Positions 1 through 64,000 of a stretch of 64,000 nucleotides of DNA are shown piece by piece; the first letter of the stretch is position 1; every line of letters starts with the position of its first letter. Origin of the DNA: Sutcliffiella sp. FSL R7-0096 (GTDB lineage Bacteria; Bacillota; Bacilli; Bacillales; Bacillaceae_I); NCBI RefSeq assembly GCF_038595065.1, contig NZ_CP152003.1:4692001-4756000 (forward strand). The letters run 5' to 3'. The notes beneath the pieces are model-generated. The model searched no databases and was not told where the DNA came from. It saw only the letters and a program-made list of their open reading frames with translations. The position numbers and the translations under genes are program-made.

Positions 1-939
1 GGATTTGTATCACAGTCTTGGACGCTCTGGGAGGCCTCCCCTGCCAGGGCGTTGACATATACACGTTATAAAAAGATGTCTGCTGATGAGGGAAGGGATA
101 AGCTGCTTTCGGTGACCCGTGAAAATTTGAAGAACACGCTACGTACCATCTATTTCTGCATCGCCCATGAAATCCAAGTATTCCGTTTCTCCTCCTCCAT
201 TGTCCCGCTTGCCACCCATCCGGATGTGAAGTGGGATTTTGTCAGTGAGTTTGAAAAGGAGTTCAAGGAGATCGGGGATTTAGTGAAGCGCTATGGGATG
301 CGTTCGAGCTTTCATCCCAATCAGTTTACACTGTTCACGAGCGATAAGCCGCATATCACGGAGAATGCAGTGATTGATATGGTCTACCATTACGAGATGC
401 TGAAGGCGATGGGCTTGGAGGATGAGGGCACCATCAATATCCACATAGGTGGGGCGTATGGAAATAAGGAGCAAGCGGTGGAACGATTCCGTGAAAATAT
501 TGTGGCGCTTCCTGATGAGGTCCGGGCGAGGATGACGCTTGAGAATGATGATAAGACCTATACAACGGAGGAGACCTTGGTGCTGTGCGAGGAGCTTGGG
601 ATCCCACTTGCGTTCGATTACCATCATGAATACGCCAATCCGAGTTCTGTATCATGGGAGGAGTTGCTGCCACGGGTGTATGCGACGTGGAAGGATATCG
701 GCATCATTCCAAAGATACATATCTCCTCCCCTATTTCGGAGAAGAAATTGCGGCACCATGCGGACTATGTGAATCTGCAGTTTCTGATGGAGTTTTTGAA
801 AGTCGTTGTTGGCTTAGGGGAAGATGTCGATTTTATGGTAGAAGCAAAAAGGAAAGATGAAGCAGCACTGCAGCTGTGCGAAGACATCGGAAAAATCCGA
901 GGGGTGAAGCGGATTAGCGGTGGTGCGGTGGAGTGGTAA
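1..939 (+). CDS. uvsE: UV damage endonuclease UvsE (5' end outside window)
   Basis: This enzyme nicks DNA 5' to UV photoproducts to start alternative excision repair. The reading frame is open from base 1, where it reads GFVSQSWTLWEASPARAL, matching the N-terminal part of B. subtilis UvsE (YwjD). The gene therefore begins just before the window, and the internal TTG at 52 is not the start. TIM-barrel family motifs are visible: FSSSIVPLATHPDVKWDF, SFHPNQFTLF, INIHIGGAYGNK and MTLENDDKTYTTEE, which supply metal-binding His, Glu and Asp residues. The C-terminus (GVKRISGGAVEW) looks complete. A strong palindrome follows directly and probably ends the transcript. Confidence 0.95.
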   Translation, partial: GFVSQSWTLWEASPARALTYTRYKKMSADEGRDKLLSVTRENLKNTLRTIYFCIAHEIQVFRFSSSIVPLATHPDVKWDFVSEFEKEFKEIGDLVKRYGMRSSFHPNQFTLFTSDKPHITENAVIDMVYHYEMLKAMGLEDEGTINIHIGGAYGNKEQAVERFRENIVALPDEVRARMTLENDDKTYTTEETLVLCEELGIPLAFDYHHEYANPSSVSWEELLPRVYATWKDIGIIPKIHISSPISEKKLRHHADYVNLQFLMEFLKVVVGLGEDVDFMVEAKRKDEAALQLCEDIGKIRGVKRISGGAVEW

Positions 940-946
940 AGGGATA

Positions 947-997
947 AAAGGGGTCTGACCCTCAGCGCTTTAAAGCGGTGAGGGTCAGACCCCTTTT
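947..997. repeat. Family C palindrome, copy 1; bidirectional terminator-like hairpin
   Basis: A long hairpin with AAAAGGGGTCTGACCCTCA on one arm and its near-complement on the other, an inner CGCTTTAAAGCG loop stem, and T-runs on both strands. It lies between the convergent uvsE and XapX genes and can stop both. Nearly the same sequence recurs at 4922-4973. Confidence 0.85.
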
Positions 998-1006
998 TGA
1001 TCTTTT

Positions 1007-1183
1007 TTAGTTGCCTGATTGAAAGATCGGAGCCACCCAAGTAAATAGGCGGTAACCGAGGTAGATGCCGACGATTCCTACGATTCCGGAGAATACGGGT
1101 GGTGCTGGGATTGGCAGGCGGAATAGGGCAAAGAGGAATCCTACGACCATGCCTGTTGCAAGTGCGAGTAAGCTTTCTTTCAT
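1007..1183 (-). CDS. XapX domain (DUF1427) small membrane protein
   Basis: A 58-residue ORF with an AAGGGAG ribosome binding site about nine bases before its ATG. The protein is almost entirely hydrophobic, with two likely membrane segments (about residues 5-22 and 30-47). It contains LFRLPIPAPPVFSGIVGIVG, the proline-rich core of the XapX family found in many bacilli. Function is unknown. It lies downstream of argS but is separated from it by a terminator, so it probably has its own promoter in the 1184-1236 gap. Confidence 0.8.
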   Translation of the reverse strand: MKESLLALATGMVVGFLFALFRLPIPAPPVFSGIVGIVGIYLGYRLFTWVAPIFQSGN

Positions 1184-1236
1184 TGTTGAAAACTCCCTTG
1201 TTGTTTTTGTCTTATGTTAGTTATTTTGGCCAAAAG

Positions 1237-1271
1237 AAAGCTCTCTACTCTAAAATCAGGTAGAGAGCTTT
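1237..1271 (-). terminator. Terminator of the ywiB-argS operon
   Basis: A perfect 12-bp stem (AAAGCTCTCTAC / GTAGAGAGCTTT) with an 11-nt loop lies seven bases past the argS stop. It is followed on the minus strand by CTTTT. Confidence 0.9.
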
Positions 1272-1277
1272 ATGGGA

Positions 1278-2948
1278 TTACATCTTCTCAGGTGCAGAAA
1301 CCCCGATCAGCTTAAGTGCATCCTGCAGCGTGGTCTGAACGGCTTTCATCAAACCGAGACGCGCTCTGGATTTTTCTTGGTTGTCAGGATCCAATACTTT
1401 TTCCGCGTTGTAGAAGCTGTGCAATGCGGATGCCAGTTCGAATGTGTAGTTCGTGATACGGTGAGGGATGCGTTTTTCTGCCGCTTCCGCTACCGCAAGT
1501 GGGTATTCCCCTAGCTTTTTCAAAAGGTCGATCTCTTTTTCAGAAGAGATGTGTTCAAGCGCGAAGTCCCCTTCTAAGCTTAAGCCTTGTTCTTCTCCTT
1601 GGCGAAGCATGCTGCAAATACGTGCGTGCGCGTATTGTGCGTAGAATACCGGGTTCTCGTTGGACTGTGATACGGCAAGGTCCATGTCGAAGTCAAGATG
1701 CGTATCGCCTGAACGCATAGCAAAGAAGTAACGTACTGCATCCAAGCCCACTTCTTCCATCAAGTCACGCATCGTCACCGCTTTACCGGTACGCTTGCTC
1801 ATTTTCATTTTTTCACCGTTTTGGAAAAGGTGAACAAGTTGGATGATTTCCACTTCCAGTGCGTCTTTTCCGTAACCTAATGCTTCGATTGCCGCCTTCA
1901 TACGAGGGATATAGCCGTGGTGGTCTGCTCCCCAGATGTTGATCAGCTTGTCATGACCACGCTTCAGTTTATCCTGATGGTAGGCGATGTCCGGCGTCAG
2001 ATAGGTGTAAGAGCCGTCATTTTTAATTAATACACGGTTTTTGTCATCGCCAAATTCTGTGGAGCGGAACCATGTCGCTCCTTCTTCTTCATAGATGTGG
2101 CCCTGTTCGCGAAGGGTAGATAGTGCCTCGTCGATTTTTCCGTTGTTGTATAGGGAAGTCTCGGAATACCATACGTCAAAACGAACGCGGAACTCTTCTA
2201 AGTCCTGTTGCAATTTTTTCATTTCGTATTTCAAGCCATATTCACGGAAAAAGCTGCGGCGATCCTCTTCTGATTCGTTGGCGAAACGGTCGCCGAACTC
2301 ATCTGCGATTGCCTGCCCGATCCCGATGATGTCTTTTCCATGATAGCCATCTTCCGGCATTTCCATGTCATGACCAAGCGCTTGGAAGTAACGTGCCTCA
2401 ACTGAAAGCGCCAAATTGTTGATTTGGTTACCAGCGTCATTGATGTAATATTCGCGTGTTACCTCGTAGCCTGCCTTGTCGAGTACATTACATAGGGAAT
2501 CCCCCACTGCCGCGCCACGTGCATGTCCAAGGTGAAGGTCGCCTGTAGGGTTTGCAGAAACAAACTCGACATTGATCTTTTCACCGTTACCGACGTTGGA
2601 ACGACCGTAGTTGGATCCCTCATTCAGGATCGTCGGGATTAGCTCTGTAAGGTAGGCATTATCCATGTAAAAGTTGATGAAGCCAGGCCCTGCGATATCA
2701 ATCTTTTCAATGGAAGCTTTGGATTGGTCGAAATTCTTCACGATTTCTTCCGCAATCATGCGTGGCGCTTTTTTCGAAACACGTGCAAGCTGCATCGCCA
2801 TATTGGTGGAGTAGTCCCCGTTTGCTTTATCTTTTGGTGTTTCCAGTACAACGTCCGGAATCTGTTCTTCTGTTGCCAAGCCTGCTTTCAGAACGGAAGC
2901 TTTAATCTCGGCTTTCAGGCGTTCTTGTACTTGTTCTACTATATTCAT
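1278..2948 (-). CDS. argS: Arginyl-tRNA synthetase
   Basis: Class I aminoacyl-tRNA synthetase that charges tRNA-Arg. The 556 residues match the bacillar ArgS length. Signature motifs are HLGH at residues 139-142 (the HIGH motif) within [20 protein letters not shown], and KMSKR at 382-386. The C-terminal DALR anticodon-binding domain includes [18 protein letters not shown]. The ATG overlaps the stop of the upstream DUF1934 gene (ATGA), implying translational coupling, and a strong terminator follows. The same ywiB-argS order occurs in B. subtilis. Confidence 0.97.
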
Positions 2949-3400
2949 CTTGCCTGTTCCTCCTCGTAGTTGATTGTTATCAAGTATTGACCGGTTATTT
3001 GGTCTTGAACCTTCAATTTATAATCGAGCTGTAAACAGCCTCTTTTCTTTTCGGGATCCTTCATCATGACCACTTTTTCGGTTTCCGTTTCAAACTGGAA
3101 ACCTGCGCCAACGCCCTGGTAGCTTCCTTCTGTCGTTTCACCGGCACGGAAGGATTGCAGCATGTTGATGTCACCTGAGCGCTTCAGGCGTACTTCTTTG
3201 TCCGTAATTTTATAAAAACAATCGACCTTCTCCTTCCCTTCGAGTTCCTCTGAGAAGACGATGTATTCTGATTCACCTTTTATGTAGTATTGACCATCTG
3301 CTCCAAACACAACAAATTCCCTGTCATTATCCGCATGTATTATTTCCGACTGGAACGTCACCTTTATCGGCATCTTTAAGTGATTTTGATTGTCAGCCAT
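2945..3400 (-). CDS. ywiB: DUF1934 family beta-barrel protein (YwiB)
   Basis: A DUF1934 protein of about 151 residues, calycin-like, of unknown molecular function and usually encoded next to argS in bacilli. The body has alternating hydrophobic strands ([44 protein letters not shown]) typical of the family. An in-frame ATG at 3412 lies directly on the AAAGG sequence, so the ATG at 3400 (MADNQNHL) is the better start. MPIKV, eight codons further in, is also possible. The stop overlaps the argS start by four bases. Confidence 0.85.
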
Positions 3401-3562
3401 CTGGCCCCACATCCTTTTATCTATTACGCTTATTGGTTCGCGTCGATTTATCTATAACCTTCATAGTATAAAACAAGTAGTGGCGTGAGTTCAATAGAGG
3501 ATATGGATTGGAAGGGAAAATTGATGGATTTTGGGAGGAGAAATGGTCTTCGGTCTGCTTTA

Positions 3563-3680
3563 TGAGGGGAGACAATTTGGTTTGTGACGGGATTATGGGT
3601 GCTTGTGAAGGGATACTGAGGAGTTGAAATGGGATTATCACTCAGTATGACGGAATTCCACATTCTTATGAAGGGTTTAG
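3563..3680. repeat. Degenerate ~21-nt tandem array (GGGAT type)
   Basis: The gap between the ywiB start and the speB end (3401-3796) contains four or five loose units of the form TGA(c/a)GGGATnnTG, with GGGAT-like cores at about 3589, 3610, 3631, 3651 and 3672, about 21 nt apart. Apart from this and the speB terminator I see nothing in the gap. It is the weakest of the seven arrays in this window. Confidence 0.45.
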
Positions 3681-3734
3681 ATGAGAACTCAAGTATACTT
3701 CGCAAAATCCACCTTAAATACCCTTATGTTTAGC

Positions 3735-3784
3735 AAAAAACAACCCTATACCCCAAGCACTTTCGCGCTCAGAGAACAGGGCTG
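3735..3784 (-). terminator. Likely terminator after speB
   Basis: On the minus strand CAGCCCT pairs with AGGGTTG around an inner AGCGC-GAAA-GTGCT hairpin, followed by TTTTTTG. It starts about a dozen bases past the speB stop. Confidence 0.6.
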
Positions 3785-3796
3785 AATCACTAACTC

Positions 3797-4669
3797 TTAT
3801 TTCACCCAACCTAAAATCATTTCACGGATCAGTTTGCTCGCTGTGTTGGCAGTCTGCTCGGACGGGTCATAGATTGGCGCAACTTCCACAAGGTCCGCTC
3901 CAACTACATTCACATCGGAGCCTGCGATTGCATGGATGGATGCAAGCAATTCACGGGATGTGATACCACCGCAATCCACTGTTCCTGTTCCAGGCGCATG
4001 TGCAGGATCAAGGACGTCGATGTCGATCGTTACGTAAACCGGACGGCCTGCAAGTGTCGGAAGGATTTCTTTTAATGGCTCAAGCACTTCGAATTTGGAG
4101 ATGTGCATGCCCACTTCCTTCGCCCATTGAAATTCTTCCTTCATGCCGGAACGGATTCCGAATGAGTACACATTCGTCGGGCCGATCAGGTTTGCTGCTT
4201 TCTTGATCGGTGTGGAGTGGGAAAGCGGCTCGCCTTCATAGTCGTCACGAAGGTCTGTGTGAGCGTCCATGTGGATGATGGCAAGATCCGGATACTTTTT
4301 GTACATCGCCTTGATGACAGGCCAAGATACAAGATGCTCCCCTCCCATTCCAAGTGGGAACTTGTCTTTTTCTAAAAGTCCATCGATGTATTCTTCAATC
4401 ATTTCGATGCTTTTTTGTGGGTTACCGAATGGCAATGGGATATCGCCGGCATCGAAATATTTTACTTCTTCTAGCTCGCGGTCGAGGTACGGGCTGTATT
4501 CTTCCAGTCCGATCGAAACTTCGCGGATACGGGATGGACCGAAGCGGGATCCCGGGCGGTAGCTGACGGTCCAGTCCATCGGCATGCCGTAGATTACTGC
4601 TTGGCTATCTTCAAAGCTTGGGTGGCTTTTAATAAATACGTTGCCTGAATATGCTTCATCAAAACGCAT
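3797..4669 (-). CDS. speB: Agmatinase
   Basis: Hydrolyses agmatine to putrescine and urea, feeding spermidine synthase. The 290 residues show the binuclear-manganese ureohydrolase motifs GMGGEHLVSWP, IHMDAHTDLRDDY and IDIDVLDPAHAPGTGT, so all metal-binding His and Asp residues are present. The start has an excellent RBS (AAAGGAGG). It follows speE in the same direction as in B. subtilis, but here a family A copy and a family C hairpin sit between the two genes, so co-transcription may be weakened. Confidence 0.97.
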   Translation of the reverse strand: MRFDEAYSGNVFIKSHPSFEDSQAVIYGMPMDWTVSYRPGSRFGPSRIREVSIGLEEYSPYLDRELEEVKYFDAGDIPLPFGNPQKSIEMIEEYIDGLLEKDKFPLGMGGEHLVSWPVIKAMYKKYPDLAIIHMDAHTDLRDDYEGEPLSHSTPIKKAANLIGPTNVYSFGIRSGMKEEFQWAKEVGMHISKFEVLEPLKEILPTLAGRPVYVTIDIDVLDPAHAPGTGTVDCGGITSRELLASIHAIAGSDVNVVGADLVEVAPIYDPSEQTANTASKLIREMILGWVK

Positions 4670-4721
4670 TGGGGGTTCCTCCTTTATCGAGGGTATGGTT
4701 TCGTGAAAAGAGTACTTACCT

Positions 4722-4864
4722 GGTTAACTCCCTGTTGATTTGCGTTCCGAGTGTTCGCTTTCCACGGGGCGGTGCTTGAGCCTCCTCGGCTTTGCCTGCG
4801 GGGTCTCAAGTCTACCGCTACCTCCCGTAGGAGTCTCACACCCTGCACTTCAATCAACAGGGGG
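4722..4864. repeat. Family A element, copy A1
   Basis: About 143 bp. Its ends carry CCTGTTGATT and AATCAACAGG as an inverted repeat. The GC-rich interior includes the conserved blocks TTCGCTTTCCACGGGGC, TTGAGCCTCCTCGG, TGCGGGGTCTCAAG and CTACCGCTACCTCCCG. It has no coding capacity. It lies between speE and speB. Confidence 0.85.
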
Positions 4865-4921
4865 ACAATTTTTATCTTGAAGCATCTCTTTTACAACCCT
4901 CTTATTATGATAAATTTATTT

Positions 4922-4973
4922 AAGGGGTCTGACCCTTAGCGCTTTAAAGCGTTGAGGGTCAGACCCCTTTTAT
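4922..4973. repeat. Family C palindrome, copy 2
   Basis: Nearly identical to the copy at 947-997, with the same GCGCTTTAAAGCG core. It lies just after the speE stop and would form a strong hairpin ahead of a T-run on either strand, so it could end or attenuate speE transcription before speB. Confidence 0.85.
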
Positions 4974-4993
4974 CTTATTAACCTTCTACCGCG

Positions 4994-5821
4994 TTACTTG
5001 ATTAAATCTGCAACGAATTTTGGTAGGGCGAATGCTGCTTTGTGCAGGTCTTTTGTGTAGTATTTGGTTTCGATTTCGTGGAAGCGGTCTTCGCTTACTT
5101 CCAGTGGGTCGTGTTTTTTGGATCCGATGGTAAATGTCCACATGCCGCTTGGGTATGTAGGGATGTTTGCGATGTAAAGGCGTGTAATCGGGAAGATTTC
5201 ACGTACGTCGCGTTGTACCGTTGTGATCAGTTCTGGTGTGAACCATGGGTTGTCCGTTTGCGCTACGAATACACCGTCTTCTTTCAATGCTTTGGAGATT
5301 CCTGCGTAGAAGCCTTTTGTGAATAGGTTTACAGCTGGTCCAACTGGCTCCGTGGAGTCTACCATGATGACATCATACTCGTTTTCGCTTTCCGCGATGT
5401 GCATGAAGCCGTCGCCGACCTTCACTTCCACGCGTTCGTTTTCTAGCTCCCCTGCAATTTCAGGAAGGTACTTTTTGGAGTACTCGATTACTTTTCCGTC
5501 GATTTCTACAAGTGTCGCTTTTTTCACGCTCGGGTGCTTTAAGACTTCACGGATTACACCGCCGTCTCCTCCACCTACAACCAACACGTTCTCCGGGTTA
5601 GGGTGAGTGAATAATGGCACGTGTGCCACCATCTCGTGGTAAACGAACTCGTCCTTTTGTGTCGTCATTACCATGCCGTCCAATACAAGCATGTTGCCGA
5701 ACTCTTCTGTTTCCACCATATCAAGCTTTTGGAATTCCGTCTGCTCTGTATGTAAAGTGCGTTTGATTTTCGCTGTGATTCCGAAGTTTTTTGTTTGATA
5801 TTCTGTGTACCATAATTCCAT
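4994..5821 (-). CDS. speE: Spermidine synthase
   Basis: Transfers an aminopropyl group from decarboxylated SAM to putrescine. The protein is about 275 residues, like B. subtilis SpeE (276). Motifs include [14 protein letters not shown] at the N-terminus, the nucleotide-binding [20 protein letters not shown], the catalytic region [13 protein letters not shown] and [12 protein letters not shown] chose ATG at 5821 by homology. An ATG four codons upstream at 5833 abuts the GGAAGGGA sequence too closely. It is first in the speE-speB unit. Confidence 0.95.
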
Positions 5822-5886
5822 TTTGTACAACATTCCCTTCCAAAGTAAAATGATCTATCTGACTTGCGACCATAAGCGTTAGTTTC

Positions 5887-5921
5887 TATCGTTAAATGCT
5901 CGTTTTTATCGTTCCCTATCG
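5887..5921. promoter_or_regulatory. Helically phased TATCG repeats upstream of speE
   Basis: TATCGTT at 5887 and 5907 and TATCGAT at 5917 are spaced 20 and 10 bases apart, that is, on one face of the helix, 65-100 bases upstream of the speE start. This suggests a regulator site but matches no consensus I know. The rest of the gap up to family A copy A2 is AT-rich with nothing else certain. Confidence 0.3.
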
Positions 5922-6137
5922 ATAAAAAATGAAACATTGATTAATCGGGATTTCTTGCTCGGGCTGTGCACAAAAAACTGCCTCCGCTTTTCTAATCACC
6001 AAGAAAAAAGTATAGATGAATCTAGCGAAAATTCAAGTATTAATTTTATTTTTTCATAAATGTTTAAAAAGGTTCAAAGAATTTCATACTAGGAAATAAA
6101 AACTGTTTATGTACTATATTATTTTGATTCTATATAT

Positions 6138-6325
6138 AGCTGTTGATTTCCGTTCCAGGCGCTTCGCTTTCCGCGGGCGGTCCGGGAGCCTCCTCACTCC
6201 GTTGCGGGGTCTCCCAAGTCCCTTCCTCCCGCTGGACAAGGAAGGCTACGTGAGCGATTCATCGCACGAAGAAAATGCGTTAGCATTTTCGAGGAGTCTG
6301 CGCGCCTTACACTGCAATCAACTAG
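6138..6325. repeat. Family A element, copy A2, with 56-nt extra module
   Basis: Ends in AGCTGTTGATT and CAATCAACTAG. It contains the family blocks GCTTCGCTTTCCGCGGGC and GTTGCGGGGTCTCCC. Positions 6235-6290 are an extra module with two small hairpins (GCGA-ttca-TCGC and GAAAATGC-gtta-GCATTTTC), shared only with copy A8. It lies 60 bp before pbpG. Confidence 0.85.
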
Positions 6326-6386
6326 GGTTCTAAATTAATTATTTTTATTACTAATACTCACGCTAACAGATAGGGGGTTGAGAAAA

Positions 6387-8459
6387 GTGGAGTTAATCAC
6401 TAATGACCGGTTTCAGCAGGTAATTAAATATGTTCGTGCTTTATTTTTTATTGGAATTATCCTATCAATCTCTTTCTTTCTGCTGTTCGGCGGTGTGTGG
6501 ATTTATGCAAAATCTAAGGGTGCCCCTCCCCTTTCTGTGACGCAGTCTTCGATTATCTATAGCAAGGATGGCTCGATTATCGGGGAGGCTCATAGTGGCG
6601 AAAAGCGATATTGGGTTTCGCTTGAGGATATTTCTCCCTATTTGATCGATGCGACGATCGCGGTGGAAGATCGACGTTTTTTCACCCATCATGGCTTTGA
6701 TCCAAAGCGAATTGGCGGTGCGATCCTAGCAGATATCAAGGCTCGCGCGAAGGTTCAGGGGGCGAGCACGATTTCCCAGCAGTATGCGAGGAATCTTTTC
6801 CTTGTGCATGACAAGACGTGGAAGCGCAAAATGGAAGAGGCCCTTTATACCATTAGAATTGAGGCCAACTACTCGAAGGAAGAGATCCTTGAGGGCTATT
6901 TGAATACGATTTATTATGGCCATGGCGCTTATGGGATTGAATCGGCGTCTTATTACTATTTTAACAAGCCTGCAAAAGAATTGACGTTGTCAGAAGCAAG
7001 CATGCTTGCCGGAATTCCGAAAGGTCCTGGGGTATTTTCCCCTTATGTGGACAGCGAGCGGGCTAGCCAAAGGCAGCAAGTGGTCCTGAATTCCATGGTG
7101 GAAAACGGCTCCCTAACGAAAGAGGCAGTCGAGGGAGCTTTGGCACAGCCACTGACCTACGGCAATCGTGAGCATTTGCCGAAAGAATTCATGGCTCCTT
7201 ATTTTCAGGATGCGGTAAGGGCTGTTATCAGGAATGAACTGAACCTGCAAGAGGAGTTGGAGATGGGTGGACTCCATATCTATACCACCTTGGATCCCGC
7301 ACTCCAGGCCATCGCCGAGGAAGAAGTCGAGAAAACGTTCAATCCGGAGTCCTCGATGCAGGTCGGATTTGTATCCATGGACCCGAAAACAGGCAGGGTG
7401 CTGGCGCTTGTCGGGGGAAGGGATTATGAAGAAAGCCCTTATAACCGGGTGACGCAGGCGGAAAGACAGCCAGGGTCCACCTTCAAGCCGCTACTGTATT
7501 ACCGGGCGCTTGAACAAGGATTCACCCCATCGACCGGGTTCCGGAGTGAAGTGACGACCTTCCAGGTGGATGAAGGGCGCTCGACCTACACGCCACACAA
7601 TTTCAATAACTATTATGCCAACGACACGTTGACGATGATGCAAGCACTACCTTTGTCGGATAACATCTATGCCGTAAAAACGCATCTGTTGCTTGGCGAG
7701 AAAGAGCTGACAAAGCAGGCAAAAGAGCTTGGTATCAAGTCACAGGTGAAGGATGTCCCATCACTTGCACTTGGGACCTCCCCAGTCCGGGTGCTTGATA
7801 TGGCCAATGCCTACAGTGTGTTTGCCAATGGAGGAAAAGCGGTCAAGCCCGTCTTTATTGAAAAAGTAGTGAATTATCGCGGGGAGGTACTTTTTGAGCG
7901 GGAAAAAGAAACAAAACAACTGTTGGATCCTGATGTCACGTTTGTACTGAACCATATGATGACAGGAATGTTCGATCCCGCCTTGAACGGCTATATGGCA
8001 GTCACCGGAAATGCCATCCGTGACCAGCTGACAAGGCCGTATGCAGGTAAGTCTGGCTCTACAGAAACCGATAGCTGGATGATCGGGTATACGCCACAGC
8101 TTGTCAGTGCTGTCTGGACAGGCTATGACCGCGACCAATCCATCACACTTTGGGAAGAAAAGCATTATGCGAAAAATCTGTGGGCTGGCTTTATGGAACG
8201 CGCCCTGGATAACAAATCGGTCATGGCTTTCGCTCCAACAGAAGGCGTCGTCGGGGTGCAGGTCAATCCTCAAAGCGGACTTCTTGCCACAAGCGACTGC
8301 CCTGTTTCCCGGTTGAGCTACTATATAAAGGGAACGGAGCCGACGGAATATTGCATGGCCCACTTGAATGACGGTTCGACAGAAGAAACTGCACCGGAAG
8401 AAAGTCCTAAAGAGGAAGCACCGAAGAAGTGGTGGAAGAAGTTTGTGCCTTGGATGTAA
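6387..8459 (+). CDS. pbpG: Penicillin-binding protein 2D, transglycosylase/transpeptidase
   Basis: Bifunctional class A PBP that polymerises and crosslinks peptidoglycan. B. subtilis PbpG acts in forespore wall synthesis. A single membrane anchor (about residues 15-42) is followed by the glycosyltransferase domain (TIAVEDRRFFTHHGFDP, GASTISQQYARNLFL) and the transpeptidase domain (RQPGSTFKPLLYYRAL with the SxxK serine, LSDN, KSGST). The lysine- and glutamate-rich tail ends in WWKKFVPWM. I chose the GTG at 6387, nine bases from TAGGGGG, because the TTG at 6378 touches the SD. Family A copy A2 separates it from any conserved upstream promoter. A terminator follows. Confidence 0.95.
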   Translation: MELITNDRFQQVIKYVRALFFIGIILSISFFLLFGGVWIYAKSKGAPPLSVTQSSIIYSKDGSIIGEAHSGEKRYWVSLEDISPYLIDATIAVEDRRFFTHHGFDPKRIGGAILADIKARAKVQGASTISQQYARNLFLVHDKTWKRKMEEALYTIRIEANYSKEEILEGYLNTIYYGHGAYGIESASYYYFNKPAKELTLSEASMLAGIPKGPGVFSPYVDSERASQRQQVVLNSMVENGSLTKEAVEGALAQPLTYGNREHLPKEFMAPYFQDAVRAVIRNELNLQEELEMGGLHIYTTLDPALQAIAEEEVEKTFNPESSMQVGFVSMDPKTGRVLALVGGRDYEESPYNRVTQAERQPGSTFKPLLYYRALEQGFTPSTGFRSEVTTFQVDEGRSTYTPHNFNNYYANDTLTMMQALPLSDNIYAVKTHLLLGEKELTKQAKELGIKSQVKDVPSLALGTSPVRVLDMANAYSVFANGGKAVKPVFIEKVVNYRGEVLFEREKETKQLLDPDVTFVLNHMMTGMFDPALNGYMAVTGNAIRDQLTRPYAGKSGSTETDSWMIGYTPQLVSAVWTGYDRDQSITLWEEKHYAKNLWAGFMERALDNKSVMAFAPTEGVVGVQVNPQSGLLATSDCPVSRLSYYIKGTEPTEYCMAHLNDGSTEETAPEESPKEEAPKKWWKKFVPWM

Positions 8460-8460
8460 T

Positions 8461-8596
8461 TCCCCCTTTTGAATGAAGTGCAAGGTGTGAGACTCCCTAG
8501 GGAGATAGCGGTAGCTTGAGACCCCCGATCGTTGGGATGAGGCTCAAGCACCGCCCTAAGGATAAGCAAACACCTGGAACGCAAAAGGGAGTAAAC
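8461..8596. repeat. Family A element, copy A3 (inverted orientation)
   Basis: The reverse complement reads TTTACTCCCTTTTGCGTTCC at its left end and contains GGGCGGTGCTTGAGCC, GGGGGTCTCAAG and TACCGCTATCTCCC, as in A1. It begins directly after the pbpG stop codon. Confidence 0.8.
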
Positions 8597-8626
8597 GAGG
8601 TAAATAAATAATATCCTGAAAAAGTT

Positions 8627-8656
8627 AAAACCCCCGGGATGTCTCCCGGGGGTTTT
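8627..8656. terminator. Bidirectional terminator between pbpG and ywhD
   Basis: Hairpin AAAACCCCCGGGA / TCCCGGGGGTTTT with a tiny loop and A/T tails on both sides, lying between convergent genes. The remaining bases up to 8787 show nothing else. Confidence 0.9.
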
Positions 8657-8787
8657 AGGTGTCCTAGCTTTCCATGTGTTCTACACATGTAGGTTAAGTT
8701 TACTTTTTTTGTCGTAATAACTCAAGTAGGTAGAGTCGAACATTCAAAAAAATGTCACAACTTTATTTTTGGTAAGCTCTTGACAAA

Positions 8788-9303
8788 TTAGTTTGTAGCC
8801 AATCCTTTTTTCAGATCCTCTGATGCTCGTTCCCACATTCCTTTGTCATGTGACTCCAGATAGTTTTGCAGGATAGCTTTGGAGCGATCATCCATGTGGT
8901 CCACCATGATGTGGCGCTTCATCGACTTATCCATTTTATTGACATGCTCCGGAAGCGATTTGTAGCCTCTGCGGATTTCACGATCCACCGTCATTTCACA
9001 CGCCGTCACACCGGCATAATACGGTCCTTCTTGCTTGCGGTCAATCGTTACCCAAACAAGCCAGTACGGTTTTCCGTTCGGCACATCCTCCTTATTCGGA
9101 AGGAACTTGATGCCGCGTTCTACCGTGCTGCGCGCATGCATCGCACCGATGTCGACAAATGCTTCTCCGCCTTCCACATCTACAAATACAGGTGACACAT
9201 TATCGAGGCTCAATGCCCCGATCCCGAATCCGCCGTGCCCATCTGTCGGGTCATTTTTTATGATATTAAAGCCAATCGGTTTCTTTTTCTTTTCCTGATC
9301 CAT
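8788..9303 (-). CDS. ywhD: YwhD family protein
   Basis: A 171-residue conserved Bacillus protein of unknown function. It matches B. subtilis YwhD nearly throughout: KKKPIGFNIIKNDPTDGHGG at the N-terminus, then IGALSLDNVSPVFVDVE, FVDIGAMHARSTVERG, GKPYWLVWVTIDR and YYAGVTACEM. No signal peptide or membrane segment is visible, so it is probably cytosolic. It diverges from ywhB over a 136-bp gap that should hold both promoters. Confidence 0.9.
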   Translation of the reverse strand: MDQEKKKKPIGFNIIKNDPTDGHGGFGIGALSLDNVSPVFVDVEGGEAFVDIGAMHARSTVERGIKFLPNKEDVPNGKPYWLVWVTIDRKQEGPYYAGVTACEMTVDREIRRGYKSLPEHVNKMDKSMKRHIMVDHMDDRSKAILQNYLESHDKGMWERASEDLKKGLATN

Positions 9304-9439
9304 CCTTCTTGCCCCCTTACCTTTTATGTAACCGCGCTAGAGTGGCTGATGCGTTCCTGCCACTTGCGCTTTTCTTTTCATTATACAATAATTTATGAGA
9401 GATGGAAAAACAATAGAAGCCCAAAGGAGCGTGCATGTG

Positions 9440-9625
9440 ATGCCATATGTAACAGTGAAAATGCTAGAAGGACGCAGCGAGGAACAGAAAAAGGCATTGG
9501 TGGAAAAGGTGACAACGGCTGTCAGCGAGACAACCGGTGCCCCGGAAGATAAGATTGTTGTGTTTATTGAAGAGATGACAAAAGGCCATTATGCTGTCGG
9601 CGGGAAGCGTTTGAGCGACCAATAA
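9440..9625 (+). CDS. ywhB: 4-oxalocrotonate tautomerase family enzyme
   Basis: A 61-residue tautomerase subunit. After removal of Met, Pro1 (MPYVTVKML) is the catalytic base and Arg11/12 of LEGRSEEQK should bind the carboxylate. Family members form hexamers and convert enols such as 2-hydroxymuconate. The true substrate is unknown in B. subtilis YwhB. I chose ATG at 9440, nine bases after AAAGGAG, over upstream in-frame starts because Pro must be residue 2. A terminator follows 15 bases after the stop. Confidence 0.93.
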   Translation: MPYVTVKMLEGRSEEQKKALVEKVTTAVSETTGAPEDKIVVFIEEMTKGHYAVGGKRLSDQ

Positions 9626-9640
9626 AGTAACTGGCTTTAG

Positions 9641-9670
9641 AGGGATTCGGACTGCGTTCGAATCCCTTTT
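9641..9670 (+). terminator. ywhB terminator
   Basis: AGGGATTCG pairs with CGAATCCCT around a 9-nt loop, followed by TTTACT. Confidence 0.85.
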
Positions 9671-9692
9671 ACTATTTTATCGCTGATGAAAA

Positions 9693-9776
9693 CTGCTGTT
9701 GATTATCGTTGCTTCACTTTCCACGGGGCGCTTGATGAGCCTGTGGGGTCTATGCCTGCTGCTGCAATCAACAGCT
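9693..9776. repeat. Family A element, copy A4 (internally deleted)
   Basis: Only 84 bp, but with both ends intact (CTGTTGATT and AATCAACAG, a 9-bp perfect inverted repeat). It keeps TTCACTTTCCACGGGGC, GAGCC and GTGGGGTCT and lacks the middle and right blocks. Confidence 0.75.
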
Positions 9777-9788
9777 ATTTGTCTAAAA

Positions 9789-11069
9789 TTATTTTAACAA
9801 CTCTTCTAAAACCGCCTTCTTCTCCTCAATCTTTTTTATATCAAGCGGCTCAAAGTATTGATCTTTGATGCTCCCCACTAGAAACTCATGCATGTTCTTT
9901 ATTTTGTTCCGGATCGCCTTTTCGCTACCCTCCGCGGTCAGGATCAGGCACTCCAGTATCGTTAGCACCACCGAAATATCTCTTTCTCCATAGATGCGAA
10001 TCTGGTAAAAGGCGGTGTAAAGGATCTCTTGGAATGTGCGTTGCGGGATGGTGACTCGTTGATCTTTGTTTTCATCCAGATAGGAAATGGCCTCTGCATC
10101 CACTTCACCGAACTCTATCAATAGCCTGCTCATATAACGGATGCAGTTGTTGGCGGTGTTCGGGTCGTTGATCCCAGGGGATATCGCACGCAACGCCACT
10201 TCCGCAAGTTTTTGAAGTGCAAATTCTGCATCCTGCAACGGCGTCCGCTCCTCCCCTACTTCTATGTAGGCGGTCACATCGAGCTCCTTGGAAGGCTTTT
10301 TTGTAAAATAAACCGTGGCAATCGTGCTGCGTTCGGTCACAAAATCACCGATTCGTTTTTTCAATACGAGGTGAAATCCGTGCTCTTTTGCCTTTTGGGT
10401 AAGTCCTACCATATCGATAACCTGGATATACCCGGTCGCTTTTGGCTGGAGTTCTAACGTTTCTTTGTAGTCTGTTGGTGATTGCAAAGTTTCAAAGGTG
10501 ATTTTTCCCGCTTTATAAAGGAGCTTTTTCTTTTTTAGTGAAATCAAGCCTTCTTTCATGAGCCGCTCGATCAGCTTGCTGACCTGGATGGACCTTGCCA
10601 CATGGTGGATAAAGAAAACGAAATACCCGACACAGATGACAGCGAGGATAACCCCGACACCAGATGCCAGCACCCGCTGATCATCCAGCCAATCTTTCAT
10701 GAATAGCAAGGATGAAACCGTGTAGATAAAAGAACCTACAAACACACCAAGTACGCGCAGAGTGGTCTTTTCTGTCATGAAATCCTGCAGTGTCCTCGGG
10801 GAGAACTGACTCGAATAGGTGGTCAGCACCACCATGATGGTGGAAAACGAGATGGTCGTCATCGTGAGGATGGCTGTTGCAATCGAGCTTAGGATGGTCG
10901 TGCTAAGGTCTACATTGGTGAAGAATATTTTGGGAAGGTAGTTTTGTACGGAATCGGCAAAAACAGTATCGATGGAAATGATAATGGCTGTAAGGATGAT
11001 GCTTGCCAGTGCATACAGGCTTGGAACAAACCAGATTTCCTTCCGTGCTCTAAGGGTCCATTTCTCCAT
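9789..11069 (-). CDS. DUF2254 family membrane protein
   Basis: A 426-residue protein with four N-terminal membrane segments (about residues 12-32, 55-75, 103-123 and 133-153). These are followed by a long soluble region containing LRAISPGINDPNTANNCI, the hallmark of DUF2254. Function is unknown. The soluble half (VLKKRIGDFVTERSTIATV, HEFLVGSI) is presumably cytoplasmic. RBS AGAGGAGC precedes the ATG. No partner gene is close. It seems to be a monocistronic unit. Confidence 0.88.
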   Translation of the reverse strand: MEKWTLRARKEIWFVPSLYALASIILTAIIISIDTVFADSVQNYLPKIFFTNVDLSTTILSSIATAILTMTTISFSTIMVVLTTYSSQFSPRTLQDFMTEKTTLRVLGVFVGSFIYTVSSLLFMKDWLDDQRVLASGVGVILAVICVGYFVFFIHHVARSIQVSKLIERLMKEGLISLKKKKLLYKAGKITFETLQSPTDYKETLELQPKATGYIQVIDMVGLTQKAKEHGFHLVLKKRIGDFVTERSTIATVYFTKKPSKELDVTAYIEVGEERTPLQDAEFALQKLAEVALRAISPGINDPNTANNCIRYMSRLLIEFGEVDAEAISYLDENKDQRVTIPQRTFQEILYTAFYQIRIYGERDISVVLTILECLILTAEGSEKAIRNKIKNMHEFLVGSIKDQYFEPLDIKKIEEKKAVLEELLK

Positions 11070-11186
11070 ATGAATGTTGCTCCTCTTTTTGTAAGCTTTT
11101 TGTAGGTAACATTCCCTTTTTGTGGTGAGGTTAAGCTTTTTATCTAGCCCAAGGCAGATCCACTGTAGAAAATTAGGTGGAATTCA

Positions 11187-11287
11187 GGTTATTGTGACTT
11201 TTTTAGCGGTTATTGTAACTTTTTTAAAGGTTATTGTGACATTTCTGAAGAGGATTGTAACTTTTCCAGTGGTTATTGTGACAATGG
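11187..11287. repeat. 21-nt tandem array (GGTTATTGTGACTTTTTT type)
   Basis: Five units begin at 11187, 11208, 11229, 11250 and 11271, exactly 21 nt apart, each resembling GGTTATTGTGACTTTTTTA. Read on the minus strand they give a spurious heptad peptide (KVTITFK). The array is in the gap between the DUF2254 start and the ywgA terminator. No CRISPR features are present. Confidence 0.8.
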
Positions 11288-11329
11288 TACAATTTGACCA
11301 ATGTATTCCGCACCTTCGTGACCAAAACA

Positions 11330-11368
11330 AAAAGCCCAAAAGGATCCAACCATCCTCTTGGGCTTTTA
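11330..11368 (-). terminator. Terminator of ywfO-ywgA
   Basis: AAAAGCCCAAGAGGAT pairs with ATCCTTTTGGGCTTTTT on the minus strand, just past the ywgA stop, followed by a T-run. Confidence 0.85.
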
Positions 11369-11374
11369 CACATG

Positions 11375-11881
11375 CTATTGTGTGATGCATGCACGCAGGC
11401 TCTCGATGTACTCGTATGCCTCGTCCACTTCTTCCTCTGTGTAGCGCTGCTTGCTTTTCAAGGTGAATACTTTTTCCTTAACCTCTTCCCGCGGCAGGTT
11501 CTCAAAGAACAGCACAGTGGAGACAAGCTCTAAAAAGCGGGAGCTCTGTTCGTTCATCTGCCTCATGCATTCGTTCAGGTGTGGCATTTCCAGGTCATAA
11601 TGTGTCAGGAACTCTTCCCCATTTTCGGTCAGGGAGTAGCGATATTGGGAGTAGCCACCCTTGTTCTCTTTGAGCTCGCTTAGGAAGCCTAGATTGCAGA
11701 GTTCTTCTACTCTTAGTGTCACTTCTTCTGAATATGGTCCATAGAAATGGAAATTGTATTTTTCATAGAATGGGTAGTTCAGCTTTTTTGCGATATACAC
11801 CATTTTCTGTAGTTTCTTTCTTCCGATGACTTCTCCTGCCGATGCAAACACCTTCATTAATTTTGCGTGATCTGTCAACAA
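11375..11881 (-). CDS. ywgA: YwgA family protein
   Basis: A 168-residue protein matching B. subtilis YwgA: DHAKLMKVFASAGEVIGRKK at the start, then YPFYEKYNFHFYGPYSEEVT and VFTLKSKQRYTEEEVDEAY. The fold looks like a winged-helix/antitoxin-type (DUF4065-like) domain with the FYGPYS motif. The role is unknown. The start is a TTG about ten bases after AGGAG. It lies 30 bases downstream of ywfO and is probably co-transcribed with it. Confidence 0.85.
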   Translation of the reverse strand: MLTDHAKLMKVFASAGEVIGRKKLQKMVYIAKKLNYPFYEKYNFHFYGPYSEEVTLRVEELCNLGFLSELKENKGGYSQYRYSLTENGEEFLTHYDLEMPHLNECMRQMNEQSSRFLELVSTVLFFENLPREEVKEKVFTLKSKQRYTEEEVDEAYEYIESLRACITQ

Positions 11882-11911
11882 ACCCTTTCATCTCCTAACC
11901 TTATCCGTTGC

Positions 11912-13210
11912 CTATATTCCTAGTATCTCTCTGATTTTTCTCTTTACCGTTTTTTTAGACGATAGATCTTCTAGCATGTCTTGTGGAAAATATAGCTTGT
12001 GATCGGTTCTTCTTTTGCCGGATATGGCATCCACAATCTCAGATTCCCTTGATAGCTCACGCACATCCCCGTTTGGCATAAGCAGGTGAATCGGAAGGCG
12101 CTCCTCTTCTTCCCCCGGACGATAAAAGTCGTACGGCAGGTCGGAGGAAGAGTCCACCACTAGATAGTATGCAGGGTCGATGCCCGCTTTCTTAAAGAGA
12201 CTTGTCAGTTCCATCAAGTCCATCATTTGCTTATTAGGATTAAATTCGACGTATTTAAACAAATTCCTGTTCATAAATCGTCGACATAAGTCACTTAATA
12301 TCGAATCTTCTTCTTCCTGCCAGGATTGGAAATAATACATAATCACAGCTTCATCAAGCTTTATGTAGTCCTCAACTGAAATTTCTTCCTCAAAAAGGGA
12401 GTAAAAGTGAACAGGATGAAATTTGAATGTGTAGTTATCTTGGTGTAATTGTTTGGCACGATGCAGGATCTTGGTCAATATCACTTCCGCACTTCGTGTG
12501 ACGGGGTGAAAATAAACCTGCCAATACATTTGGTAGCGGCTCATGATATAGTCTTCCACCGCATGCATCCCGCTCGATTTGATAACAACCTGATCTTCCC
12601 GAGGGCGCATGACACGAAGGATACGCTCCATATCGAAATGCCCGTAGCTGACACCTGTAAAATAAGCGTCACGCTGCAGATAGTCCATCCTATCGGCATC
12701 AATCTGACTGGAAATCATGCTGACTACCAATTTATTTTTATATGTTTTTGCGATGACTTCAGCCACGTCCTTCGGAAAATCCTTATGGACTTTTTTAAGA
12801 ACGGCATTCACTTCTGTGTCCCCAAGGATAATCGCTTGGGTAAAGTCCTCATGATCTAAATGGAATACTTTTTCAAAGGAGTGCGAAAACGGACCATGCC
12901 CCAAGTCATGCAGCAAGGCCGCACACAGACATAACAGGCGATCATCCGGATTCCAGTCTTGTCTTCCCTCAAATCCATCATCGATGATGCGGCGAACAAT
13001 CTCATACACACCCAAAGAGTGGTTGAGGCGACTATGCTCGGCACCATGGAACGTCAAATAGGTGGTTCCTAGCTGGCGGATCCTGCGCAAACGCTGAAAT
13101 TCCCTTGTTCCGATCAAATCCCAAACGACCCTGTCCCGTACATGGACATATCTGTGCACGGGGTCCTTAAACACCTTTTCTTCACTCAGTTTTTCGGTTG
13201 CATAACTCAT
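11912..13210 (-). CDS. ywfO: HD domain nucleotide phosphohydrolase YwfO
   Basis: A 432-residue HD-superfamily protein related to SAMHD1/dGTPase-like enzymes. Metal-binding residues are in HSRLNHSLGVYEIVRR, LLHDLGHGPFSHSFEK (the HD pair) and ISSQIDADRMDYLQRDAYF. B. subtilis YwfO has been described as a dNTP triphosphohydrolase-like enzyme, so a role in trimming nucleotide pools is likely by homology. The N-terminal KVFKDPVHRYVHV is also conserved. It is first gene of the ywfO-ywgA unit, with RBS AAAGAGGT. Confidence 0.92.
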   Translation of the reverse strand: MSYATEKLSEEKVFKDPVHRYVHVRDRVVWDLIGTREFQRLRRIRQLGTTYLTFHGAEHSRLNHSLGVYEIVRRIIDDGFEGRQDWNPDDRLLCLCAALLHDLGHGPFSHSFEKVFHLDHEDFTQAIILGDTEVNAVLKKVHKDFPKDVAEVIAKTYKNKLVVSMISSQIDADRMDYLQRDAYFTGVSYGHFDMERILRVMRPREDQVVIKSSGMHAVEDYIMSRYQMYWQVYFHPVTRSAEVILTKILHRAKQLHQDNYTFKFHPVHFYSLFEEEISVEDYIKLDEAVIMYYFQSWQEEEDSILSDLCRRFMNRNLFKYVEFNPNKQMMDLMELTSLFKKAGIDPAYYLVVDSSSDLPYDFYRPGEEEERLPIHLLMPNGDVRELSRESEIVDAISGKRRTDHKLYFPQDMLEDLSSKKTVKRKIREILGI

Positions 13211-13301
13211 TTCATTGACCTCTTTATTTTCGGCATAATATTATCTAACTCTATTATATCGTAAATATTTTACAAGAAAAGGATGGATTGTATGGGGTTT
13301 G

Positions 13302-13444
13302 GGTTAACACCTGTTAGTCTTCGTTCCCGGTGTTCGCTTATCCTAAGGGCGATACTTGAGCCTCCTTGGCATCGCCTGTGGGGTCTCAAGCTACCGCTAC
13401 CTCCAGCCGGAGTCAAACTCCCTGCACTTCGACTAATAGGGGAA
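13302..13444. repeat. Family A element, copy A5
   Basis: Begins GTTAACACCTGTTAGTCTTCG and ends CGACTAATAGGGG. It contains CTTGAGCCTCCTTGGC, TGTGGGGTCTCAAG and TACCGCTACCTCC. It lies 92 bp upstream of the ywfO start. Confidence 0.8.
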
Positions 13445-13531
13445 GCTTTTTATCATTTGCTACATTACAATCTCTTAAGGTTTACCCTACTTTTTAGCCA
13501 CTTAGTCTTGGTTTTTCAAGAAATGGCGAAT

Positions 13532-13569
13532 AAAAAATCACCTATGCAGGAATACAGAGGCGATTTTTT
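13532..13569 (-). terminator. Terminator of the DUF1450 gene
   Basis: AAAAAATC and CCT pair with AGG and GATTTTTT across one mismatch. It overlaps the stop codon of the gene and has T-runs on both strands. Confidence 0.7.
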
Positions 13570-13792
13570 ATTTCTTTAGTTTCTTCATAATTTTCTCGAT
13601 CAGTTCATCTTCGGTTGGCGCGGATACCGGACGGTTGTTCACGAATGCAAACGACTTTTTTCTTCCCGGCCCGCAGTAGGATTGACAGCCCACTTCCACA
13701 CATGCCCCGTCATCCACTTTTTTCAGTTTAGGAAGGAGGGTTTTCACGTTGGTTGCGTCGCAGTCATCACAAATGCGAAACTCATTTGCCAT
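13568..13792 (-). CDS. DUF1450 family small cysteine protein
   Basis: A 74-residue protein with ICDDCDATN at the N-terminus and [20 protein letters not shown] in the middle, giving four or five cysteines arranged as in the thioredoxin-fold [2Fe-2S]-like DUF1450/YuzB family. Metal or cluster binding is inferred, not shown. The RBS AAAGGG lies 12 bases before ATG. It appears monocistronic with a terminator at its end. Confidence 0.82.
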
Positions 13793-13815
13793 GGTTCTAC
13801 ACAGCCCTTTCTATT

Positions 13816-13999
13816 AGGCTCTTTTCTGAAGCTATGTTGCTATTCACATGTAAAAAGTCGGCTTTTTGGACTTTTTACGAACTTATATAAACAACATTGC
13901 AAGTGCCTTTTCTGTCAATGAAAGAAAAGGGCACGACGGCAATGTATAGGTGCGGTTTACCTTCATTTACGTAGGAGCAACAAAATTCGAAAATAGCCC
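13816..13999. repeat. Family B element, copy B1
   Basis: About 184 bp. Left end AGGCTCTTTTCTGAAGCTA and right end CAAAATTCGAAAATAGCCCT form imperfect terminal inverted repeats. The interior has the GTAAAAAGTCGGC / GACTTTTTAC hairpin and AAGGGCACGACGGCAAT. It occupies most of the gap before rsfA. Confidence 0.75.
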
Positions 14000-14148
14000 T
14001 TCTTGTTCAAAAAGTGATTGGAATCACTTTATCGTTCGTTAGCTAAAAGGTATTTTACAGGGAATCCATGGACAATGCAAGTTCGTTTCTATGAGATTTT
14101 TGGCGAAATGCCGACAGATAACAATCTAGTAATTTTTTCTATGAATAT

Positions 14149-14177
14149 GTATAAATATTTTTTTCTCCGTCAAAAAT
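14149..14177 (+). promoter_or_regulatory. Candidate sigma-F promoter of rsfA
   Basis: GTATA, a 15-base spacer, then GTCAAAAAT, matching the sigma-F pattern GYATA-N15-GGNNANANT at all but one position. It lies 41 bases before the rsfA start. B. subtilis rsfA is a sigma-F regulon member, which supports the call. Confidence 0.45.
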
Positions 14178-14217
14178 ATAGACAGAACGATGATTAGATA
14201 AGGGAGTTGGATTATAT

Positions 14218-14997
14218 ATGAAAGATCGTCAAGATGCTTGGTCCGAAGAGAATGATTTGTTGTTGGCAGAAACCGTCCTGCGCCATGTCCGTGAAGGAAG
14301 CACACAGCTTAATGCCTTTGAGGAGGTCGGCGACAAACTGAACCGTACGTCCGCTGCATGTGGATTCCGCTGGAACGCAGTTGTACGCCATGACTATGAA
14401 AAGGCGCTACAGCTTGCGAAAAAGCAACGAAAGCAACGCCAGCGTGCCCTCGGGCAGCCAACGAAAAAGCTATTGTACACGCCACCTGAGACGGTGGTGA
14501 ATGAGGAACTGCCGTTTGTGTTGGAGCAGATGGAGGAAAAGCCGAAGGAAACGTTTGAGCCATTTGAAACATATGCACCACAACCGTCCCAGCAGCCTGC
14601 GACAGCCCCTCAAACAAGGGTGGAAAGAAGAGCAGCCGAGATGAAGTCACAGCCTTCCTACCTGGGCTATGGCGGTGGAAATGGCTCGTCCCTTTCCATG
14701 GATCAGGTGATAATTTTCTTACAAACCATGAAACACTCAAACGTCCATACTAGTGCTCTACAACAGGAAAATGAGAGATTAGTAAAAGAAAATGACGAAC
14801 TCGCGCGTGCGAACAGCGAACTGGAGAAACGGGTCCAAAAGCTACAAGACGAACAAGTCACCGTCCAGGAAGACTACGAAACACTCATGAAAATCATGAA
14901 CCGCGCCCGCAAACTCGTCTTATTCGATGAAGAAGAACACGTGCCATCCAAGTTTATGATGGACCGTAATGGTAATCTGGAGAAACTGGCGGAATAG
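14218..14997 (+). CDS. rsfA: RsfA family sporulation transcription regulator
   Basis: A 259-residue protein with an N-terminal Myb/SANT-like helix-turn-helix ([39 protein letters not shown]), a basic linker (KKQRKQRQR), a low-complexity proline/glutamine middle, and a C-terminal coiled coil from about residue 180 to 232. RsfA modulates sigma-F-dependent forespore genes in B. subtilis, and position before lipL and pta is conserved. RBS AAGGGAG precedes the ATG. The DNA target is not visible. Confidence 0.88.
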
Positions 14998-15001
14998 AGA
15001 T

Positions 15002-15055
15002 AAGGGGTCTGACCCCACTTACGTTAATGCGTTAAAGTGGGGTCAGGCACCTTTT
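15002..15055. repeat. Family C palindrome, copy 3
   Basis: AAGGGGTCTGACCCCACTT opposite AAAGTGGGGTCAGGCACC, with an inner ACG-TTAA-TGCG. It separates convergent rsfA and lipL and can act as terminator for both. Confidence 0.8.
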
Positions 15056-15920
15056 ATTTTTTTCCTAGTACTTTTTCGTTCCGTTCCACGATTCTATCGT
15101 AGTATTGCTCGTACAAGTTCATTTCCTGTCCTTGCAGGGTGTTGGAGAAGATGGTACCGCTTATTTCCTTCAGTGAAGTCAGGAGACGCAACATCACATC
15201 TGGCACAGTTAGGTTCTGGCCTGTCAGCTCTGTTAGGGAAGCCATCACATTTGGCACAATGGTCGGGAAGGCAAACTTAGTTTGCTCCCCTTTAAGGGAA
15301 CGTCTATAGAATTCGCCGATCATTTCGGCACGTTTGGATCCACTGCCATCGATGCACAGATAAATTTGCACAGCCACCCCTCCACGAATCCGGCGTTGAG
15401 AAATACCTGCAAATTTTTTATCTTCTATACTAAGGTCATAGCTGCCAGGGCAATAGGAACCGACAATTTCCTTCGCTTCCATGTTATGCGGCATATCTCT
15501 GAACATATGTTTTGTAAGCTCCCACATTGCATCATAGCCTCGGTTGATGTCGATCGACTTCTCCCCTTCCGGAAAAACAAGGGTAATGTTCAGGACGCCC
15601 TTGTCCAAGACGACGGCCAGTCCACCTGAGTTTCTGACAATCACTTCATAGCCTTGACTGTTTAAATAGTCGATCCCTGCTTGTAGATGAGGAAGGCGGG
15701 TGTCTTGAATACCCAATACAACCGTGTTATGGTGCACCCACGTCCGGCATGTTGCTTCACTGTGGCCTTTGCCAACAGCGGTGCATAGTGTGTCATCCAT
15801 CGCAAATGATTGCAATGCGTGAAAGGTTGCCCCCAAAGATGATTGATCTATAATTCGCCAGCTCGGCTGCTTCAACAGCTGCAACGCCAGCTCGTAAGTT
15901 GGTTCTGTTGGTTCTACCAT
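15054..15920 (-). CDS. lipL: Octanoyl-[GcvH]:protein N-octanoyltransferase LipL
   Basis: Amidotransferase that moves octanoyl groups from GcvH to E2 subunits in lipoate biosynthesis. The 288 residues match B. subtilis LipL (YwfL, 281), including [54 protein letters not shown] and [11 protein letters not shown]. The catalytic cysteine is at about residue 157 and a lysine lies in [11 protein letters not shown]. The gene is the last before the convergent rsfA terminator. RBS AGGAG lies 14 bases upstream. Confidence 0.96.
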
Positions 15921-15999
15921 AATCCTTTTTGCTCCTCTTTACTTCCGTACTTATGATTCCTTTAGCATTATAATACATGCTTTTGGAGAAAGAAAGTAG

Positions 16000-16024
16000 C
16001 CTTTGGGGGTCAGACCCCCAAAGG
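16000..16024. repeat. Family C palindrome, copy 4 (core only)
   Basis: A 25-base perfect palindrome with arms CCTTTGGGGGTC and GACCCCCAAAGG. It lies about 80 bp upstream of lipL and has no loop extension. Confidence 0.75.
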
Positions 16025-16051
16025 AATTTCCCTTTCGACGTCGAATACTTA

Positions 16052-16238
16052 AAGGTTCTTCTCGTAAACTTTGTTGCTTTTTCGTATGGATACATCAACC
16101 GTTATTTTCCTTACTGTCGTGCTCTTTTCCCTGCCGAACTTAAGAAACTACTTGCACCCTATAGAGTATGAAAGCAGTAAAAAGTCCAATTGCCGACTTT
16201 TTACTAGAAAATAACAACAATCTTTGAGAAAAGAGCTT
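16052..16238. repeat. Family B element, copy B2
   Basis: About 187 bp, ends AGGTTCTTCTCGTAAAC and TTTGAGAAAAGAGCTT. It differs from copy B5 (32549-32736) at only about ten positions, including shared interior TACTGTCGTGCTCTTTTCC. It lies between lipL and the pta terminator. Confidence 0.85.
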
Positions 16239-16242
16239 ACTT

Positions 16243-16282
16243 AAAAGAGGTATGTGCTTTGGTTGGCACATACCTCTTTTTT
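16243..16282 (-). terminator. pta terminator
   Basis: Perfect 15-bp stem AAAAGAGGTATGTGC / GCACATACCTCTTTT with an 8-nt loop, 50 bases past the pta stop. Confidence 0.88.
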
Positions 16283-16330
16283 GATGAATTTGTATGGTTC
16301 TTTTTGCTGTTATGGTGAGTGGATCAGGTG

Positions 16331-17305
16331 TTAGTTCACCGCTTGTCCTGCTGTGATCAGTGCCAGTTTGTAGACGTCTTCTACACTGCAACCGCGGGAC
16401 AGGTCGTTTACTGGTTTGTTGAGTCCTTGCAGGATCGGTCCTACTGCTTCGAAGTTTCCTAGGCGCTGGGCAATTTTGTACCCGATGTTTCCTGCTTCTA
16501 GGCTTGGGAATACGAATACGTTTGCGTCCCCTTGGATTTTAGAGCCTGGCGCTTTCTTTTCCGCTACAGATGGTACGAATGCCGCGTCAAATTGGAATTC
16601 TCCGTCCACTACAAGTTCTGGCGAGCGTTCTGAAGCGATGCGCGCCGCTTCTACCACACGCTCCGTTTCAGGAGATTTCGCAGATCCTTTTGTAGAGAAG
16701 CTTAGCATCGCTACTTTCGGCTCGATCCCGAACATTTTTGCTGTAGCAGCACTTTCGACTGCGATTTCTGCAAGGTCGTTGCTATCTGGGGAAATATTAA
16801 TCGCGCAATCCGCAAAAACATATTTCTCGTCGTTGCGAACCATTATGAAAACACCGGAAGTCTTTCGTACGCCTTCTTTTGTTTTGATGATTTGTAGGGC
16901 CGGACGCACGGTGTCAGCTGTGGAGTGTGCCGCTCCACTTACAAGTCCTTGCGCACGGTCCACGTGTACAAGCATTGTGCCGAAGTAATTAGGGTTCAAC
17001 AGGATCTTGCGTGCATCCTCTTCTGTCGCCTTTCCTTTACGACGCTCGACGAAAGAAGTTACAAGCTCGTCCATGTTTTCATATGTTTTTGGATCATAAA
17101 TTTCTACGCCATCTAACGTTAATTTCAACTCGGAAGCAAGTCCGTTGATCTCGTCTAGATCACCAACTACGATCGGCTGTACCATGTTCTCCGCAGCCAG
17201 TCTTGCGACAGCTGTTAATACACGCTCGTCATTACCTTCCGGGAATACAATCTTGATATCTTTTCCTGCTACTTTGTCTTTTAATGTTTGAAATAAATCA
17301 CTCAC
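16331..17305 (-). CDS. pta: Phosphate acetyltransferase
   Basis: Interconverts acetyl-CoA and acetyl phosphate in overflow metabolism. The sequence is a near match to B. subtilis Pta (323 residues): KIVFPEGNDERVLTAVARL, LVSGAAHSTADTVRPALQII, KTSGVFIM, AMLSFSTKGSAKS and ANVFVFPSLEAGNIGYKIA. I take the GTG at 17305 (VSDLFQTLK), eight bases after AAGGAG. The GTG at 17314 overlaps the SD itself. It is transcribed alone and divergently from hemQ. Confidence 0.96.
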   Translation of the reverse strand: MSDLFQTLKDKVAGKDIKIVFPEGNDERVLTAVARLAAENMVQPIVVGDLDEINGLASELKLTLDGVEIYDPKTYENMDELVTSFVERRKGKATEEDARKILLNPNYFGTMLVHVDRAQGLVSGAAHSTADTVRPALQIIKTKEGVRKTSGVFIMVRNDEKYVFADCAINISPDSNDLAEIAVESAATAKMFGIEPKVAMLSFSTKGSAKSPETERVVEAARIASERSPELVVDGEFQFDAAFVPSVAEKKAPGSKIQGDANVFVFPSLEAGNIGYKIAQRLGNFEAVGPILQGLNKPVNDLSRGCSVEDVYKLALITAGQAVN

Positions 17306-17583
17306 AAAGGTCACTCCTTAATCCGCTTTATTTTCGCTTCTACAGTTTAGGATACTCCTTCAAAATGGAAAAGCAACCGTTACCGTCTGTTGTTATCGCT
17401 TACAGAAAAAAGTCTTTATTTTCTAAAAAAACTGCTCCTACTATGCCCTACTATTGTATCTGTGCTGACCTTTCCTATTCATGAAGCTTTCACAATTTAG
17501 GAGTTTTACTTACAGGAAGTCATGGCAAAACTGTGATATAGTAAGGAAGGATACATAGACAATCTTTATAAGGAGTGATTGTA

Positions 17584-18327
17584 ATGAGTGAAGCAGCTCA
17601 AACATTGGATGGCTGGTATTGCCTCCATGATTTTCGTACAGTAGATTGGGCCCTTTGGAAGACGCTTTCTAGCGAAGAACGCCAAACGGCTATTAATGAA
17701 TTTCTTGGCCTTGTGGAGAAATGGAACACAGTACAGTTAGAAAAGAACGGAAGCCACGCATTGTACTCGATAGTGGGTCAAAAAGCGGACTTCATGATGA
17801 TGATCCTTCGTCCAACATTGGAAGAATTAAATGCAATCGAAAACGAATTTAATAAAACCACTTTAGCTCAATACACTATCCCTGTGCACTCTTATGTGTC
17901 GATTGTAGAGCTTAGCAACTACTTACCGGAAGGCGAGGATCCTTATCAAAACCCACAAATCCTTGCTAGACTATACCCGGAATTGCCGAAAGCGAAGCAT
18001 GTCTGCTTCTATCCGATGGACAAGCGTCGTAACGGGGAAGATAATTGGTACATGCTACCGATGGAAGACCGTCGCCGCATGATGCGAAGCCACGGCATGA
18101 TAGGCCGTCAATATGCAGGAAAAGTGAAGCAGGTCATCACTGGTTCCGTCGGTTTCGACGATTACGAGTGGGGCGTTACATTATTTGCGGACGAAGCGCT
18201 TCAGTTCAAGAAGCTTGTGTATGAAATGCGCTTTGATGAAGTGAGTGCACGTTTTGGTGAATTCGGTGCGTTCTATGTAGGGAATCTGTTGGAAGAGGAT
18301 CACGTTTACTCTTTCTTGCATGTATAA
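17584..18327 (+). CDS. hemQ: Coproheme decarboxylase HemQ
   Basis: Last enzyme of the coproporphyrin-dependent haem pathway of Gram-positives, oxidatively decarboxylating coproheme III to haem b. The 247 residues are of the chlorite dismutase-like fold. Key residues by family alignment are Tyr143 and Lys147 ([16 protein letters not shown]) and the proximal haem ligand His170 ([17 protein letters not shown]). I chose ATG at 17584, eight bases after GGAG. Position between pta and gerQ is conserved. Confidence 0.96.
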
Positions 18328-18348
18328 AATACAGACTGTGTAAGTTTT

Positions 18349-18397
18349 ACGTCAAGTCGACCGGCTGGATTACCAGTTTGGTGACTTGGCGTTTTTT
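18349..18397 (+). terminator. hemQ terminator
   Basis: ACGTCAAGTC pairs with GACTTGGCGT (10 bp, one G-T) and is followed by seven T residues. Confidence 0.88.
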
Positions 18398-18445
18398 TGT
18401 AAAAGGCTTTTGACGTTTAATAGCTCCCTACTCCATTACCCCCTG

Positions 18446-18474
18446 TCATATTCCTTCTTCAATTTTCATACAAT
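18446..18474 (+). promoter_or_regulatory. Sigma-E promoter of gerQ
   Basis: TCATATT, 14-base spacer, CATACAAT: an exact fit to the mother-cell sigma-E consensus. It gives a leader of about 125 bases before gerQ, and B. subtilis gerQ is known to be sigma-E controlled. Confidence 0.75.
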
Positions 18475-18604
18475 CAAGTAGTGTGAATTAATTATTTGAA
18501 TCTTAGCCCCCTTCCAACCCAATACAAATAGGAGTTTGCGGTTTGGAAATGGGAGTTATTTCTCACAACAAAGCAGATAAAAGTTTTTGAGGAGGGAATG
18601 ACAG

Positions 18605-19135
18605 ATGAATCATCAGTTTTCACAGGCAGCAGGTGCCCCTTTTTCTGCGGGGTACGGAGCAGATCCTTACTCATCCTATTACAGAAACTATGGACAGCAG
18701 TGGTACGGTGGTGGTGGCGGTTATCCGATGCAACAGGTGCAACAACAACCTCAACAGCAGCAAGTTGCAGGTCAGCAAACAGGCATACCTTCTTATCCTA
18801 CTCAGTTTATAACTGGCCCTCAGCAACCCGTTCCTGAAGTACCGGGCATGCTTCCACTGGAGCAATCCTATATTGAAAATATACTCCGTTTAAATCGAGG
18901 CAAGCTGGCAACCGTATACATGACATTTGAGAACAACCGGGAGTGGAACGCCAAAATATTTAAGGGAATCATTGAGGCCGCAGGACGGGATCACATCATC
19001 CTGAGCGATCCGCAAACCGGCAAACGCTACCTGCTTCTCATGGTCTACCTTGACTACATCACATTCGACGAAGAGCTCGACTATGAATACCCGTTTGGCG
19101 GCACCCAAGGCCTCAGCCAATTCCAACCAAGATAG
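18605..19135 (+). CDS. gerQ: Spore coat protein GerQ
   Basis: A coat protein needed for localisation and activity of the cortex lytic enzyme CwlJ, and crosslinked into the coat by transglutaminase. The 176 residues have a low-complexity Gly/Tyr/Gln-rich N-terminal half (GGGGGYPMQQVQQQPQQQQ) and a conserved C-terminal half (QSYIENILRLNRGKLATVYM, SDPQTGKRYLLLMVYLDYIT). RBS GGAGGG lies eight bases before ATG. The sigma-E promoter upstream fits mother-cell expression. Confidence 0.95.
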   Translation: MNHQFSQAAGAPFSAGYGADPYSSYYRNYGQQWYGGGGGYPMQQVQQQPQQQQVAGQQTGIPSYPTQFITGPQQPVPEVPGMLPLEQSYIENILRLNRGKLATVYMTFENNREWNAKIFKGIIEAAGRDHIILSDPQTGKRYLLLMVYLDYITFDEELDYEYPFGGTQGLSQFQPR

Positions 19136-19167
19136 CCCAGAAAAGTAAAGTTGAATACACAAAAATT

Positions 19168-19266
19168 AAGGGTCTGACTACGCTGTGTTAACGCATTAAC
19201 GCACAGCGGGTCAGACCCCTTTTACTTTGTTAACGCATTAATGTACAGCGGGTCAGATCCCCTTTA
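19168..19266. repeat. Family C palindrome, copy 5, with duplicated right half
   Basis: A full hairpin at 19168-19223 (arms GGGTCTGAC...GCTGTG and CACAGCGGGTCAGACCCC, inner TTAACGCATTAACG) is followed by a second right half (GTTAACGCATTAATGTACAGCGGGTCAGATCCCC). It lies between convergent gerQ and ywdK. Confidence 0.8.
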
Positions 19267-19274
19267 TACCTTTT

Positions 19275-19643
19275 TTACCCTTTCACTGCCGCCACGATGA
19301 TGAGTACCCAGCCGATGAGGAAGGCTACGCCTCCGAGTGGTGTGATGGCTCCGAGTATTTTGATGCCGGAGAGGGTGAGGATGTATAGGCTTCCGGAGAA
19401 TAGGATGATTCCGATCAGGAATGACCAGCCTGCTGCGTTTAATAGTCCTGTACTGCTGAAGCGTTCCATCAATAGTGCAACAACGAAGAGACCACCTGCA
19501 TGGAACATCTGATAGGTTACGCCGGTTTTCCAAATTTCAATCATTCTTTCGGACACTTTTCCTTCTAGGCCGTGAGCTCCAAATGCACCTAGTGCGACTG
19601 CAAGAAATCCGTTTATTGCTGCGAGGATGATAAATAAATTCAT
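19275..19643 (-). CDS. ywdK: DUF423 membrane protein YwdK
   Basis: A 122-residue protein of four predicted membrane helices: FIILAAINGFLAVALGAFG, MFHAGGLFVVALLM, LIGIILFSGSLYILTLSG and LGGVAFLIGWVLIIVAAVKG. The GAFGAHGLEGK motif after helix 1 is the DUF423 signature. Function is unknown. Its place near gerQ is as in B. subtilis. It starts with ATG after a GGAAAG-type RBS. Confidence 0.9.
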   Translation of the reverse strand: MNLFIILAAINGFLAVALGAFGAHGLEGKVSERMIEIWKTGVTYQMFHAGGLFVVALLMERFSSTGLLNAAGWSFLIGIILFSGSLYILTLSGIKILGAITPLGGVAFLIGWVLIIVAAVKG

Positions 19644-19758
19644 GATTATTTTCCACCTTTCTTTCCATCCAGTTCAATAAGAGATAGGAGATATTCCTTT
19701 AATGAATTATATAGTATTGGCTCTTCTGGACCAAGCAAGACACTATTGATTCCATTAA

Positions 19759-19806
19759 TAAAGGGACGCTCTTACGCTTATATGAAGCGCAAGGACCGTC
19801 CCTTCT
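19759..19806 (-). terminator. Terminator after the 99-residue ORF
   Basis: AAGGGACGGTCCTT and AAGAGCGTCCCTT pair on the minus strand with an inner TTCATATAAG loop, followed by TATTAAT. Confidence 0.65.
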
Positions 19807-19813
19807 TTATCGG

Positions 19814-20113
19814 TTATCTTGAATGAAGATAAATCTGTAGAGCCTGTTTTAGCTCGCGTTCTTTTTTTTCCGTTTGTATATGATAATGATCACCATCTAT
19901 GTTAGACAAAAAGTCGTAATATCCATGTGAATGCAAGAATTCATTGACACTTGTGACGTCTTCTCTAGTGGAGAGCAAGTTCTTCTGCCCAACAAAGTCA
20001 CCATTTACATACACTTCATAACGATCGTGGGCTAGTTTTGTCGACGTATCAAAATTAGTGCTTACGAACGCCGCCATTAAACCATACATCGATCCGTCTG
20101 TACCACCAGGCAT
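19814..20113 (-). CDS. Hypothetical protein, 99 residues
   Basis: I do not recognise a family. The ORF is well supported: GGAGG lies eight bases before ATG at 20113, and a hairpin terminator follows the stop. The protein is soluble with no signal peptide. It begins MPGGTDGSMYGLMAAFVST, has a strand-rich middle (RYEVYVNGDFVGQKNLL) and an acidic/basic C-terminal helix (EKKERELKQALQIYL). The upstream ATG at 20128 has no RBS. It is flanked by ywdK and ywdI in the same direction. Confidence 0.7.
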   Translation of the reverse strand: MPGGTDGSMYGLMAAFVSTNFDTSTKLAHDRYEVYVNGDFVGQKNLLSTREDVTSVNEFLHSHGYYDFLSNIDGDHYHIQTEKKERELKQALQIYLHSR

Positions 20114-20218
20114 GTAAAACACCTCCATTACTTACTGGGGTGTTTATAGTTTAAGTTACAATGCCGTTTTTAGTATGGTAAGTTGTGGTGGCCAACGCAC
20201 TTTCACTCATTAGAGAGA

Positions 20219-20242
20219 TAAAAGGGATCTGACCCCTTTTAT
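20219..20242. repeat. Family C palindrome, copy 6 (short)
   Basis: ATAAAAGGGATCTGACCCCTTTTA abuts the ywdI stop codon and would act as its minus-strand terminator. It has the GATCTGACCCC core with one mismatch. Confidence 0.65.
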
Positions 20243-20583
20243 TAAAAATCAAACAACGAATCGCCATTCGCGTCGTCTTCTTTGATTGGTTTGGACGGGA
20301 TGTTTGCGATTGGTGGCGCTTGGGTTGGTGGTGTGTAGATTGGTGCTGCTTGCTTAAAGGATGATGGTGCTTGTTGGCTCGGTTGGGGGCTGGGTGCTGT
20401 TGTTGGCAATCCTGCCGTTCTCGTATACGAGGAGCCTTCTTCCACTTCTGTCTCCAAAGCCAGCTCACACAAGGATTTCATCGCAGCAAGATGCTCCCGC
20501 TTTTTTTGCACATTTCCCGTGTCCATCGCCCGCTCAAGCTCGGACTCCAGGCGTGCGAGAACCTTATCCAGTGTTATGCTCAT
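20242..20583 (-). CDS. ywdI: DUF5327 family protein YwdI
   Basis: A 113-residue protein with an N-terminal helical hairpin (LDKVLARLESELERAM, KKREHLAAMKSLCELALE) typical of YwdI/DUF5327, a Pro/Thr/Gln-rich linker, and a short acidic end (EDDANGDSLFDF). Function is unknown. It has an AGGAGGG-type RBS. It is separated from the DUF420 gene by family A copy A6. Confidence 0.82.
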   Translation of the reverse strand: MSITLDKVLARLESELERAMDTGNVQKKREHLAAMKSLCELALETEVEEGSSYTRTAGLPTTAPSPQPSQQAPSSFKQAAPIYTPPTQAPPIANIPSKPIKEDDANGDSLFDF

Positions 20584-20606
20584 CTTTCATCCCTCCTTTT
20601 TTCAAT

Positions 20607-20790
20607 AGCTCTGTTAACCGTCGCTGTTGATTTCCTCAATAGGCTTCGCTTTCCGCCGGGCGACCTTGAGCCTCCTCGCAACACTTGAGGGGTCTCAAGA
20701 TTGTCCCTACTCTCCCGTTGGAGTCTACGCCATTTGCTCCAATCACCAGCTAGAAACGGGTCATAATCAACAACTAACTTTAACAAACCC
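20607..20790. repeat. Family A element, copy A6, with near-perfect 8-bp target duplication
   Basis: Long form with left extension AGCTCTGTTAACCGTCGCTG and right end CAACTAACTTTAACAAACCC as imperfect inverted repeats. Flanks are TTTTCAAT (20599-20606) and TTTTCAAC (20791-20798), a target-site duplication with one change. The interior has CTTCGCTTTCCGCC and GAGGGGTCTCAAG. Confidence 0.8.
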
Positions 20791-20810
20791 TTTTCAACAT
20801 ACTCTCGACA

Positions 20811-21332
20811 TTAGTAGTACGGCGATATCATCAAATACACAATTACACCGGTCAAGCTCACATATAACCATAATGGCATTGTCCAGCGAGCGATTTTGCG
20901 GTGGCGTTCCTTTTGCATGCTAAGGCCTGTGGCCAAAGAATACAACGCCAGTGGTACAATCACGACCGCCAACACGATATGCGTCAGCAAGATGAAGAAG
21001 TAGATAGATCGGATGATTCCTTCCCCTCCGAATGGCGTGGATTCTGTCAGGGAATGATACGTCACATATGTAACCAAAAATAAGGTCGTGGACGAGAATG
21101 CCGCTAGAATGAAACGGCGGTGGACAGTGATATTTTTCTTCTTGATCGCAATGAGTGCACATACTAAAAATAGGAAGGTGAAGCTGTTGAATATGGCATT
21201 CATCATCGGTAAGAAGGTCAAATCCACATGAGCCAATCCTTCATACTGAGGTAGGAAGAACAACACGACCACCACAGCATTTACTGCAATGGATATGCCA
21301 ATGATCCAAGGCAAGAAATTTATCTTTTTCAT
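20811..21332 (-). CDS. DUF420 (CtaM/YozB-like) membrane protein
   Basis: A 173-residue protein with five predicted membrane helices and conserved histidines (VHRRFILAAF, YHSLTES, LLTHIVLAVVIVPLALYS, RHRKIARWTMPLWLYVSLTG). DUF420 proteins such as S. aureus CtaM help mature haem-copper oxidases, so a role in cytochrome oxidase assembly is plausible but unproven here. The ATG at 21332 follows AAAGGAG. Upstream in-frame codons belong to the preceding gene's shadow. Confidence 0.85.
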   Translation of the reverse strand: MKKINFLPWIIGISIAVNAVVVVLFFLPQYEGLAHVDLTFLPMMNAIFNSFTFLFLVCALIAIKKKNITVHRRFILAAFSSTTLFLVTYVTYHSLTESTPFGGEGIIRSIYFFILLTHIVLAVVIVPLALYSLATGLSMQKERHRKIARWTMPLWLYVSLTGVIVYLMISPYY

Positions 21333-21346
21333 TAAGTAATCTCCTT

Positions 21347-21550
21347 TTACACATAGTACCCGTTCTGGCCGGGTTTTATTGGTGCATCTTTTGACTCGAA
21401 TTTCAAGCACGGGCTTCCGGAGGAGCGAAGTACGGCAACGGACGGGACTTGGTTCGTCTTGAAACCGAATGCCCGGCAACCTTTGGGAAAATTTGCATCC
21501 CATGTGACATAGTAATGCTTGCATTTCAAGCAATTTATCCGTTTGGCCAT
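21347..21550 (-). CDS. Small CxxC zinc-ribbon-like protein
   Basis: A 67-residue protein starting MAKRINCLKCKHYYVTWDAN, with further cysteines in KGCRAFGF and SGSPCLKFE, giving a CxxC...C...C pattern suggestive of a zinc knuckle. Similar small proteins occur near ung in other bacilli as conserved hypotheticals. No function is assigned. It begins with ATG after AAAGGGTGG and ends 14 bases before the DUF420 start, so the two are likely one operon. Confidence 0.75.
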   Translation of the reverse strand: MAKRINCLKCKHYYVTWDANFPKGCRAFGFKTNQVPSVAVLRSSGSPCLKFESKDAPIKPGQNGYYV

Positions 21551-21623
21551 GCTACCCACCCTTTCTTTCAGCCCACGCTTTGTCCATCCTTCATTCTACC
21601 ATTTTCCAACTTCCCATAAAATA

Positions 21624-21655
21624 TAAAACCTGCGGAGAATCCACTCCACAGGCTG
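21624..21655 (-). terminator. Terminator of the chemoreceptor gene
   Basis: CCTGTGGAG pairs with CTCCGCAGG (one G-T) around TGGATT, followed by TTTTATATTTT on the minus strand. Confidence 0.8.
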
Positions 21656-21660
21656 TTTGT

Positions 21661-23361
21661 TCACGATTTATTCATGTTTATGGAGGCGATGCTGGCAGCC
21701 AGATCTTCCGCGGTCTCTTTTACTGTATCAACCGTTCGTTTCATGTTATTAGAAAGGTCCACCTGATGATCGGCAGCCTTCACGACTTCGGCCATATCCT
21801 GCGTCAGTTCAGAAGAGGAAGCGACCAAATCATTCACAGAATGGACAATTTCATTGACACCCATACTGATTTCTTCCATCGTGACGGTTATGTGGGTTCC
21901 CTGTTCCAGCAACGCTCCACTACCTGAAGCAATGTCTTGAAATAGAGTTGCAGATGCTTCATTTTTTTCGTTTGTCTGCTCGATCGTTTCCTTGAATAGT
22001 TGGAATTCTTTCAGGACTTCATTGGTATCTTCTTGAATGCGACCAGTGATGCTATTGATTTGCTTGGAAAATAAATCGGTTTGCCCGGAAAGCTTGCGAA
22101 TTTCTTCTGCGACAACGGCAAAGCCTTTTCCCGCTTCTCCCGCACGTGCCGCTTCAATCGAGGCATTAAGGGCAAGCAAGTTGGTCTGCGTCGTAATTTC
22201 CGTTATCCCTTTCAGGAAGCTGTTTGCCTCATCAATATCTTCTTTTATTTTCGAGAACCTTTCTACAATCGTTTCTGTTTCAGTGGAGGATTGATGCATG
22301 ATGGTTACCATCTGCTGTAGCGATTCCGCCCCTCTTTTTGATAGGACCTCCATGCTTTCTAGGTTGCGCTTCATTTCATCGACGATGCTGTAGATTTCTT
22401 GTGTACTGGCAGAGGCCTGCTCGGTTACGGCAGAAATGGCGGTCGTCCCCTCATACTGCATCGAAACTTTTTCCGTCACCTGTTCCGAACGCTGCTTGAT
22501 TTCCGTCGATTCCGTAAGGTTTTCTTCTGCGACAACCAATAGCTCCTGCATGACAACCTGCAGGCGCTGGTTTGCCCCAAGACTTCCTTTCATCAGCTGT
22601 TCAATATTTCCTCCCATCGTTGTCAAAGCACCCTCAATTTGACCGAACTCATCTTTTCGCACCGATTGAGAAGATTCATACATAAAATCGCCTTCTTGGT
22701 AGGCGTTCACCCGTCGCAGCACCTGACTGACCCCTTTGTTGAAAGCCATTCTGAACGATAACAGCGCAAGGATTGGCACGACAACAAGAATAGCCAGTGT
22801 CAATAAGGTCCAGCGTTCTGTCGAGGAAACTTTTGCTTGGATGGCTTGTCTATTTTCATCATTGTATGTCTGCAGAAACTCCATTCCCCCTTCATTCGCC
22901 CGCTCCACCTGATTCCGGGCTTTAGCCAGGTCTTCCGATGTCGTAATTCGCAGGCGGTCCATGTTAGCAGCATTGGAAACATCACTGATGATGTCGAATT
23001 GTTTTGACAATGTTCCATGTGAAACAACAAAATACTGCTTCCATTGTCCTAATTCTTCAAATTCCGTAAAATAAGGCTCGAAATCTTGTAGTTTTTCTTC
23101 GCTCTTTTTGAGACTTTCTTCAATTTTTGCAACATGTGTTTTGGAATAGCCATTGGATACGACGAAATACATATCTGCTAAGTTACTTTGATAGGACTGC
23201 ACCAATTCAAAATAACTTTCATTCAGCTTTGTAATTTCATCTAACTCGTTGACCCCTTTTTGCACCTGTATGCCATTTATCCAAATAACAACGGAAGCAG
23301 CAAGCCCGATTCCTCCTATTAAACAAATCAGTACGATTAACCTTTTCCTCATACTCCCCAT
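21661..23361 (-). CDS. Methyl-accepting chemotaxis protein
   Basis: A 566-residue transmembrane chemoreceptor. A first membrane helix (about residues 6-25) is followed by an extracytoplasmic four-helix-bundle sensor, a second helix near residue 180-200 ([18 protein letters not shown]), a HAMP region, and the cytoplasmic signalling domain. The hairpin tip is [18 protein letters not shown], which binds CheA/CheW. The ligand is unknown. I chose ATG at 23361 after GGGGGA rather than the upstream in-frame ATG at 23412. It has its own terminator. Confidence 0.93.
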
Positions 23362-23503
23362 TCTTCTTCCCCCTAGTAAAACTGCCAATAAATAATGAAA
23401 CCGTTTGCGCAAATCGTTTTCTCTCTTTGGTTATTATTTCGGCAGGAGGCGGCTGGGTCTTTAGTAACATGATGAGAAATTTTTATATTATTTCTGCTGC
23501 CTT

Positions 23504-23541
23504 CAAAAAAAAGAACACGAAGGCCAATGCCCGCGTGTTCT
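23504..23541 (-). terminator. Terminator of the sodium channel gene
   Basis: AGAACACG and CGTGTTCT pair with an inner GGC/GCC, followed by eight T residues on the minus strand. Confidence 0.85.
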
Positions 23542-23551
23542 CCTAAAATCA

Positions 23552-24361
23552 TCATCCACTATTCTTCTCTTTGTTTAACAAAAGCTGCTTCAGTTCTGAA
23601 ATTTCATCCGTAATCTTCGCAAGTTCCTTTTTACTGACTTCTATCTTCTCTTCCTTCAATTCTTCTTCCTTTGCTTCCTGAATGTTGTTGAGGATTTCCC
23701 CGACGATCAGGTTCAGAACGATGAAGGTTCCAACAAGGATGAAGGAAACAAAGTAGACCCAAGACAATGGACTCTCCGCGAAGATGGGACGGAATATTCC
23801 ACTTGCCCAAGATTCTAGTGTGATGACCTGGAATAGTGTCACAAGGGCCAGGTGAAGCGATCCGAAATATTCCGGCGAGATTTCACCGAAGAACATGACG
23901 CCCAATACGGCGAAAATGTAGAATACTAAAGATAATAGCATCATGATGGTACCCAAGGATGGGATTGTTTTCAGGAATGCTGTCACAAGCCTTTGCAAGG
24001 ACGGGACGACCGTGATGGCACGCAGGACCCGGAATACCCTTAGGATACGGATGGCGGAAATGAAATAGGTTCCGCTAAATAAAAGCACCCCTGCCACAAT
24101 GAAAAAGTCGAAGAGATTCCACCTGCTGCGAAAGAAGTGATGAAACTTCTTCTCCGCCAACATTCTCAGGATGATTTCTATGGTAAAAAACCATAAAAAG
24201 AAGACTTCAAATCCATGGATGATATCGTAATAATCCGCTCGCAGTGCGGGGTATGTTTCCACCCCTATCAAAATCGCATTTAGTAGGATGACGAACATGA
24301 CGGCATTCATAAAGTACCGGTGTCCGACTATATGTTGTATCGTTGATTTCCATGTTTGCAT
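23552..24361 (-). CDS. NaChBac-type voltage-gated sodium channel
   Basis: A 269-residue single-domain six-helix channel. The S4 voltage sensor shows arginines at every third place (SAIRILRVFRVLRAITVV). The selectivity filter TLESWAS is identical to that of NaChBac of B. halodurans (274 residues), so Na+ selectivity is expected. After S6 (FVSFILVGTFIVLNLIVGE) comes a charged coiled coil that should drive tetramer assembly. I take ATG at 24361 (MQTWKST), 11 bases after GAGG. A GTG at 24370 is too close to the SD. Such channels support Na+ entry for motility and pH homeostasis in alkaliphiles. Confidence 0.92.
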   Translation of the reverse strand: MQTWKSTIQHIVGHRYFMNAVMFVILLNAILIGVETYPALRADYYDIIHGFEVFFLWFFTIEIILRMLAEKKFHHFFRSRWNLFDFFIVAGVLLFSGTYFISAIRILRVFRVLRAITVVPSLQRLVTAFLKTIPSLGTIMMLLSLVFYIFAVLGVMFFGEISPEYFGSLHLALVTLFQVITLESWASGIFRPIFAESPLSWVYFVSFILVGTFIVLNLIVGEILNNIQEAKEEELKEEKIEVSKKELAKITDEISELKQLLLNKEKNSG

Positions 24362-24398
24362 GTCGTGCACTTCCTCTTATTTATCTTGTTTTTCTTTT

Positions 24399-25076
24399 CT
24401 ACGGCGTCAATCGCCAATCAATCGCGTCCTCACCATTTTCAACCAGGATGGCATTCACTCTTGAAAACGGCCTGCTTCCAAAAAATCCTTTTCGGGCGGA
24501 AAATGGACTAGGATGCGGGCTTTTAAGGATGTAATGACGCTTGTTGGTAATCAGGTTTTCCTTTTGTTCAGCATGCTTTCCCCAAAGGAGAAAGATCACC
24601 GGCTTGTCCCGGTCATTCAACACCTTTATCACTTCGTCGGTAAACTGTTCCCAGCCCTTCCCTTTATGGGAGTTGGGTTGTTTCTCCCTGACGGTTAAAA
24701 CCGTATTTAATAATAACACACCTTGCTTGGCCCACTCCATTAAAAATCCGTGCCGGACCGGCGATACCCCAAGGTCTTCCTGGAGCTCCTGGTAGATGTT
24801 TTTCAGAGATGGAGGGACCTTCATCCCCTTTTGGACGGAAAAGCTCATTCCGTGGGCCTGGTCCTTCCCGTGGTAGGGGTCTTGTCCGATGATGACAACC
24901 TTGACATTCTCATAGCTTGTCGCCTCGAACGAAGAAAAAATAGCGTCCTTTTCGGGATAGACAATGGTAGAGGCATATTCGTGGTCTAGAAATTGCATCA
25001 ACTTTTTGTAGTAATCCTTGGAGGTTTCCTTTTCCAACAAAGCCTTCCAATCACCGCTCAGATTTTTCACTTGCAT
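24399..25076 (-). CDS. ung: Uracil-DNA glycosylase
   Basis: Removes uracil from DNA in base excision repair. The 225 residues are a standard family 1 length. Motifs are [20 protein letters not shown] (the catalytic Asp in GQDPYHG), [22 protein letters not shown] and the DNA-intercalation loop [26 protein letters not shown] lies close to the ATG. It diverges from zwf. Confidence 0.97.
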
Positions 25077-25434
25077 GATCCTCCGTTCCTTTTGTCCTTT
25101 TTACTTTATCATATAGCCAATTATTTTTGGGATGGGAAGTTTTGTGGATGCATGGTTTTGCTTGTATTTTTTCATACTAACGACGAGCCTATCATTCAGG
25201 AATTGCTGGCTGGATGTGTTATAGTAAAACGAAAAGATACCATTACCGCCAGAAGCTTGATTATTATATTGAATTCCTATCCACTTCCATATAAAATATC
25301 TGAGTGGTCTTTTTTCAAAATGTCCCATACTTATTAAGTAGATTTGTTACTTATTTACATAATTGTTTATCCTAATCAACCGATTAAGATAGCACATTCT
25401 TTTGAGACTAGTACATAAAGCGAGGTTCTTATCT
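25077..25434. other. Gap between ung and zwf, nothing certain
   Basis: A 358-base AT-rich divergent intergenic region that must carry both promoters. A minus-strand ORF at 25101-25328 lacks an RBS and looks spurious. I see no convincing -35/-10 pair, repeat or hairpin. Confidence 0.4.
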
Positions 25435-26913
25435 GTGAATAAAAAAGAAAATCCGACTTCCTTGATTGTCATTTTTGGTGCAACAGGGGATCTAGCGAAA
25501 CGCAAGCTGTACCCTTCCATCTATCGTCTCTATAAAAACGGAAGCATCTCCAAAAATTTTGCTGTGGTCGGCGTGGCAAGACGCCCGCTATCCAATGAGG
25601 AGTTCCGTTCGAACGTGTCCGCTTCTGTGACCGAAGTGGCTAATAATGACGGGAATGTCGAGGAATTCAGTTCCCATTTCTATTATCATCCTTTTGATGT
25701 AACAAGCAGCGAGTCCTACCAGCAGTTGAAGGGCCTATTGGGTGATCTGGATTCCGACTATGCCACAAATGGAAACCGCATCTTCTATCTTGCGATGGCA
25801 CCTGAGTTCTTCGGCACCATTGCTACCAATTTGAAGTCAGAAGGATTGACCGAAACAGATGGCTGGAAGCGTCTTGTTATCGAAAAGCCTTTTGGGCATA
25901 ACCTTCCTTCTGCAAAAGATTTGAATGAAGAGATCCGTCAAGCATTCGACGAGTCGGAAATCTACCGTATCGACCATTATCTCGGAAAAGAGATGGTGCA
26001 GAATATTGAGGTAATCCGTTTTGCCAATGCCTTATTTGAACCGCTTTGGAACAACCGTTATATTTCCAACATCCAAATCACGTCAAGTGAAGTGTTGGGT
26101 GTGGAAGACCGCGGGCGTTATTACGAAAGCTCGGGTGCATTAAGGGATATGGTACAGAACCATATGCTTCAAATGGTCGCGCTGCTTGCGATGGAGCCAC
26201 CAATCAAGCTGAATCCAGAAGAGATCCGCAGCGAAAAAGTCAAGGTGCTTCGTGCGATGCGCAAAATTGGTCCCGATGATGTGGAGGATTATTTTGTTCG
26301 CGGCCAATATGGTGCTGGAATTTTGGACGGCAACCAGGTACAAGGCTACCGTGACGAGAACTCTGTCGATACCAACTCCAACACGGAGACGTATGTGGCA
26401 GGAAAGCTTTTGATCGATAACTTCCGTTGGGCAGGCGTTCCGATATATATCCGTACCGGAAAAAGAATGAGCGAGAAGTCCACGAAAGTGGTCGTGCAGT
26501 TCAAAGATATCCCAATGAACCTATACTACAACCGCGGGGAAAAGGTCGACCCTAACCTTCTTGTCATCAACATCCAACCAGAAGAAGGCATCACTTTGCA
26601 TTTAAACGCAAAAAAATCGGGTAAGGATATTACAACGACCCCAATCAGACTTGACTATACAAACAATTGTATCGATGGCATCAACACACCAGAAGCTTAC
26701 GAGCGCCTGATTTATGATGCCATGCGCGGTGACATGACGAATTTTACGCACTGGGACGAAGTGGCCCTGTCTTGGAGCTTCATTGACGAGATTTCAAGGG
26801 CATGGGAAAACACCAGAGCATTTGACTTCCCGAACTATGAGTCAGGTTCCATGGGGCCAAAACAGGCGGATGAACTGCTTTACAAGGACGGCTTCCATTG
26901 GTGGCCAATGTAA
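25435..26913 (+). CDS. zwf: Glucose-6-phosphate 1-dehydrogenase
   Basis: First enzyme of the oxidative pentose phosphate pathway, producing NADPH and 6-phosphogluconolactone. The 492 residues are similar to B. subtilis Zwf (489). Motifs are the nucleotide-binding FGATGDLAKRKLYPSIYRL, the substrate site RIDHYLGKEMVQNI, and IEKPFGHNL. I chose GTG at 25435 (VNKKENPTS) because homology begins there and GAGG lies 12 bases upstream. The TTG at 25402 is less likely. Its pathway partner gnd is encoded 1.2 kb away on the other strand. Confidence 0.96.
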   Translation: MNKKENPTSLIVIFGATGDLAKRKLYPSIYRLYKNGSISKNFAVVGVARRPLSNEEFRSNVSASVTEVANNDGNVEEFSSHFYYHPFDVTSSESYQQLKGLLGDLDSDYATNGNRIFYLAMAPEFFGTIATNLKSEGLTETDGWKRLVIEKPFGHNLPSAKDLNEEIRQAFDESEIYRIDHYLGKEMVQNIEVIRFANALFEPLWNNRYISNIQITSSEVLGVEDRGRYYESSGALRDMVQNHMLQMVALLAMEPPIKLNPEEIRSEKVKVLRAMRKIGPDDVEDYFVRGQYGAGILDGNQVQGYRDENSVDTNSNTETYVAGKLLIDNFRWAGVPIYIRTGKRMSEKSTKVVVQFKDIPMNLYYNRGEKVDPNLLVINIQPEEGITLHLNAKKSGKDITTTPIRLDYTNNCIDGINTPEAYERLIYDAMRGDMTNFTHWDEVALSWSFIDEISRAWENTRAFDFPNYESGSMGPKQADELLYKDGFHWWPM

Positions 26914-26946
26914 CTGATCGTTTTTCACTAGCATGAACCATTTTGG

Positions 26947-27084
26947 AAAGCTCTTTTCTCAAAGAGTGTTGCTATTCATTTGCACGTAGCATATTTAGTA
27001 TTTCAGGTAAAAGAGCACGACAGCAAGGGATTTAACGGTTGGTTTAAAAATACGTAAAAGCAACAAAGTTTACGAAAATAGCAT
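26947..27084. repeat. Family B element, copy B3 (shortened)
   Basis: Left end AAGCTCTTTTCTCAAAGAGTG and right end CAACAAAGTTTACGAAAATAGC are present, but the internal GTAAAAAGTCGGC hairpin is missing, making it about 138 bp. It fills the zwf-cyclase gap. Confidence 0.75.
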
Positions 27085-27104
27085 TTTTGAGAGGAGTTTT
27101 ACAC

Positions 27105-27719
27105 ATGAAAGTTTATGACGTATCTTCCCCGATTTATACGGGTATGCCAGTTTATAAAAATAAGCCAGAAAAGCAGCCGAAACAAACGACCAACACAAAC
27201 GGATATGTAACGGAAACCCGCTTGGAGTTGGATGTTCACACCGGTACCCATGTGGATGCACCTCTTCATATGGTGGTGGATGGCGAAACCATCGAGACAC
27301 TGCCATTGGACAAGCTAGTCGGGCCATGCAAAGTGTTCGACCTGACTGCTGTCGAGGACCGCATTACAGTGAAAGATATTAAAGGCCTTGATATTCAAAA
27401 GGACGACTTCCTGTTATTCAAAACGAAAAACTCTTTTGATGAAGAGTTCAACTTTGACTTTGTGTTCGTGGCGGAAGACGCTGCGAAATACTTGGCTGAA
27501 ATCGGCGTGAGCGGCGTTGGTGTGGATGCACTTGGCATCGAGCGCAGCCAGGAAGGCCACCCCACACACAAAACGCTTTTCGCAAACAACGTGATCATCA
27601 TTGAAGGCCTGCGCCTGAAAGATATCACAGAAGGCGAGTACATCATGTGTGCGGCACCATTGAAGCTGAGCGGCGTGGATGCTTCTCCTGCACGCATTGT
27701 TTTGATGGATATGAAGTGA
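27105..27719 (+). CDS. Cyclase family metal-dependent hydrolase (KynB-like)
   Basis: A 204-residue protein of the cyclase/kynurenine formamidase fold. The metal-binding motif HTGTHVDAPLHMV (residues 46-58) fits HxGTHxDxPxH, and later conserved parts are GVGVDALGIERSQEGHPTHK and ILFANN-type AN-VIIIEGL. It hydrolyses amide or ester bonds, but the substrate cannot be told from sequence, and no kyn genes are near. ATG at 27105 follows GAGAGGAG. A terminator follows. Confidence 0.87.
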   Translation: MKVYDVSSPIYTGMPVYKNKPEKQPKQTTNTNGYVTETRLELDVHTGTHVDAPLHMVVDGETIETLPLDKLVGPCKVFDLTAVEDRITVKDIKGLDIQKDDFLLFKTKNSFDEEFNFDFVFVAEDAAKYLAEIGVSGVGVDALGIERSQEGHPTHKTLFANNVIIIEGLRLKDITEGEYIMCAAPLKLSGVDASPARIVLMDMK

Positions 27720-27733
27720 GATTTGAGCTGATT

Positions 27734-27775
27734 GGCCACTCTGCCCAAGGGAAATTGGGGTAGGGTGGCTTTTTT
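27734..27775 (+). terminator. Terminator of the cyclase-family gene
   Basis: GCCAC...GCCC pairs with GGGT...GTGGC, followed by TTTTTTG, 15 bases past the stop. Confidence 0.8.
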
Positions 27776-27867
27776 GTGTGGACTTTTTGTGAAATTGGGT
27801 TGGAATGGGGACTTGAGGTTGGCGGGGGTCGGTAAAGTCTGAGGGTATATGCATTGGCTATGAGGGG

Positions 27868-28060
27868 TATCAGGAATTTTCGAGAGATATCCGGAAATCA
27901 CAGCTGATATCCGGAATTTTTCGGATTTAACCGGAAATCACAACAGATATCCGGATTTTTTCGGATTTATCCGGAAATCACAGCTGATATCTGGAATTTT
28001 TCAGATTTATCCGGAAATCACAACAGATATCCGGAATTTTCAGGATTTATCCGGAAATCA
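27868..28060. repeat. 20-nt tandem array with 40-nt dimer structure (CCGGAA type)
   Basis: About nine and a half units at exact 20-nt steps: CCGGAA or a variant begins at 27891, 27911, 27931, 27951, 27971, 27991, 28011, 28031 and 28051. Two unit types alternate (CCGGAAATCAcagctGATAT and CCGGAATTTTtcgGATTTAT), so the true repeat is 40 nt. It lies between the convergent ends of the cyclase gene and gnd. There are no unique spacers, so it is not CRISPR. The bases 27776-27867 show nothing. Confidence 0.88.
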
Positions 28061-28122
28061 AAAAAAAACCAACCCACAGCCCCCGCCCTCACGCGGGAAC
28101 CATGAATTGGTCCAATCTCTAC

Positions 28123-29532
28123 TTACTTCATCCACTCCGTATGGAAGATACCTTCCTTGTCCACACGTTGATACGTGTGGGCACCGAAGTAGTCACGTTG
28201 TGCTTGAATCAAGTTTGCAGGCAATGTCTCAGAGCGGTAGCTGTCATAGTATGCTAGCGCGCTTGAGAAGGATGGTACAGGTACGCCGTGCTGGATCGCA
28301 ACGCCAAGGATTTCGCGAAGGCCGCCTTGGTAGCTTTCCACGATTTCTTTGAAGTATGGGTCAAGCAATAGGTTTGCAAGGCCCGCCTCACGGTCGTACG
28401 CTTCCTTGATTTTTTGCAAGAATTGTGCACGGATGATGCAACCGCCACGGAAAATCATTGCGATCTCGCCGTATTTAAGATCCCAGCCGTACTCTTCCGA
28501 TGCCGCACGCAGTTGTGCAAATCCTTGTGCGTAAGAGCAGATTTTACTCATGTAAAGCGCTTTGCGGACGCTCTCGATGAATGCTTTCTTGTCTCCAGTA
28601 AAGCCAACTGCTTCTGGTCCACGCAGGATGCCACTTGCCTTCACGCGCTCTTCTTTCATTGCAGAGATGAAGCGAGCGAATACGGATTCTGTGATGATCG
28701 GAAGTGGAACGCCTAGATCTAATGCGCTCTTGCTTGTCCATTTACCAGTACCCTTTTGGCCAGCTGTATCCAGGATGACATCCACAAGCGGTTTGCCTGT
28801 TTCATCATCTACTTTAGTGAAGATGTCTGCTGTTATTTCGATCAGGTAGCTGTCTAATTCACCTTTGTTCCATTCTGCAAACACTTCGTGAAGCTCTTGT
28901 GCAGATAAACCAAGAACATTTTTCAATAAGTAGTATGCTTCACTGATCAGCTGCATGTCGCCATATTCAATCCCGTTATGCACCATTTTCACATAGTGGC
29001 CGGCACCGTCTGGACCAATGTATGTGCAGCATGCGTCGCCTTCCACTTTTGCAGAAATGCTCTTTAAGATGTCTTCGACCAGTTCGTAAGCTTCTTTTTG
29101 TCCGCCAGGCATGATGGAAGGACCTTTCAACGCTCCCTCTTCCCCACCGGATACGCCTGTACCGATGAAGTTCAAGCCAAGCTCGCCAAGCTCCTTGTTG
29201 CGTCGGATTGTATCCGTGTAAAGTGTGTTTCCACCATCAATCAGGATGTCACCTTTATCAAGATAAGGTTTTAAAGAGTCGATTGTTGCATCCGTTGGTC
29301 CGCCTGCTTTTACCATTAGTAAGATTTTACGAGGGGATTCTAAAGATTGTACAAACTCTTCGATGCTATATGTACCTTTGAAATTTCTTCCTTCTGTTTC
29401 TTGTAAAAATTCCTCTGTCTTTTCAGGGGAACGATTGAATACGGAAACGGAATAGCCTCTGCTTTCAATGTTCATCGCTAGGTTTTTTCCCATAACCGCC
29501 AAACCGATTACACCGATTTGCTGCTTTGCCAT
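28123..29532 (-). CDS. gnd: 6-phosphogluconate dehydrogenase, decarboxylating
   Basis: Oxidises 6-phosphogluconate to ribulose-5-phosphate, CO2 and NAD(P)H. The 469 residues are the same length as B. subtilis GndA. Motifs are [20 protein letters not shown] (dinucleotide binding), [36 protein letters not shown] (catalytic Lys) and [20 protein letters not shown] at 29532 is supported by homology. Upstream codons to 29595 have no matching sequence. It forms the oxidative pentose phosphate pair with zwf. Confidence 0.97.
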
Positions 29533-29670
29533 AATATAAAAACTTCCCTTCTTCAAGGTAATTTGTTTCGAGTTAGTCCCAATTGAAAATACCATACAAA
29601 CTCAAGTGGAATCAAGCTTTACACCTATTATAACCTAAGTGTGAAAAGTGAAGCGTTTACACACTTCCTT

Positions 29671-30315
29671 TTATTCTTTTCCTTTTCCATCCATCACATA
29701 CCGCTTTGCCCAAGCTTTAAGAAAATTGGTGCGAACGGCAAGGATCGCCACCATCAACGCAGCGAATATCTTTCCTTTATCCTCTTCCGTAAAACTTTCC
29801 TCTTTTTGCAGGTATTGCTGAATTTCCACTTTAATGTTTTCCTCCGATAATAATTCTGTTTGACTCACTAATTGCTCATACAAGCAAGAGTAAGCACTAT
29901 AGAAGTGAATCGGGCTTATAATGTCGTCTTCCCTCTCCACCGGGTTATTGAAAATGGAACCAAGGATTTTCCGTATCGCTTCAAAATCGAGAAGCACCTT
30001 CAGATCTTTTACGATAAATAGCAACGCCACTTGCTGGATGGAGTATTTACGGCCGACTTGGGGCGCACCGATATATTCCTTTATCTCTCGTTTTACCCAA
30101 TTCTTCAGAGCAGGTTCGGAATAATCCGCGCTCTCGAGTTGATTTCCAAGCCAGACGATATTGGACATCGTCAGGCCGATTTCTTCCCCGACCTTTTTTC
30201 GGAAAATATTTTGGAAATTTTTCGGCATAGTCTGCCTATATTCCACAGGGATTCCTCCCTGGCCCATCTTCCTCAAAAACTCTGCCATCTCCATCCTGGT
30301 CCACTCTTCGGCCAT
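29671..30315 (-). CDS. DUF1836 family protein
   Basis: A soluble 214-residue protein with a MerR-like N-terminal helical region and the DUF1836 core (PKNFQNIFRKKVGEEIGLTM, RKYSIQQVALLFIVKDLKVL, LDFEAIRKILGSIFNNP). Family members resemble DNA-binding regulators but have no established role. ATG at 30315 (MAEEWTRME) is preceded by AAAAGGG about 12 bases away. Earlier in-frame starts lack an RBS. It diverges from htpX. Confidence 0.8.
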   Translation of the reverse strand: MAEEWTRMEMAEFLRKMGQGGIPVEYRQTMPKNFQNIFRKKVGEEIGLTMSNIVWLGNQLESADYSEPALKNWVKREIKEYIGAPQVGRKYSIQQVALLFIVKDLKVLLDFEAIRKILGSIFNNPVEREDDIISPIHFYSAYSCLYEQLVSQTELLSEENIKVEIQQYLQKEESFTEEDKGKIFAALMVAILAVRTNFLKAWAKRYVMDGKGKE

Positions 30316-30400
30316 GGCCCACACACCCTTTTCATCCGTCATCCATGAACTTATAGTAAAATGGCAAGCCCGTTTCGTCAAATTATGTCAGACACTTTCG

Positions 30401-30429
30401 TTGAAAAGTTAGGCAATTCCATCTATAAT
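30401..30429 (+). promoter_or_regulatory. Sigma-A promoter of htpX
   Basis: TTGAAA, 17-base spacer, TATAAT, 55 bases before the htpX start. I see no CIRCE or other heat-shock operator next to it. Confidence 0.7.
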
Positions 30430-30483
30430 AAAGACAAGAGAGATAGAGGTTCATAAGACCTCAAAACAATCAGGAGGAGAAAC

Positions 30484-31362
30484 ATGGCAAAACGTATATT
30501 CTTTTTTATCCTTACGAACGTACTTGTCTTAACGACGATTTCCATCATCTTTATGGTGACTGGTGCAGGAAGCTATATTGAAAATGGCAGCATTAATTTT
30601 GGCTCCTTACTTATCTTCAGTGCCATCATCGGTTTTACAGGTTCCTTCATTTCCTTATTGATGTCCCGTTGGATGGCTAAGAAAATGATGAACGTAAAGG
30701 TCATCGATCCAGATGGTCCGATGAATTCACAAGAGCGTCAAATTGTTGACATGGTTCACCGCATGTCTCGCGCTGCTGGCATCACAAAAATGCCAGAAGT
30801 TGGAATTTACCACTCCCCAGAAGTAAACGCATTTGCAACGGGTCCTTCTAAGAACCGTTCATTAGTTGCTGTTTCCTCTGGTTTATTACAAGAGATGGAC
30901 GATGCTGCCGTTGAAGGTGTTATCGCCCATGAAGTTGCCCATATTGCCAATGGTGATATGGTAACCATGACTTTATTGCAAGGTGTTGTGAATACATTCG
31001 TGGTATTCTTGGCACGTATCGCAGCATTTATCGCGTCCCGTTTTGTAAAAGAAGAAATGGCACCGATTGTGCATTTTATCGCAATCATCGTATTCCAGAT
31101 CGCATTCTCGATCCTTGGAAGCATTGTCGTATTTGCCTTCTCCCGTTACCGTGAGTTCCACGCGGACCGTGGAGGCGCAGATCTTGCCGGAAAAGACAAA
31201 ATGGTTCATGCATTACGTTCCCTTCAGGCTTACACAAACCGTGTGACAGAAGAGAAGGATACTGCGATTGCTTCTCTGAAGATCAATGGTAAGAGAAAGA
31301 GTTCTCTGTTCTCTACTCACCCTGATTTAAATGAGCGTATCCGTCGTTTGGAAGCGAAATAA
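30484..31362 (+). CDS. htpX: Protease HtpX
   Basis: A membrane-bound M48 zinc metalloprotease that degrades damaged membrane proteins. The 292 residues have two N-terminal membrane helices ([38 protein letters not shown]), the zinc site HEVAH in [17 protein letters not shown] with the third ligand Glu in [14 protein letters not shown], and two further helices ([39 protein letters not shown]). RBS AGGAGGAG is excellent. A clear sigma-A promoter and a terminator make it a monocistronic unit. Confidence 0.95.
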
Positions 31363-31369
31363 GCATAAT

Positions 31370-31400
31370 AAAGAGGCAGCCGATTTGGTTGCCTCTTTTA
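31370..31400 (+). terminator. htpX terminator
   Basis: AAAGAGGCA pairs with TGCCTCTTT around an 11-nt loop, beginning eight bases past the stop. Confidence 0.85.
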
Positions 31401-31448
31401 ATATAGCTATATATCGTTGATCTTTTCTATCATTTCATTATCCTACTA

Positions 31449-31706
31449 TTATGTCGCGCTTCTAAGTCCTCTTGAAATTAATGTTAGCAAGAATACAAAG
31501 ATCGCGGCACCGATGATGGCTGGAATAATGGCGAAATCAGCAACGACAGGTCCTAAAGAACCGAATAACCCGTGACCAATCCATGCTCCGACTAAACCTG
31601 CAAGCATGGCTCCCAAGATTCCTCCTGGCATTCTACCCGGTGCGATCGCACTACCGATCATTCCAATTACAATTGCTATTATAATGGTAATTAATAATCC
31701 TAACAT
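31449..31706 (-). CDS. GlsB/YeaQ/YmgE family stress-response membrane protein
   Basis: An 85-residue small membrane protein with three hydrophobic helices: LLITIIIAIVIGMIGSAIAP, the glycine-rich GGILGAMLAGLVGAWIGHGL, and AIIPAIIGAAIFVFLLTLIS. This is the transglycosylase-associated family layout. Family members are general-stress-induced in several Gram-positives, but their molecular job is unknown. RBS AAGGAGG precedes the ATG. No stress-sigma promoter is certain in the gap. Confidence 0.88.
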   Translation of the reverse strand: MLGLLITIIIAIVIGMIGSAIAPGRMPGGILGAMLAGLVGAWIGHGLFGSLGPVVADFAIIPAIIGAAIFVFLLTLISRGLRSAT

Positions 31707-31794
31707 AATGTTTTCCTCCTTAGATATTATTGTTGTTCAGCTTGTTACTGTGTATATTTCCGTTGATTGAACTTTTTAAACTTCCCTTTTTAAA

Positions 31795-31982
31795 AAGGCT
31801 CTTTTCTCGAAGAGTGTTGCTAGTGATTAGTAAAAAGTCGGCAGTTGGATTTTTTATTGCTTACACACTCTAAACACTGCAAGTAGTATTTTAAAGTTCA
31901 GCAGGGAAAAGAGACGACTGTTAGGAATATAACGGTTGGTGTATTAGTACGAAAAGGCAACAAAATTTACGAAAACAGCCTT
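31795..31982. repeat. Family B element, copy B4
   Basis: About 188 bp, ends AAGGCTCTTTTCTCGAAGAG and AATTTACGAAAACAGCCTT, flanked on both sides by TAAA. The interior has the AAAAAGTCGGC hairpin and AAGAGACGACTG. It lies between the GlsB-like gene and the SRPBCC gene. Confidence 0.82.
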
Positions 31983-32060
31983 TAAAAACTAGATTCGACT
32001 TCCTTTTTCTGTGCTATTATAAAATTACCAAATCATAATTCACGAGAGGAGCCGAATACA

Positions 32061-32531
32061 GTGCCAGATATCCAGGATTCCGTTATCATCTCCAAGCCGG
32101 TGGAAGAAGTTTTTGCTTTTGCTTCCGACATGGACAACTCCACAAAAATCATGGAAAATGTTGTCGCTATCGAAAAGCTGACAGAAGGCCCATTACAGGT
32201 AGGAAGCAAATTTAAAGAAACCCGTGAGATTCGCGGGCGCCAAGCTTCATCCATTATTGAATTTACTGAATATGTCCCAAGTGAACGGTATGTAGTAAAA
32301 AGTGAAGCTAATGGGTTGAAGGTCGTCTACCATTATGATTTCAAGCCAACTGTTGAAGGCGGCACAAAGGTGAATTTTCAAGGGGATATTTACACTTCCG
32401 GCATCATCATGAAGTTGACCAAGCCTATCATTCGAAAAATCTTGAAAAAAGAAGATGGGGATCACCTGAATCAGTTGAAGCGTCTCATTGAAGGTACAGA
32501 AGAAGTTGAAACGAACAAAGAAGAGGAATGA
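32061..32531 (+). CDS. SRPBCC (START-like) family protein
   Basis: A 156-residue soluble protein of the polyketide cyclase/dehydrase SRPBCC fold, which makes a deep hydrophobic pocket. Typical features are the N-terminal DSVIISKPVEEVFAFASDMD, GSKFKETREIRGR and the long C-terminal helix region (LTKPIIRKILKKEDGDHLNQ). The ligand is unknown. The start is GTG at 32061, ten bases after AGAGGAG. The acidic tail is ETNKEEE. Confidence 0.85.
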   Translation: MPDIQDSVIISKPVEEVFAFASDMDNSTKIMENVVAIEKLTEGPLQVGSKFKETREIRGRQASSIIEFTEYVPSERYVVKSEANGLKVVYHYDFKPTVEGGTKVNFQGDIYTSGIIMKLTKPIIRKILKKEDGDHLNQLKRLIEGTEEVETNKEEE

Positions 32532-32548
32532 CCGGGCAGGAATACAAA

Positions 32549-32736
32549 AAGGCTCTTTTCGTAAACTTTGTTGCTTTTTCGTATGGATACATCCACCGTT
32601 ATTTTCCTTACTGTCGTGCTCTTTTCCTTGCCGTACTTAAGAAACTACTTGCACCTTATAGAGTATGAAAGCAATAAAAAGTCCAATTGCCGACTTTTTA
32701 CAAGTAAATAGCAACAATCTTTGAGAAAAGAACCTT
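32549..32736. repeat. Family B element, copy B5
   Basis: 188 bp with ends AAGGCTCTTTTCGTAAAC and TTTGAGAAAAGAACCTT. About 95% identical to copy B2 over its length, suggesting a recent common source. It lies between the SRPBCC and VanZ-like genes. Confidence 0.87.
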
Positions 32737-32754
32737 TATAGAAGAGGTATCCTT

Positions 32755-33336
32755 ATGGTAAAAAAGTTTTTAGTCCCGATTATTTTTTCTTGTAGTTTAT
32801 TTCTGTTATTGCGTCCTATCTTCGCACACCTGACAGCCAACCTGCATCCGATTGTTCTTTTAGTGGTGTTTGTTTGCATTTTTGTAGCAACCACCGCTAT
32901 TTATTTGTTCGTGATGAACCTCTCCATCACTATCCCCCGGAGCCTATTTTACGGATGCTTTTTCCTTTACATGCTCGCCCTGTTGATACTCTTATTCATC
33001 CGACCTAATGATACAGGAATGAATTCAGTGAACCTGTTACCCTTTGATACCATCCATTTTTATTTTTCCGGCAACGTCCACTGGGTGATTGCTTTCTATA
33101 ACTTGGCTGCGAACATTGGTCTTTTTATTCCGTTCGGAATTCTTTTTAGAACGAAAACCTCAAACAAACTGTTTCTTTTGGCCGTTCCTTTTCTGTTGGT
33201 GAGCGCCATTGAACTTAGCCAATATCTGACACGCAGAGGGAGCCTTGATATTGATGATTTGATTCTGAATGTCCTTGGGTTTTATATCGGCTACGTCCTG
33301 TATCCTTGGTTCCAAAGGGTGATTATACTTAGGTAA
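32755..33336 (+). CDS. VanZ family membrane protein
   Basis: A 193-residue protein with five to six membrane helices and the VanZ signature: FIRPNDTGMNSVNLLPFDTI, NLAANIGLFIPFGILF, and ELSQYLTRRGSLDIDDLILN. VanZ proteins are linked to teicoplanin resistance in enterococci, but chromosomal VanZ-like genes such as this one are common in bacilli with unknown roles. No van genes are nearby. RBS GAGG lies eight bases before ATG. A bidirectional terminator follows. Confidence 0.87.
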   Translation: MVKKFLVPIIFSCSLFLLLRPIFAHLTANLHPIVLLVVFVCIFVATTAIYLFVMNLSITIPRSLFYGCFFLYMLALLILLFIRPNDTGMNSVNLLPFDTIHFYFSGNVHWVIAFYNLAANIGLFIPFGILFRTKTSNKLFLLAVPFLLVSAIELSQYLTRRGSLDIDDLILNVLGFYIGYVLYPWFQRVIILR

Positions 33337-33354
33337 TCCTGGCTCCATAATTTA

Positions 33355-33396
33355 AAACGGAGGAGAGCCATTATCAGCTCTCCTCCGTTTACTTTT
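33355..33396. terminator. Bidirectional terminator between vanZ-like and M14 genes
   Basis: Perfect 14-bp stem AAACGGAGGAGAGC / GCTCTCCTCCGTTT with an 8-nt loop between convergent genes. Confidence 0.92.
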
Positions 33397-33397
33397 G

Positions 33398-36160
33398 TTA
33401 TCTCTGCTTCTTTCCTTTTCCCTTTTTCGACTCTTTTACTTCATCTAGTAAAATTGCATTCGCAAGCAGGCGGTAACTGTGTTCTGTGTGTGCTCGGAAC
33501 AATAGGTCGTTTGAGAAAAGGGTGACATTTGCTCCGCTTTCGACAGTGGTGGTGAATGCCCAAGTCTGGCCTTTGGCATTTTCTTTCCCTGGCCACCAGC
33601 CGGCAACGAAGTAATCATCTGTATCGGCTACTTGAATCAGTGTTTCAGCCCCGTCTGGCACACTTGTTATCCATGAGCCAGTGGTTCCGTATAAAATTTC
33701 TTCCGCACCGTAACCGGAAGTGAGGAAGGAGTCTGTGTTTACGAATGTCTTAAGCAGCCCTTCATGTGTGAAGTTTGTCCGGGCAAAATCAAAGCCTTCG
33801 AGAATTCCGCTTTGTTTGACTGACTGAAGGACCCTCCCGCCAATGCCAATGTAGGAGGTTCCTGCCTCGATGGCTTCCTTGTTCACCTGGCCTGTAGCAT
33901 CTACGATCACATCCGCTTCTTCTATACTAGTGATCTCAAAGCCTAATTGTTTTAATACAAAACGACTTGCACCGCTGCCTATGACGGCTACTTTTGGTGC
34001 ACCTTCCAATTTTTCTACCTTTGATTTATTGTCTAGTGGAACTACTTCTAAATAGTAGTGATCCTTTACAGCCATTAGGTCATTACGGTGGATGACGTAG
34101 TCGCCCTTGCTGTAGCCATTGCCATCTGCTGTAGCTACGCTTACCGATTTCCCAGCGCTTAATAGCTCATTTACTGCTTTGACTGCTTCGTTGTTCACGT
34201 TTTTCACCACATAGTGGCCTTTGTTCTGGTCCACTGCTGTTGTAGGGTATTCGGCTTCTAGTACTTGTTCCGCCACACCTGCAAAAGCATTTTCCGTACG
34301 AACTTCTTCTATCGTGAAGCCGCGTAGGTCAGGGAAGTTCACGACAATGGCATCGTACATCGCATTCCAGTCGGAAATATCATCCCCTTGATAAAGGACA
34401 GCGTTCGCGAATCCACGCTTTGCCTGCTTCATCGGGACCACATATGTGCCTTCTGGATATACAATTCCATCAATCTCTACGGAAGACGTTGTTTTTTCAA
34501 CTTTTATCCCGTTTCTCAACAGGTACTCTACCATTTCTGCCGCTTCCCATTTGTTCTTTTGCAGATCATGCATAGGAAGTACATAGTATTCTGGGAAAAA
34601 GTTTTCATTTACACCACGGTCACGACCGATGATATCCCCGTTTTGATTGACAAGGTGCTGATCGACTGCACGGTTATCTTCGCCTTCTACCCCGCGCTTA
34701 AATAATTCCAGTTGTTGTTTGAATAGGTCATCTTTATTTTCCAGCACAAAATTTGTTGCCCCAAGTCCGGTGTGGACCATGGCGTATAGGGATTGCTGAT
34801 TTAATCCCGGCACTTCGATGGTGTGCCCAAGCGACCCATGTAACATGGAATAGATGGCCGTGTAGGCAGGAGTCATGTCATCCCAGCCATTTTCATAGTC
34901 TTCATATGGAATGGCATATGACTCATAGTCAGAGTTTGCCACGCCTGCCTGTCCCATGGCATGGGCCTGTGAAAGCATGTTTTCCAGTAACAGGTCATAT
35001 TCAAAGTTCGGGTTATGTGGCGGTGTGCAAGGTTCGATCAGAAAGTCGCTCACATAGCCATGCATGTCCAAAAAGGACAATGGCGACCATTTCGCGATCT
35101 CTTCTGTGACATAGATAGATTCTTGCTGCGTTTGAAACGCGTTATCCCTGTTCAAATCAAATCCGTTGATATTGGCACGGGTGTTATGGACGCGGCCATC
35201 AGGGTTATGGGTAAAGTTGAAAAGGAAAATCACATGTTCCAACGCTTCTTCCACGTTCAGCGTGATTTCTCTTTCTTCCCCATTCTCCTCCACTGTTTTA
35301 AAGGTAATTTCGTCATCCTGTGAGAGTTTTCGGAACAGTTCAACCTGTGCGTCCACTCCTTCTACTTCATCCGGGTGGATATTATTGAACCAAATTGGCA
35401 CCTGATAATCACCGATGGTTCCATCCTCTATTTTCTGTAAAAGCTCTGCCGGATTTTCCAAGGCGACAGGTAAGGTCTCATTCAAGTATTTATCTACTGC
35501 TGCCTGGTCTTTTGCCAGGGTAATGAAATGTATATCCCTTCCTTCATAGGACTGTCCAAGAGACTTGTATTCAATGAATCTACCATTTTCTGATTGTGCT
35601 GCCTCTGTTATTTCATCCAATTCCGGCTTCAGTTGTTCATATTTTAAGTATTCATCATAGACATTGTATGTAATTTCTTTACTTAACTTTTCACCAGACT
35701 CTTTATGTGTTACCGCCAGCTCATATGTACCGATAACTTCCGGATATAAGACTCTTATATTCCGTGGAGCTAAATTGTCTGTTCCATATATGAGGTCAAA
35801 GTCGAGGACTGCCTTTACGGTTGTAGATTCTCCAACATAGGCAGGAGGCTCTGCGAATGTAATGAAGGGTTCTCCCGTATAATCATTGTCCTTTGCGTTG
35901 TATGTTTTCCATTCATCCAAGGGCTTATTTCCAAAGGTCCACTCCAGCTTTTCCAGTGGAATCCTTTCACCAAAATCCACCTGGACTTCCATCTGCCTTT
36001 TTTCTGTCATGGAAACAGTGGAAATACTTGTCGATATCTCTTCTTCTGCAACTGTTTGTACGATACTTTCAGCCTGTGCCCCCTGTATTGGGATCGCAAC
36101 AGCTAGAAGCATCCAAACAGATAAGAAGGCCAAAAATGGCTTTCTCCAGTTAACGTTCAT
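33398..36160 (-). CDS. Secreted M14 family zinc carboxypeptidase
   Basis: A 920-residue exported peptidase. A clear Sec signal peptide (KPFLAFLSVWMLLAVAIPI, then AQA) opens the protein. The M14 domain shows NNIHPDEVEGVD (zinc His and Glu), a conserved Arg region HNPDGRVHNTRANINGFDLN, LDMHGYVSDF (third zinc ligand) and the catalytic Glu in HTIEVPGL. The long C-terminal half has no motif I recognise. It may form a binding or prodomain-like module. No LPXTG or lipobox is seen, so it is probably released. ATG at 36160 follows AAAGGAG. The ORF upstream of it reads through family A copy A7 and is not coding. Confidence 0.9.
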   Translation of the reverse strand: MNVNWRKPFLAFLSVWMLLAVAIPIQGAQAESIVQTVAEEEISTSISTVSMTEKRQMEVQVDFGERIPLEKLEWTFGNKPLDEWKTYNAKDNDYTGEPFITFAEPPAYVGESTTVKAVLDFDLIYGTDNLAPRNIRVLYPEVIGTYELAVTHKESGEKLSKEITYNVYDEYLKYEQLKPELDEITEAAQSENGRFIEYKSLGQSYEGRDIHFITLAKDQAAVDKYLNETLPVALENPAELLQKIEDGTIGDYQVPIWFNNIHPDEVEGVDAQVELFRKLSQDDEITFKTVEENGEEREITLNVEEALEHVIFLFNFTHNPDGRVHNTRANINGFDLNRDNAFQTQQESIYVTEEIAKWSPLSFLDMHGYVSDFLIEPCTPPHNPNFEYDLLLENMLSQAHAMGQAGVANSDYESYAIPYEDYENGWDDMTPAYTAIYSMLHGSLGHTIEVPGLNQQSLYAMVHTGLGATNFVLENKDDLFKQQLELFKRGVEGEDNRAVDQHLVNQNGDIIGRDRGVNENFFPEYYVLPMHDLQKNKWEAAEMVEYLLRNGIKVEKTTSSVEIDGIVYPEGTYVVPMKQAKRGFANAVLYQGDDISDWNAMYDAIVVNFPDLRGFTIEEVRTENAFAGVAEQVLEAEYPTTAVDQNKGHYVVKNVNNEAVKAVNELLSAGKSVSVATADGNGYSKGDYVIHRNDLMAVKDHYYLEVVPLDNKSKVEKLEGAPKVAVIGSGASRFVLKQLGFEITSIEEADVIVDATGQVNKEAIEAGTSYIGIGGRVLQSVKQSGILEGFDFARTNFTHEGLLKTFVNTDSFLTSGYGAEEILYGTTGSWITSVPDGAETLIQVADTDDYFVAGWWPGKENAKGQTWAFTTTVESGANVTLFSNDLLFRAHTEHSYRLLANAILLDEVKESKKGKGKKQR

Positions 36161-36211
36161 CTCTCCAACTCCTTTATCATTTTCAAGTGTGGTCGAGTTT
36201 TTTAATAATTT

Positions 36212-36399
36212 GGTTCTGTTAAACACCGCTGGTGACTTCCGCACTAGGCTTCGCTTTCCAAGGGGCGACCTTGAGCCTCCTCGGGCTACGGCCCTGCGGA
36301 GTCTCAAGATTGTCGCTATCCCCCCGCAGGAGTCTCCGCCCATTGCTTCAATCCACAGCTAGGTTGCTGCAAAAATCAACAGTATAGTTTAACAGAGTC
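36212..36399. repeat. Family A element, copy A7, with perfect 8-bp target duplication
   Basis: 188 bp. Left end GGTTCTGTTAAACACCGCTG and right end CAGTATAGTTTAACAGAGTC are inverted repeats over about 20 bases. AATAATTT flanks it on both sides (36204-36211 and 36400-36407), an exact target-site duplication. The interior includes TTCGCTTTCCAAGGGGC and CTGCGGAGTCTCAAG. Confidence 0.88.
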
Positions 36400-36415
36400 A
36401 ATAATTTTAATATTA

Positions 36416-36448
36416 AAAAAACTACTAGTGAAAACGATACTAGTAGTT
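36416..36448 (-). terminator. Hairpin downstream of the nitroreductase gene
   Basis: AACTACTAGT pairs with ACTAGTAGTT around nine bases and is followed on the minus strand by seven T residues. It is a second terminator after nfrA. Confidence 0.7.
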
Positions 36449-36500
36449 GTTATCACTTTAAAGAGGCAAAGGAAACAGTTCGCTGTCCTACTAAAGCATG

Positions 36501-36530
36501 AAAAAAGACAGCCAATGCCTGACTGCCCTT
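36501..36530 (-). terminator. Weak hairpin after nfrA
   Basis: GCAGTC pairs with GGCTGT (two wobble pairs) around AGGCATT and is followed by CTTTTTTC on the minus strand, about 30 bases past the stop. Confidence 0.5.
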
Positions 36531-36557
36531 CTTCTTGCCTATATTTCTTCCAGATGT

Positions 36558-37307
36558 CTACTTCTTTGCAAATCCTTGCTTTTCGATGAAATCTTTCATA
36601 TGCAACCTTTTTGGTTCTCTAAGCATGTTCGCCATTTGACTGGTCCACGTGTCGGAACGCTTTCCTTTCGTTCGTTCATGGTAATAGGCAGAGATTTCTT
36701 CGTTGTAGTCCTGCAACTGACTTTTAAATACTGATTCATCCTGTTGATACACGTCTTCGTGGTAGATATTTTCCATAGGCAAACGAGGCTTCACTCCGGT
36801 TTCTTGGGCCGGATAGCCTACAGCAAGCCCAAACAATGGAATAGTATTGGCTGGCATCTTTAATAGTTCTGCCACCTCTTGGATATTGGAACGGATCCCT
36901 CCTATGTAACAAATGCCAAGACCCATGGATTCGGCAGCAACGGAAGCGTTTTGTGCTGCAAGGGATGCATCGATGACGGCTACCATGAATTTCTCCGTAC
37001 TTTCAATGGATGTGGTGACATCTGTTGTTTCCATGTCTCCGATGAAAGCATGGCGATGAAAATCGGCACAGAAAACAAAAAAGTGTCCATTGTCTTCTAC
37101 ATATGGCTGATTTCCTGCCAGTTCTGCCAGCCGTTTTTTCTTCTCTTTATCTTTCACCCCAATAACCGAATAAGCTTGTACAAAGCTTGAGGTCGACGCT
37201 GCCTGTGCACTTTGGACAATCGTCTTTATTTGTTTGTCCGTTAAAGCTCTGTCCTCGAATTTCCGGACGGACCGGTGCGATAGAATGGTTTGAATGGTTG
37301 GGTTCAT
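36558..37307 (-). CDS. nfrA: NADPH-dependent nitro/flavin reductase (NfrA type)
   Basis: FMN-containing oxidoreductase that reduces nitroaromatics, FMN and quinones with NADPH. The 249 residues equal B. subtilis NfrA1 (YwcG, 249). Conserved blocks are HRSVRKFEDRALTDKQI (FMN phosphate binding), AQAASTSSFVQAYSVIGV, AAESMGLGICYIGGIR and LFGLAVGYPAQETG. In B. subtilis nfrA is stress induced. No regulator site is obvious here. Two hairpins end the transcript. Confidence 0.93.
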   Translation of the reverse strand: MNPTIQTILSHRSVRKFEDRALTDKQIKTIVQSAQAASTSSFVQAYSVIGVKDKEKKKRLAELAGNQPYVEDNGHFFVFCADFHRHAFIGDMETTDVTTSIESTEKFMVAVIDASLAAQNASVAAESMGLGICYIGGIRSNIQEVAELLKMPANTIPLFGLAVGYPAQETGVKPRLPMENIYHEDVYQQDESVFKSQLQDYNEEISAYYHERTKGKRSDTWTSQMANMLREPKRLHMKDFIEKQGFAKK

Positions 37308-37371
37308 GCTAGTTTCCCCTCCTGCTTGCTTTTCCCTTATTGTACACAGGAGAGGGAACTTATTTCCACTT

Positions 37372-37995
37372 TCAGTCCTTCGGTTGCTTCAGTCCGTCCA
37401 TTAAAAATGTAATCGCCACTTCCAACTCTTGATCAAAATCCTGATCTATATCCAGGAAGCGTTGCGTAAAGATCGTTCCTGCAATGGTGGATATCGTCAA
37501 GCGAATGATTGTTTCGGGCGGTAGATTCTTCAGGTCCCCTTTTTCCTGAAAATGCACCACCACTTTGGTGAAATTAGGGAGAATCACTTCTTTGAAGAGG
37601 GTGAAATATGGCTTTTGAAACTCTTCATGAAACGCCACTTCCTGGATGAATATTTTTAGGATCGGGAAGTTTTGGTTGATAAACTCATAGCGGTTGTATG
37701 CTAGTTTTCTCAGGAAAGCTTCATAACTTTCATACTCTCCCTCCAGCACTTCCTTGGAAAAAGATTTAGCCATATGTGGTGCGACAAATTTTGCCACCGT
37801 CGGGGAAACGATGGAAAGAAGCAATTCCTTTTTTGTTCGATAATGTCTGAAAATAGTGCCCTCTGCAACACCGGCCTTTTTGGCAATTTCATTGGTAGAA
37901 GTTGCGGCATACCCCTTTTCGGCGAAAGTTTCGATGGCCGCCTCTAGTATTTTGCGGTGCTTTTCACTCATTTTCTTTTCATCTTGATTATTCAT
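37372..37995 (-). CDS. TetR family transcriptional regulator
   Basis: A 207-residue regulator. The N-terminal helix-turn-helix (AAIETFAEKGYAATSTNEIA, AKKAGVAEGTIFRHYRTK) is standard TetR, and the C-terminal ligand domain is all helical. ATG at 37995 follows AAAGGGG. The ATG at 38016 is less likely. It is the third gene of an operon with an ABC exporter, so it very likely represses the TGAGT-N4-ACTCA operator in front of the ATPase gene. Confidence 0.9.
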   Translation of the reverse strand: MNNQDEKKMSEKHRKILEAAIETFAEKGYAATSTNEIAKKAGVAEGTIFRHYRTKKELLLSIVSPTVAKFVAPHMAKSFSKEVLEGEYESYEAFLRKLAYNRYEFINQNFPILKIFIQEVAFHEEFQKPYFTLFKEVILPNFTKVVVHFQEKGDLKNLPPETIIRLTISTIAGTIFTQRFLDIDQDFDQELEVAITFLMDGLKQPKD

Positions 37996-38021
37996 GCCTG
38001 CCCCTTTCCGCTTCAAGTCAT

Positions 38022-39038
38022 TTATGTCGGACGATATTTTTTTAATGCTCTTATATTCAAAAGGATAAACAGAAGAGAGAATCCAAACAACAGAAGCACG
38101 TTTCCAACTATTTCTTCAAGTCCTTTACCTCTAATCATAATATCCTTCATTGCTCCGCCTGCATAGGTCAACGGCATAATCAAGCTGATTTTCTGGAGCC
38201 AATCAGGCATTGCCTCAATGGAAAACAGACCGGAAAAGAAAACTTGCGGTACGACAACAAGCGGAATGAATTGGATCATCTGCAGTTCGTTCCGGGCGAA
38301 TGCAGACAACAGGGTACCAAGCGTCAGTGCTGTGATTGCAACAGTAAAGGTAACGAAAAGGATGGAAAAAATACTTCCTGCCATCTGAATGTCCAAAATG
38401 TAGATCGTAAACAAGACGATGATGCTGGATTGAATAAGGGTGAATATACCGAATCCTGCAACATACCCAAGGACAAGCTCCCACCTCTTGATTGGTGTAG
38501 CCATCAACCGTTCGAGCGTTCCACTTGTTCTTTCTCTAAGAAACGAAACACCTGCAATCAAAAATACAAAAAAGAAAACAAAGAATACGATGAGAAAGGG
38601 TCCGATATTATCAAACATCTCCATTGCATCTGAGCCGTATGCATACTGTATGTCAAGTTGCTTGCCATTATCTTCAGCTGGTTGAACCAATGCATGTATT
38701 TTTTGCAAGATTGCTCGGTTGACGGACGGGTCACTTCCCTCTAAAACTACTTTATCGGTTGTCAAAAAAGCATCCATTTCCGAGTCTCTAACTTTCTTCC
38801 AGCCTTGTGCTTCTGTTTCAAGTAAAATCACTTGAATGTTACCTTCCTGTAAACGGAGTTCTAATCGCTGAGCCTCTCCGACCAGGCCTATTTCAAGCGT
38901 TTGTTCCTGATCTGCAAACACCACATTCATCAAGGTTAATATTAGGATGGGCGCTATTATCATCAGGCCTAATGTTCTTTTATCGCGAACAAATTGACGT
39001 AAAATACGAATGATGACAGCAGTGACTCTCATACTCAT
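38022..39038 (-). CDS. ABC-2 type transporter permease
   Basis: A 338-residue exporter subunit. An N-terminal helix (LGLMIIAPILILTLMNVVFA) is followed by an extracytoplasmic loop and five more helices, with the ABC-2 signature FLRERTSGTLERLMATPIKR. Its start overlaps the ATPase stop (ATGA), indicating tight coupling. The substrate is unknown. TetR-linked ABC-2 exporters often remove lipophilic compounds or antibiotics. Confidence 0.9.
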   Translation of the reverse strand: MSMRVTAVIIRILRQFVRDKRTLGLMIIAPILILTLMNVVFADQEQTLEIGLVGEAQRLELRLQEGNIQVILLETEAQGWKKVRDSEMDAFLTTDKVVLEGSDPSVNRAILQKIHALVQPAEDNGKQLDIQYAYGSDAMEMFDNIGPFLIVFFVFFFVFLIAGVSFLRERTSGTLERLMATPIKRWELVLGYVAGFGIFTLIQSSIIVLFTIYILDIQMAGSIFSILFVTFTVAITALTLGTLLSAFARNELQMIQFIPLVVVPQVFFSGLFSIEAMPDWLQKISLIMPLTYAGGAMKDIMIRGKGLEEIVGNVLLLFGFSLLFILLNIRALKKYRPT

Positions 39039-39760
39039 ACTGTTGCACCTCCAAGCCTAAGGAATGCGTCTTCCATATTCGTTGTCCCTGTAACTCTCTC
39101 AAGTTCTGCTGTGCTTCCTACCGCTAGCAACTCTCCTTCTCTGATCATGGCAAGCCTGTCGCATTTTTGCGCTTCATCCATAACATGGGTGGTCACCAGA
39201 ACGGTGGTGCCTTTCTCACTGAGTTTTCTCAGTTCCTCCCATATAGACTTCCTGAGGAGAGGGTCAATCCCAACAGTAGGTTCATCAAGTATGAGTATTT
39301 CTGGATTGTGTAGAAGAGAGATTGCAAGGGAGAGGCGGCGTTTCATCCCACCCGAGAATTGTTGGACAGGCTTATGAAGATGTTCTTGAAGGTTGACAAG
39401 TTCCATCACATCTGTGATTCTTTGTTTCCTTTCTGTCGTTTTCATATTATATAGAGTTGCAAAAAATTGAAGGTTTTCCAATGCTGTCAGATCCTGATAC
39501 AACGCATCTGACTGTGCCATATACCCGATTCTTTCCGACAGTGACAGGCTTGGCATTTTAACACCCAGCACCTCCACCTCCCCGTTATAAATTCTTTGAA
39601 GGCCTGCAATAGCTTTTACAAGTGTTGTCTTACCAGCTCCTGATGGCCCTAAAAAACCGAAAATCTCCCCTTTTTCTATGGATAAACTGATATTTTTTAT
39701 AACATCTGTATTTCCGAAAGAAATAGATAATTGAGATACATTGCAGACATGATTGGTCAT
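39035..39760 (-). CDS. ABC transporter ATP-binding protein
   Basis: A 241-residue ATPase. Walker A GPSGAGKTT (residues 38-46), signature FSGGMKRRLSLAISLL, Walker B ILILDEPTVGIDP and the switch His in TTHVMDEAQ are all intact. First gene of the exporter-TetR operon, with RBS AAGGAGG and a sigma-A promoter carrying a TetR-like operator. Confidence 0.94.
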   Translation of the reverse strand: MTNHVCNVSQLSISFGNTDVIKNISLSIEKGEIFGFLGPSGAGKTTLVKAIAGLQRIYNGEVEVLGVKMPSLSLSERIGYMAQSDALYQDLTALENLQFFATLYNMKTTERKQRITDVMELVNLQEHLHKPVQQFSGGMKRRLSLAISLLHNPEILILDEPTVGIDPLLRKSIWEELRKLSEKGTTVLVTTHVMDEAQKCDRLAMIREGELLAVGSTAELERVTGTTNMEDAFLRLGGATV

Positions 39761-39782
39761 TTTTATTGCCTCCTTTTTAAAA

Positions 39783-39796
39783 TGAGTGATTACTCA
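39783..39796 (-). promoter_or_regulatory. TetR-type operator
   Basis: TGAGT-N4-ACTCA palindrome 13 bases downstream of the -10 box and just before the RBS of the ATPase gene. Binding by the operon's own TetR would block transcription. Confidence 0.6.
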
Positions 39797-39808
39797 CTTT
39801 TCTACTCA

Positions 39809-39838
39809 AACATACTGGATAGACGGCCCCGCTGTCAA
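39809..39838 (-). promoter_or_regulatory. Sigma-A promoter of the ABC-TetR operon
   Basis: On the minus strand TTGACA, an 18-base spacer, then TATGTT, placed about 50-75 bases before the ATPase start. Confidence 0.6.
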
Positions 39839-39911
39839 TAGAAAGTGTAAATCTCTAGTTATAGGGAAAGATAAAATATTGACCTAGTAAAGAGAGAAGA
39901 GGGATTTGAGG

Positions 39912-41417
39912 GTGAAAAAGCTAGATATTGTGTTTTGGTTTTCTGCCATAGTGGTAGCATTGCTAGTGATAATAGGTGCAGTTGCGCCAAAAGCTTTTGC
40001 TTCTGTGGCAACGGAAATTTTTAATTTTACCACTTATGCGTTCGGTTGGTTTTATTTGTTGGCGGTATTATTTTTTGTTTTATTTTGTATAGTCATTGCC
40101 TTGACTAAGTATGGAAGGGTACGCCTTGGAAATGATGAGGACCGTCCTGAATTTCCTTTTTTCACTTGGGTCGGGATGCTTTTCAGTGCAGGATTTGGCG
40201 TCGGGCTGGTATTCTGGGGAATTGCCGAACCGATGAGCCATTTTTTCACGCCACCCAGAGAAACAGTGGATGCTTTAGGGGTAGAGGCCGCACGTGTGGC
40301 CATGCAGTATTCCTTTTTTCATTGGGGTGTTAGTCAGTGGTCGGTCTTTACCATTGTAGGTTTGGCCATCGGGTATTTTCAGTTCCGTAAAAAAGAGGAC
40401 GGGCTTATCTCCACGACACTGAAACCGATCATCGGGGAAAAGAAGCGTGAATACATACGAAAACCGATAGATATTCTTGCGGTCATTGCGACAGTAATGG
40501 GGGTTGCCACATCGCTCGGGCTGGGGATCCTCCAGATCAATGGGGGATTAAATGTAGTGTTCGGCATTCCGAATAATGGCATGATACAGCTTATTATCAT
40601 GGTGGTCCTGTTGGTGCTCTACCTAACCTCGACTACCACCGGGATTGAGCGTGGGATTAAATACTTGAGCAACTTGAACCTCACTTTGGCACTGCTTTTG
40701 ATGCTGTTTGTATTTATTGCCGGTCCGACTGTTTTTATATTGAATACATTCACGCTGGGGATTGGTGACTATATTTCGAGTTTCTTCAATACGAGCTTAC
40801 GACTTACCCCTTATCAAGGAGGAACGTGGGTACGAGATTGGACGATTTTCTATTGGGCGTGGGCCATCGCCTGGTCCCCATTTGTCGGGGCATTCATCGC
40901 CAGGGTTTCTAGGGGACGAACCATTCGGGAATTCGTATTCGGGGTACTGATTGTACCTCCTGTTATTGCTTTGTTCTGGATTGCAGTATTTGGCGGGACC
41001 GCCCTACACTTTGATCTGTTTGGCGGAACAGAGATTGCCCAGGCGGTAGATAATGATATCACCTCGGCCCTGTTCGCAACCTTTGCACAGCTGCCATTTA
41101 CATTTATTTTATCGTTGCTGTCGATATTGCTTATCTTTACTTTTTTAATCACTTCCGCAGACTCTGCAACCTATATTCTAGGCACAATGACTTCTGGGGG
41201 AAGCTTGAATCCTCCCCTTTTCTTGCGAATCATTTGGGGAACCTTGATGGCCGCGATTGCCGCCGTTTTGCTGATAGCAAGTGGACTAGAAGGTCTGCAA
41301 ACCGCCTCTCTTGTCTCGGCGTTGCCGTTTACGATCATCTTGATAGCAATTTGCTATTCCCTTATTAAATCTTTAAGGCGGGAGCCTGGGTTGAAAAGGA
41401 GTAATAAAAAGATATAA
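39912..41417 (+). CDS. BCCT family betaine/choline/carnitine transporter
   Basis: A 501-residue secondary transporter with 12 membrane helices. BCCT hallmarks are GFGVGLVFWGIAEPMSHF, the Trp-rich substrate motif WTIFYWAWAIAWSPFVGAF and ARVSRGRTIREFVFG. Members import betaine, choline or carnitine with Na+ or H+, often as osmoprotectants. The precise substrate is not certain. I chose GTG at 39912 after AGAGGG. The TTG at 39906 is also in frame. The short C-terminal tail (LKRSNKKI) is basic. Confidence 0.92.
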   Translation: MKKLDIVFWFSAIVVALLVIIGAVAPKAFASVATEIFNFTTYAFGWFYLLAVLFFVLFCIVIALTKYGRVRLGNDEDRPEFPFFTWVGMLFSAGFGVGLVFWGIAEPMSHFFTPPRETVDALGVEAARVAMQYSFFHWGVSQWSVFTIVGLAIGYFQFRKKEDGLISTTLKPIIGEKKREYIRKPIDILAVIATVMGVATSLGLGILQINGGLNVVFGIPNNGMIQLIIMVVLLVLYLTSTTTGIERGIKYLSNLNLTLALLLMLFVFIAGPTVFILNTFTLGIGDYISSFFNTSLRLTPYQGGTWVRDWTIFYWAWAIAWSPFVGAFIARVSRGRTIREFVFGVLIVPPVIALFWIAVFGGTALHFDLFGGTEIAQAVDNDITSALFATFAQLPFTFILSLLSILLIFTFLITSADSATYILGTMTSGGSLNPPLFLRIIWGTLMAAIAAVLLIASGLEGLQTASLVSALPFTIILIAICYSLIKSLRREPGLKRSNKKI

Positions 41418-41439
41418 ATACAGAAACCAGGTAGCTATG

Positions 41440-41468
41440 CACCCTCTCTTGTCGGAGGGTGTTTTTTT
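41440..41468 (+). terminator. Terminator of the BCCT gene
   Basis: CACCCTC pairs with GAGGGTG around an 8-nt loop and is followed by TTTTTTT. Confidence 0.85.
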
Positions 41469-41577
41469 CGGTATTGTCTGGACTAACCTAAAAAAAGCAG
41501 GAAAATATCTATAAGTATAGAAATGTAAAGGAGGGATGGGATAAATTTCGACAAAAAACTTAATGGGGGGAGTATTT

Positions 41578-42903
41578 GTGAAAGGAATCATTTCATTTTT
41601 TAATCGTATTATGCAGCGTTATTTACCGGATCCATTCTTATTTGTCATCATCCTGACACTTGTGGTATTCGGGCTTGGACTTATTTTCACCGATAGCGGG
41701 CCTACAGAAATGGTCCAGCATTGGGGTGGCGGTTTCTGGGCTCTGCTCACATTTTCCATGCAGATGGTTCTCGTTTTGGTTACTGGGTACGTCCTGGCAA
41801 GCAGCGCCATTTTCAAAAGGTTTCTCGGTGCATTGGCTTCCACCGCTAAAACTCCAGGAAGCGCAATTATTATTGTAACCATTGTCTCTATCATTGCCAG
41901 CTGGATCAACTGGGGATTTGGTCTTGTTATTGGGGCTTTATTTGCCAAAGAGCTTGCGAAGCGAGTTCAAAATGTCGACTATCGACTATTAATTGCAAGC
42001 GCTTACAGCGGCTTCATTGTATGGCATGGAGGATTTTCTGGTTCCATTCCGCTCACCATCGCAACAGAAGGACACTTCTCGGAAGGATTAATTGGAGTCA
42101 TTTCTACGGATCAGACTATTTTCGCTCCATTCAATCTGATCATATTGGCTGCACTTTTTGTGACATTGCCTCTATTAAACCGATTTATGATGCCGGCTAA
42201 GGATGAAACCGTAACGGTAGATCCCGCCCTGTTGGAGGATGCATCAAGCCTTCAGGCGGCAACTGTCGAGAAATCTACCATGACACCAGCTGAGCGTTTG
42301 GAGAACAGTTGGGTTCTCTCTCTAACAGTCTCAGTAATGGGTCTAGTATTCCTATTCTACTACTTTGCCGATAATGGGTTTAAACTTAATCTAGATATTG
42401 TGAACTTTCTGTTCTTGTTCCTAGGAATTCTGTTCCACTGGCGTCCAAAAAACTTCCTTGAATCAGTTACGAATGCCGTGAAAGGGGCAAGCGGTATCAT
42501 CATCCAGTTCCCTTTCTATGCAGGAATCATGGGAATGATGACATTATCAGGTCTTGCTGCTGTCATGTCTAAAGCGTTTGTTAACATTTCCAATGAACAC
42601 ACATTCCATTTCTTCGCTTTCCTTAGTGCCGGAATTGTGAACTTTTTCGTCCCTTCAGGCGGCGGACAGTGGTCCGTACAGGCACCTGTCATGTTGGAGG
42701 CTGCTCAAACGATGAATGTTTCTATTGCGCGGACTGCTCTTGCCGTTTCATGGGGCGATGCGTGGACGAACCTCATCCAACCGTTCTGGGCCTTGCCAGC
42801 TTTGGCCATCGCCGGCTTAAAGGCAAAGGACATCATGGGCTTCTGTGTCATTGTCCTTTTTGTAAGTGGTGCCATCATTTCTTTAGCATTTTTGCTACTA
42901 TAA
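41578..42903 (+). CDS. Short-chain fatty acid transporter (AtoE family)
   Basis: A 441-residue permease with about ten membrane helices and the AtoE/TIGR00366 signatures ASWINWGFGLVIGALFAKEL, WHGGFSGSIPLTIATEGHF and FFVPSGGGQWSVQAPVMLEA. Members carry acetoacetate or short-chain fatty acids. GTG at 41578 is six bases after GGGGGG, whereas the ATG at 41563 lies within the RBS region. It has a terminator on each side, so it is monocistronic. Confidence 0.88.
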   Translation: MKGIISFFNRIMQRYLPDPFLFVIILTLVVFGLGLIFTDSGPTEMVQHWGGGFWALLTFSMQMVLVLVTGYVLASSAIFKRFLGALASTAKTPGSAIIIVTIVSIIASWINWGFGLVIGALFAKELAKRVQNVDYRLLIASAYSGFIVWHGGFSGSIPLTIATEGHFSEGLIGVISTDQTIFAPFNLIILAALFVTLPLLNRFMMPAKDETVTVDPALLEDASSLQAATVEKSTMTPAERLENSWVLSLTVSVMGLVFLFYYFADNGFKLNLDIVNFLFLFLGILFHWRPKNFLESVTNAVKGASGIIIQFPFYAGIMGMMTLSGLAAVMSKAFVNISNEHTFHFFAFLSAGIVNFFVPSGGGQWSVQAPVMLEAAQTMNVSIARTALAVSWGDAWTNLIQPFWALPALAIAGLKAKDIMGFCVIVLFVSGAIISLAFLLL

Positions 42904-42940
42904 AGGGGCCGGGCACGTGCCGGGTACCAATTAATAAGTC

Positions 42941-42978
42941 ACCCTCCACTCCCAATCATTGGTGTGGAGGGTATTTTT
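42941..42978 (+). terminator. Terminator of the AtoE-type gene
   Basis: ACCCTCCAC pairs with GTGGAGGGT and is followed by ATTTTTG. It overlaps the stop codon of the convergent membrane protein gene. A GGGCACGTGCC palindrome precedes it at about 42909-42924. Confidence 0.8.
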
Positions 42979-43486
42979 GTGGAATCTTTGTTACTTTCAT
43001 GATGTAAAGATAGAGGGCAAGTGTCATACTCTGGATGTAAAAGTAGAAAGGATAGGAGTAAATAAAAATATAACCCTCTTTATAATGAAACACACCAAGA
43101 TATGTAGCAATCCCTTCGGTGAACATCGCAATGATCGACCAAACGACAATATAGAGCATGTTAAAATAACCTTTGATTTTGAAGTAGCTATGAAAGTAGA
43201 AGAAAAGATAGCCAAAAGGGCCGTATTGAATATAGGACAGGAAATCAAACAGCTCGAAGTACGAACTATCATTCACATCATAAAAATCAAATGGCGGGAT
43301 GCTAATTGTATGATCAAAAATGATACCGCTATTGAACCCAATTATGAGAAATAAGAGAGTGAGTGGTAATGGGAACCTTTTCGGTAAAAAGAAAATAAGG
43401 GCATAGCCAGCAAGCAGCGAAACAATGATAAACCATTCATTAGAATTAAAATAATAATCATAATTTATGATTGGTGTTGGTTCCAT
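42956..43486 (-). CDS. CBO0543 family membrane protein (second of pair)
   Basis: A 176-residue protein with about five membrane helices rich in aromatic residues (FIIVSLLAGYALIFFLP, LFLIIGFNSGIIFD, ILYIVVWSIIAMFTEGI-like). The histidine and Glu in MFTEGIATYLGVFHYKEGY resemble the CBO0543 family found in sporeformers. Function is unknown. It begins directly after the stop of a paralogous gene. Its stop lies inside the terminator of the convergent transporter gene. Confidence 0.7.
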   Translation of the reverse strand: MEPTPIINYDYYFNSNEWFIIVSLLAGYALIFFLPKRFPLPLTLLFLIIGFNSGIIFDHTISIPPFDFYDVNDSSYFELFDFLSYIQYGPFGYLFFYFHSYFKIKGYFNMLYIVVWSIIAMFTEGIATYLGVFHYKEGYIFIYSYPFYFYIQSMTLALYLYIMKVTKIPQKYPPHQ

Positions 43487-43487
43487 T

Positions 43488-43961
43488 TCAGTTGCTCACT
43501 ATCCCTTCTTTTATTAATAGACGGCGATAGAATGAGGTAATTCCCAAGGCAGCCACAAGGTAAATTGCCGTGACCACAAAGGAGATGAAAAATGTCCACA
43601 TATGGTAATGAATGATGGATAAATGAATGGCCAATGCTTCACTTAACAAAATGACAATCACCGCGAACAACCCTCCCATCACTTGAATGCCCCGTGATTT
43701 CTGGAAAACACTGTTGACGAAAATCAACAAGATCAATGGAAATATAATATTTCGTTGAAGCCAAAAACAAATGAACAAATGTGGTTCCTTGTTGTACATG
43801 ATAAGACTTAGGTTCATGCTGATCATGGTAAGGACACATTTGTTCACAAAAAGAAAAAATAAGAACAGTAAAGAATTTTCTATCATGAGAAGGGGCTTCT
43901 TTTGGAAGAGGAAATAGGTTGCGATAAACCATGTGAGTATAAGATATATTACCAATTCCAT
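43488..43961 (-). CDS. CBO0543 family membrane protein (first of pair)
   Basis: A 157-residue membrane protein with five helices, including LVIYLILTWFIATYFLF, NIIFPLILLIFVNSVF and FFISFVVTAIYLVAALGIT. It shares the layout EALAIHLSIIHYHMWTF with EGIATYLGVFHYKEGYIF of the next gene, so the two are paralogues. RBS GGAGG precedes the ATG. Function is unknown. Confidence 0.7.
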   Translation of the reverse strand: MELVIYLILTWFIATYFLFQKKPLLMIENSLLFLFFLFVNKCVLTMISMNLSLIMYNKEPHLFICFWLQRNIIFPLILLIFVNSVFQKSRGIQVMGGLFAVIVILLSEALAIHLSIIHYHMWTFFISFVVTAIYLVAALGITSFYRRLLIKEGIVSN

Positions 43962-44020
43962 TTTAGCGCCTCCTTCGGTGTATTTTTCAGGTACTTTCTC
44001 CTAAAAAAGCAGAAAAAATA

Positions 44021-44052
44021 GAGAAGCCGTTTTGAATAGTTCTCGGCTTCTC
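44021..44052 (-). terminator. Terminator downstream of sacA
   Basis: AGAGAAGCCG pairs with CGGCTTCTC around about 13 bases, followed on the minus strand by TATTTTTTC. It separates the sucrose operon from the CBO0543 pair. Confidence 0.8.
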
Positions 44053-44122
44053 TTTAGCATTCCGCATAGCGGCTATCTAATACATTTCCTTTTTGGAGTT
44101 TGGGTTTTGGTGGGATTCGGAC

Positions 44123-44222
44123 GAAGACAATTTCATGCTGTTTTTTTCGTCGATATTGTCTTCATACCGCTGATGATGACATTTTCACGATACTATTTCC
44201 GCCCAAATTGTCTTCATACCCC
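44123..44222. repeat. Inverted ~50-nt repeats (GAAGACAATTTC type)
   Basis: GAAGACAATTT at 44123 and ATGACATTTTC at about 44173 alternate with the reverse motif ATTGTCTTCATACC at about 44155 and 44208. The same motif pair occurs at 57950-58045. It lies downstream of sacA, before the terminator. Confidence 0.65.
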
Positions 44223-44254
44223 AACTACAACAAACAGTAATGCTACGCTTACTC

Positions 44255-45697
44255 TCACAATGCCCACGCATTTACTTGCACCAATGTACCGCTCCCAGAA
44301 ACCCTAACTTCCCCGGTAGCAGAATCGCCCTCTGGGAATATCCGCGCCGTAAATACTTCTTCCCCACCATTCAAAAACACTTCGATGGAGGAAGTATCCA
44401 CAAATGCACGCAGCTCAGTCAAAGCCCCTAGCTTGCAGCTCCTCGTTTCCCATTCTCCTGTCACAAAGCTCTTGCGATGAAGTGAAAACACACTTGATGA
44501 AGCGTCATAAGTCAGCTGTGCGGCTTCGCCCAGGTCAAGTTCAAAGGAGCACAAATGTCCAAAAGAAAAGCTCATCTCAAATACTCTTCTCTCTTCCATG
44601 GCAAATCCGACTTTGTCTTCAGATAACTGCATATCCGAAAGCTCGACCATACTTGCCTTTCTCATTTGAGCTAACTCCTCGGCAGGTATCTGCAGCAATT
44701 TTCCATCCAAGCATTTCAATTCACGCGGTACAGTCAGCGCATGAATCCACTTATGGGCAATTGTCGGATGCTTGTCCTCATCTTGCTCGGGAATCCCCAT
44801 CCAGCCGACCATCAAGCGGCGCCCCTTTTCATCCAAGGTGGTTTGAGGCGCATAGAACTCAAAGCCCCGGTCCAACTCTACAAAATCACCATGCCCGAAT
44901 GCAGCGTCCTCGTAATCAAGCTTTCCGATAAAATAGCCCGCCTGGTAAACGTTTTGATACTTCATACCGTCTGGTACAAGGCCCTGAGGTGACACGATAA
45001 GTACATCCATCCCATCAAGTTCAAACAGGTCTGGGCATTCCCACATGTAACCGAAATCCCCCAACCCATTCAAACCAGACCCTGCAATGGCACCAAGATG
45101 CTCCCAGTCTTTTAGATCAGCAGACTTCAGAAGCGCGACTTTACCAGTCATGTCCTCACTTTGAGCACCAACGACCATATACCATTCCGACCCCTTCTTC
45201 CACACCTTAGGATCTCGGAAATGGGCAGTGTACCCTTCTGGCAGCTCCACAACCGGCCCTTTCTTATCAAACGTTAAGCCGTCTTCCGAAACCGCCATGC
45301 ATTGATAGGTCTCACGATTTCCGGAGGCATCTTTAACATTTCCTGTATAAAAGAGGACCATCTTTCCGTCATGCTCGATGGCACTTCCTGAATAGCAACC
45401 GTTCTTTTCGAACCATTCGCTCGGGGCAAGGGCAATAGGCTCATGCTTCCATGAAGTGAGATCTGCCGAGGAATAATGGCCCCAATATTTTGCACCGTGG
45501 CCGGTCTTGAATGGCATCCACTGATAAAAGAGGTGATAGGTCCCGTTCCATTGGATAAATCCATTGGGATCATTCAATAAACCGACAGGTGGCATAAGGT
45601 GGAAGCGCAACCGGTAAGGGTCGCTCTCCACCACCTTTTTATTTTTCTCAACTTCTTCCTCTGCAAGTCTGATAAGCTCTCGTTCTCTTTCCGTCAT
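44255..45697 (-). CDS. sacA: Sucrose-6-phosphate hydrolase
   Basis: GH32 enzyme that cleaves intracellular sucrose-6-phosphate to glucose-6-phosphate and fructose. The 480 residues match B. subtilis SacA (480). Motifs are GLLNDPNGFIQWNGTYHLFY (catalytic Asp nucleophile), HFRDPKVWK (RDP, transition-state stabiliser) and MWECPDLFELD (catalytic Glu in EC). The C-terminal beta-sandwich domain is complete. It is 16 bases downstream of the fructokinase gene, last in the scrA-scrK-sacA operon. RBS AAAGGAG. Confidence 0.96.
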   Translation of the reverse strand: MTERERELIRLAEEEVEKNKKVVESDPYRLRFHLMPPVGLLNDPNGFIQWNGTYHLFYQWMPFKTGHGAKYWGHYSSADLTSWKHEPIALAPSEWFEKNGCYSGSAIEHDGKMVLFYTGNVKDASGNRETYQCMAVSEDGLTFDKKGPVVELPEGYTAHFRDPKVWKKGSEWYMVVGAQSEDMTGKVALLKSADLKDWEHLGAIAGSGLNGLGDFGYMWECPDLFELDGMDVLIVSPQGLVPDGMKYQNVYQAGYFIGKLDYEDAAFGHGDFVELDRGFEFYAPQTTLDEKGRRLMVGWMGIPEQDEDKHPTIAHKWIHALTVPRELKCLDGKLLQIPAEELAQMRKASMVELSDMQLSEDKVGFAMEERRVFEMSFSFGHLCSFELDLGEAAQLTYDASSSVFSLHRKSFVTGEWETRSCKLGALTELRAFVDTSSIEVFLNGGEEVFTARIFPEGDSATGEVRVSGSGTLVQVNAWAL

Positions 45698-45712
45698 AAA
45701 AGAAACACTCCT

Positions 45713-46657
45713 TTATTTTGCTAGGATGGATTTTACCTGATCTAACGTAGGGAGTGCGGTCATGGCACCCTTTTCCGAAGCGGCAAGGGAACCGGAAATA
45801 CTTGCGAAAGTCGCCATTTCTATGGCAGTTTCAAGTGTAAGGCTGCGGATATCCCCTTCCCATTCGTTCGCCATATAAAGAATTCCAGAAACAAATGCAT
45901 CACCAGCTCCTGTGGTGTCCACCGTCTCTACCTTGCGGGCAGTTACGTGCTGATGCCCTTCTTTGGTAAAAACATAGCTTCCTTCTGAACCAAGTGTCAC
46001 AAGCAGCAGAGGCATCTCATAGTTAGCAAGCTTTGCTGCCCCTTTTTCGATATCCTTCTCTCCCGTAATGAATTCCAGTTCTTCTTCTGATATTTTTAGA
46101 ATATCGGCATATGGAAGCATGGAGATGATTTGCTCTTTCGCCGCTTCCTCGCTGTCCCAGAGACCAAGGCGAAGATTCGGATCGTAGGAAACCGTCATGC
46201 TATTTTCTTTTGCCAGCTTTACTGCTTTTATGGTAGCGCTCCTTGTAGGCTCACTAATAAGGGAAATGGAGCCGAAATGCAAAATCTTATTTTCCACAAA
46301 TAGCTTCTCGTCAATCTCTTCTTCTGTTAAAAAACGGTCCGCACTTGGATTGATATAGAAGTCAAAGCTGCGCTCTCCGTTTTCTAGAGTGACGAACACG
46401 ACACCTGTTCGGATATCGTCTGTCAGAAGCATAGAGCTTGTCTGGACGCCGTAGTCTGAAAGCGTCTTATGGAGGAACCTTCCTAGTACGTCATTCCCCA
46501 CTTTCCCGATAAATGTGGATTTTGCCTGAAGGCGTGCAACTCCTACTGCTACGTTTGCCGGGGCACCCCCAGGGCTTTTTTGAAAGGTAATGTTGTCGGG
46601 ATCAAGCGGGATGAAGTCTATCAGTGCTTCCCCTAGTGAGATGATTCCTTTTTTCAT
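45713..46657 (-). CDS. scrK: Fructokinase
   Basis: PfkB-family kinase that phosphorylates the fructose freed by SacA to fructose-6-phosphate. The 314 residues show SPGGAPANVAVGVARLQAKS and the catalytic VDTTGAGDAFVSGILYMA, with Asp as base. Context between PTS EIIBC and SacA fixes the role. B. subtilis sacPA lacks this gene, whereas other bacilli have scrK here. RBS AAAGGAGG. Confidence 0.93.
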   Translation of the reverse strand: MKKGIISLGEALIDFIPLDPDNITFQKSPGGAPANVAVGVARLQAKSTFIGKVGNDVLGRFLHKTLSDYGVQTSSMLLTDDIRTGVVFVTLENGERSFDFYINPSADRFLTEEEIDEKLFVENKILHFGSISLISEPTRSATIKAVKLAKENSMTVSYDPNLRLGLWDSEEAAKEQIISMLPYADILKISEEELEFITGEKDIEKGAAKLANYEMPLLLVTLGSEGSYVFTKEGHQHVTARKVETVDTTGAGDAFVSGILYMANEWEGDIRSLTLETAIEMATFASISGSLAASEKGAMTALPTLDQVKSILAK

Positions 46658-46690
46658 TGGATGGCTCCTCCTTTAAATCAGTTGTTATCC

Positions 46691-46832
46691 GGTTAACTCC
46701 CTGTTTCCTTTCGTTTCAGGTGTTCGATTTCCGCAGGGTGATGCTTAAGCCTCCTCACTCCGCTCGTGGGTCTCAACCTACCGCTACCTCCACCGAAGTC
46801 TTACACCTTGCACTTTTAGTCAACAGGGGAAA
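46691..46832. repeat. Family A element, copy A9
   Basis: Begins GGTTAACTCCCTGTTTCC and ends TTAGTCAACAGGGGA. It contains CGATTTCCGCAGGG, AAGCCTCCTCACTCC and CCTACCGCTACCTCC. It sits inside the sucrose operon between scrA and scrK. Confidence 0.8.
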
Positions 46833-46846
46833 CATATTTTTATTGA

Positions 46847-48232
46847 TTACTTTACCTCTTCTTCCTTGATCCCCATAATCCATGTCGCAACAAAGGCACC
46901 CACTACCGCAATCGCAAAACCGATCAGGTAGTTGACGACATTGACTGTCCCGAACTCAACAAGAATGGCAATCATCGGGATCCCTGTCAGGCCATAAGCG
47001 TTGGCGACTACATTGGTCAATACGACATACGCTCCACCTAATGCACCACCAATTGCCGCTCCGATAAATGGTTTACGATATCTCAGGTTGACCCCAAAGA
47101 TTACTGGTTCTGTAATTCCCAAGAAAGCAGATAGGGATGCAGGCAAGGCCAGTTCTTTCGTCTTTGCACGTTTTGCCAGGAAGTATACGGCAAGACCTGC
47201 TCCACCTTGTGCCACATTGGCCATGGACCAAATTGGCAACAGATAGTTGAAGCCTAATTCTGCAAGTAGTCCCGCTTCGATTGCATGGAAACTGTGATGG
47301 ACTCCTGTAATAACGATCAACGAGTACATTCCACCAAAAATAAGTCCGGCAAAAACACTGCCATAATCATAAACAAAGTTCAGAACAACCGTGATACCGG
47401 AACCAATGGCATTTCCTAATGGCCCGATTGCAAGTAGAGTGATAAATCCAGTCAAAATGACGGTTACAAACGGTGTGACAAGCAAATCTACTGCACTTGG
47501 TACGATTTTACGTAAGTTTTTTTCAATCATGCTCATTACAAATACGGCAAGGAGGACTGGTACGACCGTCCCTTGATAACCGATCAAAGCAATATCCATT
47601 CCCATGAAGTCCATGTATTCAGGATTTGCATCTGCCAGGCCCCATGGGTTCAGAAGATCAGGGTGTGTCATGATTCCACCAATAACTGCTCCAAGGAATG
47701 GATTTCCTCCGAATTCTTTTGCTGCACTATAGCCGAGCAAAATTGGCAGGATGATGAATGCCGCACTTGAGAACATGTTCAGCATTTGTACAAAAGAACT
47801 GTCGTCAGCGACCCATCCGAATGTCGTCACCATTCCAAGCAGTCCCATCAATAGACCGCTTGCCACAATGGCAGGAATGATAGGGACAAAGATATTAGAT
47901 AACGTTCTTGCAAAACGGGCGAACGGGTTCATTTTCTTTTTCGCCGCTTCTGAATGGTCTTGTGTTTCTTTTTCTTGCAATCCCACTTCTTCAGCAAATT
48001 CAGCATACACTTTATTGACGATACCTGTCCCAAAGATGACCTGGAATTGTCCGGAGCTGGCAAAAGCCCCTTTTACTCCATCAAGCTCTTCTATTTGGTC
48101 CCGATTGGCTGTCGCTTTTTCGTCGTCTTTCAAGACAAGTCTGAGGCGTGTGGCACAGTGTGTGGCACTGATGACATTGTCTTCTCCCCCAAGTAGGGGG
48201 ATCAAGTCTTTTGCTATCTTCTTATAATTCAT
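46847..48232 (-). CDS. scrA: PTS sucrose-specific EIIBC component
   Basis: Imports and phosphorylates sucrose to sucrose-6-phosphate. The N-terminal EIIB domain carries the phosphorylated Cys26 in ISATHCATRLRLVLKDD. The EIIC domain (about residues 105-455) has around ten helices and FGVNLRYRKPFIGAAIGG. The 461 residues are the same length as B. subtilis SacP. There is no EIIA domain, so an EIIA in trans is needed, probably the one at 49585-50094. The start is ATG 48232 after AGAGGTG. It is controlled by the RAT/terminator upstream. Confidence 0.95.
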   Translation of the reverse strand: MNYKKIAKDLIPLLGGEDNVISATHCATRLRLVLKDDEKATANRDQIEELDGVKGAFASSGQFQVIFGTGIVNKVYAEFAEEVGLQEKETQDHSEAAKKKMNPFARFARTLSNIFVPIIPAIVASGLLMGLLGMVTTFGWVADDSSFVQMLNMFSSAAFIILPILLGYSAAKEFGGNPFLGAVIGGIMTHPDLLNPWGLADANPEYMDFMGMDIALIGYQGTVVPVLLAVFVMSMIEKNLRKIVPSAVDLLVTPFVTVILTGFITLLAIGPLGNAIGSGITVVLNFVYDYGSVFAGLIFGGMYSLIVITGVHHSFHAIEAGLLAELGFNYLLPIWSMANVAQGGAGLAVYFLAKRAKTKELALPASLSAFLGITEPVIFGVNLRYRKPFIGAAIGGALGGAYVVLTNVVANAYGLTGIPMIAILVEFGTVNVVNYLIGFAIAVVGAFVATWIMGIKEEEVK

Positions 48233-48274
48233 GATGAGCACCTCTTTTTCCTATTATTTTTATAAAAACTACGG

Positions 48275-48456
48275 CTCTGTTAAACAACGCTGTTGATTTC
48301 CGCAATGGGCTTCGCTTTCCACGGAGCGCTTGTGGAGCCTCCTCTAAGCGCTACCTCCCGTAGGACAAGGAAGGCTTCGACAGAGGTACATCGTACGAAG
48401 AAAATACATAGTATTTTCGAGGAGTCTACGCCCTTTGCTCCAATCACCAGCTATAT
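48275..48456. repeat. Family A element, copy A8, with 57-nt extra module
   Basis: Left extension GGCTCTGTTAAACAACGCTG as in A6 and A7, and interior CTTCGCTTTCCACGG. The module at 48364-48420 with GAAAATAC-ata-GTATTTTC matches that in A2. The right extension is diverged. It lies between the RAT/terminator and scrA, so it is part of the scrA mRNA leader. Confidence 0.82.
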
Positions 48457-48498
48457 AAGACTCGCTTAAGTAAATAAGTCTTTTCAGAGAAGAAAAAC

Positions 48499-48561
48499 AA
48501 AAGACCTAAAACCCGCAAGGTGGGTAGGGCTCTCCCTACTTCCTTGCTAGTTTTAGGTCTT
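48499..48561 (-). terminator. SacT-controlled terminator of the scrA operon
   Basis: AAGACCTAAAAC...GCAAGG pairs with CCTTGC...TTTTAGGTCTT and is followed by TTGTTTTTC on the minus strand. Its first arm overlaps the end of the RAT, so RAT binding would prevent it forming. Confidence 0.88.
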
Positions 48562-48584
48562 GCCTGCATTACCAGTCACAATCC
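48551..48584 (-). promoter_or_regulatory. RAT antiterminator site of the scrA operon
   Basis: Minus strand GGATTGTGACTGGTAATGC followed by AGGCAAGACCTAAAA, an excellent match to SacT/SacY/GlcT-type RAT sites. Bound SacT would stabilise it and let transcription proceed into scrA-scrK-sacA. Confidence 0.9.
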
Positions 48585-48600
48585 TGTTTATACATGTTAG

Positions 48601-48614
48601 CGAATACGTTTACA
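48601..48614 (-). promoter_or_regulatory. Candidate CcpA cre site upstream of the RAT
   Basis: Minus strand TGTAAACGTATTCG matches the cre consensus TGWNANCGNTNWCA at 12 of 14 positions. A possible TACTAT -10 at 48622-48627 lies just upstream, placing the site at the transcript start. Confidence 0.45.
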
Positions 48615-48636
48615 TTTTAAAATAGTAAAATTCTGT

Positions 48637-49470
48637 TTATTTTCCCTTTAAATCCGTCAAGCGTTGGATATGGAGTGTAATGTAACCAACTTCGGATAAA
48701 GGAAAATGGATGTCATACTCTGCAAGCAGAAAGTCCGCAATCTTCTGCGCAGTACCGAATGCTTTCCCAAATTTCATCTGAAGCAATTCCAGCATTTCCG
48801 GATCCATGGAGTGAAAAGGTTCCCCTTCTTCCACACGGTTAATGGCAAATCTTAGATGTGTGAGCAAACGTTGATAGTTGATTGATGTTTCTTCAATCGT
48901 CATGTCAAACTCGTTTTCAATCATATCGATCGCATCCCGGATGATGGAAGCAAGCTGCATGGTGTTTTGCATGCTTTTTGAACCCATTTTTGCGGTGTGA
49001 AGATGCAGGGCGATATGTCCGACTTCATCATCAGGTATGCTGACGCCAAGTCGTTCCTTTATCAACTGCTGTGCCCATTGGGCAATTTCGTATTCGGGTT
49101 TGTACAAGACCCGGATTTCGTTCAGCAATTTGTTTTGTATGGTGTAGCCTTTCTCCAACCGTTCAATCGCAAAAGAGAGGTGATCCGTCAAGGAAATATG
49201 AACATGGTTGCTTAAAGGCACCAATAGTTCCCCTTCGGCATAGCTGATGATCTCCTCCGCCACATCGATATGCTCGACAGGAAGAGTAGAAAGCAACTCT
49301 TGAAACTTGTCATTTTCCTCTTTCATGACAAAGATCTTTTCAATTTTGCTCCGGTCGACCAGGTCGTTTTTTCGCTTTTGGAATCCGACGCCAAGCCCCA
49401 TCACTATCTTTTCCTGGTCATCCTCTTTCACGACGACCGAGTTATTGTTTAATACTTTGCTTATTTTCAA
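48637..49470 (-). CDS. sacT: BglG/SacT family transcription antiterminator
   Basis: A 277-residue RNA-binding antiterminator. The N-terminal CAT domain (KISKVLNNNSVVVKEDDQEK, the first about 55 residues) binds RAT RNA. PRD1 (residues about 65-170, with HVHISLTDHL and DEVGHIALHLHTA) and PRD2 (about 171-277, with HLRFAINRVEEGEPF and SEVGYITLHIQRL) carry the histidines phosphorylated by HPr or the PTS. It is encoded between EIIA and the sucrose permease and downstream of its own RAT, implying autoregulation as well as control of scrA. Confidence 0.94.
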   Translation of the reverse strand: MKISKVLNNNSVVVKEDDQEKIVMGLGVGFQKRKNDLVDRSKIEKIFVMKEENDKFQELLSTLPVEHIDVAEEIISYAEGELLVPLSNHVHISLTDHLSFAIERLEKGYTIQNKLLNEIRVLYKPEYEIAQWAQQLIKERLGVSIPDDEVGHIALHLHTAKMGSKSMQNTMQLASIIRDAIDMIENEFDMTIEETSINYQRLLTHLRFAINRVEEGEPFHSMDPEMLELLQMKFGKAFGTAQKIADFLLAEYDIHFPLSEVGYITLHIQRLTDLKGK

Positions 49471-49509
49471 TCTCGTCTCTCCCCAATTAAACCGCCCTAT
49501 TTATCTTTT

Positions 49510-49537
49510 ATTATAACCAATCCAATTGGCTATACAA
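49510..49537 (-). promoter_or_regulatory. Possible internal promoter of sacT
   Basis: Minus strand TTGTAT, 16-base spacer, TATAAT, 40 bases before the sacT start. It would give a basal level of antiterminator independent of the RAT upstream of EIIA. Confidence 0.5.
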
Positions 49538-49584
49538 AGCAGTTACTGCATCTGTACAAGAAAAACAGGGCGGAAACCGGCAAG

Positions 49585-50094
49585 TTACGCTTTTATATTC
49601 CAATCCACTAATACTGTTTCACCTTTAGTTGCTGTTTTGACAGCATGTTTTGTCACTGTATCAATGATGTCACCGTTTGTTAGGATAACAGGTGTCACAA
49701 TGCTTTTGGCTTTTTCATTAATCAGCGCGATATCAAAATTTAATAATGGCGTGCCGACTTTGACTTTATCGCCTACTTCCACAAGCCCTTCAAACCCTTC
49801 GCCTTTCATTCCTACTGTTTCAAGCCCTACGTGGATAAGCACTTCCACACCAGTTTCAGATTTGATTCCGATCGCGTGCTTTGTAGGAAAGAATTGGACG
49901 ATTTCACCGTTTACCGGAGATACAACCGTACCTTCTGTCGGTTCGATCGCGATGCCGTCGCCCATCATTTTTTGTGCGAATACAGGGTCTGGCACTTCTT
50001 CAAGCGGAATGATCTTTCCAGTGATTGGCGCTACCAAGACTTCTTCTGTTTTAACTTCTTCTTTGCTTCCGAAAAGCTTTTTAAAAAATGACAT
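49585..50094 (-). CDS. PTS glucose-type EIIA component
   Basis: A 169-residue stand-alone EIIA of the glucose/sucrose superfamily, relaying phosphate from HPr to EIIB. The phosphorylated histidine is His88 in VEVLIHVGLETV, with His73 (FFPTKHAIGI) as the second active-site histidine. The fold blocks APITGKIIPLEEVPDPVFA and GTVVSPVNGEIVQFF are present. It is preceded by its own RAT/terminator and followed by sacT. Because both the sucrose (46847) and maltose (59051) permeases lack EIIA, this protein can supply both. RBS AGGAGG. Confidence 0.94.
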   Translation of the reverse strand: MSFFKKLFGSKEEVKTEEVLVAPITGKIIPLEEVPDPVFAQKMMGDGIAIEPTEGTVVSPVNGEIVQFFPTKHAIGIKSETGVEVLIHVGLETVGMKGEGFEGLVEVGDKVKVGTPLLNFDIALINEKAKSIVTPVILTNGDIIDTVTKHAVKTATKGETVLVDWNIKA

Positions 50095-50136
50095 GTATTT
50101 TTCCTCCTAAATGTCTGAATTGTGCAGAAATAGAAA

Positions 50137-50182
50137 AAGACCCAATACGCTCCTCCTTTGTTGAGTAAGCGTATTAGGTCTT
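50137..50182 (-). terminator. Antiterminator-controlled terminator before EIIA
   Basis: AAGACCCAATACGCT pairs with AGCGTATTAGGTCTT (one wobble) on the minus strand and is followed by TTTTTCTA. It overlaps the RAT. Confidence 0.9.
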
Positions 50183-50205
50183 GCCTGCTTTACCAGTCAC
50201 AATCC
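50172..50205 (-). promoter_or_regulatory. RAT antiterminator site of the EIIA-sacT operon
   Basis: Minus strand GGATTGTGACTGGTAAAGC then AGGCAAGACCTAATA. It is the same RAT as before scrA with two changes, so the same SacT protein should bind both. Confidence 0.9.
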
Positions 50206-50229
50206 TATATGTGTGAGTATTTTATTAAT

Positions 50230-50348
50230 TGGGCTAGGCTTCGCTTTCGCGGGGAGATGCTTTAGCCACTTTGGCAAGCCTGCGGGGTCTCAGCCTACCG
50301 CTACCTCCCTCTGGAGTCTTCGCCCTATGCTCCAAGCTACAGCCTTTT
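50230..50348. repeat. Family A element, copy A10 (ends diverged)
   Basis: Contains GCTAGGCTTCGCTTTCGC, GCCTGCGGGGTCTCAG and CTACCGCTACCTCCC. It lies between a TTGACA box at 50392-50397, which abuts the nitrilase stop codon, and the EIIA RAT. Confidence 0.75.
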
Positions 50349-50397
50349 AACGGAGCTATTATGTTATTAAGGTATGACATATCGCTCTATTTGTCAA

Positions 50398-51279
50398 TCA
50401 ATACGTGAGGGTGCCTTTGACTAGCTTTTCCCAGTCTGGGTAGAGGTCGTTGCGGCGGTCACGCCAGGTAGTCACGGATCCACTTTCCCTTACTTTGTAG
50501 AGAAGGGTTAAATCCAGGTCACCGGTGATGATCATATCCGTGTTCAATTCTCCTTCTGCCACGATACCTTTTGGAGGAAATGGTACATCATTTGGTGAAA
50601 TGATGGCAGCTTGTCCAAAGTTTCCTCGCATGAAGTCAACGGTCGGCAAGGAGCCGATTGTTCCTGTTGTCACAACATAGATCTGATTTTCAATCGTACG
50701 TGCGTGGCAGGAATATCTTACGCGATGGAAGCCATGTCGATCGTTTGTGCAGGATGGGCAGAACACCACATCCGCCCCCATTGCCTTCACAAGTCTTACC
50801 GCTTCCGGGAACTCGATGTCATAGCATGTCAGCATGGAGATGGGACCAAAATCTGTATGGAAGATCTTCAAGTCCTCACCAGGGGTCAGACCCCATTCAT
50901 ACACTTCTGTAGGTGTCAGGTGCAGCTTTGCCTGCGTTTCAATCCTTCCATCCGGGTAAAAGAGGTGGGCTGCGTTATAAAGTTTGCCTTCTTTTTCAAT
51001 GATGTGTGTGCCACCGATGATATGCATACCAGTCTGAATGGCAATTCCACTGAACAGCTGCTGATAGTGTTCGGTATAATTCGGAAGGTCATGGATGGTC
51101 TGTTCTCTCCCGTCTACTGGAAAAGAAATCAGTTGGGTCGTCAAAAACTCAGGAAACAGGACAAAATCCGCGTCAAACTCAGCGGCAGTTTTCACATAAT
51201 GAATCACTTGATTCGCAAACTCGTCAAAGCTTGAAATCGTATGCAATGGATATTGCACGGCAGAAGCACGAAACTTCAT
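50398..51279 (-). CDS. Carbon-nitrogen hydrolase (nitrilase superfamily)
   Basis: A 293-residue amidase/nitrilase-fold enzyme. The catalytic triad is visible: Glu in FVLFPEFLTTQL, Lys in KLHLTPTEVYEWG and Cys in MLTCYDIEFPEAVR. Family members hydrolyse amides, nitriles or omega-amides. The substrate here is unknown, although the length and TPTE motif resemble ramnose/N-acyltransferase-neighbour hydrolases. ATG at 51279 follows AAGGGGG. The ORF upstream of it to 51486 is non-coding. Confidence 0.9.
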   Translation of the reverse strand: MKFRASAVQYPLHTISSFDEFANQVIHYVKTAAEFDADFVLFPEFLTTQLISFPVDGREQTIHDLPNYTEHYQQLFSGIAIQTGMHIIGGTHIIEKEGKLYNAAHLFYPDGRIETQAKLHLTPTEVYEWGLTPGEDLKIFHTDFGPISMLTCYDIEFPEAVRLVKAMGADVVFCPSCTNDRHGFHRVRYSCHARTIENQIYVVTTGTIGSLPTVDFMRGNFGQAAIISPNDVPFPPKGIVAEGELNTDMIITGDLDLTLLYKVRESGSVTTWRDRRNDLYPDWEKLVKGTLTY

Positions 51280-51470
51280 GGCAGCAGACCCCCTTAAATC
51301 TATGAAAATTAGTTCATTTGTTAGCCGAAATTCTTTGGTTGCAACTAGTCTATTATAAGGGATGGGAGGCAAAAGGAACAATGATGGATTTTTGGGATGT
51401 TTTGGTAGGTAGGGGAGGGGGAGATTGTTTGGAGGTAGTGCGTGTCGAGTGGTGGCGGTTTGAGTCGATT

Positions 51471-51590
51471 TCCTGATATATTTCAATTTTTCAGGATATA
51501 TTTCAAAAATTCATGATATATCTCTAATTTTCCTGATATATCTTAAAATTTCAGGATATATCCCAAAATTTCAGGATATCTTCTTGCCCA
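51471..51590. repeat. 20-nt tandem array (GATATATC type), copy 1
   Basis: Six units at exact 20-nt steps starting 51471, 51491, 51511, 51531, 51551 and 51571, each TC(c/a)(t/g)GATATATCnnnAAnTT. The same array type recurs at 62831-62950. It lies between the nitrilase start and the HAD gene end. The bases 51280-51470 show nothing else. Confidence 0.88.
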
Positions 51591-51640
51591 CACCTGAATT
51601 TGCGGACAAATCGCCCCCTCCTCACCAAGCCCCTAAATTC

Positions 51641-51675
51641 AAAAAACCAGGCAGCCCAAAAGCCACCTAGTCCAA
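51641..51675 (-). terminator. Terminator of the HAD phosphatase gene
   Basis: AGGTGGC pairs with GCTGCCT (two wobbles) and is followed by GGTTTTTTG on the minus strand. Confidence 0.55.
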
Positions 51676-51700
51676 TGTTCGGCCGACATCCAATCCTCGA

Positions 51701-52573
51701 TCAACCAACTTCCGTCTTCGCCATCGCCTCAATAATCGCCTTGGCAACACCGCTATTTACATTCGTATCCGTTATCATATGCGCTTTTTCTTTGACGCCA
51801 TCTGGTGCATTTCCCATCGCTACTGCTCTGCCGACACGCACAAACATGGACACGTCATTATAGTTGTCACCAAGCGCCATCGTTTCTTCCATGGTTATGC
51901 CACGCTCGGCAGTGAATGTGGTCAAGGCAATGCCTTTTTGTGCATCCACACTTGTGATTTCCAAGTTGTCCTTACCGGAGGAGCTGACCGCAACAATTCC
52001 AAGGTCAAGCAGTTCGGAACGCGCAGCTTCGAGATTTTCCTTATCCAAGGAGAAGGCAAGCAGTTTATAGATTATATGGCTTTCCTCTTCCAGGATGGGT
52101 TCAAAACTGTCAACAAGCTTCACGTTGCCCTCTTCCATTCTCTCTTTGGCTGCCTTCAGTACTTTATCATAGTCATTTTCCTCACTTGCAGACATAAACA
52201 CGTCCATGATGGTAGCAACGGCTTTGTCATAGTCTTTTGAATAGGTGCCGTCCTGGGTGTAGATTTCAAAATAGATATTGTGTTTGTCCAAAATTTCAGC
52301 AAGCTTTCTTACTTCGCTGTTTGCAATAGGATTTGTGGATACGATCGTACCGTCCGGCTTGCGTGCCTCTGCTCCATTTACACAGATGATCGGAGTTACG
52401 ATTCCTGCTTCCGCCAGGACATCCTTTGCCTCCGAGTAGGCCCTGCCGGTGGCAATCACCACTTCCACTCCGTTCTTTTGGGCAAGTTTAATCGCGTCCG
52501 CGTTCTCTTCACTCACCACATGGTTATTGTTTAATAAAGTCCCGTCCATATCTATCGCTATGCATTTTACCAA
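51701..52573 (-). CDS. Cof-type HAD-IIB family phosphatase
   Basis: A 290-residue HAD phosphatase. Motif I DMDGTLLN (nucleophile Asp8/Asp10), motif II VVIATGRAYSE, motif III Lys in DAQKGIALTTF and motif IV MALGDNYNDVSMF are all intact, and the type IIB cap lies between. Members of the YidA/YwpJ group dephosphorylate sugar phosphates or FMN. The exact substrate is unknown. It appears monocistronic. Confidence 0.92.
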   Translation of the reverse strand: MVKCIAIDMDGTLLNNNHVVSEENADAIKLAQKNGVEVVIATGRAYSEAKDVLAEAGIVTPIICVNGAEARKPDGTIVSTNPIANSEVRKLAEILDKHNIYFEIYTQDGTYSKDYDKAVATIMDVFMSASEENDYDKVLKAAKERMEEGNVKLVDSFEPILEEESHIIYKLLAFSLDKENLEAARSELLDLGIVAVSSSGKDNLEITSVDAQKGIALTTFTAERGITMEETMALGDNYNDVSMFVRVGRAVAMGNAPDGVKEKAHMITDTNVNSGVAKAIIEAMAKTEVG

Positions 52574-52755
52574 GTGATTTCACCTTCTTCTATGTATTTA
52601 TATCCTCTATCCTAGTTAATCTCCCTTCGCTTTTCAAACATTATACTGCGAAAACATTATGCTAAAAATTTCGAAAAGTATAATTAATTCTGTTTAAAAA
52701 CGAGCTTATCCCTTATAATAAAGGTATTAATCGGAATCGGGTGGGGGTGAACTCT

Positions 52756-53787
52756 ATGAAAATTTCCTCTAGTCATATAGGAAAAATCCTTAAAAATGAT
52801 ATTTACTCTTTATCAGGAAATCTTTTGCTGAAGAAGGGGACGGTTCTGAATGAAAAGCATGTGGAAAGCCTGCAGAAGCATGCCTATTATTTCGACCAGG
52901 CGTTTGTGGTGGACGAGCCTCATCATTTGTCTAAAGAGTATTTTCATCATGTGAAAAATATGTATGAAACAAGCATCCATGCCTTTCAATCTATTTTTTC
53001 CAACCTTGAGCAGGATAGCCTCCCACCATTGGAAGATATTCAACAGATGCTTGCTCCGCTTGTCGATAAACTCGTGGCCGACCCTGTTTTCACCCGTTAC
53101 ATAGAACAAGTAAAAAGCTATGATAATTACACGTATACACACAGCTTAAATGTGGGGATCTATTCCTCTTTGATAGGTAAGCTCCAAGGACTGGATAAAA
53201 GCAGCATCAGTTTGCTCGGTCAAATGGGAATGTTTCACGATGTCGGAAAACTGCTTATCGATAAGACTATCCTGCAAAAACCGGGACGCCTGACTGAAAA
53301 AGAGTGGCTAGAAATCCAAAAGCATACGACGTACGGCTATGATTTGCTACGAAAAAATAGAACCATCGATCCCCATATTCTCCAAGGGGCCCTCCTTCAC
53401 CATGAACGGTTGGATGGAAGCGGTTACCCAACAGGGATCAAGCACTCCAAGATTCCATATTTCGTTCAGATCCTATCTGTGGCGGATATGTATGATGCCC
53501 TTTCATCGGAGAGAAGCTATCGACCGAAGCAAAATATATTTACCACTACTAAAATCCTGATACAAGAGGCAAATTATAATAGACTAAACCCGGCCATTGT
53601 CTACCCGTTTGTTAGATACATCCTCTCCAATCACCTCCGTGAAGAGGTTGTGTTGAATAATGGACAGCTTGCTGAGATTATCTTCATTCACGCTGACGAG
53701 CCACACTTACCGATTATAAAGATAGATGACCACTTTATTGATCTACGAAAAAATAAAGAGTTGGAGATTCTCGATTTTGCCAATTAG
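52756..53787 (+). CDS. HD-GYP domain protein
   Basis: A 343-residue protein with an unrecognised N-terminal region (first about 115 residues) and a C-terminal HD-GYP domain: YTYTHSLNVGIYSSLIG, MGMFHDVGKLLIDKTILQ, HHERLDGSGYPTG and LSVADMYDALSSERSYRP. HD-GYP enzymes hydrolyse cyclic di-GMP, and the HD and GYP residues needed for metal binding are all present. ATG at 52756 follows GGGGGTG. It appears to have its own promoter (TATAAT at 52714-52719). Confidence 0.92.
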   Translation: MKISSSHIGKILKNDIYSLSGNLLLKKGTVLNEKHVESLQKHAYYFDQAFVVDEPHHLSKEYFHHVKNMYETSIHAFQSIFSNLEQDSLPPLEDIQQMLAPLVDKLVADPVFTRYIEQVKSYDNYTYTHSLNVGIYSSLIGKLQGLDKSSISLLGQMGMFHDVGKLLIDKTILQKPGRLTEKEWLEIQKHTTYGYDLLRKNRTIDPHILQGALLHHERLDGSGYPTGIKHSKIPYFVQILSVADMYDALSSERSYRPKQNIFTTTKILIQEANYNRLNPAIVYPFVRYILSNHLREEVVLNNGQLAEIIFIHADEPHLPIIKIDDHFIDLRKNKELEILDFAN

Positions 53788-53931
53788 CCGAAAAATAGTA
53801 TGTTTGCAGGTTTTATATGAAGGGTAAGAAAATGAGGGGAAATAACCGATTCCAATAACTACCTTTGAAAAGTTTCAAAAATGTATTAAAATGACTAACG
53901 TTGCATATTTACGCATAAGGAGATTATTACA

Positions 53932-55287
53932 TTGAAAAACCATACATCTTTCAGAACTACGGATATACTAAAATTCATCATACCTTCACTTATCGGGATC
54001 GGTTTATTCATGTTCCCAGTTATGTATAAAGACGAATTGACGATTCCAATCGCCATTCTTGCCAAACTTTTGGGCGAATTGCTCGGGAATACCATCCCAG
54101 CCATCATGACCGCGATCATCACCATTACAGCAATCGCTACAGTCGTTACCAAAATTGCCAGGCCATCTTTTACAAAAAAAGCCGGCTTCTTTAATAATCT
54201 GTTGAATGTCTCCATCTTCTGGACAGTCGTGAGGGTGCTGGCAATGTTCCTTGCCATCATGACTCTGTTTGAAATCGGCCCGGAAGCTGTTTGGAGCGAG
54301 GTGACAGGTGCTGTCATTCTTTATGATTTACTGCCTGTATTACTGACTGTCTTCTTTTTTGCAGGTCTATTTTTACCTTTGTTATTGAACTTCGGTCTTC
54401 TGGAGCTTTTTGGAGCGCTACTTACTAAGATTATGCGCCCGCTCTTTAAGTTGCCTGGTCGATCTTCCATCGATGCCCTTGCATCTTGGTTGGGAGATGG
54501 GACAATCGGGGTTCTACTCACAAGTAAGCAGTATGAAGAAGGTTATTACACAAAGCGTGAGGCAGCGGTAATCGCAACCACGTTCTCCATCGTTTCCATC
54601 ACGTTCAGTTTGGTGGTCATCACCCAAGTCGGACTTGGCAGTATGTTCATTCCGTTTTATATCACCATTGGTGTTGCAGGCTTAATAGCCGCGATTATCA
54701 TGCCTCGTATCCCTCCATTATCCAGAAAGCCGGATACCTATTATAACGGGGAGGAACAGGCTGAAAAAGATTTGATCCCAGCAGGCCATTCTCCGTTGAA
54801 ATGGGGCTACAGCCAAGCCGTGGAGCGTGCCGCAAAAAATAAGAGTGCCGGTAAATTTTTCCGAGACGGCGGCCGCAATGTCCTTGATATGTGGATGGGG
54901 GTTGCACCAATCGTAATGACATTCGGTACGATTGCACTTATTTTAGCAGAAAATACGAAATTATTCGTGTACCTCGGAATGCCTTTCATTCCACTGCTGG
55001 AACTATTGCAAATACCTGATGCAGCTGAGGCATCCAAGTCCCTTATCGTCGGATTCGCGGACATGTTCCTGCCAGCGATTTTGGCATCTGAAATTCCTAG
55101 CGAGTTAACCCGCTTCGTCGTTGCGGCAGTTTCTGTCACACAGCTGATCTATCTATCTGAGGTCGGGGGCGTTATCTTAGGTTCTAAAGTACCTGTTTCG
55201 CTTTGGGAAATGTTTGTCATCTATATCCTACGTACGTTGATTACGTTACCTGTCATCGCGTTAATGGCGCATTTATTTTTCTTTTAA
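53932..55287 (+). CDS. YjiH family membrane protein
   Basis: A 451-residue protein with about ten membrane helices and a nucleoside-recognition (Gate) domain, as in YjiH and the spore maturation proteins. Conserved blocks are LLNFGLLELFGALLTKIMRP, GTIGVLLTSKQYEEGYYTKREA and VGFADMFLPAILASEIPSEL. Substrate is unknown. The start is a TTG (MKNHTSFRTT) nine bases after AAGGAG, with no better ATG near. A bidirectional terminator follows. Confidence 0.87.
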   Translation: MKNHTSFRTTDILKFIIPSLIGIGLFMFPVMYKDELTIPIAILAKLLGELLGNTIPAIMTAIITITAIATVVTKIARPSFTKKAGFFNNLLNVSIFWTVVRVLAMFLAIMTLFEIGPEAVWSEVTGAVILYDLLPVLLTVFFFAGLFLPLLLNFGLLELFGALLTKIMRPLFKLPGRSSIDALASWLGDGTIGVLLTSKQYEEGYYTKREAAVIATTFSIVSITFSLVVITQVGLGSMFIPFYITIGVAGLIAAIIMPRIPPLSRKPDTYYNGEEQAEKDLIPAGHSPLKWGYSQAVERAAKNKSAGKFFRDGGRNVLDMWMGVAPIVMTFGTIALILAENTKLFVYLGMPFIPLLELLQIPDAAEASKSLIVGFADMFLPAILASEIPSELTRFVVAAVSVTQLIYLSEVGGVILGSKVPVSLWEMFVIYILRTLITLPVIALMAHLFFF

Positions 55288-55297
55288 TAGAATGCTG

Positions 55298-55346
55298 AAA
55301 AAGCTATCCGGAGGGTTCCTTTCAGAACTCCTGGATAGCTTTTTTA
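55298..55346. terminator. Bidirectional terminator
   Basis: AAAAAGCTATCC and GAG pair with CTC and GGATAGCTTTTTT between the convergent YjiH and ATP-grasp genes. Confidence 0.9.
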
Positions 55347-55354
55347 TCTGCGTT

Positions 55355-56308
55355 TTAAAGGACTTCTGCTCCCTTTAGACTCTCTAACTCTTTTTCAAGT
55401 AATTTTGCAAGCTCTAGCATACCGTACTTGCCGGCTGCTTTCTCAGCGTCTGCATTATAGTTTGTATTTGTGTTGACATCATATGTGTAGATGACGCCAT
55501 TTTCATCGCGGATGAATTCAATGCCCGCTACTTGAATGTTGTTAGCTTGCAGGAAAACCTCGTATTTTTTTATGATCGGGTCGGCAAAGCCTTCCACGAT
55601 ACGGAATTTCGGCTTCTCTTCTACTTCTTCGCCTACCGGGCAGAAAAGATCGCCGATTTGGCAGGCATCCGCCGGGCACAGTTCGAACCCTTCCGATGTA
55701 TCGACTTGGACCGCATAGACAAACTTCCCACCGATAAATTCACAACGGGTGATAAAAGGCTCCGGGGCCTGGATATATTCCTGGATCAGTGTAATGCCAT
55801 CCACCGGTTCTTCAAAATCCGGGCCATAAAGATATTCTTCAAGCGAAGCGGTAGAGTGGAACAATTGTACTCCAAGCCCTTTTCCTGCGCGATTATGCTT
55901 CGTTATAAAAGAAGCTGTTCCGATTCGTTTGGCGGCCTGCAAAATGTTTGATTTCCCTACTGCAGCAATGGTCTTTGGCGTTTTTATCCCGGCCTTCTCG
56001 AGGGCCGTATATTGGTTAACCTTGCTTAGCTCCAACTGCAGGGCGCGGCTGCCGTTCAGTACTTTCCTGTCATGATGCTCCAGCCAAGCAAGTACTGACC
56101 CAGTCAATTCCGGTGCAAAACGATGGTTCCGTGTATGGGAAGAAGCGCTCATTCTATTGTAGAAAACGCCTTCAGGGGGCGCTTCTGTCAAAGGCACCAC
56201 CCCTTCGTCCAGATGCCATTCTTCAAAGGGAAGTCCCAATTCTTCCAGTCTATTTGTAAGATGTGTCGTCCATTCACTATTTTCATGAATAATATAGATT
56301 TTTGCCAC
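55355..56308 (-). CDS. ATP-grasp (RimK-like) ligase
   Basis: A 317-residue ATP-grasp enzyme that should form an amide bond between an acyl phosphate and an amine. It has SKVNQYTALEKAGIKTPKT, TASFITKHNRAGKGLGVQLF (ATP-binding Lys and Gly-rich loop), LIQEYIQAPEPFITRCEFI and the magnesium-binding VAGIEFIRDENG...YDVNTNTNYN. It has a single catalytic domain and no obvious carrier-protein partner. The start is GTG at 56308 (VAKIYIIHEN), eight bases after GGAGG. It is the second gene behind the SAM riboswitch, 38 bases after the monooxygenase gene. The substrates are unknown. Confidence 0.88.
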   Translation of the reverse strand: MAKIYIIHENSEWTTHLTNRLEELGLPFEEWHLDEGVVPLTEAPPEGVFYNRMSASSHTRNHRFAPELTGSVLAWLEHHDRKVLNGSRALQLELSKVNQYTALEKAGIKTPKTIAAVGKSNILQAAKRIGTASFITKHNRAGKGLGVQLFHSTASLEEYLYGPDFEEPVDGITLIQEYIQAPEPFITRCEFIGGKFVYAVQVDTSEGFELCPADACQIGDLFCPVGEEVEEKPKFRIVEGFADPIIKKYEVFLQANNIQVAGIEFIRDENGVIYTYDVNTNTNYNADAEKAAGKYGMLELAKLLEKELESLKGAEVL

Positions 56309-56346
56309 GATGTCTTCCTCCATTTTCTAAAAGTTTTCTGCTGACG

Positions 56347-57399
56347 TTACGCTTTGGCAAGTTCTTCCACTTGAGGGTGGACAAGTGGCATTACCTGTTT
56401 GGCAAAGCGCTCCATCTCCTCTAGTTGTGGGGAGAACTGCAACAACAATAGGTCCACCCCTGCCTCTTCGTATTCTTTTATTCTAGCGGCGATCTGCTCT
56501 GGTGTGCCAACAAGGTTAGGACGCAATCCTCTATTGGATACGGAATAATCCTGGAGCTGCAGTTGCTGTTCTAATTGGGATTTGCTTGTAAAATCCTTAA
56601 ATCCTGCATATGCTTCCGATTCCTTCACATCTGTAATCCGTGCTAGTTCTGCTTGTGCCTCTTCCTCAGTATCCCTGCATATGACATAAGCAGCCATCCC
56701 AAAGGATTGAAACGATTGGTTGGAAGCCTCGGATCTCTTCTCTTTCATTCCAGCAATTTTTGTTGCCACTTCCTCCACGGTTCCGCCATGCATCACATAA
56801 GCATCGCAGTGGGAAGCAATGACCTCTTTGCCTTTTGGACTTTCCCCTCCCGCATAAAGAATCGGGTTGGGACGCTGAACAGGCTTCGGGAAAAGTTTCG
56901 TATCTTTCAGTTGATAATATTTTCCGTCATAACTAAAAGAGTCTTCCGTCCATAATCCTTTGAGTACCTCGATAAACTCCTTTGTGCGATCATAGCGCTC
57001 GTCGTGTTCCGTGAAGATTCCTCCATATTGACGAGCCTCCTCCTCCCACCAAGCAGAAACGACATTCAAAGTAAAACGCCCGTTGCTGATATGATCGATA
57101 TTCGCTGTTGCCTTTGCTGCAATCGCCGGGTTATGGAACCCGGGCCTAATCGCCGTCATAATCTCAATCTTTTCCGTGACAGCAGCAAGGGCAGCCGCCG
57201 TCGACCATGCTTCCAACGTATCTTCTTGCGGTCCTTTAATATCATTTAAAAATAATTCCGCAATCAGTGTTGTATCAAATCCAAGCTGTTCGGCTTGCTG
57301 AATTACTTTTTTCGCATAATCAAATGTCGGAAGCATGTTTTCGTCCTCCACATTACGTAACCATCCGCCGAATACCGGCAACCAAAAACCAAATTTCAT
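56347..57399 (-). CDS. LLM class flavin-dependent monooxygenase
   Basis: A 350-residue luciferase-like monooxygenase. Typical blocks are KFGFWLPVFGGWLRNVED, MTAIRPGFHNPAIAAKATAN, HISNGRFTLNVVSAWWEEEA and NPILYAGGESPKGKE, close to the SsuD/SfnG group that oxidises sulfonates or dimethyl sulfone with FMNH2 and O2. Control by a SAM riboswitch supports a sulfur-related substrate. ATG at 57399 follows GAGGGGG, and upstream in-frame codons to 57456 lie in a repeat. A family A element separates it from its leader. Confidence 0.9.
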   Translation of the reverse strand: MKFGFWLPVFGGWLRNVEDENMLPTFDYAKKVIQQAEQLGFDTTLIAELFLNDIKGPQEDTLEAWSTAAALAAVTEKIEIMTAIRPGFHNPAIAAKATANIDHISNGRFTLNVVSAWWEEEARQYGGIFTEHDERYDRTKEFIEVLKGLWTEDSFSYDGKYYQLKDTKLFPKPVQRPNPILYAGGESPKGKEVIASHCDAYVMHGGTVEEVATKIAGMKEKRSEASNQSFQSFGMAAYVICRDTEEEAQAELARITDVKESEAYAGFKDFTSKSQLEQQLQLQDYSVSNRGLRPNLVGTPEQIAARIKEYEEAGVDLLLLQFSPQLEEMERFAKQVMPLVHPQVEELAKA

Positions 57400-57459
57400 C
57401 TCACGCTTCCCCCTCAATATTTGTTGTAAAGCATTATAGGATATGTCGGCAGCCAACTT

Positions 57460-57592
57460 AGCTGGTGATTATAGCGAAAGGCGAAGACTCCGGCGGGAGA
57501 TTGCGCTTGGGTGGAGACCCCGCAAGTTTGCTGGGGAGACTCCAGCGGCGCCCCCACGGAAAGAGAAGCCTAGCTCGGAAATCAACAACGGT
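57460..57592. repeat. Family A element, copy A11 (inverted orientation)
   Basis: Reads AGCTGGTGATTATAGCG at one end and GAAATCAACAACGG at the other, with GGCGGGAGATTGCGC, GGTGGAGACCCCGC and CCCCCACGGAAAGAGAAGCC inside. It lies between the riboswitch terminator and the monooxygenase gene. Confidence 0.78.
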
Positions 57593-57631
57593 GCATCAAC
57601 AAACAAATCCTTCAAGTGGAAAAAGACAAAC

Positions 57632-57661
57632 AAAAAAACTTCTCCGATAAGAAGAAGTTTG
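57632..57661 (-). terminator. Riboswitch-controlled terminator
   Basis: Minus strand AACTTCT / AGAAGTT hairpin with CTTATCGG in its loop, followed by seven T residues. It lies just past the SAM aptamer. The GATAAG element of the aptamer's P1 can compete for pairing with it. Confidence 0.85.
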
Positions 57662-57790
57662 AGTATGATCCCGTAACATCCACTTATCTCTCAAGAACAT
57701 TTGTCTTGCTGGAATTGGCACCAATACATCATCTGTATGGTTGCCGGGCTTCATAGGGCCAGTCCCTCCACCTCTCTTGATAAGAAAACT
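57662..57790 (-). promoter_or_regulatory. SAM (S-box) riboswitch
   Basis: On the minus strand CTTATC (57783-57788) and GATAAG (57683-57688) close helix P1. Between them are the S-box signatures GAGGTGGAGGGACTGGCCC, GAAGCCCGGCAACC and GGTGCCAATTCCAGC. SAM binding should favour the terminator at 57632-57661 and switch off the monooxygenase/ATP-grasp operon when methionine is plentiful. Confidence 0.93.
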
Positions 57791-57949
57791 TACTATTCAA
57801 TTATTATTAACTAAATTAATCCTATCACGAAACTTGGGAATGGACAAGTCTTTCGTATAACTAAATAAAGTTGGGGTATTGATAGCTTATTTATTGGATG
57901 GTTAATTAATGATTGGATGATTTCGGGTTTTTGCTTGTTTAGTGAGGGG

Positions 57950-58045
57950 ATGAAGACACTTTCATGCTTAATTTCTCCTCGGAATTGTCTTCCTCCACCT
58001 TATGAGGACACTTTCGTGTTTAAAATCACAGAATTGTCTTCATCG
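57950..58045. repeat. Inverted ~50-nt repeats (GAAGACACTTTC type)
   Basis: GAAGACACTTTC at 57952 and GAGGACACTTTC at 58004 alternate with GGAATTGTCTTC at about 57981 and 58030. It shares its motifs with 44123-44222. It is upstream of the riboswitch operon and downstream of the lipoprotein gene. The bases 57791-57949 show no clear feature beyond the operon's presumed promoter. Confidence 0.68.
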
Positions 58046-58064
58046 AATCCAAAAAATTTAACCT

Positions 58065-58092
58065 AAAAAACGCCCTCCAAAATGGAAGGCGC
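58065..58092 (-). terminator. Terminator of the lipoprotein gene
   Basis: CGCCTTCC pairs with GGAGGGCG (one mismatch) around ATTTT and is followed by TTTTTT on the minus strand. Confidence 0.8.
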
Positions 58093-58106
58093 CCCTCTAA
58101 AAACTA

Positions 58107-58607
58107 TTACTGTAAATCTTTTTCAAAATTTGGCGCATGCAAGCCTGCTGATTCAAAAGTCTCTCCAATTTTCTCATGGAAACTTTGCAATGCAGCATCC
58201 ATCTCGTCCATTTCAGACTCTTCTGCCAACGCTGCGGCACGCTCTTCGAAATATACGGCTAACAATTCGATGGACTCTTTCATGTCACCCTGAAGGTTAG
58301 AATTTAAGCTTTCCGCTATCTCTATCCCGCGAAGTTCGTTCGCGATGCGGTTGCTTGCTTTTACCGCTGCTTCATGATCTCCCGTTCCTTCTGATCTTTC
58401 ATAGGATGTTACAACTTCCAGATGCTTGCGGATGGTCTGAATCATTTCCATCTGTATATTCATAAGGACTGTTACCGTTTCCCCATTCTGGTCAGCATCA
58501 GCAGCAACCTTTTCTGACTCGGTAATGTCCACTTTATTTGTTTCCTCTGTGCATGCAGATAAGACAATTATTAAAACAAGTATCATTGAAAAAATCCATT
58601 TTTTCAT
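58107..58607 (-). CDS. Lipoprotein of unknown function
   Basis: A 166-residue exported lipoprotein. The signal peptide MKKWIFSMILVLIIVLSAC has the lipobox LSAC, so Cys19 should be diacylated. The mature part is mostly helical and acidic (SEKVAADADQNGETVTVLMN, FEERAAALAEESEMDEMDAA) and might form a helical bundle. I recognise no family. ATG at 58607 follows AAAGGAG with ideal spacing. The ORF extending to 58739 runs into family B copy B6. Confidence 0.82.
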   Translation of the reverse strand: MKKWIFSMILVLIIVLSACTEETNKVDITESEKVAADADQNGETVTVLMNIQMEMIQTIRKHLEVVTSYERSEGTGDHEAAVKASNRIANELRGIEIAESLNSNLQGDMKESIELLAVYFEERAAALAEESEMDEMDAALQSFHEKIGETFESAGLHAPNFEKDLQ

Positions 58608-58704
58608 ATTCAAATCTCCTTTCATTACGGAAATAGTGTACTCGTTTTCATGACCACTGTATAGAGCTAACTGCGATGTTAGATTCTTCAAAAAATTTTC
58701 CTGA

Positions 58705-58856
58705 AAGGCTGTTTTCTGATACTTGTTGCTTTTTCGCATTTATAAATAAATCGTTATATTCCTAGCTTTTCTGGCTATTCAAAATAGCTTACCTGTAAAA
58801 GGTCCAAATGCCGACTTTTTACTAGCGAATAGTACATTCTTTGAGAAAAGAGCCTC
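58705..58856. repeat. Family B element, copy B6 (diverged)
   Basis: Left end AAGGCTGTTTTCTGATACTTG, right end TTCTTTGAGAAAAGAGCCT, with CCAAATGCCGACTTTTTAC inside. At about 152 bp it lacks part of the middle. It lies between the lipoprotein gene and the maltose operon promoter. Confidence 0.7.
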
Positions 58857-58920
58857 CCGAAATAATTTCATGTCATTTTTATGTTCCTTGTTAATTATTT
58901 ATTAAAATAATATTTTCTTC

Positions 58921-58949
58921 TTGCATTGTCACCCGACATCTCTTACAAT
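58921..58949 (+). promoter_or_regulatory. Sigma-A promoter of the maltose operon
   Basis: TTGCAT, 17-base spacer, TACAAT, with the LacI-type operator starting seven bases downstream. Confidence 0.7.
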
Positions 58950-58956
58950 AGGTAAA

Positions 58957-58970
58957 TGCAAACGGTTGCA
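58957..58970 (+). promoter_or_regulatory. LacI/MalR-type operator
   Basis: TGCAAACGGTTGCA, a palindrome (TGCAA...TTGCA with CG centre) typical of LacI-family maltose regulators and close to but not a full cre site. It overlaps the predicted +1. The regulator gene is not in the window. Confidence 0.7.
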
Positions 58971-59050
58971 CTCCATGTGCACTAATTTATATAAAAATGA
59001 ATTCGTTTTCATCAAAAAATAGAAAAATAGATAGAAAGAAGGCTGTTAAA

Positions 59051-60694
59051 ATGAAAAATTTATTGTCTTTCGATTTTTGGCAGAAATTCGGTAAAGCTTT
59101 ATTGGTAGTGGTTGCAGTAATGCCTGCAGCTGGTATTATGATTTCTCTTGGTAAGTTAGTTGGGATGACTGGTGGAGACATGGCTCTTGTGCAAACGATT
59201 GCAAGAGTGATGGAAGATATCGGTTGGGGGATCATCACCAACCTACACGTATTGTTTGCGGTTGCCATTGGTGGCTCGTGGGCAAAAGAGCGTGCAGGTG
59301 GAGCTTTCGCTGCGTTGATTGCATTTGTTCTTATCAACCGTATCACTGGTGCGATCTTTGGTGTTAACAATGATATGGTAGCGGACCCTGAAGCTACTTT
59401 CACCACACTTTTTGGGCAAGAACTTATTGTCGGTGACTACTTTACCACTGTGTTAGGAGCCCCTGCATTAAATATGGGAGTATTCGTTGGTATCATTGCC
59501 GGTTTCCTTGGTGCTAACCTTTTCAATAAATTTTACAACTATAGTAAATTACCAGACTCTTTATCATTCTTTAACGGTAAACGTTTTGTTCCATTCGTTG
59601 TAATTGGTGGATCTGTCATTGCGGGTGTTGTCCTTAGTGTTGTTTGGCCGTTCATTCAAGGATTGTTAAACGATTTCGGTGTGTGGATCGCTTCTTCTAG
59701 AGACAGCGCGCCAATCGTTGCACCATTTATATTCGGTGCGCTTGAGCGTTTATTATTACCATTCGGATTGCATCATATGTTGACGGTTCCGATGAACTAC
59801 ACGTCACTAGGTGGAACTTATACGATTCTAACTGGTGGTAGCGCAGGTTCTGTTGTAGCAGGACAAGATCCATTATGGTTGGCTTGGATTGCCGATCTAA
59901 ACAACTTCCTTGCGGCTGGTGATACCGAATCTTATGAAGCACTTCTACGCGAAGTGGTACCTGCTCGTTTTAAAGTAGGTCAAATGATTCTTTCTTGTGC
60001 AGCATTAATAGGTATCGCTTATGCGATGTATCGCAATGTGGACAAGGATAAGCGTAAAAAGTACAAGTCTATGTTCTTATCTGCAGGTCTTGCAGTATTC
60101 TTGACTGGTGTAACAGAGCCAATCGAATTTATGTTTATGTTTGCTGCTCCAGTGTTATATGTGATGTATGCGATCATGACAGGACTTGCGTTTGCGATTG
60201 TTGATATCATTGATATTCGTGTCCATGCATTCGGGGTAATTGAGTTGCTGACTCGTACACCAATGATAGTAAAAGCTGGATTATGGTTGGATCTAGTGAA
60301 CTTTGTGGTTGCATGTCTCGTATTCTTCGGATTGAACTTTGCAGTAGCGAACTTCATGATCAAGAAATTCAACTTCCCTACTCCGGGACGTAACGGAAAT
60401 TACATTGAGCAAGAAGAAGGCGCTGGAAACGGTGCAACTGCAAGTGTACAAGCAGATTCCTTGGCACCTGCGATCATTGAAATGCTTGGTGGAGCAGAAA
60501 ATATTGAAGACGTGGATGCATGTATGACTCGCCTTCGTGTTACAGTAAAAGATAGAGAAAAAGTTGCAAATGAAGCTGCTTGGAAAGAAAAAGGCGCGCT
60601 TGGGCTGATTGTGAAAGACCGAGGCGTACAAGCGATCTATGGACCAAAAGCAGATGTAATCAAATCTGATATTCAAGACTTGTTGGGAGCGTAA
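59051..60694 (+). CDS. malT: PTS maltose/glucose-type EIICB permease
   Basis: A 547-residue PTS permease. The EIIC domain (about residues 1-440, around ten helices) has VVAVMPAAGIMISLGKLVG, GLHHMLTVPMNYTSLGG and GVTEPIEFMFMFAAPVLYV. A glycine/alanine linker leads to the EIIB domain with its phosphorylated Cys in VDACMTRLRVTVKDRE. No EIIA domain is present. The next gene, six bases on, encodes a MapP-like phosphatase, as in the Enterococcus malT-mapP pair, so maltose import as maltose-6'-phosphate is the best guess. Glucose or another alpha-glucoside remains possible. I use ATG at 59051. The ATG at 58997 lacks an RBS. Confidence 0.88.
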   Translation: MKNLLSFDFWQKFGKALLVVVAVMPAAGIMISLGKLVGMTGGDMALVQTIARVMEDIGWGIITNLHVLFAVAIGGSWAKERAGGAFAALIAFVLINRITGAIFGVNNDMVADPEATFTTLFGQELIVGDYFTTVLGAPALNMGVFVGIIAGFLGANLFNKFYNYSKLPDSLSFFNGKRFVPFVVIGGSVIAGVVLSVVWPFIQGLLNDFGVWIASSRDSAPIVAPFIFGALERLLLPFGLHHMLTVPMNYTSLGGTYTILTGGSAGSVVAGQDPLWLAWIADLNNFLAAGDTESYEALLREVVPARFKVGQMILSCAALIGIAYAMYRNVDKDKRKKYKSMFLSAGLAVFLTGVTEPIEFMFMFAAPVLYVMYAIMTGLAFAIVDIIDIRVHAFGVIELLTRTPMIVKAGLWLDLVNFVVACLVFFGLNFAVANFMIKKFNFPTPGRNGNYIEQEEGAGNGATASVQADSLAPAIIEMLGGAENIEDVDACMTRLRVTVKDREKVANEAAWKEKGALGLIVKDRGVQAIYGPKADVIKSDIQDLLGA

Positions 60695-60700
60695 TAAACG

Positions 60701-61495
60701 ATGAAACTACTAACCCTTAACTGCCACTCGTGGCAGGAAGAGAACCAAATGGAAAAGATACAGCATATAGCGGGAGCCATCAAGGAACAAGCATACGATG
60801 TCATCGCTCTTCAAGAGGTTAGTCAAAGCATCGATGCCGAAGTTGTCACAAGTAACATTAAAAAAAATAACTTTGGTCTTGTTTTACAGCAAGAACTTGA
60901 GAAGATTGGGGTTTCAGACTACGAGTTAGTCTGGGACTTCGCCCATATGGGATATGACACATACGAGGAAGGCCTTGCCATCTTAACTCGCCATCCTATC
61001 CAAAAGACACACTCCTTCTTTGTATCGAAAAGTACGGACACTGACTTTTGGAAAACACGTAAAATTGTCGGGGTGACCATTGAAGTGCAGGGAGAGGAGC
61101 TATCCTTTTATGCATGTCATTTAGGTTGGTGGAGTGATGAAGAGGAGCCTGCAAAGTATCAGATGGAGCAACTTCTCACAAAGGTTAAGGGAACAGAACC
61201 TTACTTCCTGATGGGTGATTTCAATAATAGCTCACATATTAAAGGAGAAGGTTACGAATATTTGACTTCTACAGTCGGGCTGCACGACACGTATTTACTG
61301 GCTTCTGAAAAGGATTCAGGAGTGACGGTGGAAGGAAAGATTGCCGGTTGGGATGAAAACAAACAGGATTTGCGGATTGATTTGATCCTGTCAAGCTCCC
61401 CTGTTAAAGTCACTTCTTCACATGTTGTTTTCAACGGAAACAACAGAGAGGTTGTATCGGACCATTATGGGGTGGAAGTATCTTTGGAAATATAG
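60701..61495 (+). CDS. mapP: Maltose-6'-phosphate phosphatase (MapP-like EEP family)
   Basis: A 264-residue endonuclease/exonuclease/phosphatase-fold enzyme. Catalytic motifs are LTLNCHSWQEEN (Asn), VIALQEVSQ (metal Glu), FYACHLGWWSD (His), YFLMGDFNNSSH (Asp, Asn) and VVSDHYGVEVSLEI (Asp-His pair). In E. faecalis MapP removes phosphate from maltose-6'-P so that maltose phosphorylase can act. It is six bases downstream of the PTS permease and surely co-transcribed. No maltose phosphorylase gene is in the window. Confidence 0.82.
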   Translation: MKLLTLNCHSWQEENQMEKIQHIAGAIKEQAYDVIALQEVSQSIDAEVVTSNIKKNNFGLVLQQELEKIGVSDYELVWDFAHMGYDTYEEGLAILTRHPIQKTHSFFVSKSTDTDFWKTRKIVGVTIEVQGEELSFYACHLGWWSDEEEPAKYQMEQLLTKVKGTEPYFLMGDFNNSSHIKGEGYEYLTSTVGLHDTYLLASEKDSGVTVEGKIAGWDENKQDLRIDLILSSSPVKVTSSHVVFNGNNREVVSDHYGVEVSLEI

Positions 61496-61526
61496 TCGAC
61501 TTTTGACGTATTTCCTGGGAAAATGT

Positions 61527-61562
61527 AAAAAGGTGAACGGCATTGGCTGTTCACCTTTTTTG
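61527..61562. terminator. Bidirectional terminator
   Basis: AAAAAGGTGAAC pairs perfectly with GTTCACCTTTTT around a 10-nt loop between the convergent mapP and ATPase genes. Confidence 0.92.
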
Positions 61563-61572
61563 TATTCAGGAA

Positions 61573-62670
61573 TTACTTTGTAGCAGCAATGGCTTCTATT
61601 TCTTCTTGGATTGTCTTTGTCCATTCATCCACTACTCCGTAGTCCATTGCTTTTACGTAGATTTCCTCAAGTTTACCGTGCCATTCCTTTGCTTCTGCAA
61701 GTTTGCCTATTGCTTGTTGCATCGCTTCGGTATAGCGGTTTTTTACAGCCACAATTTCTTTCTCATATCGTTCGTCCGTCCCATTACGGATGGTGATATC
61801 ATACATATCCACAATTGAATCTCCTTCCCGTTCTGGGAAATATTCATGTGGGGCGGTGCTGTCAAAAATGGCAAAACCAAGTTCTCGGCAGATAATCATA
61901 TCGAGACTGTATGGATCGAACCCGCAATGATAGACTTCGACATCAAACCCTCTCTCTTCTGAAGCTCTAGCCAATTTTTTAAGCATGGTGGATTTCCCTG
62001 AACCTGGGCGACCTTTTATAAAATAACGATGTGTTAGCCCTTCTGTCAGGTTCGGCACGAAATCCTTTGCTCCAGCAGGCGTCGCAGCACCGAGGAAACG
62101 GTGTCTCACATCTGCTTTTTTATCAAGGCTCTTACCTTGGAACAAGTTATCCACGAGCTCCCCTGTCAGCTTATTTGCTGCTTCAAAATTCATATTATGG
62201 ATATAGTATCGTTCCCAATCGTCATGTATTTTCAGGGCTCTTGCGAATGTCTGGTAAGCTGTCTGGAAGGCTTCTTTCTTCTTGGTTGCGAAGTGTTGTA
62301 TTTCCGCTTTCTGTTCCGCAAGTAACTTGGAATCCCAGGCCTCGCCTAAGTTGATGTATTCCTCCACTGCCCCGGGAGCTTTCGGTTCGATGACATGGGG
62401 TGCCGTTCCATCTACAATTCCGATGCCAAGCGCCCGGATGACCACCCCGTCCACCGATGTGGTATCAGATGAACAGTGAAGCAGTTCAATGTCATACCCC
62501 TTTTCATTCCACTCTTTCCCGATCTTTTTGATGAGTGACGATTTCCCTGTTCCTGGCCCACCTTTTAATATAAAAATGCGGTCCAATCCTTCTATGTTCG
62601 ATTCGTAAAGGCTATAAAAGCCACGCGCTGTATTTCCACCAGCATAATAGTTTAAAATTTTCCCTGCCAA
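61573..62670 (-). CDS. Duplicated P-loop ATPase (PRK06851-like)
   Basis: A 365-residue protein made of two homologous halves. Walker A motifs are GGPGTGKSS (37-45) and GRPGSGKST (220-228). The halves repeat ELLHCSSDTTSVDGVVIRAL / EVYHCGFDPYSLDMIICREL and VDGTAPHVIEP / FDSTAPHEYFP. It resembles conserved ATPases of bacilli and clostridia with no known role. ATG is close to GGCAGG. The gene stands alone between terminators. The STAPH-like motif after each P-loop may bind metal or substrate. Confidence 0.85.
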   Translation of the reverse strand: MAGKILNYYAGGNTARGFYSLYESNIEGLDRIFILKGGPGTGKSSLIKKIGKEWNEKGYDIELLHCSSDTTSVDGVVIRALGIGIVDGTAPHVIEPKAPGAVEEYINLGEAWDSKLLAEQKAEIQHFATKKKEAFQTAYQTFARALKIHDDWERYYIHNMNFEAANKLTGELVDNLFQGKSLDKKADVRHRFLGAATPAGAKDFVPNLTEGLTHRYFIKGRPGSGKSTMLKKLARASEERGFDVEVYHCGFDPYSLDMIICRELGFAIFDSTAPHEYFPEREGDSIVDMYDITIRNGTDERYEKEIVAVKNRYTEAMQQAIGKLAEAKEWHGKLEEIYVKAMDYGVVDEWTKTIQEEIEAIAATK

Positions 62671-62748
62671 GATCTAACACCCTTTCAATGGTAGGTTATA
62701 TAACAATTGCGATTCCATTTAGCCTATGCGGCAGGGTTTAAATGGGTG

Positions 62749-62786
62749 AAAGCCTAGCTGTCGTGATGGGCTGACCAGCTAGCTTT
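62749..62786. other. Hairpin upstream of the duplicated ATPase gene
   Basis: AAAGCCTAGCTG pairs with CAGCTAGCTTTT (one mismatch) around 14 bases. It has short T and A tails, so it may be a terminator or leader structure. The ATPase start is 80 bases away. Confidence 0.5.
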
Positions 62787-62830
62787 TAGGAGGAGTAAGT
62801 GGGGCAGCTTCTTAATAAAGTGGAAGTTTT

Positions 62831-62950
62831 CCCGATAAACCTTGAGATTTCATGATATATTTCAATATTTCCTGATATATCGTGATTTTTCCTGATATCC
62901 TGGAAATTTTCTTGATATATCCTAGTTTTTCTTGATATATCGAGGGAGCG
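62831..62950. repeat. 20-nt tandem array (GATATATC type), copy 2
   Basis: Six units at exact 20-nt steps starting 62831, 62851, 62871, 62891, 62911 and 62931, each C(c/t/a)TGATATATCnnnAnTTTT. It shares its unit with 51471-51590. It lies between the topB terminator and the ATPase gene. Confidence 0.88.
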
Positions 62951-62973
62951 GTGCGAAAAATTAACTCTCTATC

Positions 62974-63009
62974 TAAAAAGAGCCGCACTCCCATACATAG
63001 AGTGCGACC
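62974..63009 (-). terminator. topB terminator
   Basis: CGCACTC pairs with GAGTGCG around nine bases, with GGCTCTTTTTAG following on the minus strand, starting eight bases past the topB stop. Confidence 0.82.
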
Positions 63010-63016
63010 CCAAACA

Positions 63017-64000
63017 TTATTTCAACTTCAATTTCGCCAATGCATCCGCCAGTGCGGTATTCACCGGCTCGTCATTATTCTGTTTCTTCATGTACTGATT
63101 CACATCACGTTTGGATGCTTTCTGGTTGGCGTTGTTCTTGCGTCGTTCCTGGAAGGTGCTTAGTTTCTCGCGGTGTCCGCAAACACAAGCGAACATCTGG
63201 CCTTCCCCTTCCCCACGCAGTTCCAGCTTCTTACGGCATTTCGGACAACGCGCATTTGTCACTTTGGATACGTTTTTACGGTGACCGCATTCTCTATCCT
63301 GACAAACGAGCATCTTTCCTTTTTTCCCGTTCACCTCAAGCATCGGCTTATCGCAGTCCGGACAGCGTTTGCCTGTCAGGTTGTCATGCTTGAACTTTTG
63401 GTCGGTATTTTTTATTTCATGAACGATCTGTTTGGCATAAGCCTTCATTTCATTGATGAATGCTGCTTTTTTCAGCTGTCCTTTTGCGATCATGCCAAGC
63501 TTCTGCTCCCATTCACCGGTCAAGGCTGGGGATTTTAAATCTTCCGGTGCAAGGTTCAACAGCTGTTTCCCTTTAGATGTGATGTGCAGCCCTTTGCCGC
63601 GTTTCTCCATCAGGAAACTGTTAAAAAGCTTCTCAATGATATCCGCTCTTGTGGCGACCGTTCCAATCCCACCAGTTTCACCAAGGGTTTTCACGAGCTT
63701 CTTGTCCGTTTGCTCCATGTATTTTGCCGGGTTCTCCATCGCAGAAAGCAGTGTACCCTCGTTAAATGGTTCCGGTGGCTTTGTTTTTCCGGAAGTAAGT
63801 TCGACCTTTCTAATTGGAAGAACGTCACCTTTATTCAAACTTGGCAACAGTTGATCTGAAAGTCCGTCACTTCCATCCTCCTGTTCCTCCATGGAGCTGA
63901 AAACTTCCTTCCAGCCTTGGGAGATGACCGTTTTTCCTTTTGCCACAAACTGTTCTGTTCCAACAGAAGCAGTGATATTTGTCTGTTCATATAGGAAAGG
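63017..64000 (-). CDS. topB: DNA topoisomerase III, C-terminal part (5' end outside window)
   Basis: Type IA topoisomerase that decatenates DNA. The frame is open to base 64000 (reading PFLYEQTNITASVGTEQF at the edge), so about 327 C-terminal residues are present and the catalytic Tyr lies outside. Seen here are the strand-passage domain end (GTLLSAMENPAKYMEQ, TVATRADIIEKLFNSFLMEK) and two or three C-terminal zinc ribbons (RCPDCDKPML, CQDRECGHRK, ARCPKCRKKL, CVCGHREKL), as in B. subtilis TopB. The tail is Lys/Asn-rich. A terminator follows. Confidence 0.95.
   Translation of the reverse strand, partial: PFLYEQTNITASVGTEQFVAKGKTVISQGWKEVFSSMEEQEDGSDGLSDQLLPSLNKGDVLPIRKVELTSGKTKPPEPFNEGTLLSAMENPAKYMEQTDKKLVKTLGETGGIGTVATRADIIEKLFNSFLMEKRGKGLHITSKGKQLLNLAPEDLKSPALTGEWEQKLGMIAKGQLKKAAFINEMKAYAKQIVHEIKNTDQKFKHDNLTGKRCPDCDKPMLEVNGKKGKMLVCQDRECGHRKNVSKVTNARCPKCRKKLELRGEGEGQMFACVCGHREKLSTFQERRKNNANQKASKRDVNQYMKKQNNDEPVNTALADALAKLKLK

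Follow-up and report, generated by a model that had tools for sequence, protein, structure and literature searches.

Genes for a flavin-dependent monooxygenase and an ATP-grasp ligase, arranged one behind the other downstream of an S-box riboswitch, were found in the 64-kb stretch of DNA analyzed here (bases 4692001-4756000 of its genome), referred to as the window, and constitute a real and conserved gene pair linked to the S-box. The function we favor, at a probability of roughly 0.4, would be that of an S-box-controlled two-enzyme salvage module for organosulfur compounds, with conjugation or activation of a substrate by the ligase and its oxidation by the monooxygenase. The features of the locus are listed from the leader to the end of the ligase gene.

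57681..57786, minus strand: S-box (SAM-I) aptamer (RF00162, 95.3 bits, gathering score 44.4, E 1.1e-21)
57636..57660, minus strand: intrinsic terminator (terminator scan)
57455..57610, strand not assigned: interspersed genomic repeat between terminator and start codon
56347..57399, minus strand: LLM flavin-dependent monooxygenase, 350 amino acids (PF00296, Bac_luciferase, 237 bits)
56309..56346, minus strand: gap of 38 bases with a Shine-Dalgarno-like GGAGGA before the GTG (from the sequence)
55355..56308, minus strand: RimK/LysX-like ATP-grasp ligase, 317 amino acids, GTG start (PF08443, RimK, 27 bits, cut-off 21)
55625..55684, minus strand: loop of the ligase, residues 209-228 (alignment of 45 sequences; pLDDT of the structure model)
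55298..55340, minus strand: terminator-like hairpin and T run 3' of the ligase gene (GCTATCC...GGATAGC; by eye, unlisted in the terminator scan with its loop limit of 8)

The first-pass annotation had described an LLM monooxygenase and a RimK-like ATP-grasp ligase 38 bases apart, and this arrangement was confirmed by the Pfam matches and the coordinates. The segment marked there ended at the intergenic gap; the ligase gene is located just beyond it. The ATG start of the monooxygenase gene was picked from its homologues, and the GTG start of the ligase gene is backed by an alignment of homologues. Judging from the layout, both genes are probably co-transcribed in the genome of the window. In several relatives they overlap slightly (gap -3), as in translationally coupled genes.

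The S-box leader

The match to RF00162 spans all 108 positions of the model and is the only Rfam match above the gathering score within the window. Since the scan detected four terminator-like sites compared to 3.2 in shuffled sequences, at a loop limit of 8, the riboswitch terminator was called because of its position 3' of the aptamer. A full S-box aptamer (95.3 bits) and a terminator (57660-57636), both claimed at first reading, are thus present. As a candidate antiterminator, the 3' strand of P1, GATAAG (57688-57683), could pair with CTTATC (57651-57646) in the terminator. Constrained, ligand-free folding of a transcript truncated at this CTTATC yielded -35.2 kcal/mol for the antiterminator versus -30.6 kcal/mol for P1, and in the full leader the two alternatives are nearly equal (-39.3 and -38.5 kcal/mol). 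According to these folding models, a competing terminator/antiterminator pairing is feasible on paper.

The repeat in the leader is no part of the riboswitch mechanism. It has 42 matches in its own genome (40 of 219 candidates scored), and the idea that it represents a special feature of this S-box was dropped because copies are abundant. Its presence stretches the distance from aptamer to start codon to 281 bases; in L015, a close relative, this distance is about 86. Four leaders (L004, L005, L009, and L007/L008) have copies in the interval from aptamer to gene, and three of these leaders belong to metQ (L004), cysH (L009), and metY (L007/L008).

In total, 14 S-box aptamers were detected in the own genome (4.9 Mb). 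The other S-boxes are mostly found before genes of the classical methionine and sulfur set, namely metK, metE, metI, metY, cysH, metNIQ, metQ, mtnK, and mtnW, gene names being assigned by eye. One S-box (L003, C1:3111913-3112018, minus strand) is found before a gene for a sugar-type binding protein (by eye) with no obvious role in methionine metabolism.

Conservation of the gene pair

Two sets of loci were compared. The named set consists of the best 80 of 166 ligase loci and is biased to close relatives. The class sample comprises 54 loci after exclusion of L177, a ligase fragment; of the 74 further genomes carrying the ligase, 19 are not represented in it. S-boxes were searched with a model built from 12 S-boxes of the own genome, which was applied to the 80 named loci and 55 stretches of the class sample; absence of an S-box means that none was detected by this model in the stretch examined.

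The first-pass annotation had suggested checking whether the genes stay adjacent and behind S-boxes across Bacillaceae, and in relatives the pair and its S-box are indeed conserved. In the named set (best 80 of 166), the monooxygenase gene adjoins the ligase gene in 59 of 80 loci, of which 45 are located behind an S-box and 14 are not; among the ligase genes without adjoining monooxygenase, two have an S-box and 19 have none. The class sample contains the pair in 24 of 54 loci: with the monooxygenase gene first, seven have an S-box and ten do not, and in the remaining seven the ligase gene comes first, without an S-box in any of them. Here, ligase genes without adjoining monooxygenase are behind an S-box in two cases and not in 28. 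Both sets share species, and the summed 83 pairs therefore count some species twice; they also include L086 and L090, in which the monooxygenase seems broken. In L086 it was matched in two pieces, in L090 only in short ones.

Adjacency without a detected S-box was observed for 31 of the 83 pairs, seven of them in reversed order; the linkage of the genes is thus no mere consequence of riboswitch control. The cluster of monooxygenases is represented in 80 of 134 loci and the next most common neighbor cluster in 19. Sequence identity to the window enzymes is about 64-96% for the monooxygenases of the pairs and 54-85% for 44 chosen relatives of the ligase. Among 299 genomes of the class, the ligase is present in 75, the monooxygenase in 47, and both in 45 (Fisher p 1e-30, uncorrected for relatedness). 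The only two of the 47 monooxygenase genomes without the ligase are G125 and G179. No monooxygenase was detected in other classes of the phylum at E 1e-90; the two hits in 299 genomes were the window genome and one of its class.

A lack of S-boxes in the respective genomes as the reason for pairs without S-box was mostly rejected, as 32 of 36 genomes searched possess S-boxes, including G002, G233, G089, G242, G196, G040, and G127, in which no S-box was detected at the pair itself; G103, G147, G124, and G244 were devoid of S-boxes. Another known riboswitch or a T-box replacing the S-box was not detected beside the pair (12 loci) or beside the ligase gene (12 more). Psychrobacillus sp. OK032 harbors two copies of the pair about 9 kb apart on one contig (L089 and L094). 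Directly upstream of these copies no S-box was detected; L094 has one on the opposite strand.

Proposed function of the pair

In the proposed salvage module, low SAM would lead to read-through at the riboswitch and hence to synthesis of both enzymes. At the expense of ATP, the ligase could couple a sulfur compound taken up by the cell with an amino acid, or activate the carboxylate of this compound, and the FMNH2-dependent monooxygenase would then oxidize the compound beside the sulfur. Sulfite, sulfinate, or a thiol could be freed for cysteine and methionine synthesis. We infer that the two enzymes share a substrate, act in this order, and cleave a C-S bond.

Transporters and other neighbors in relatives suggest, as far as gene content can indicate it, that the substrate is amino-acid-like or a sulfonated sulfur compound. 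The metNIQ genes, with MetQ-family matches below cut-off, are found near the pair in L064 and L091, and a MetY-like gene (by eye) is divergent from the pair in L136. Near the pair of Deinococcus deserti are genes for a cysteate sulfo-lyase, CuyA (535 bits at a cut-off of 450), and for a racemase of the Asp/Glu type. Such telling neighbors are limited to one or few cases each; across the 134 loci, most neighbors are specific to a lineage and carry no information on the substrate.

The sulfur pathway envisaged in the first-pass annotation is supported in part. Conservation of pair and S-box as well as the neighbors related to methionine and organosulfur compounds are in favor of it; the missing monooxygenase beside many ligase genes and the missing S-box at the ligase gene in seven genomes, both described below, are not. 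That no conjugate-removing hydrolase was noticed also counts against the salvage module. More doubtful is a version in which a riboswitch-run ligase would tag a sulfur amino acid or sulfonate and a flavin monooxygenase would cut the C-S bond, the place of the ligase being filled by two ATP-grasp types without significant BLAST similarity to each other and that of the monooxygenase possibly also by NtaA/DmoA-type enzymes (G169, G180, and a haloarchaeon).

Ligase genes without the partner monooxygenase

Of the 134 loci, 51 have the ligase gene without an adjoining monooxygenase gene, and this makes a two-step pathway less convincing. Four of these ligase genes are located directly behind an S-box (L067, L085, L167, and L168). 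In seven genomes with both loci examined, the two genes lie apart from each other (G202, G183, G139, G117, G128, G150, and G182), and no S-box was detected in the ligase stretch of any of these. Of 16 tested genomes with the ligase and without the partner monooxygenase, three (G211, G124, and G244) had no LLM gene at E 1e-25, indicating that the ligase can have some value without a monooxygenase. Genes for dicarboxylate/amino acid symporters, with scores below NCBIfam cut-offs, are found beside ligase genes lacking the monooxygenase on plasmids of Pediococcus as well as in L174 and L176. A Spirosoma plasmid carries an LLM gene and genes for two amino acid permeases along with a relative of the window ligase (31% identity).

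The symporter loci and the three genomes without LLM gene would be in line with another explanation, according to which the monooxygenase alone frees the sulfur. The ligase would then either process the carbon or amino compound that remains, such as a reactive aldehyde or acid to be conjugated, or form a dipeptide or thiol carrier with a use of its own. This explanation appears somewhat unlikely; taken alone, it does not account for L167 and L168, where the ligase gene directly follows an S-box in genomes without the partner monooxygenase.

In G169 and G180, a ligase gene of the window type (type 1) is located directly behind an S-box, and the partner monooxygenase is absent. Both genomes contain two LLM genes each just behind other S-boxes, and the two of G169 are of the NtaA/DmoA type (566 and 567 bits, cut-off 280). 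At L200 in G169, the S-box is followed by an NtaA/DmoA-type monooxygenase gene, then by two reading frames that by eye make up a symporter-like gene, and by a gene for a flavoprotein similar to N-methyl-tryptophan oxidase (438 bits, cut-off 257).

Nitrilase-related genes were noted at two places. A member of this family is located at 50398-51486 of the window, a few genes away from the pair, and an apparent homologue of this gene (by eye) directly follows the solo ligase gene of Anoxybacillus calidus (L043, 7139-7990).

Monooxygenase genes without a type-1 ligase and a second type of ligase

Ten monooxygenase loci not adjoining a type-1 ligase gene were examined, and an S-box is present upstream in all of them. 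In six (L191-L196), the gene for YitJ, a bifunctional homocysteine methyltransferase/MTHFR, is located between S-box and monooxygenase gene; YitJ was confirmed in all six on recounting, and in one of them it scored 773 bits at a cut-off of 453. In G202, G183, and G179 the S-box is found directly 5' of the monooxygenase gene. In G125 the S-box is followed by the gene for a ligase-like protein of 425 residues and then by the monooxygenase gene.

This 425-residue protein has no significant BLAST similarity to the window ligase; it is 44% identical to ligases encoded next to the monooxygenase in D. deserti and D. peraridilitoris. D. peraridilitoris shows an S-box (60.6 bits) before the second-type ligase gene, which is followed by the monooxygenase gene; no S-box was found in the stretch from D. 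deserti. These ligases are annotated in their records as ATP-grasp or carboxylate-amine ligases. The D. deserti protein has a weak match to a Pfam ATP-grasp family (23.9 bits, cut-off 19.8), and no Pfam family was matched by that of D. peraridilitoris. At E <1e-100 the second type was detected in one of the 299 class genomes, G125; nine others match at 1e-31 to 1e-40. In a tree of 85 monooxygenases, G125 grouped with G179 and apart from the Deinococcus pair, with deeper supports of 0.6-0.7, which hints that the pairings in G125 and Deinococcus arose as separate associations. Natrononativus, a haloarchaeon, encodes an NtaA/DmoA-type enzyme just behind a relative of the second-type ligase. Replacement of the type-1 ligase in an otherwise equal arrangement offers independent access to the chemistry.

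These loci also bear on the possibility that both enzymes serve methionine or sulfur supply by separate reactions and are clustered by co-regulation only, which we consider unlikely. Monooxygenase genes found beside yitJ and metNIQ behind S-boxes speak in its favor, as do the four ligase genes directly behind an S-box without a monooxygenase mentioned above. Difficult to reconcile with it are the 31 of 83 pairs staying adjacent without a detected S-box, including the seven reversed ones, and the second ligase type occupying the same position in G125 and Deinococcus.

Relationship to known enzyme families

Regarding the salvage module again, the two enzymes appear to be distinct from the families they resemble, and none of the listed NCBIfam cut-offs was reached by either. 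The monooxygenase matches PDB entry 3rao with E 1.8e-165. It belongs to the same LLM superfamily as SfnG and SsuD, which are the closest curated models, SfnG (TIGR04021) being the best with 292.6 versus a cut-off of 382.95, followed by SsuD (TIGR03565) with 209.6 versus 518.2. Membership in both families was ruled out on these curated cut-offs. Identity to a true SfnG is 36%, and the monooxygenases of the pair form a separate group with conserved residues of their own that are absent from the SfnG compared, such as Arg15, Asn16, Asn52, Asp53, Lys55, Arg85, and His204. Arg226, His228, and Tyr331 of SsuD, which we take to be positions of its sulfonate site, align with Ala, Tyr, and Ser.

Ordinary desulfurization of a sulfonate or sulfone by an SsuD- or SfnG-type enzyme, with the ligase being incidental, is quite improbable in view of these scores and replaced residues. 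The best NCBIfam models would fit such a function, and so would L155, where the pair is flanked by sfnG and ssuABC-like genes (an SsuA-family sulfonate-binding protein with 242.6 bits at a cut-off of 163.5, SsuC-like and ATPase genes). Yet the SfnG of L155 is a true one (573 bits) and present in addition to the pair, which therefore probably does not have the role of SfnG there.

For the ligase, the ATP-grasp fold is apparent from the Pfam RimK domain above cut-off and from a fold match to ArgX (E 7.6e-16). The structure model (mean pLDDT 86.7) has its best fold matches to ArgX, LysX, and RimK, with TM values of about 0.56-0.71 normalized by the model among the 50 matches listed. Apart from this shared fold, the ligase differs from LysX, ArgX, and RimK by 11-18% identity in the fold alignments, by NCBIfam scores below cut-off, and by a conserved cysteine-rich loop of its own. 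The scores are 59.7 versus 143.4 for the RimK family (TIGR00768) and 43 versus 275.6 for LysX (TIGR02144), and membership in both was ruled out on the curated cut-offs. That the ligase is a RimK-type modifier of ribosomal or other proteins, as domain and fold might imply, is highly improbable given this RimK score and a flavin monooxygenase as the recurrent partner.

Glu264, Asp277, and Asn279 are invariant in 45 sequences and, going by the Glu/Asp/Asn motif of ATP-grasp enzymes, may be metal-binding residues. In the same alignment, Cys211 and Cys216 of the loop are invariant and Cys223 is nearly so, giving a motif CPADxC plus a third cysteine. Residues 209-228 are the sole segment of at least three residues with a pLDDT below 50. 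From alignment and model, the loop could perhaps be a metal or redox site. The ligase is strongly conserved yet below every listed NCBIfam cut-off, and as the riboswitch links it to methionine and SAM supply, the question of its product becomes testable.

Comparison with known systems

In B. subtilis, cysteine dealkylation proceeds by protective N-acetylation followed by the action of the CmoJ monooxygenase. The gene pair may be analogous to this route in that an amino acid would possibly be tagged before an LLM enzyme cleaves at the sulfur. It differs in having ATP-grasp ligation instead of acetylation, an LLM enzyme of another group, and no deacylase noticed nearby.

Various genes behind SAM riboswitches in Bacillales probably function in cysteine and methionine metabolism or transport (PMC3766115), and in Bacillus methanolicus S-boxes are reported to precede dmoA, ssuACB, and a two-gene unit without assigned function, BMMGA3_08645-08640 (PMC4342826). 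The S-boxes before dmoA and ssuACB mean that S-box control of organosulfur use is already on record. A description of the pair, or of such a ligase in an S-box regulon, was not found in the accessible parts of the open-licence literature; within these limits, the statement of the first-pass annotation that the ligase is no known member of the S-box regulon is supported. With an ATP-grasp ligase as a member, the system described here differs from the S-box regulon of Bacillus as presented in these sources, which it resembles in the class of riboswitch, the terminator design, and the classical co-regulated genes.
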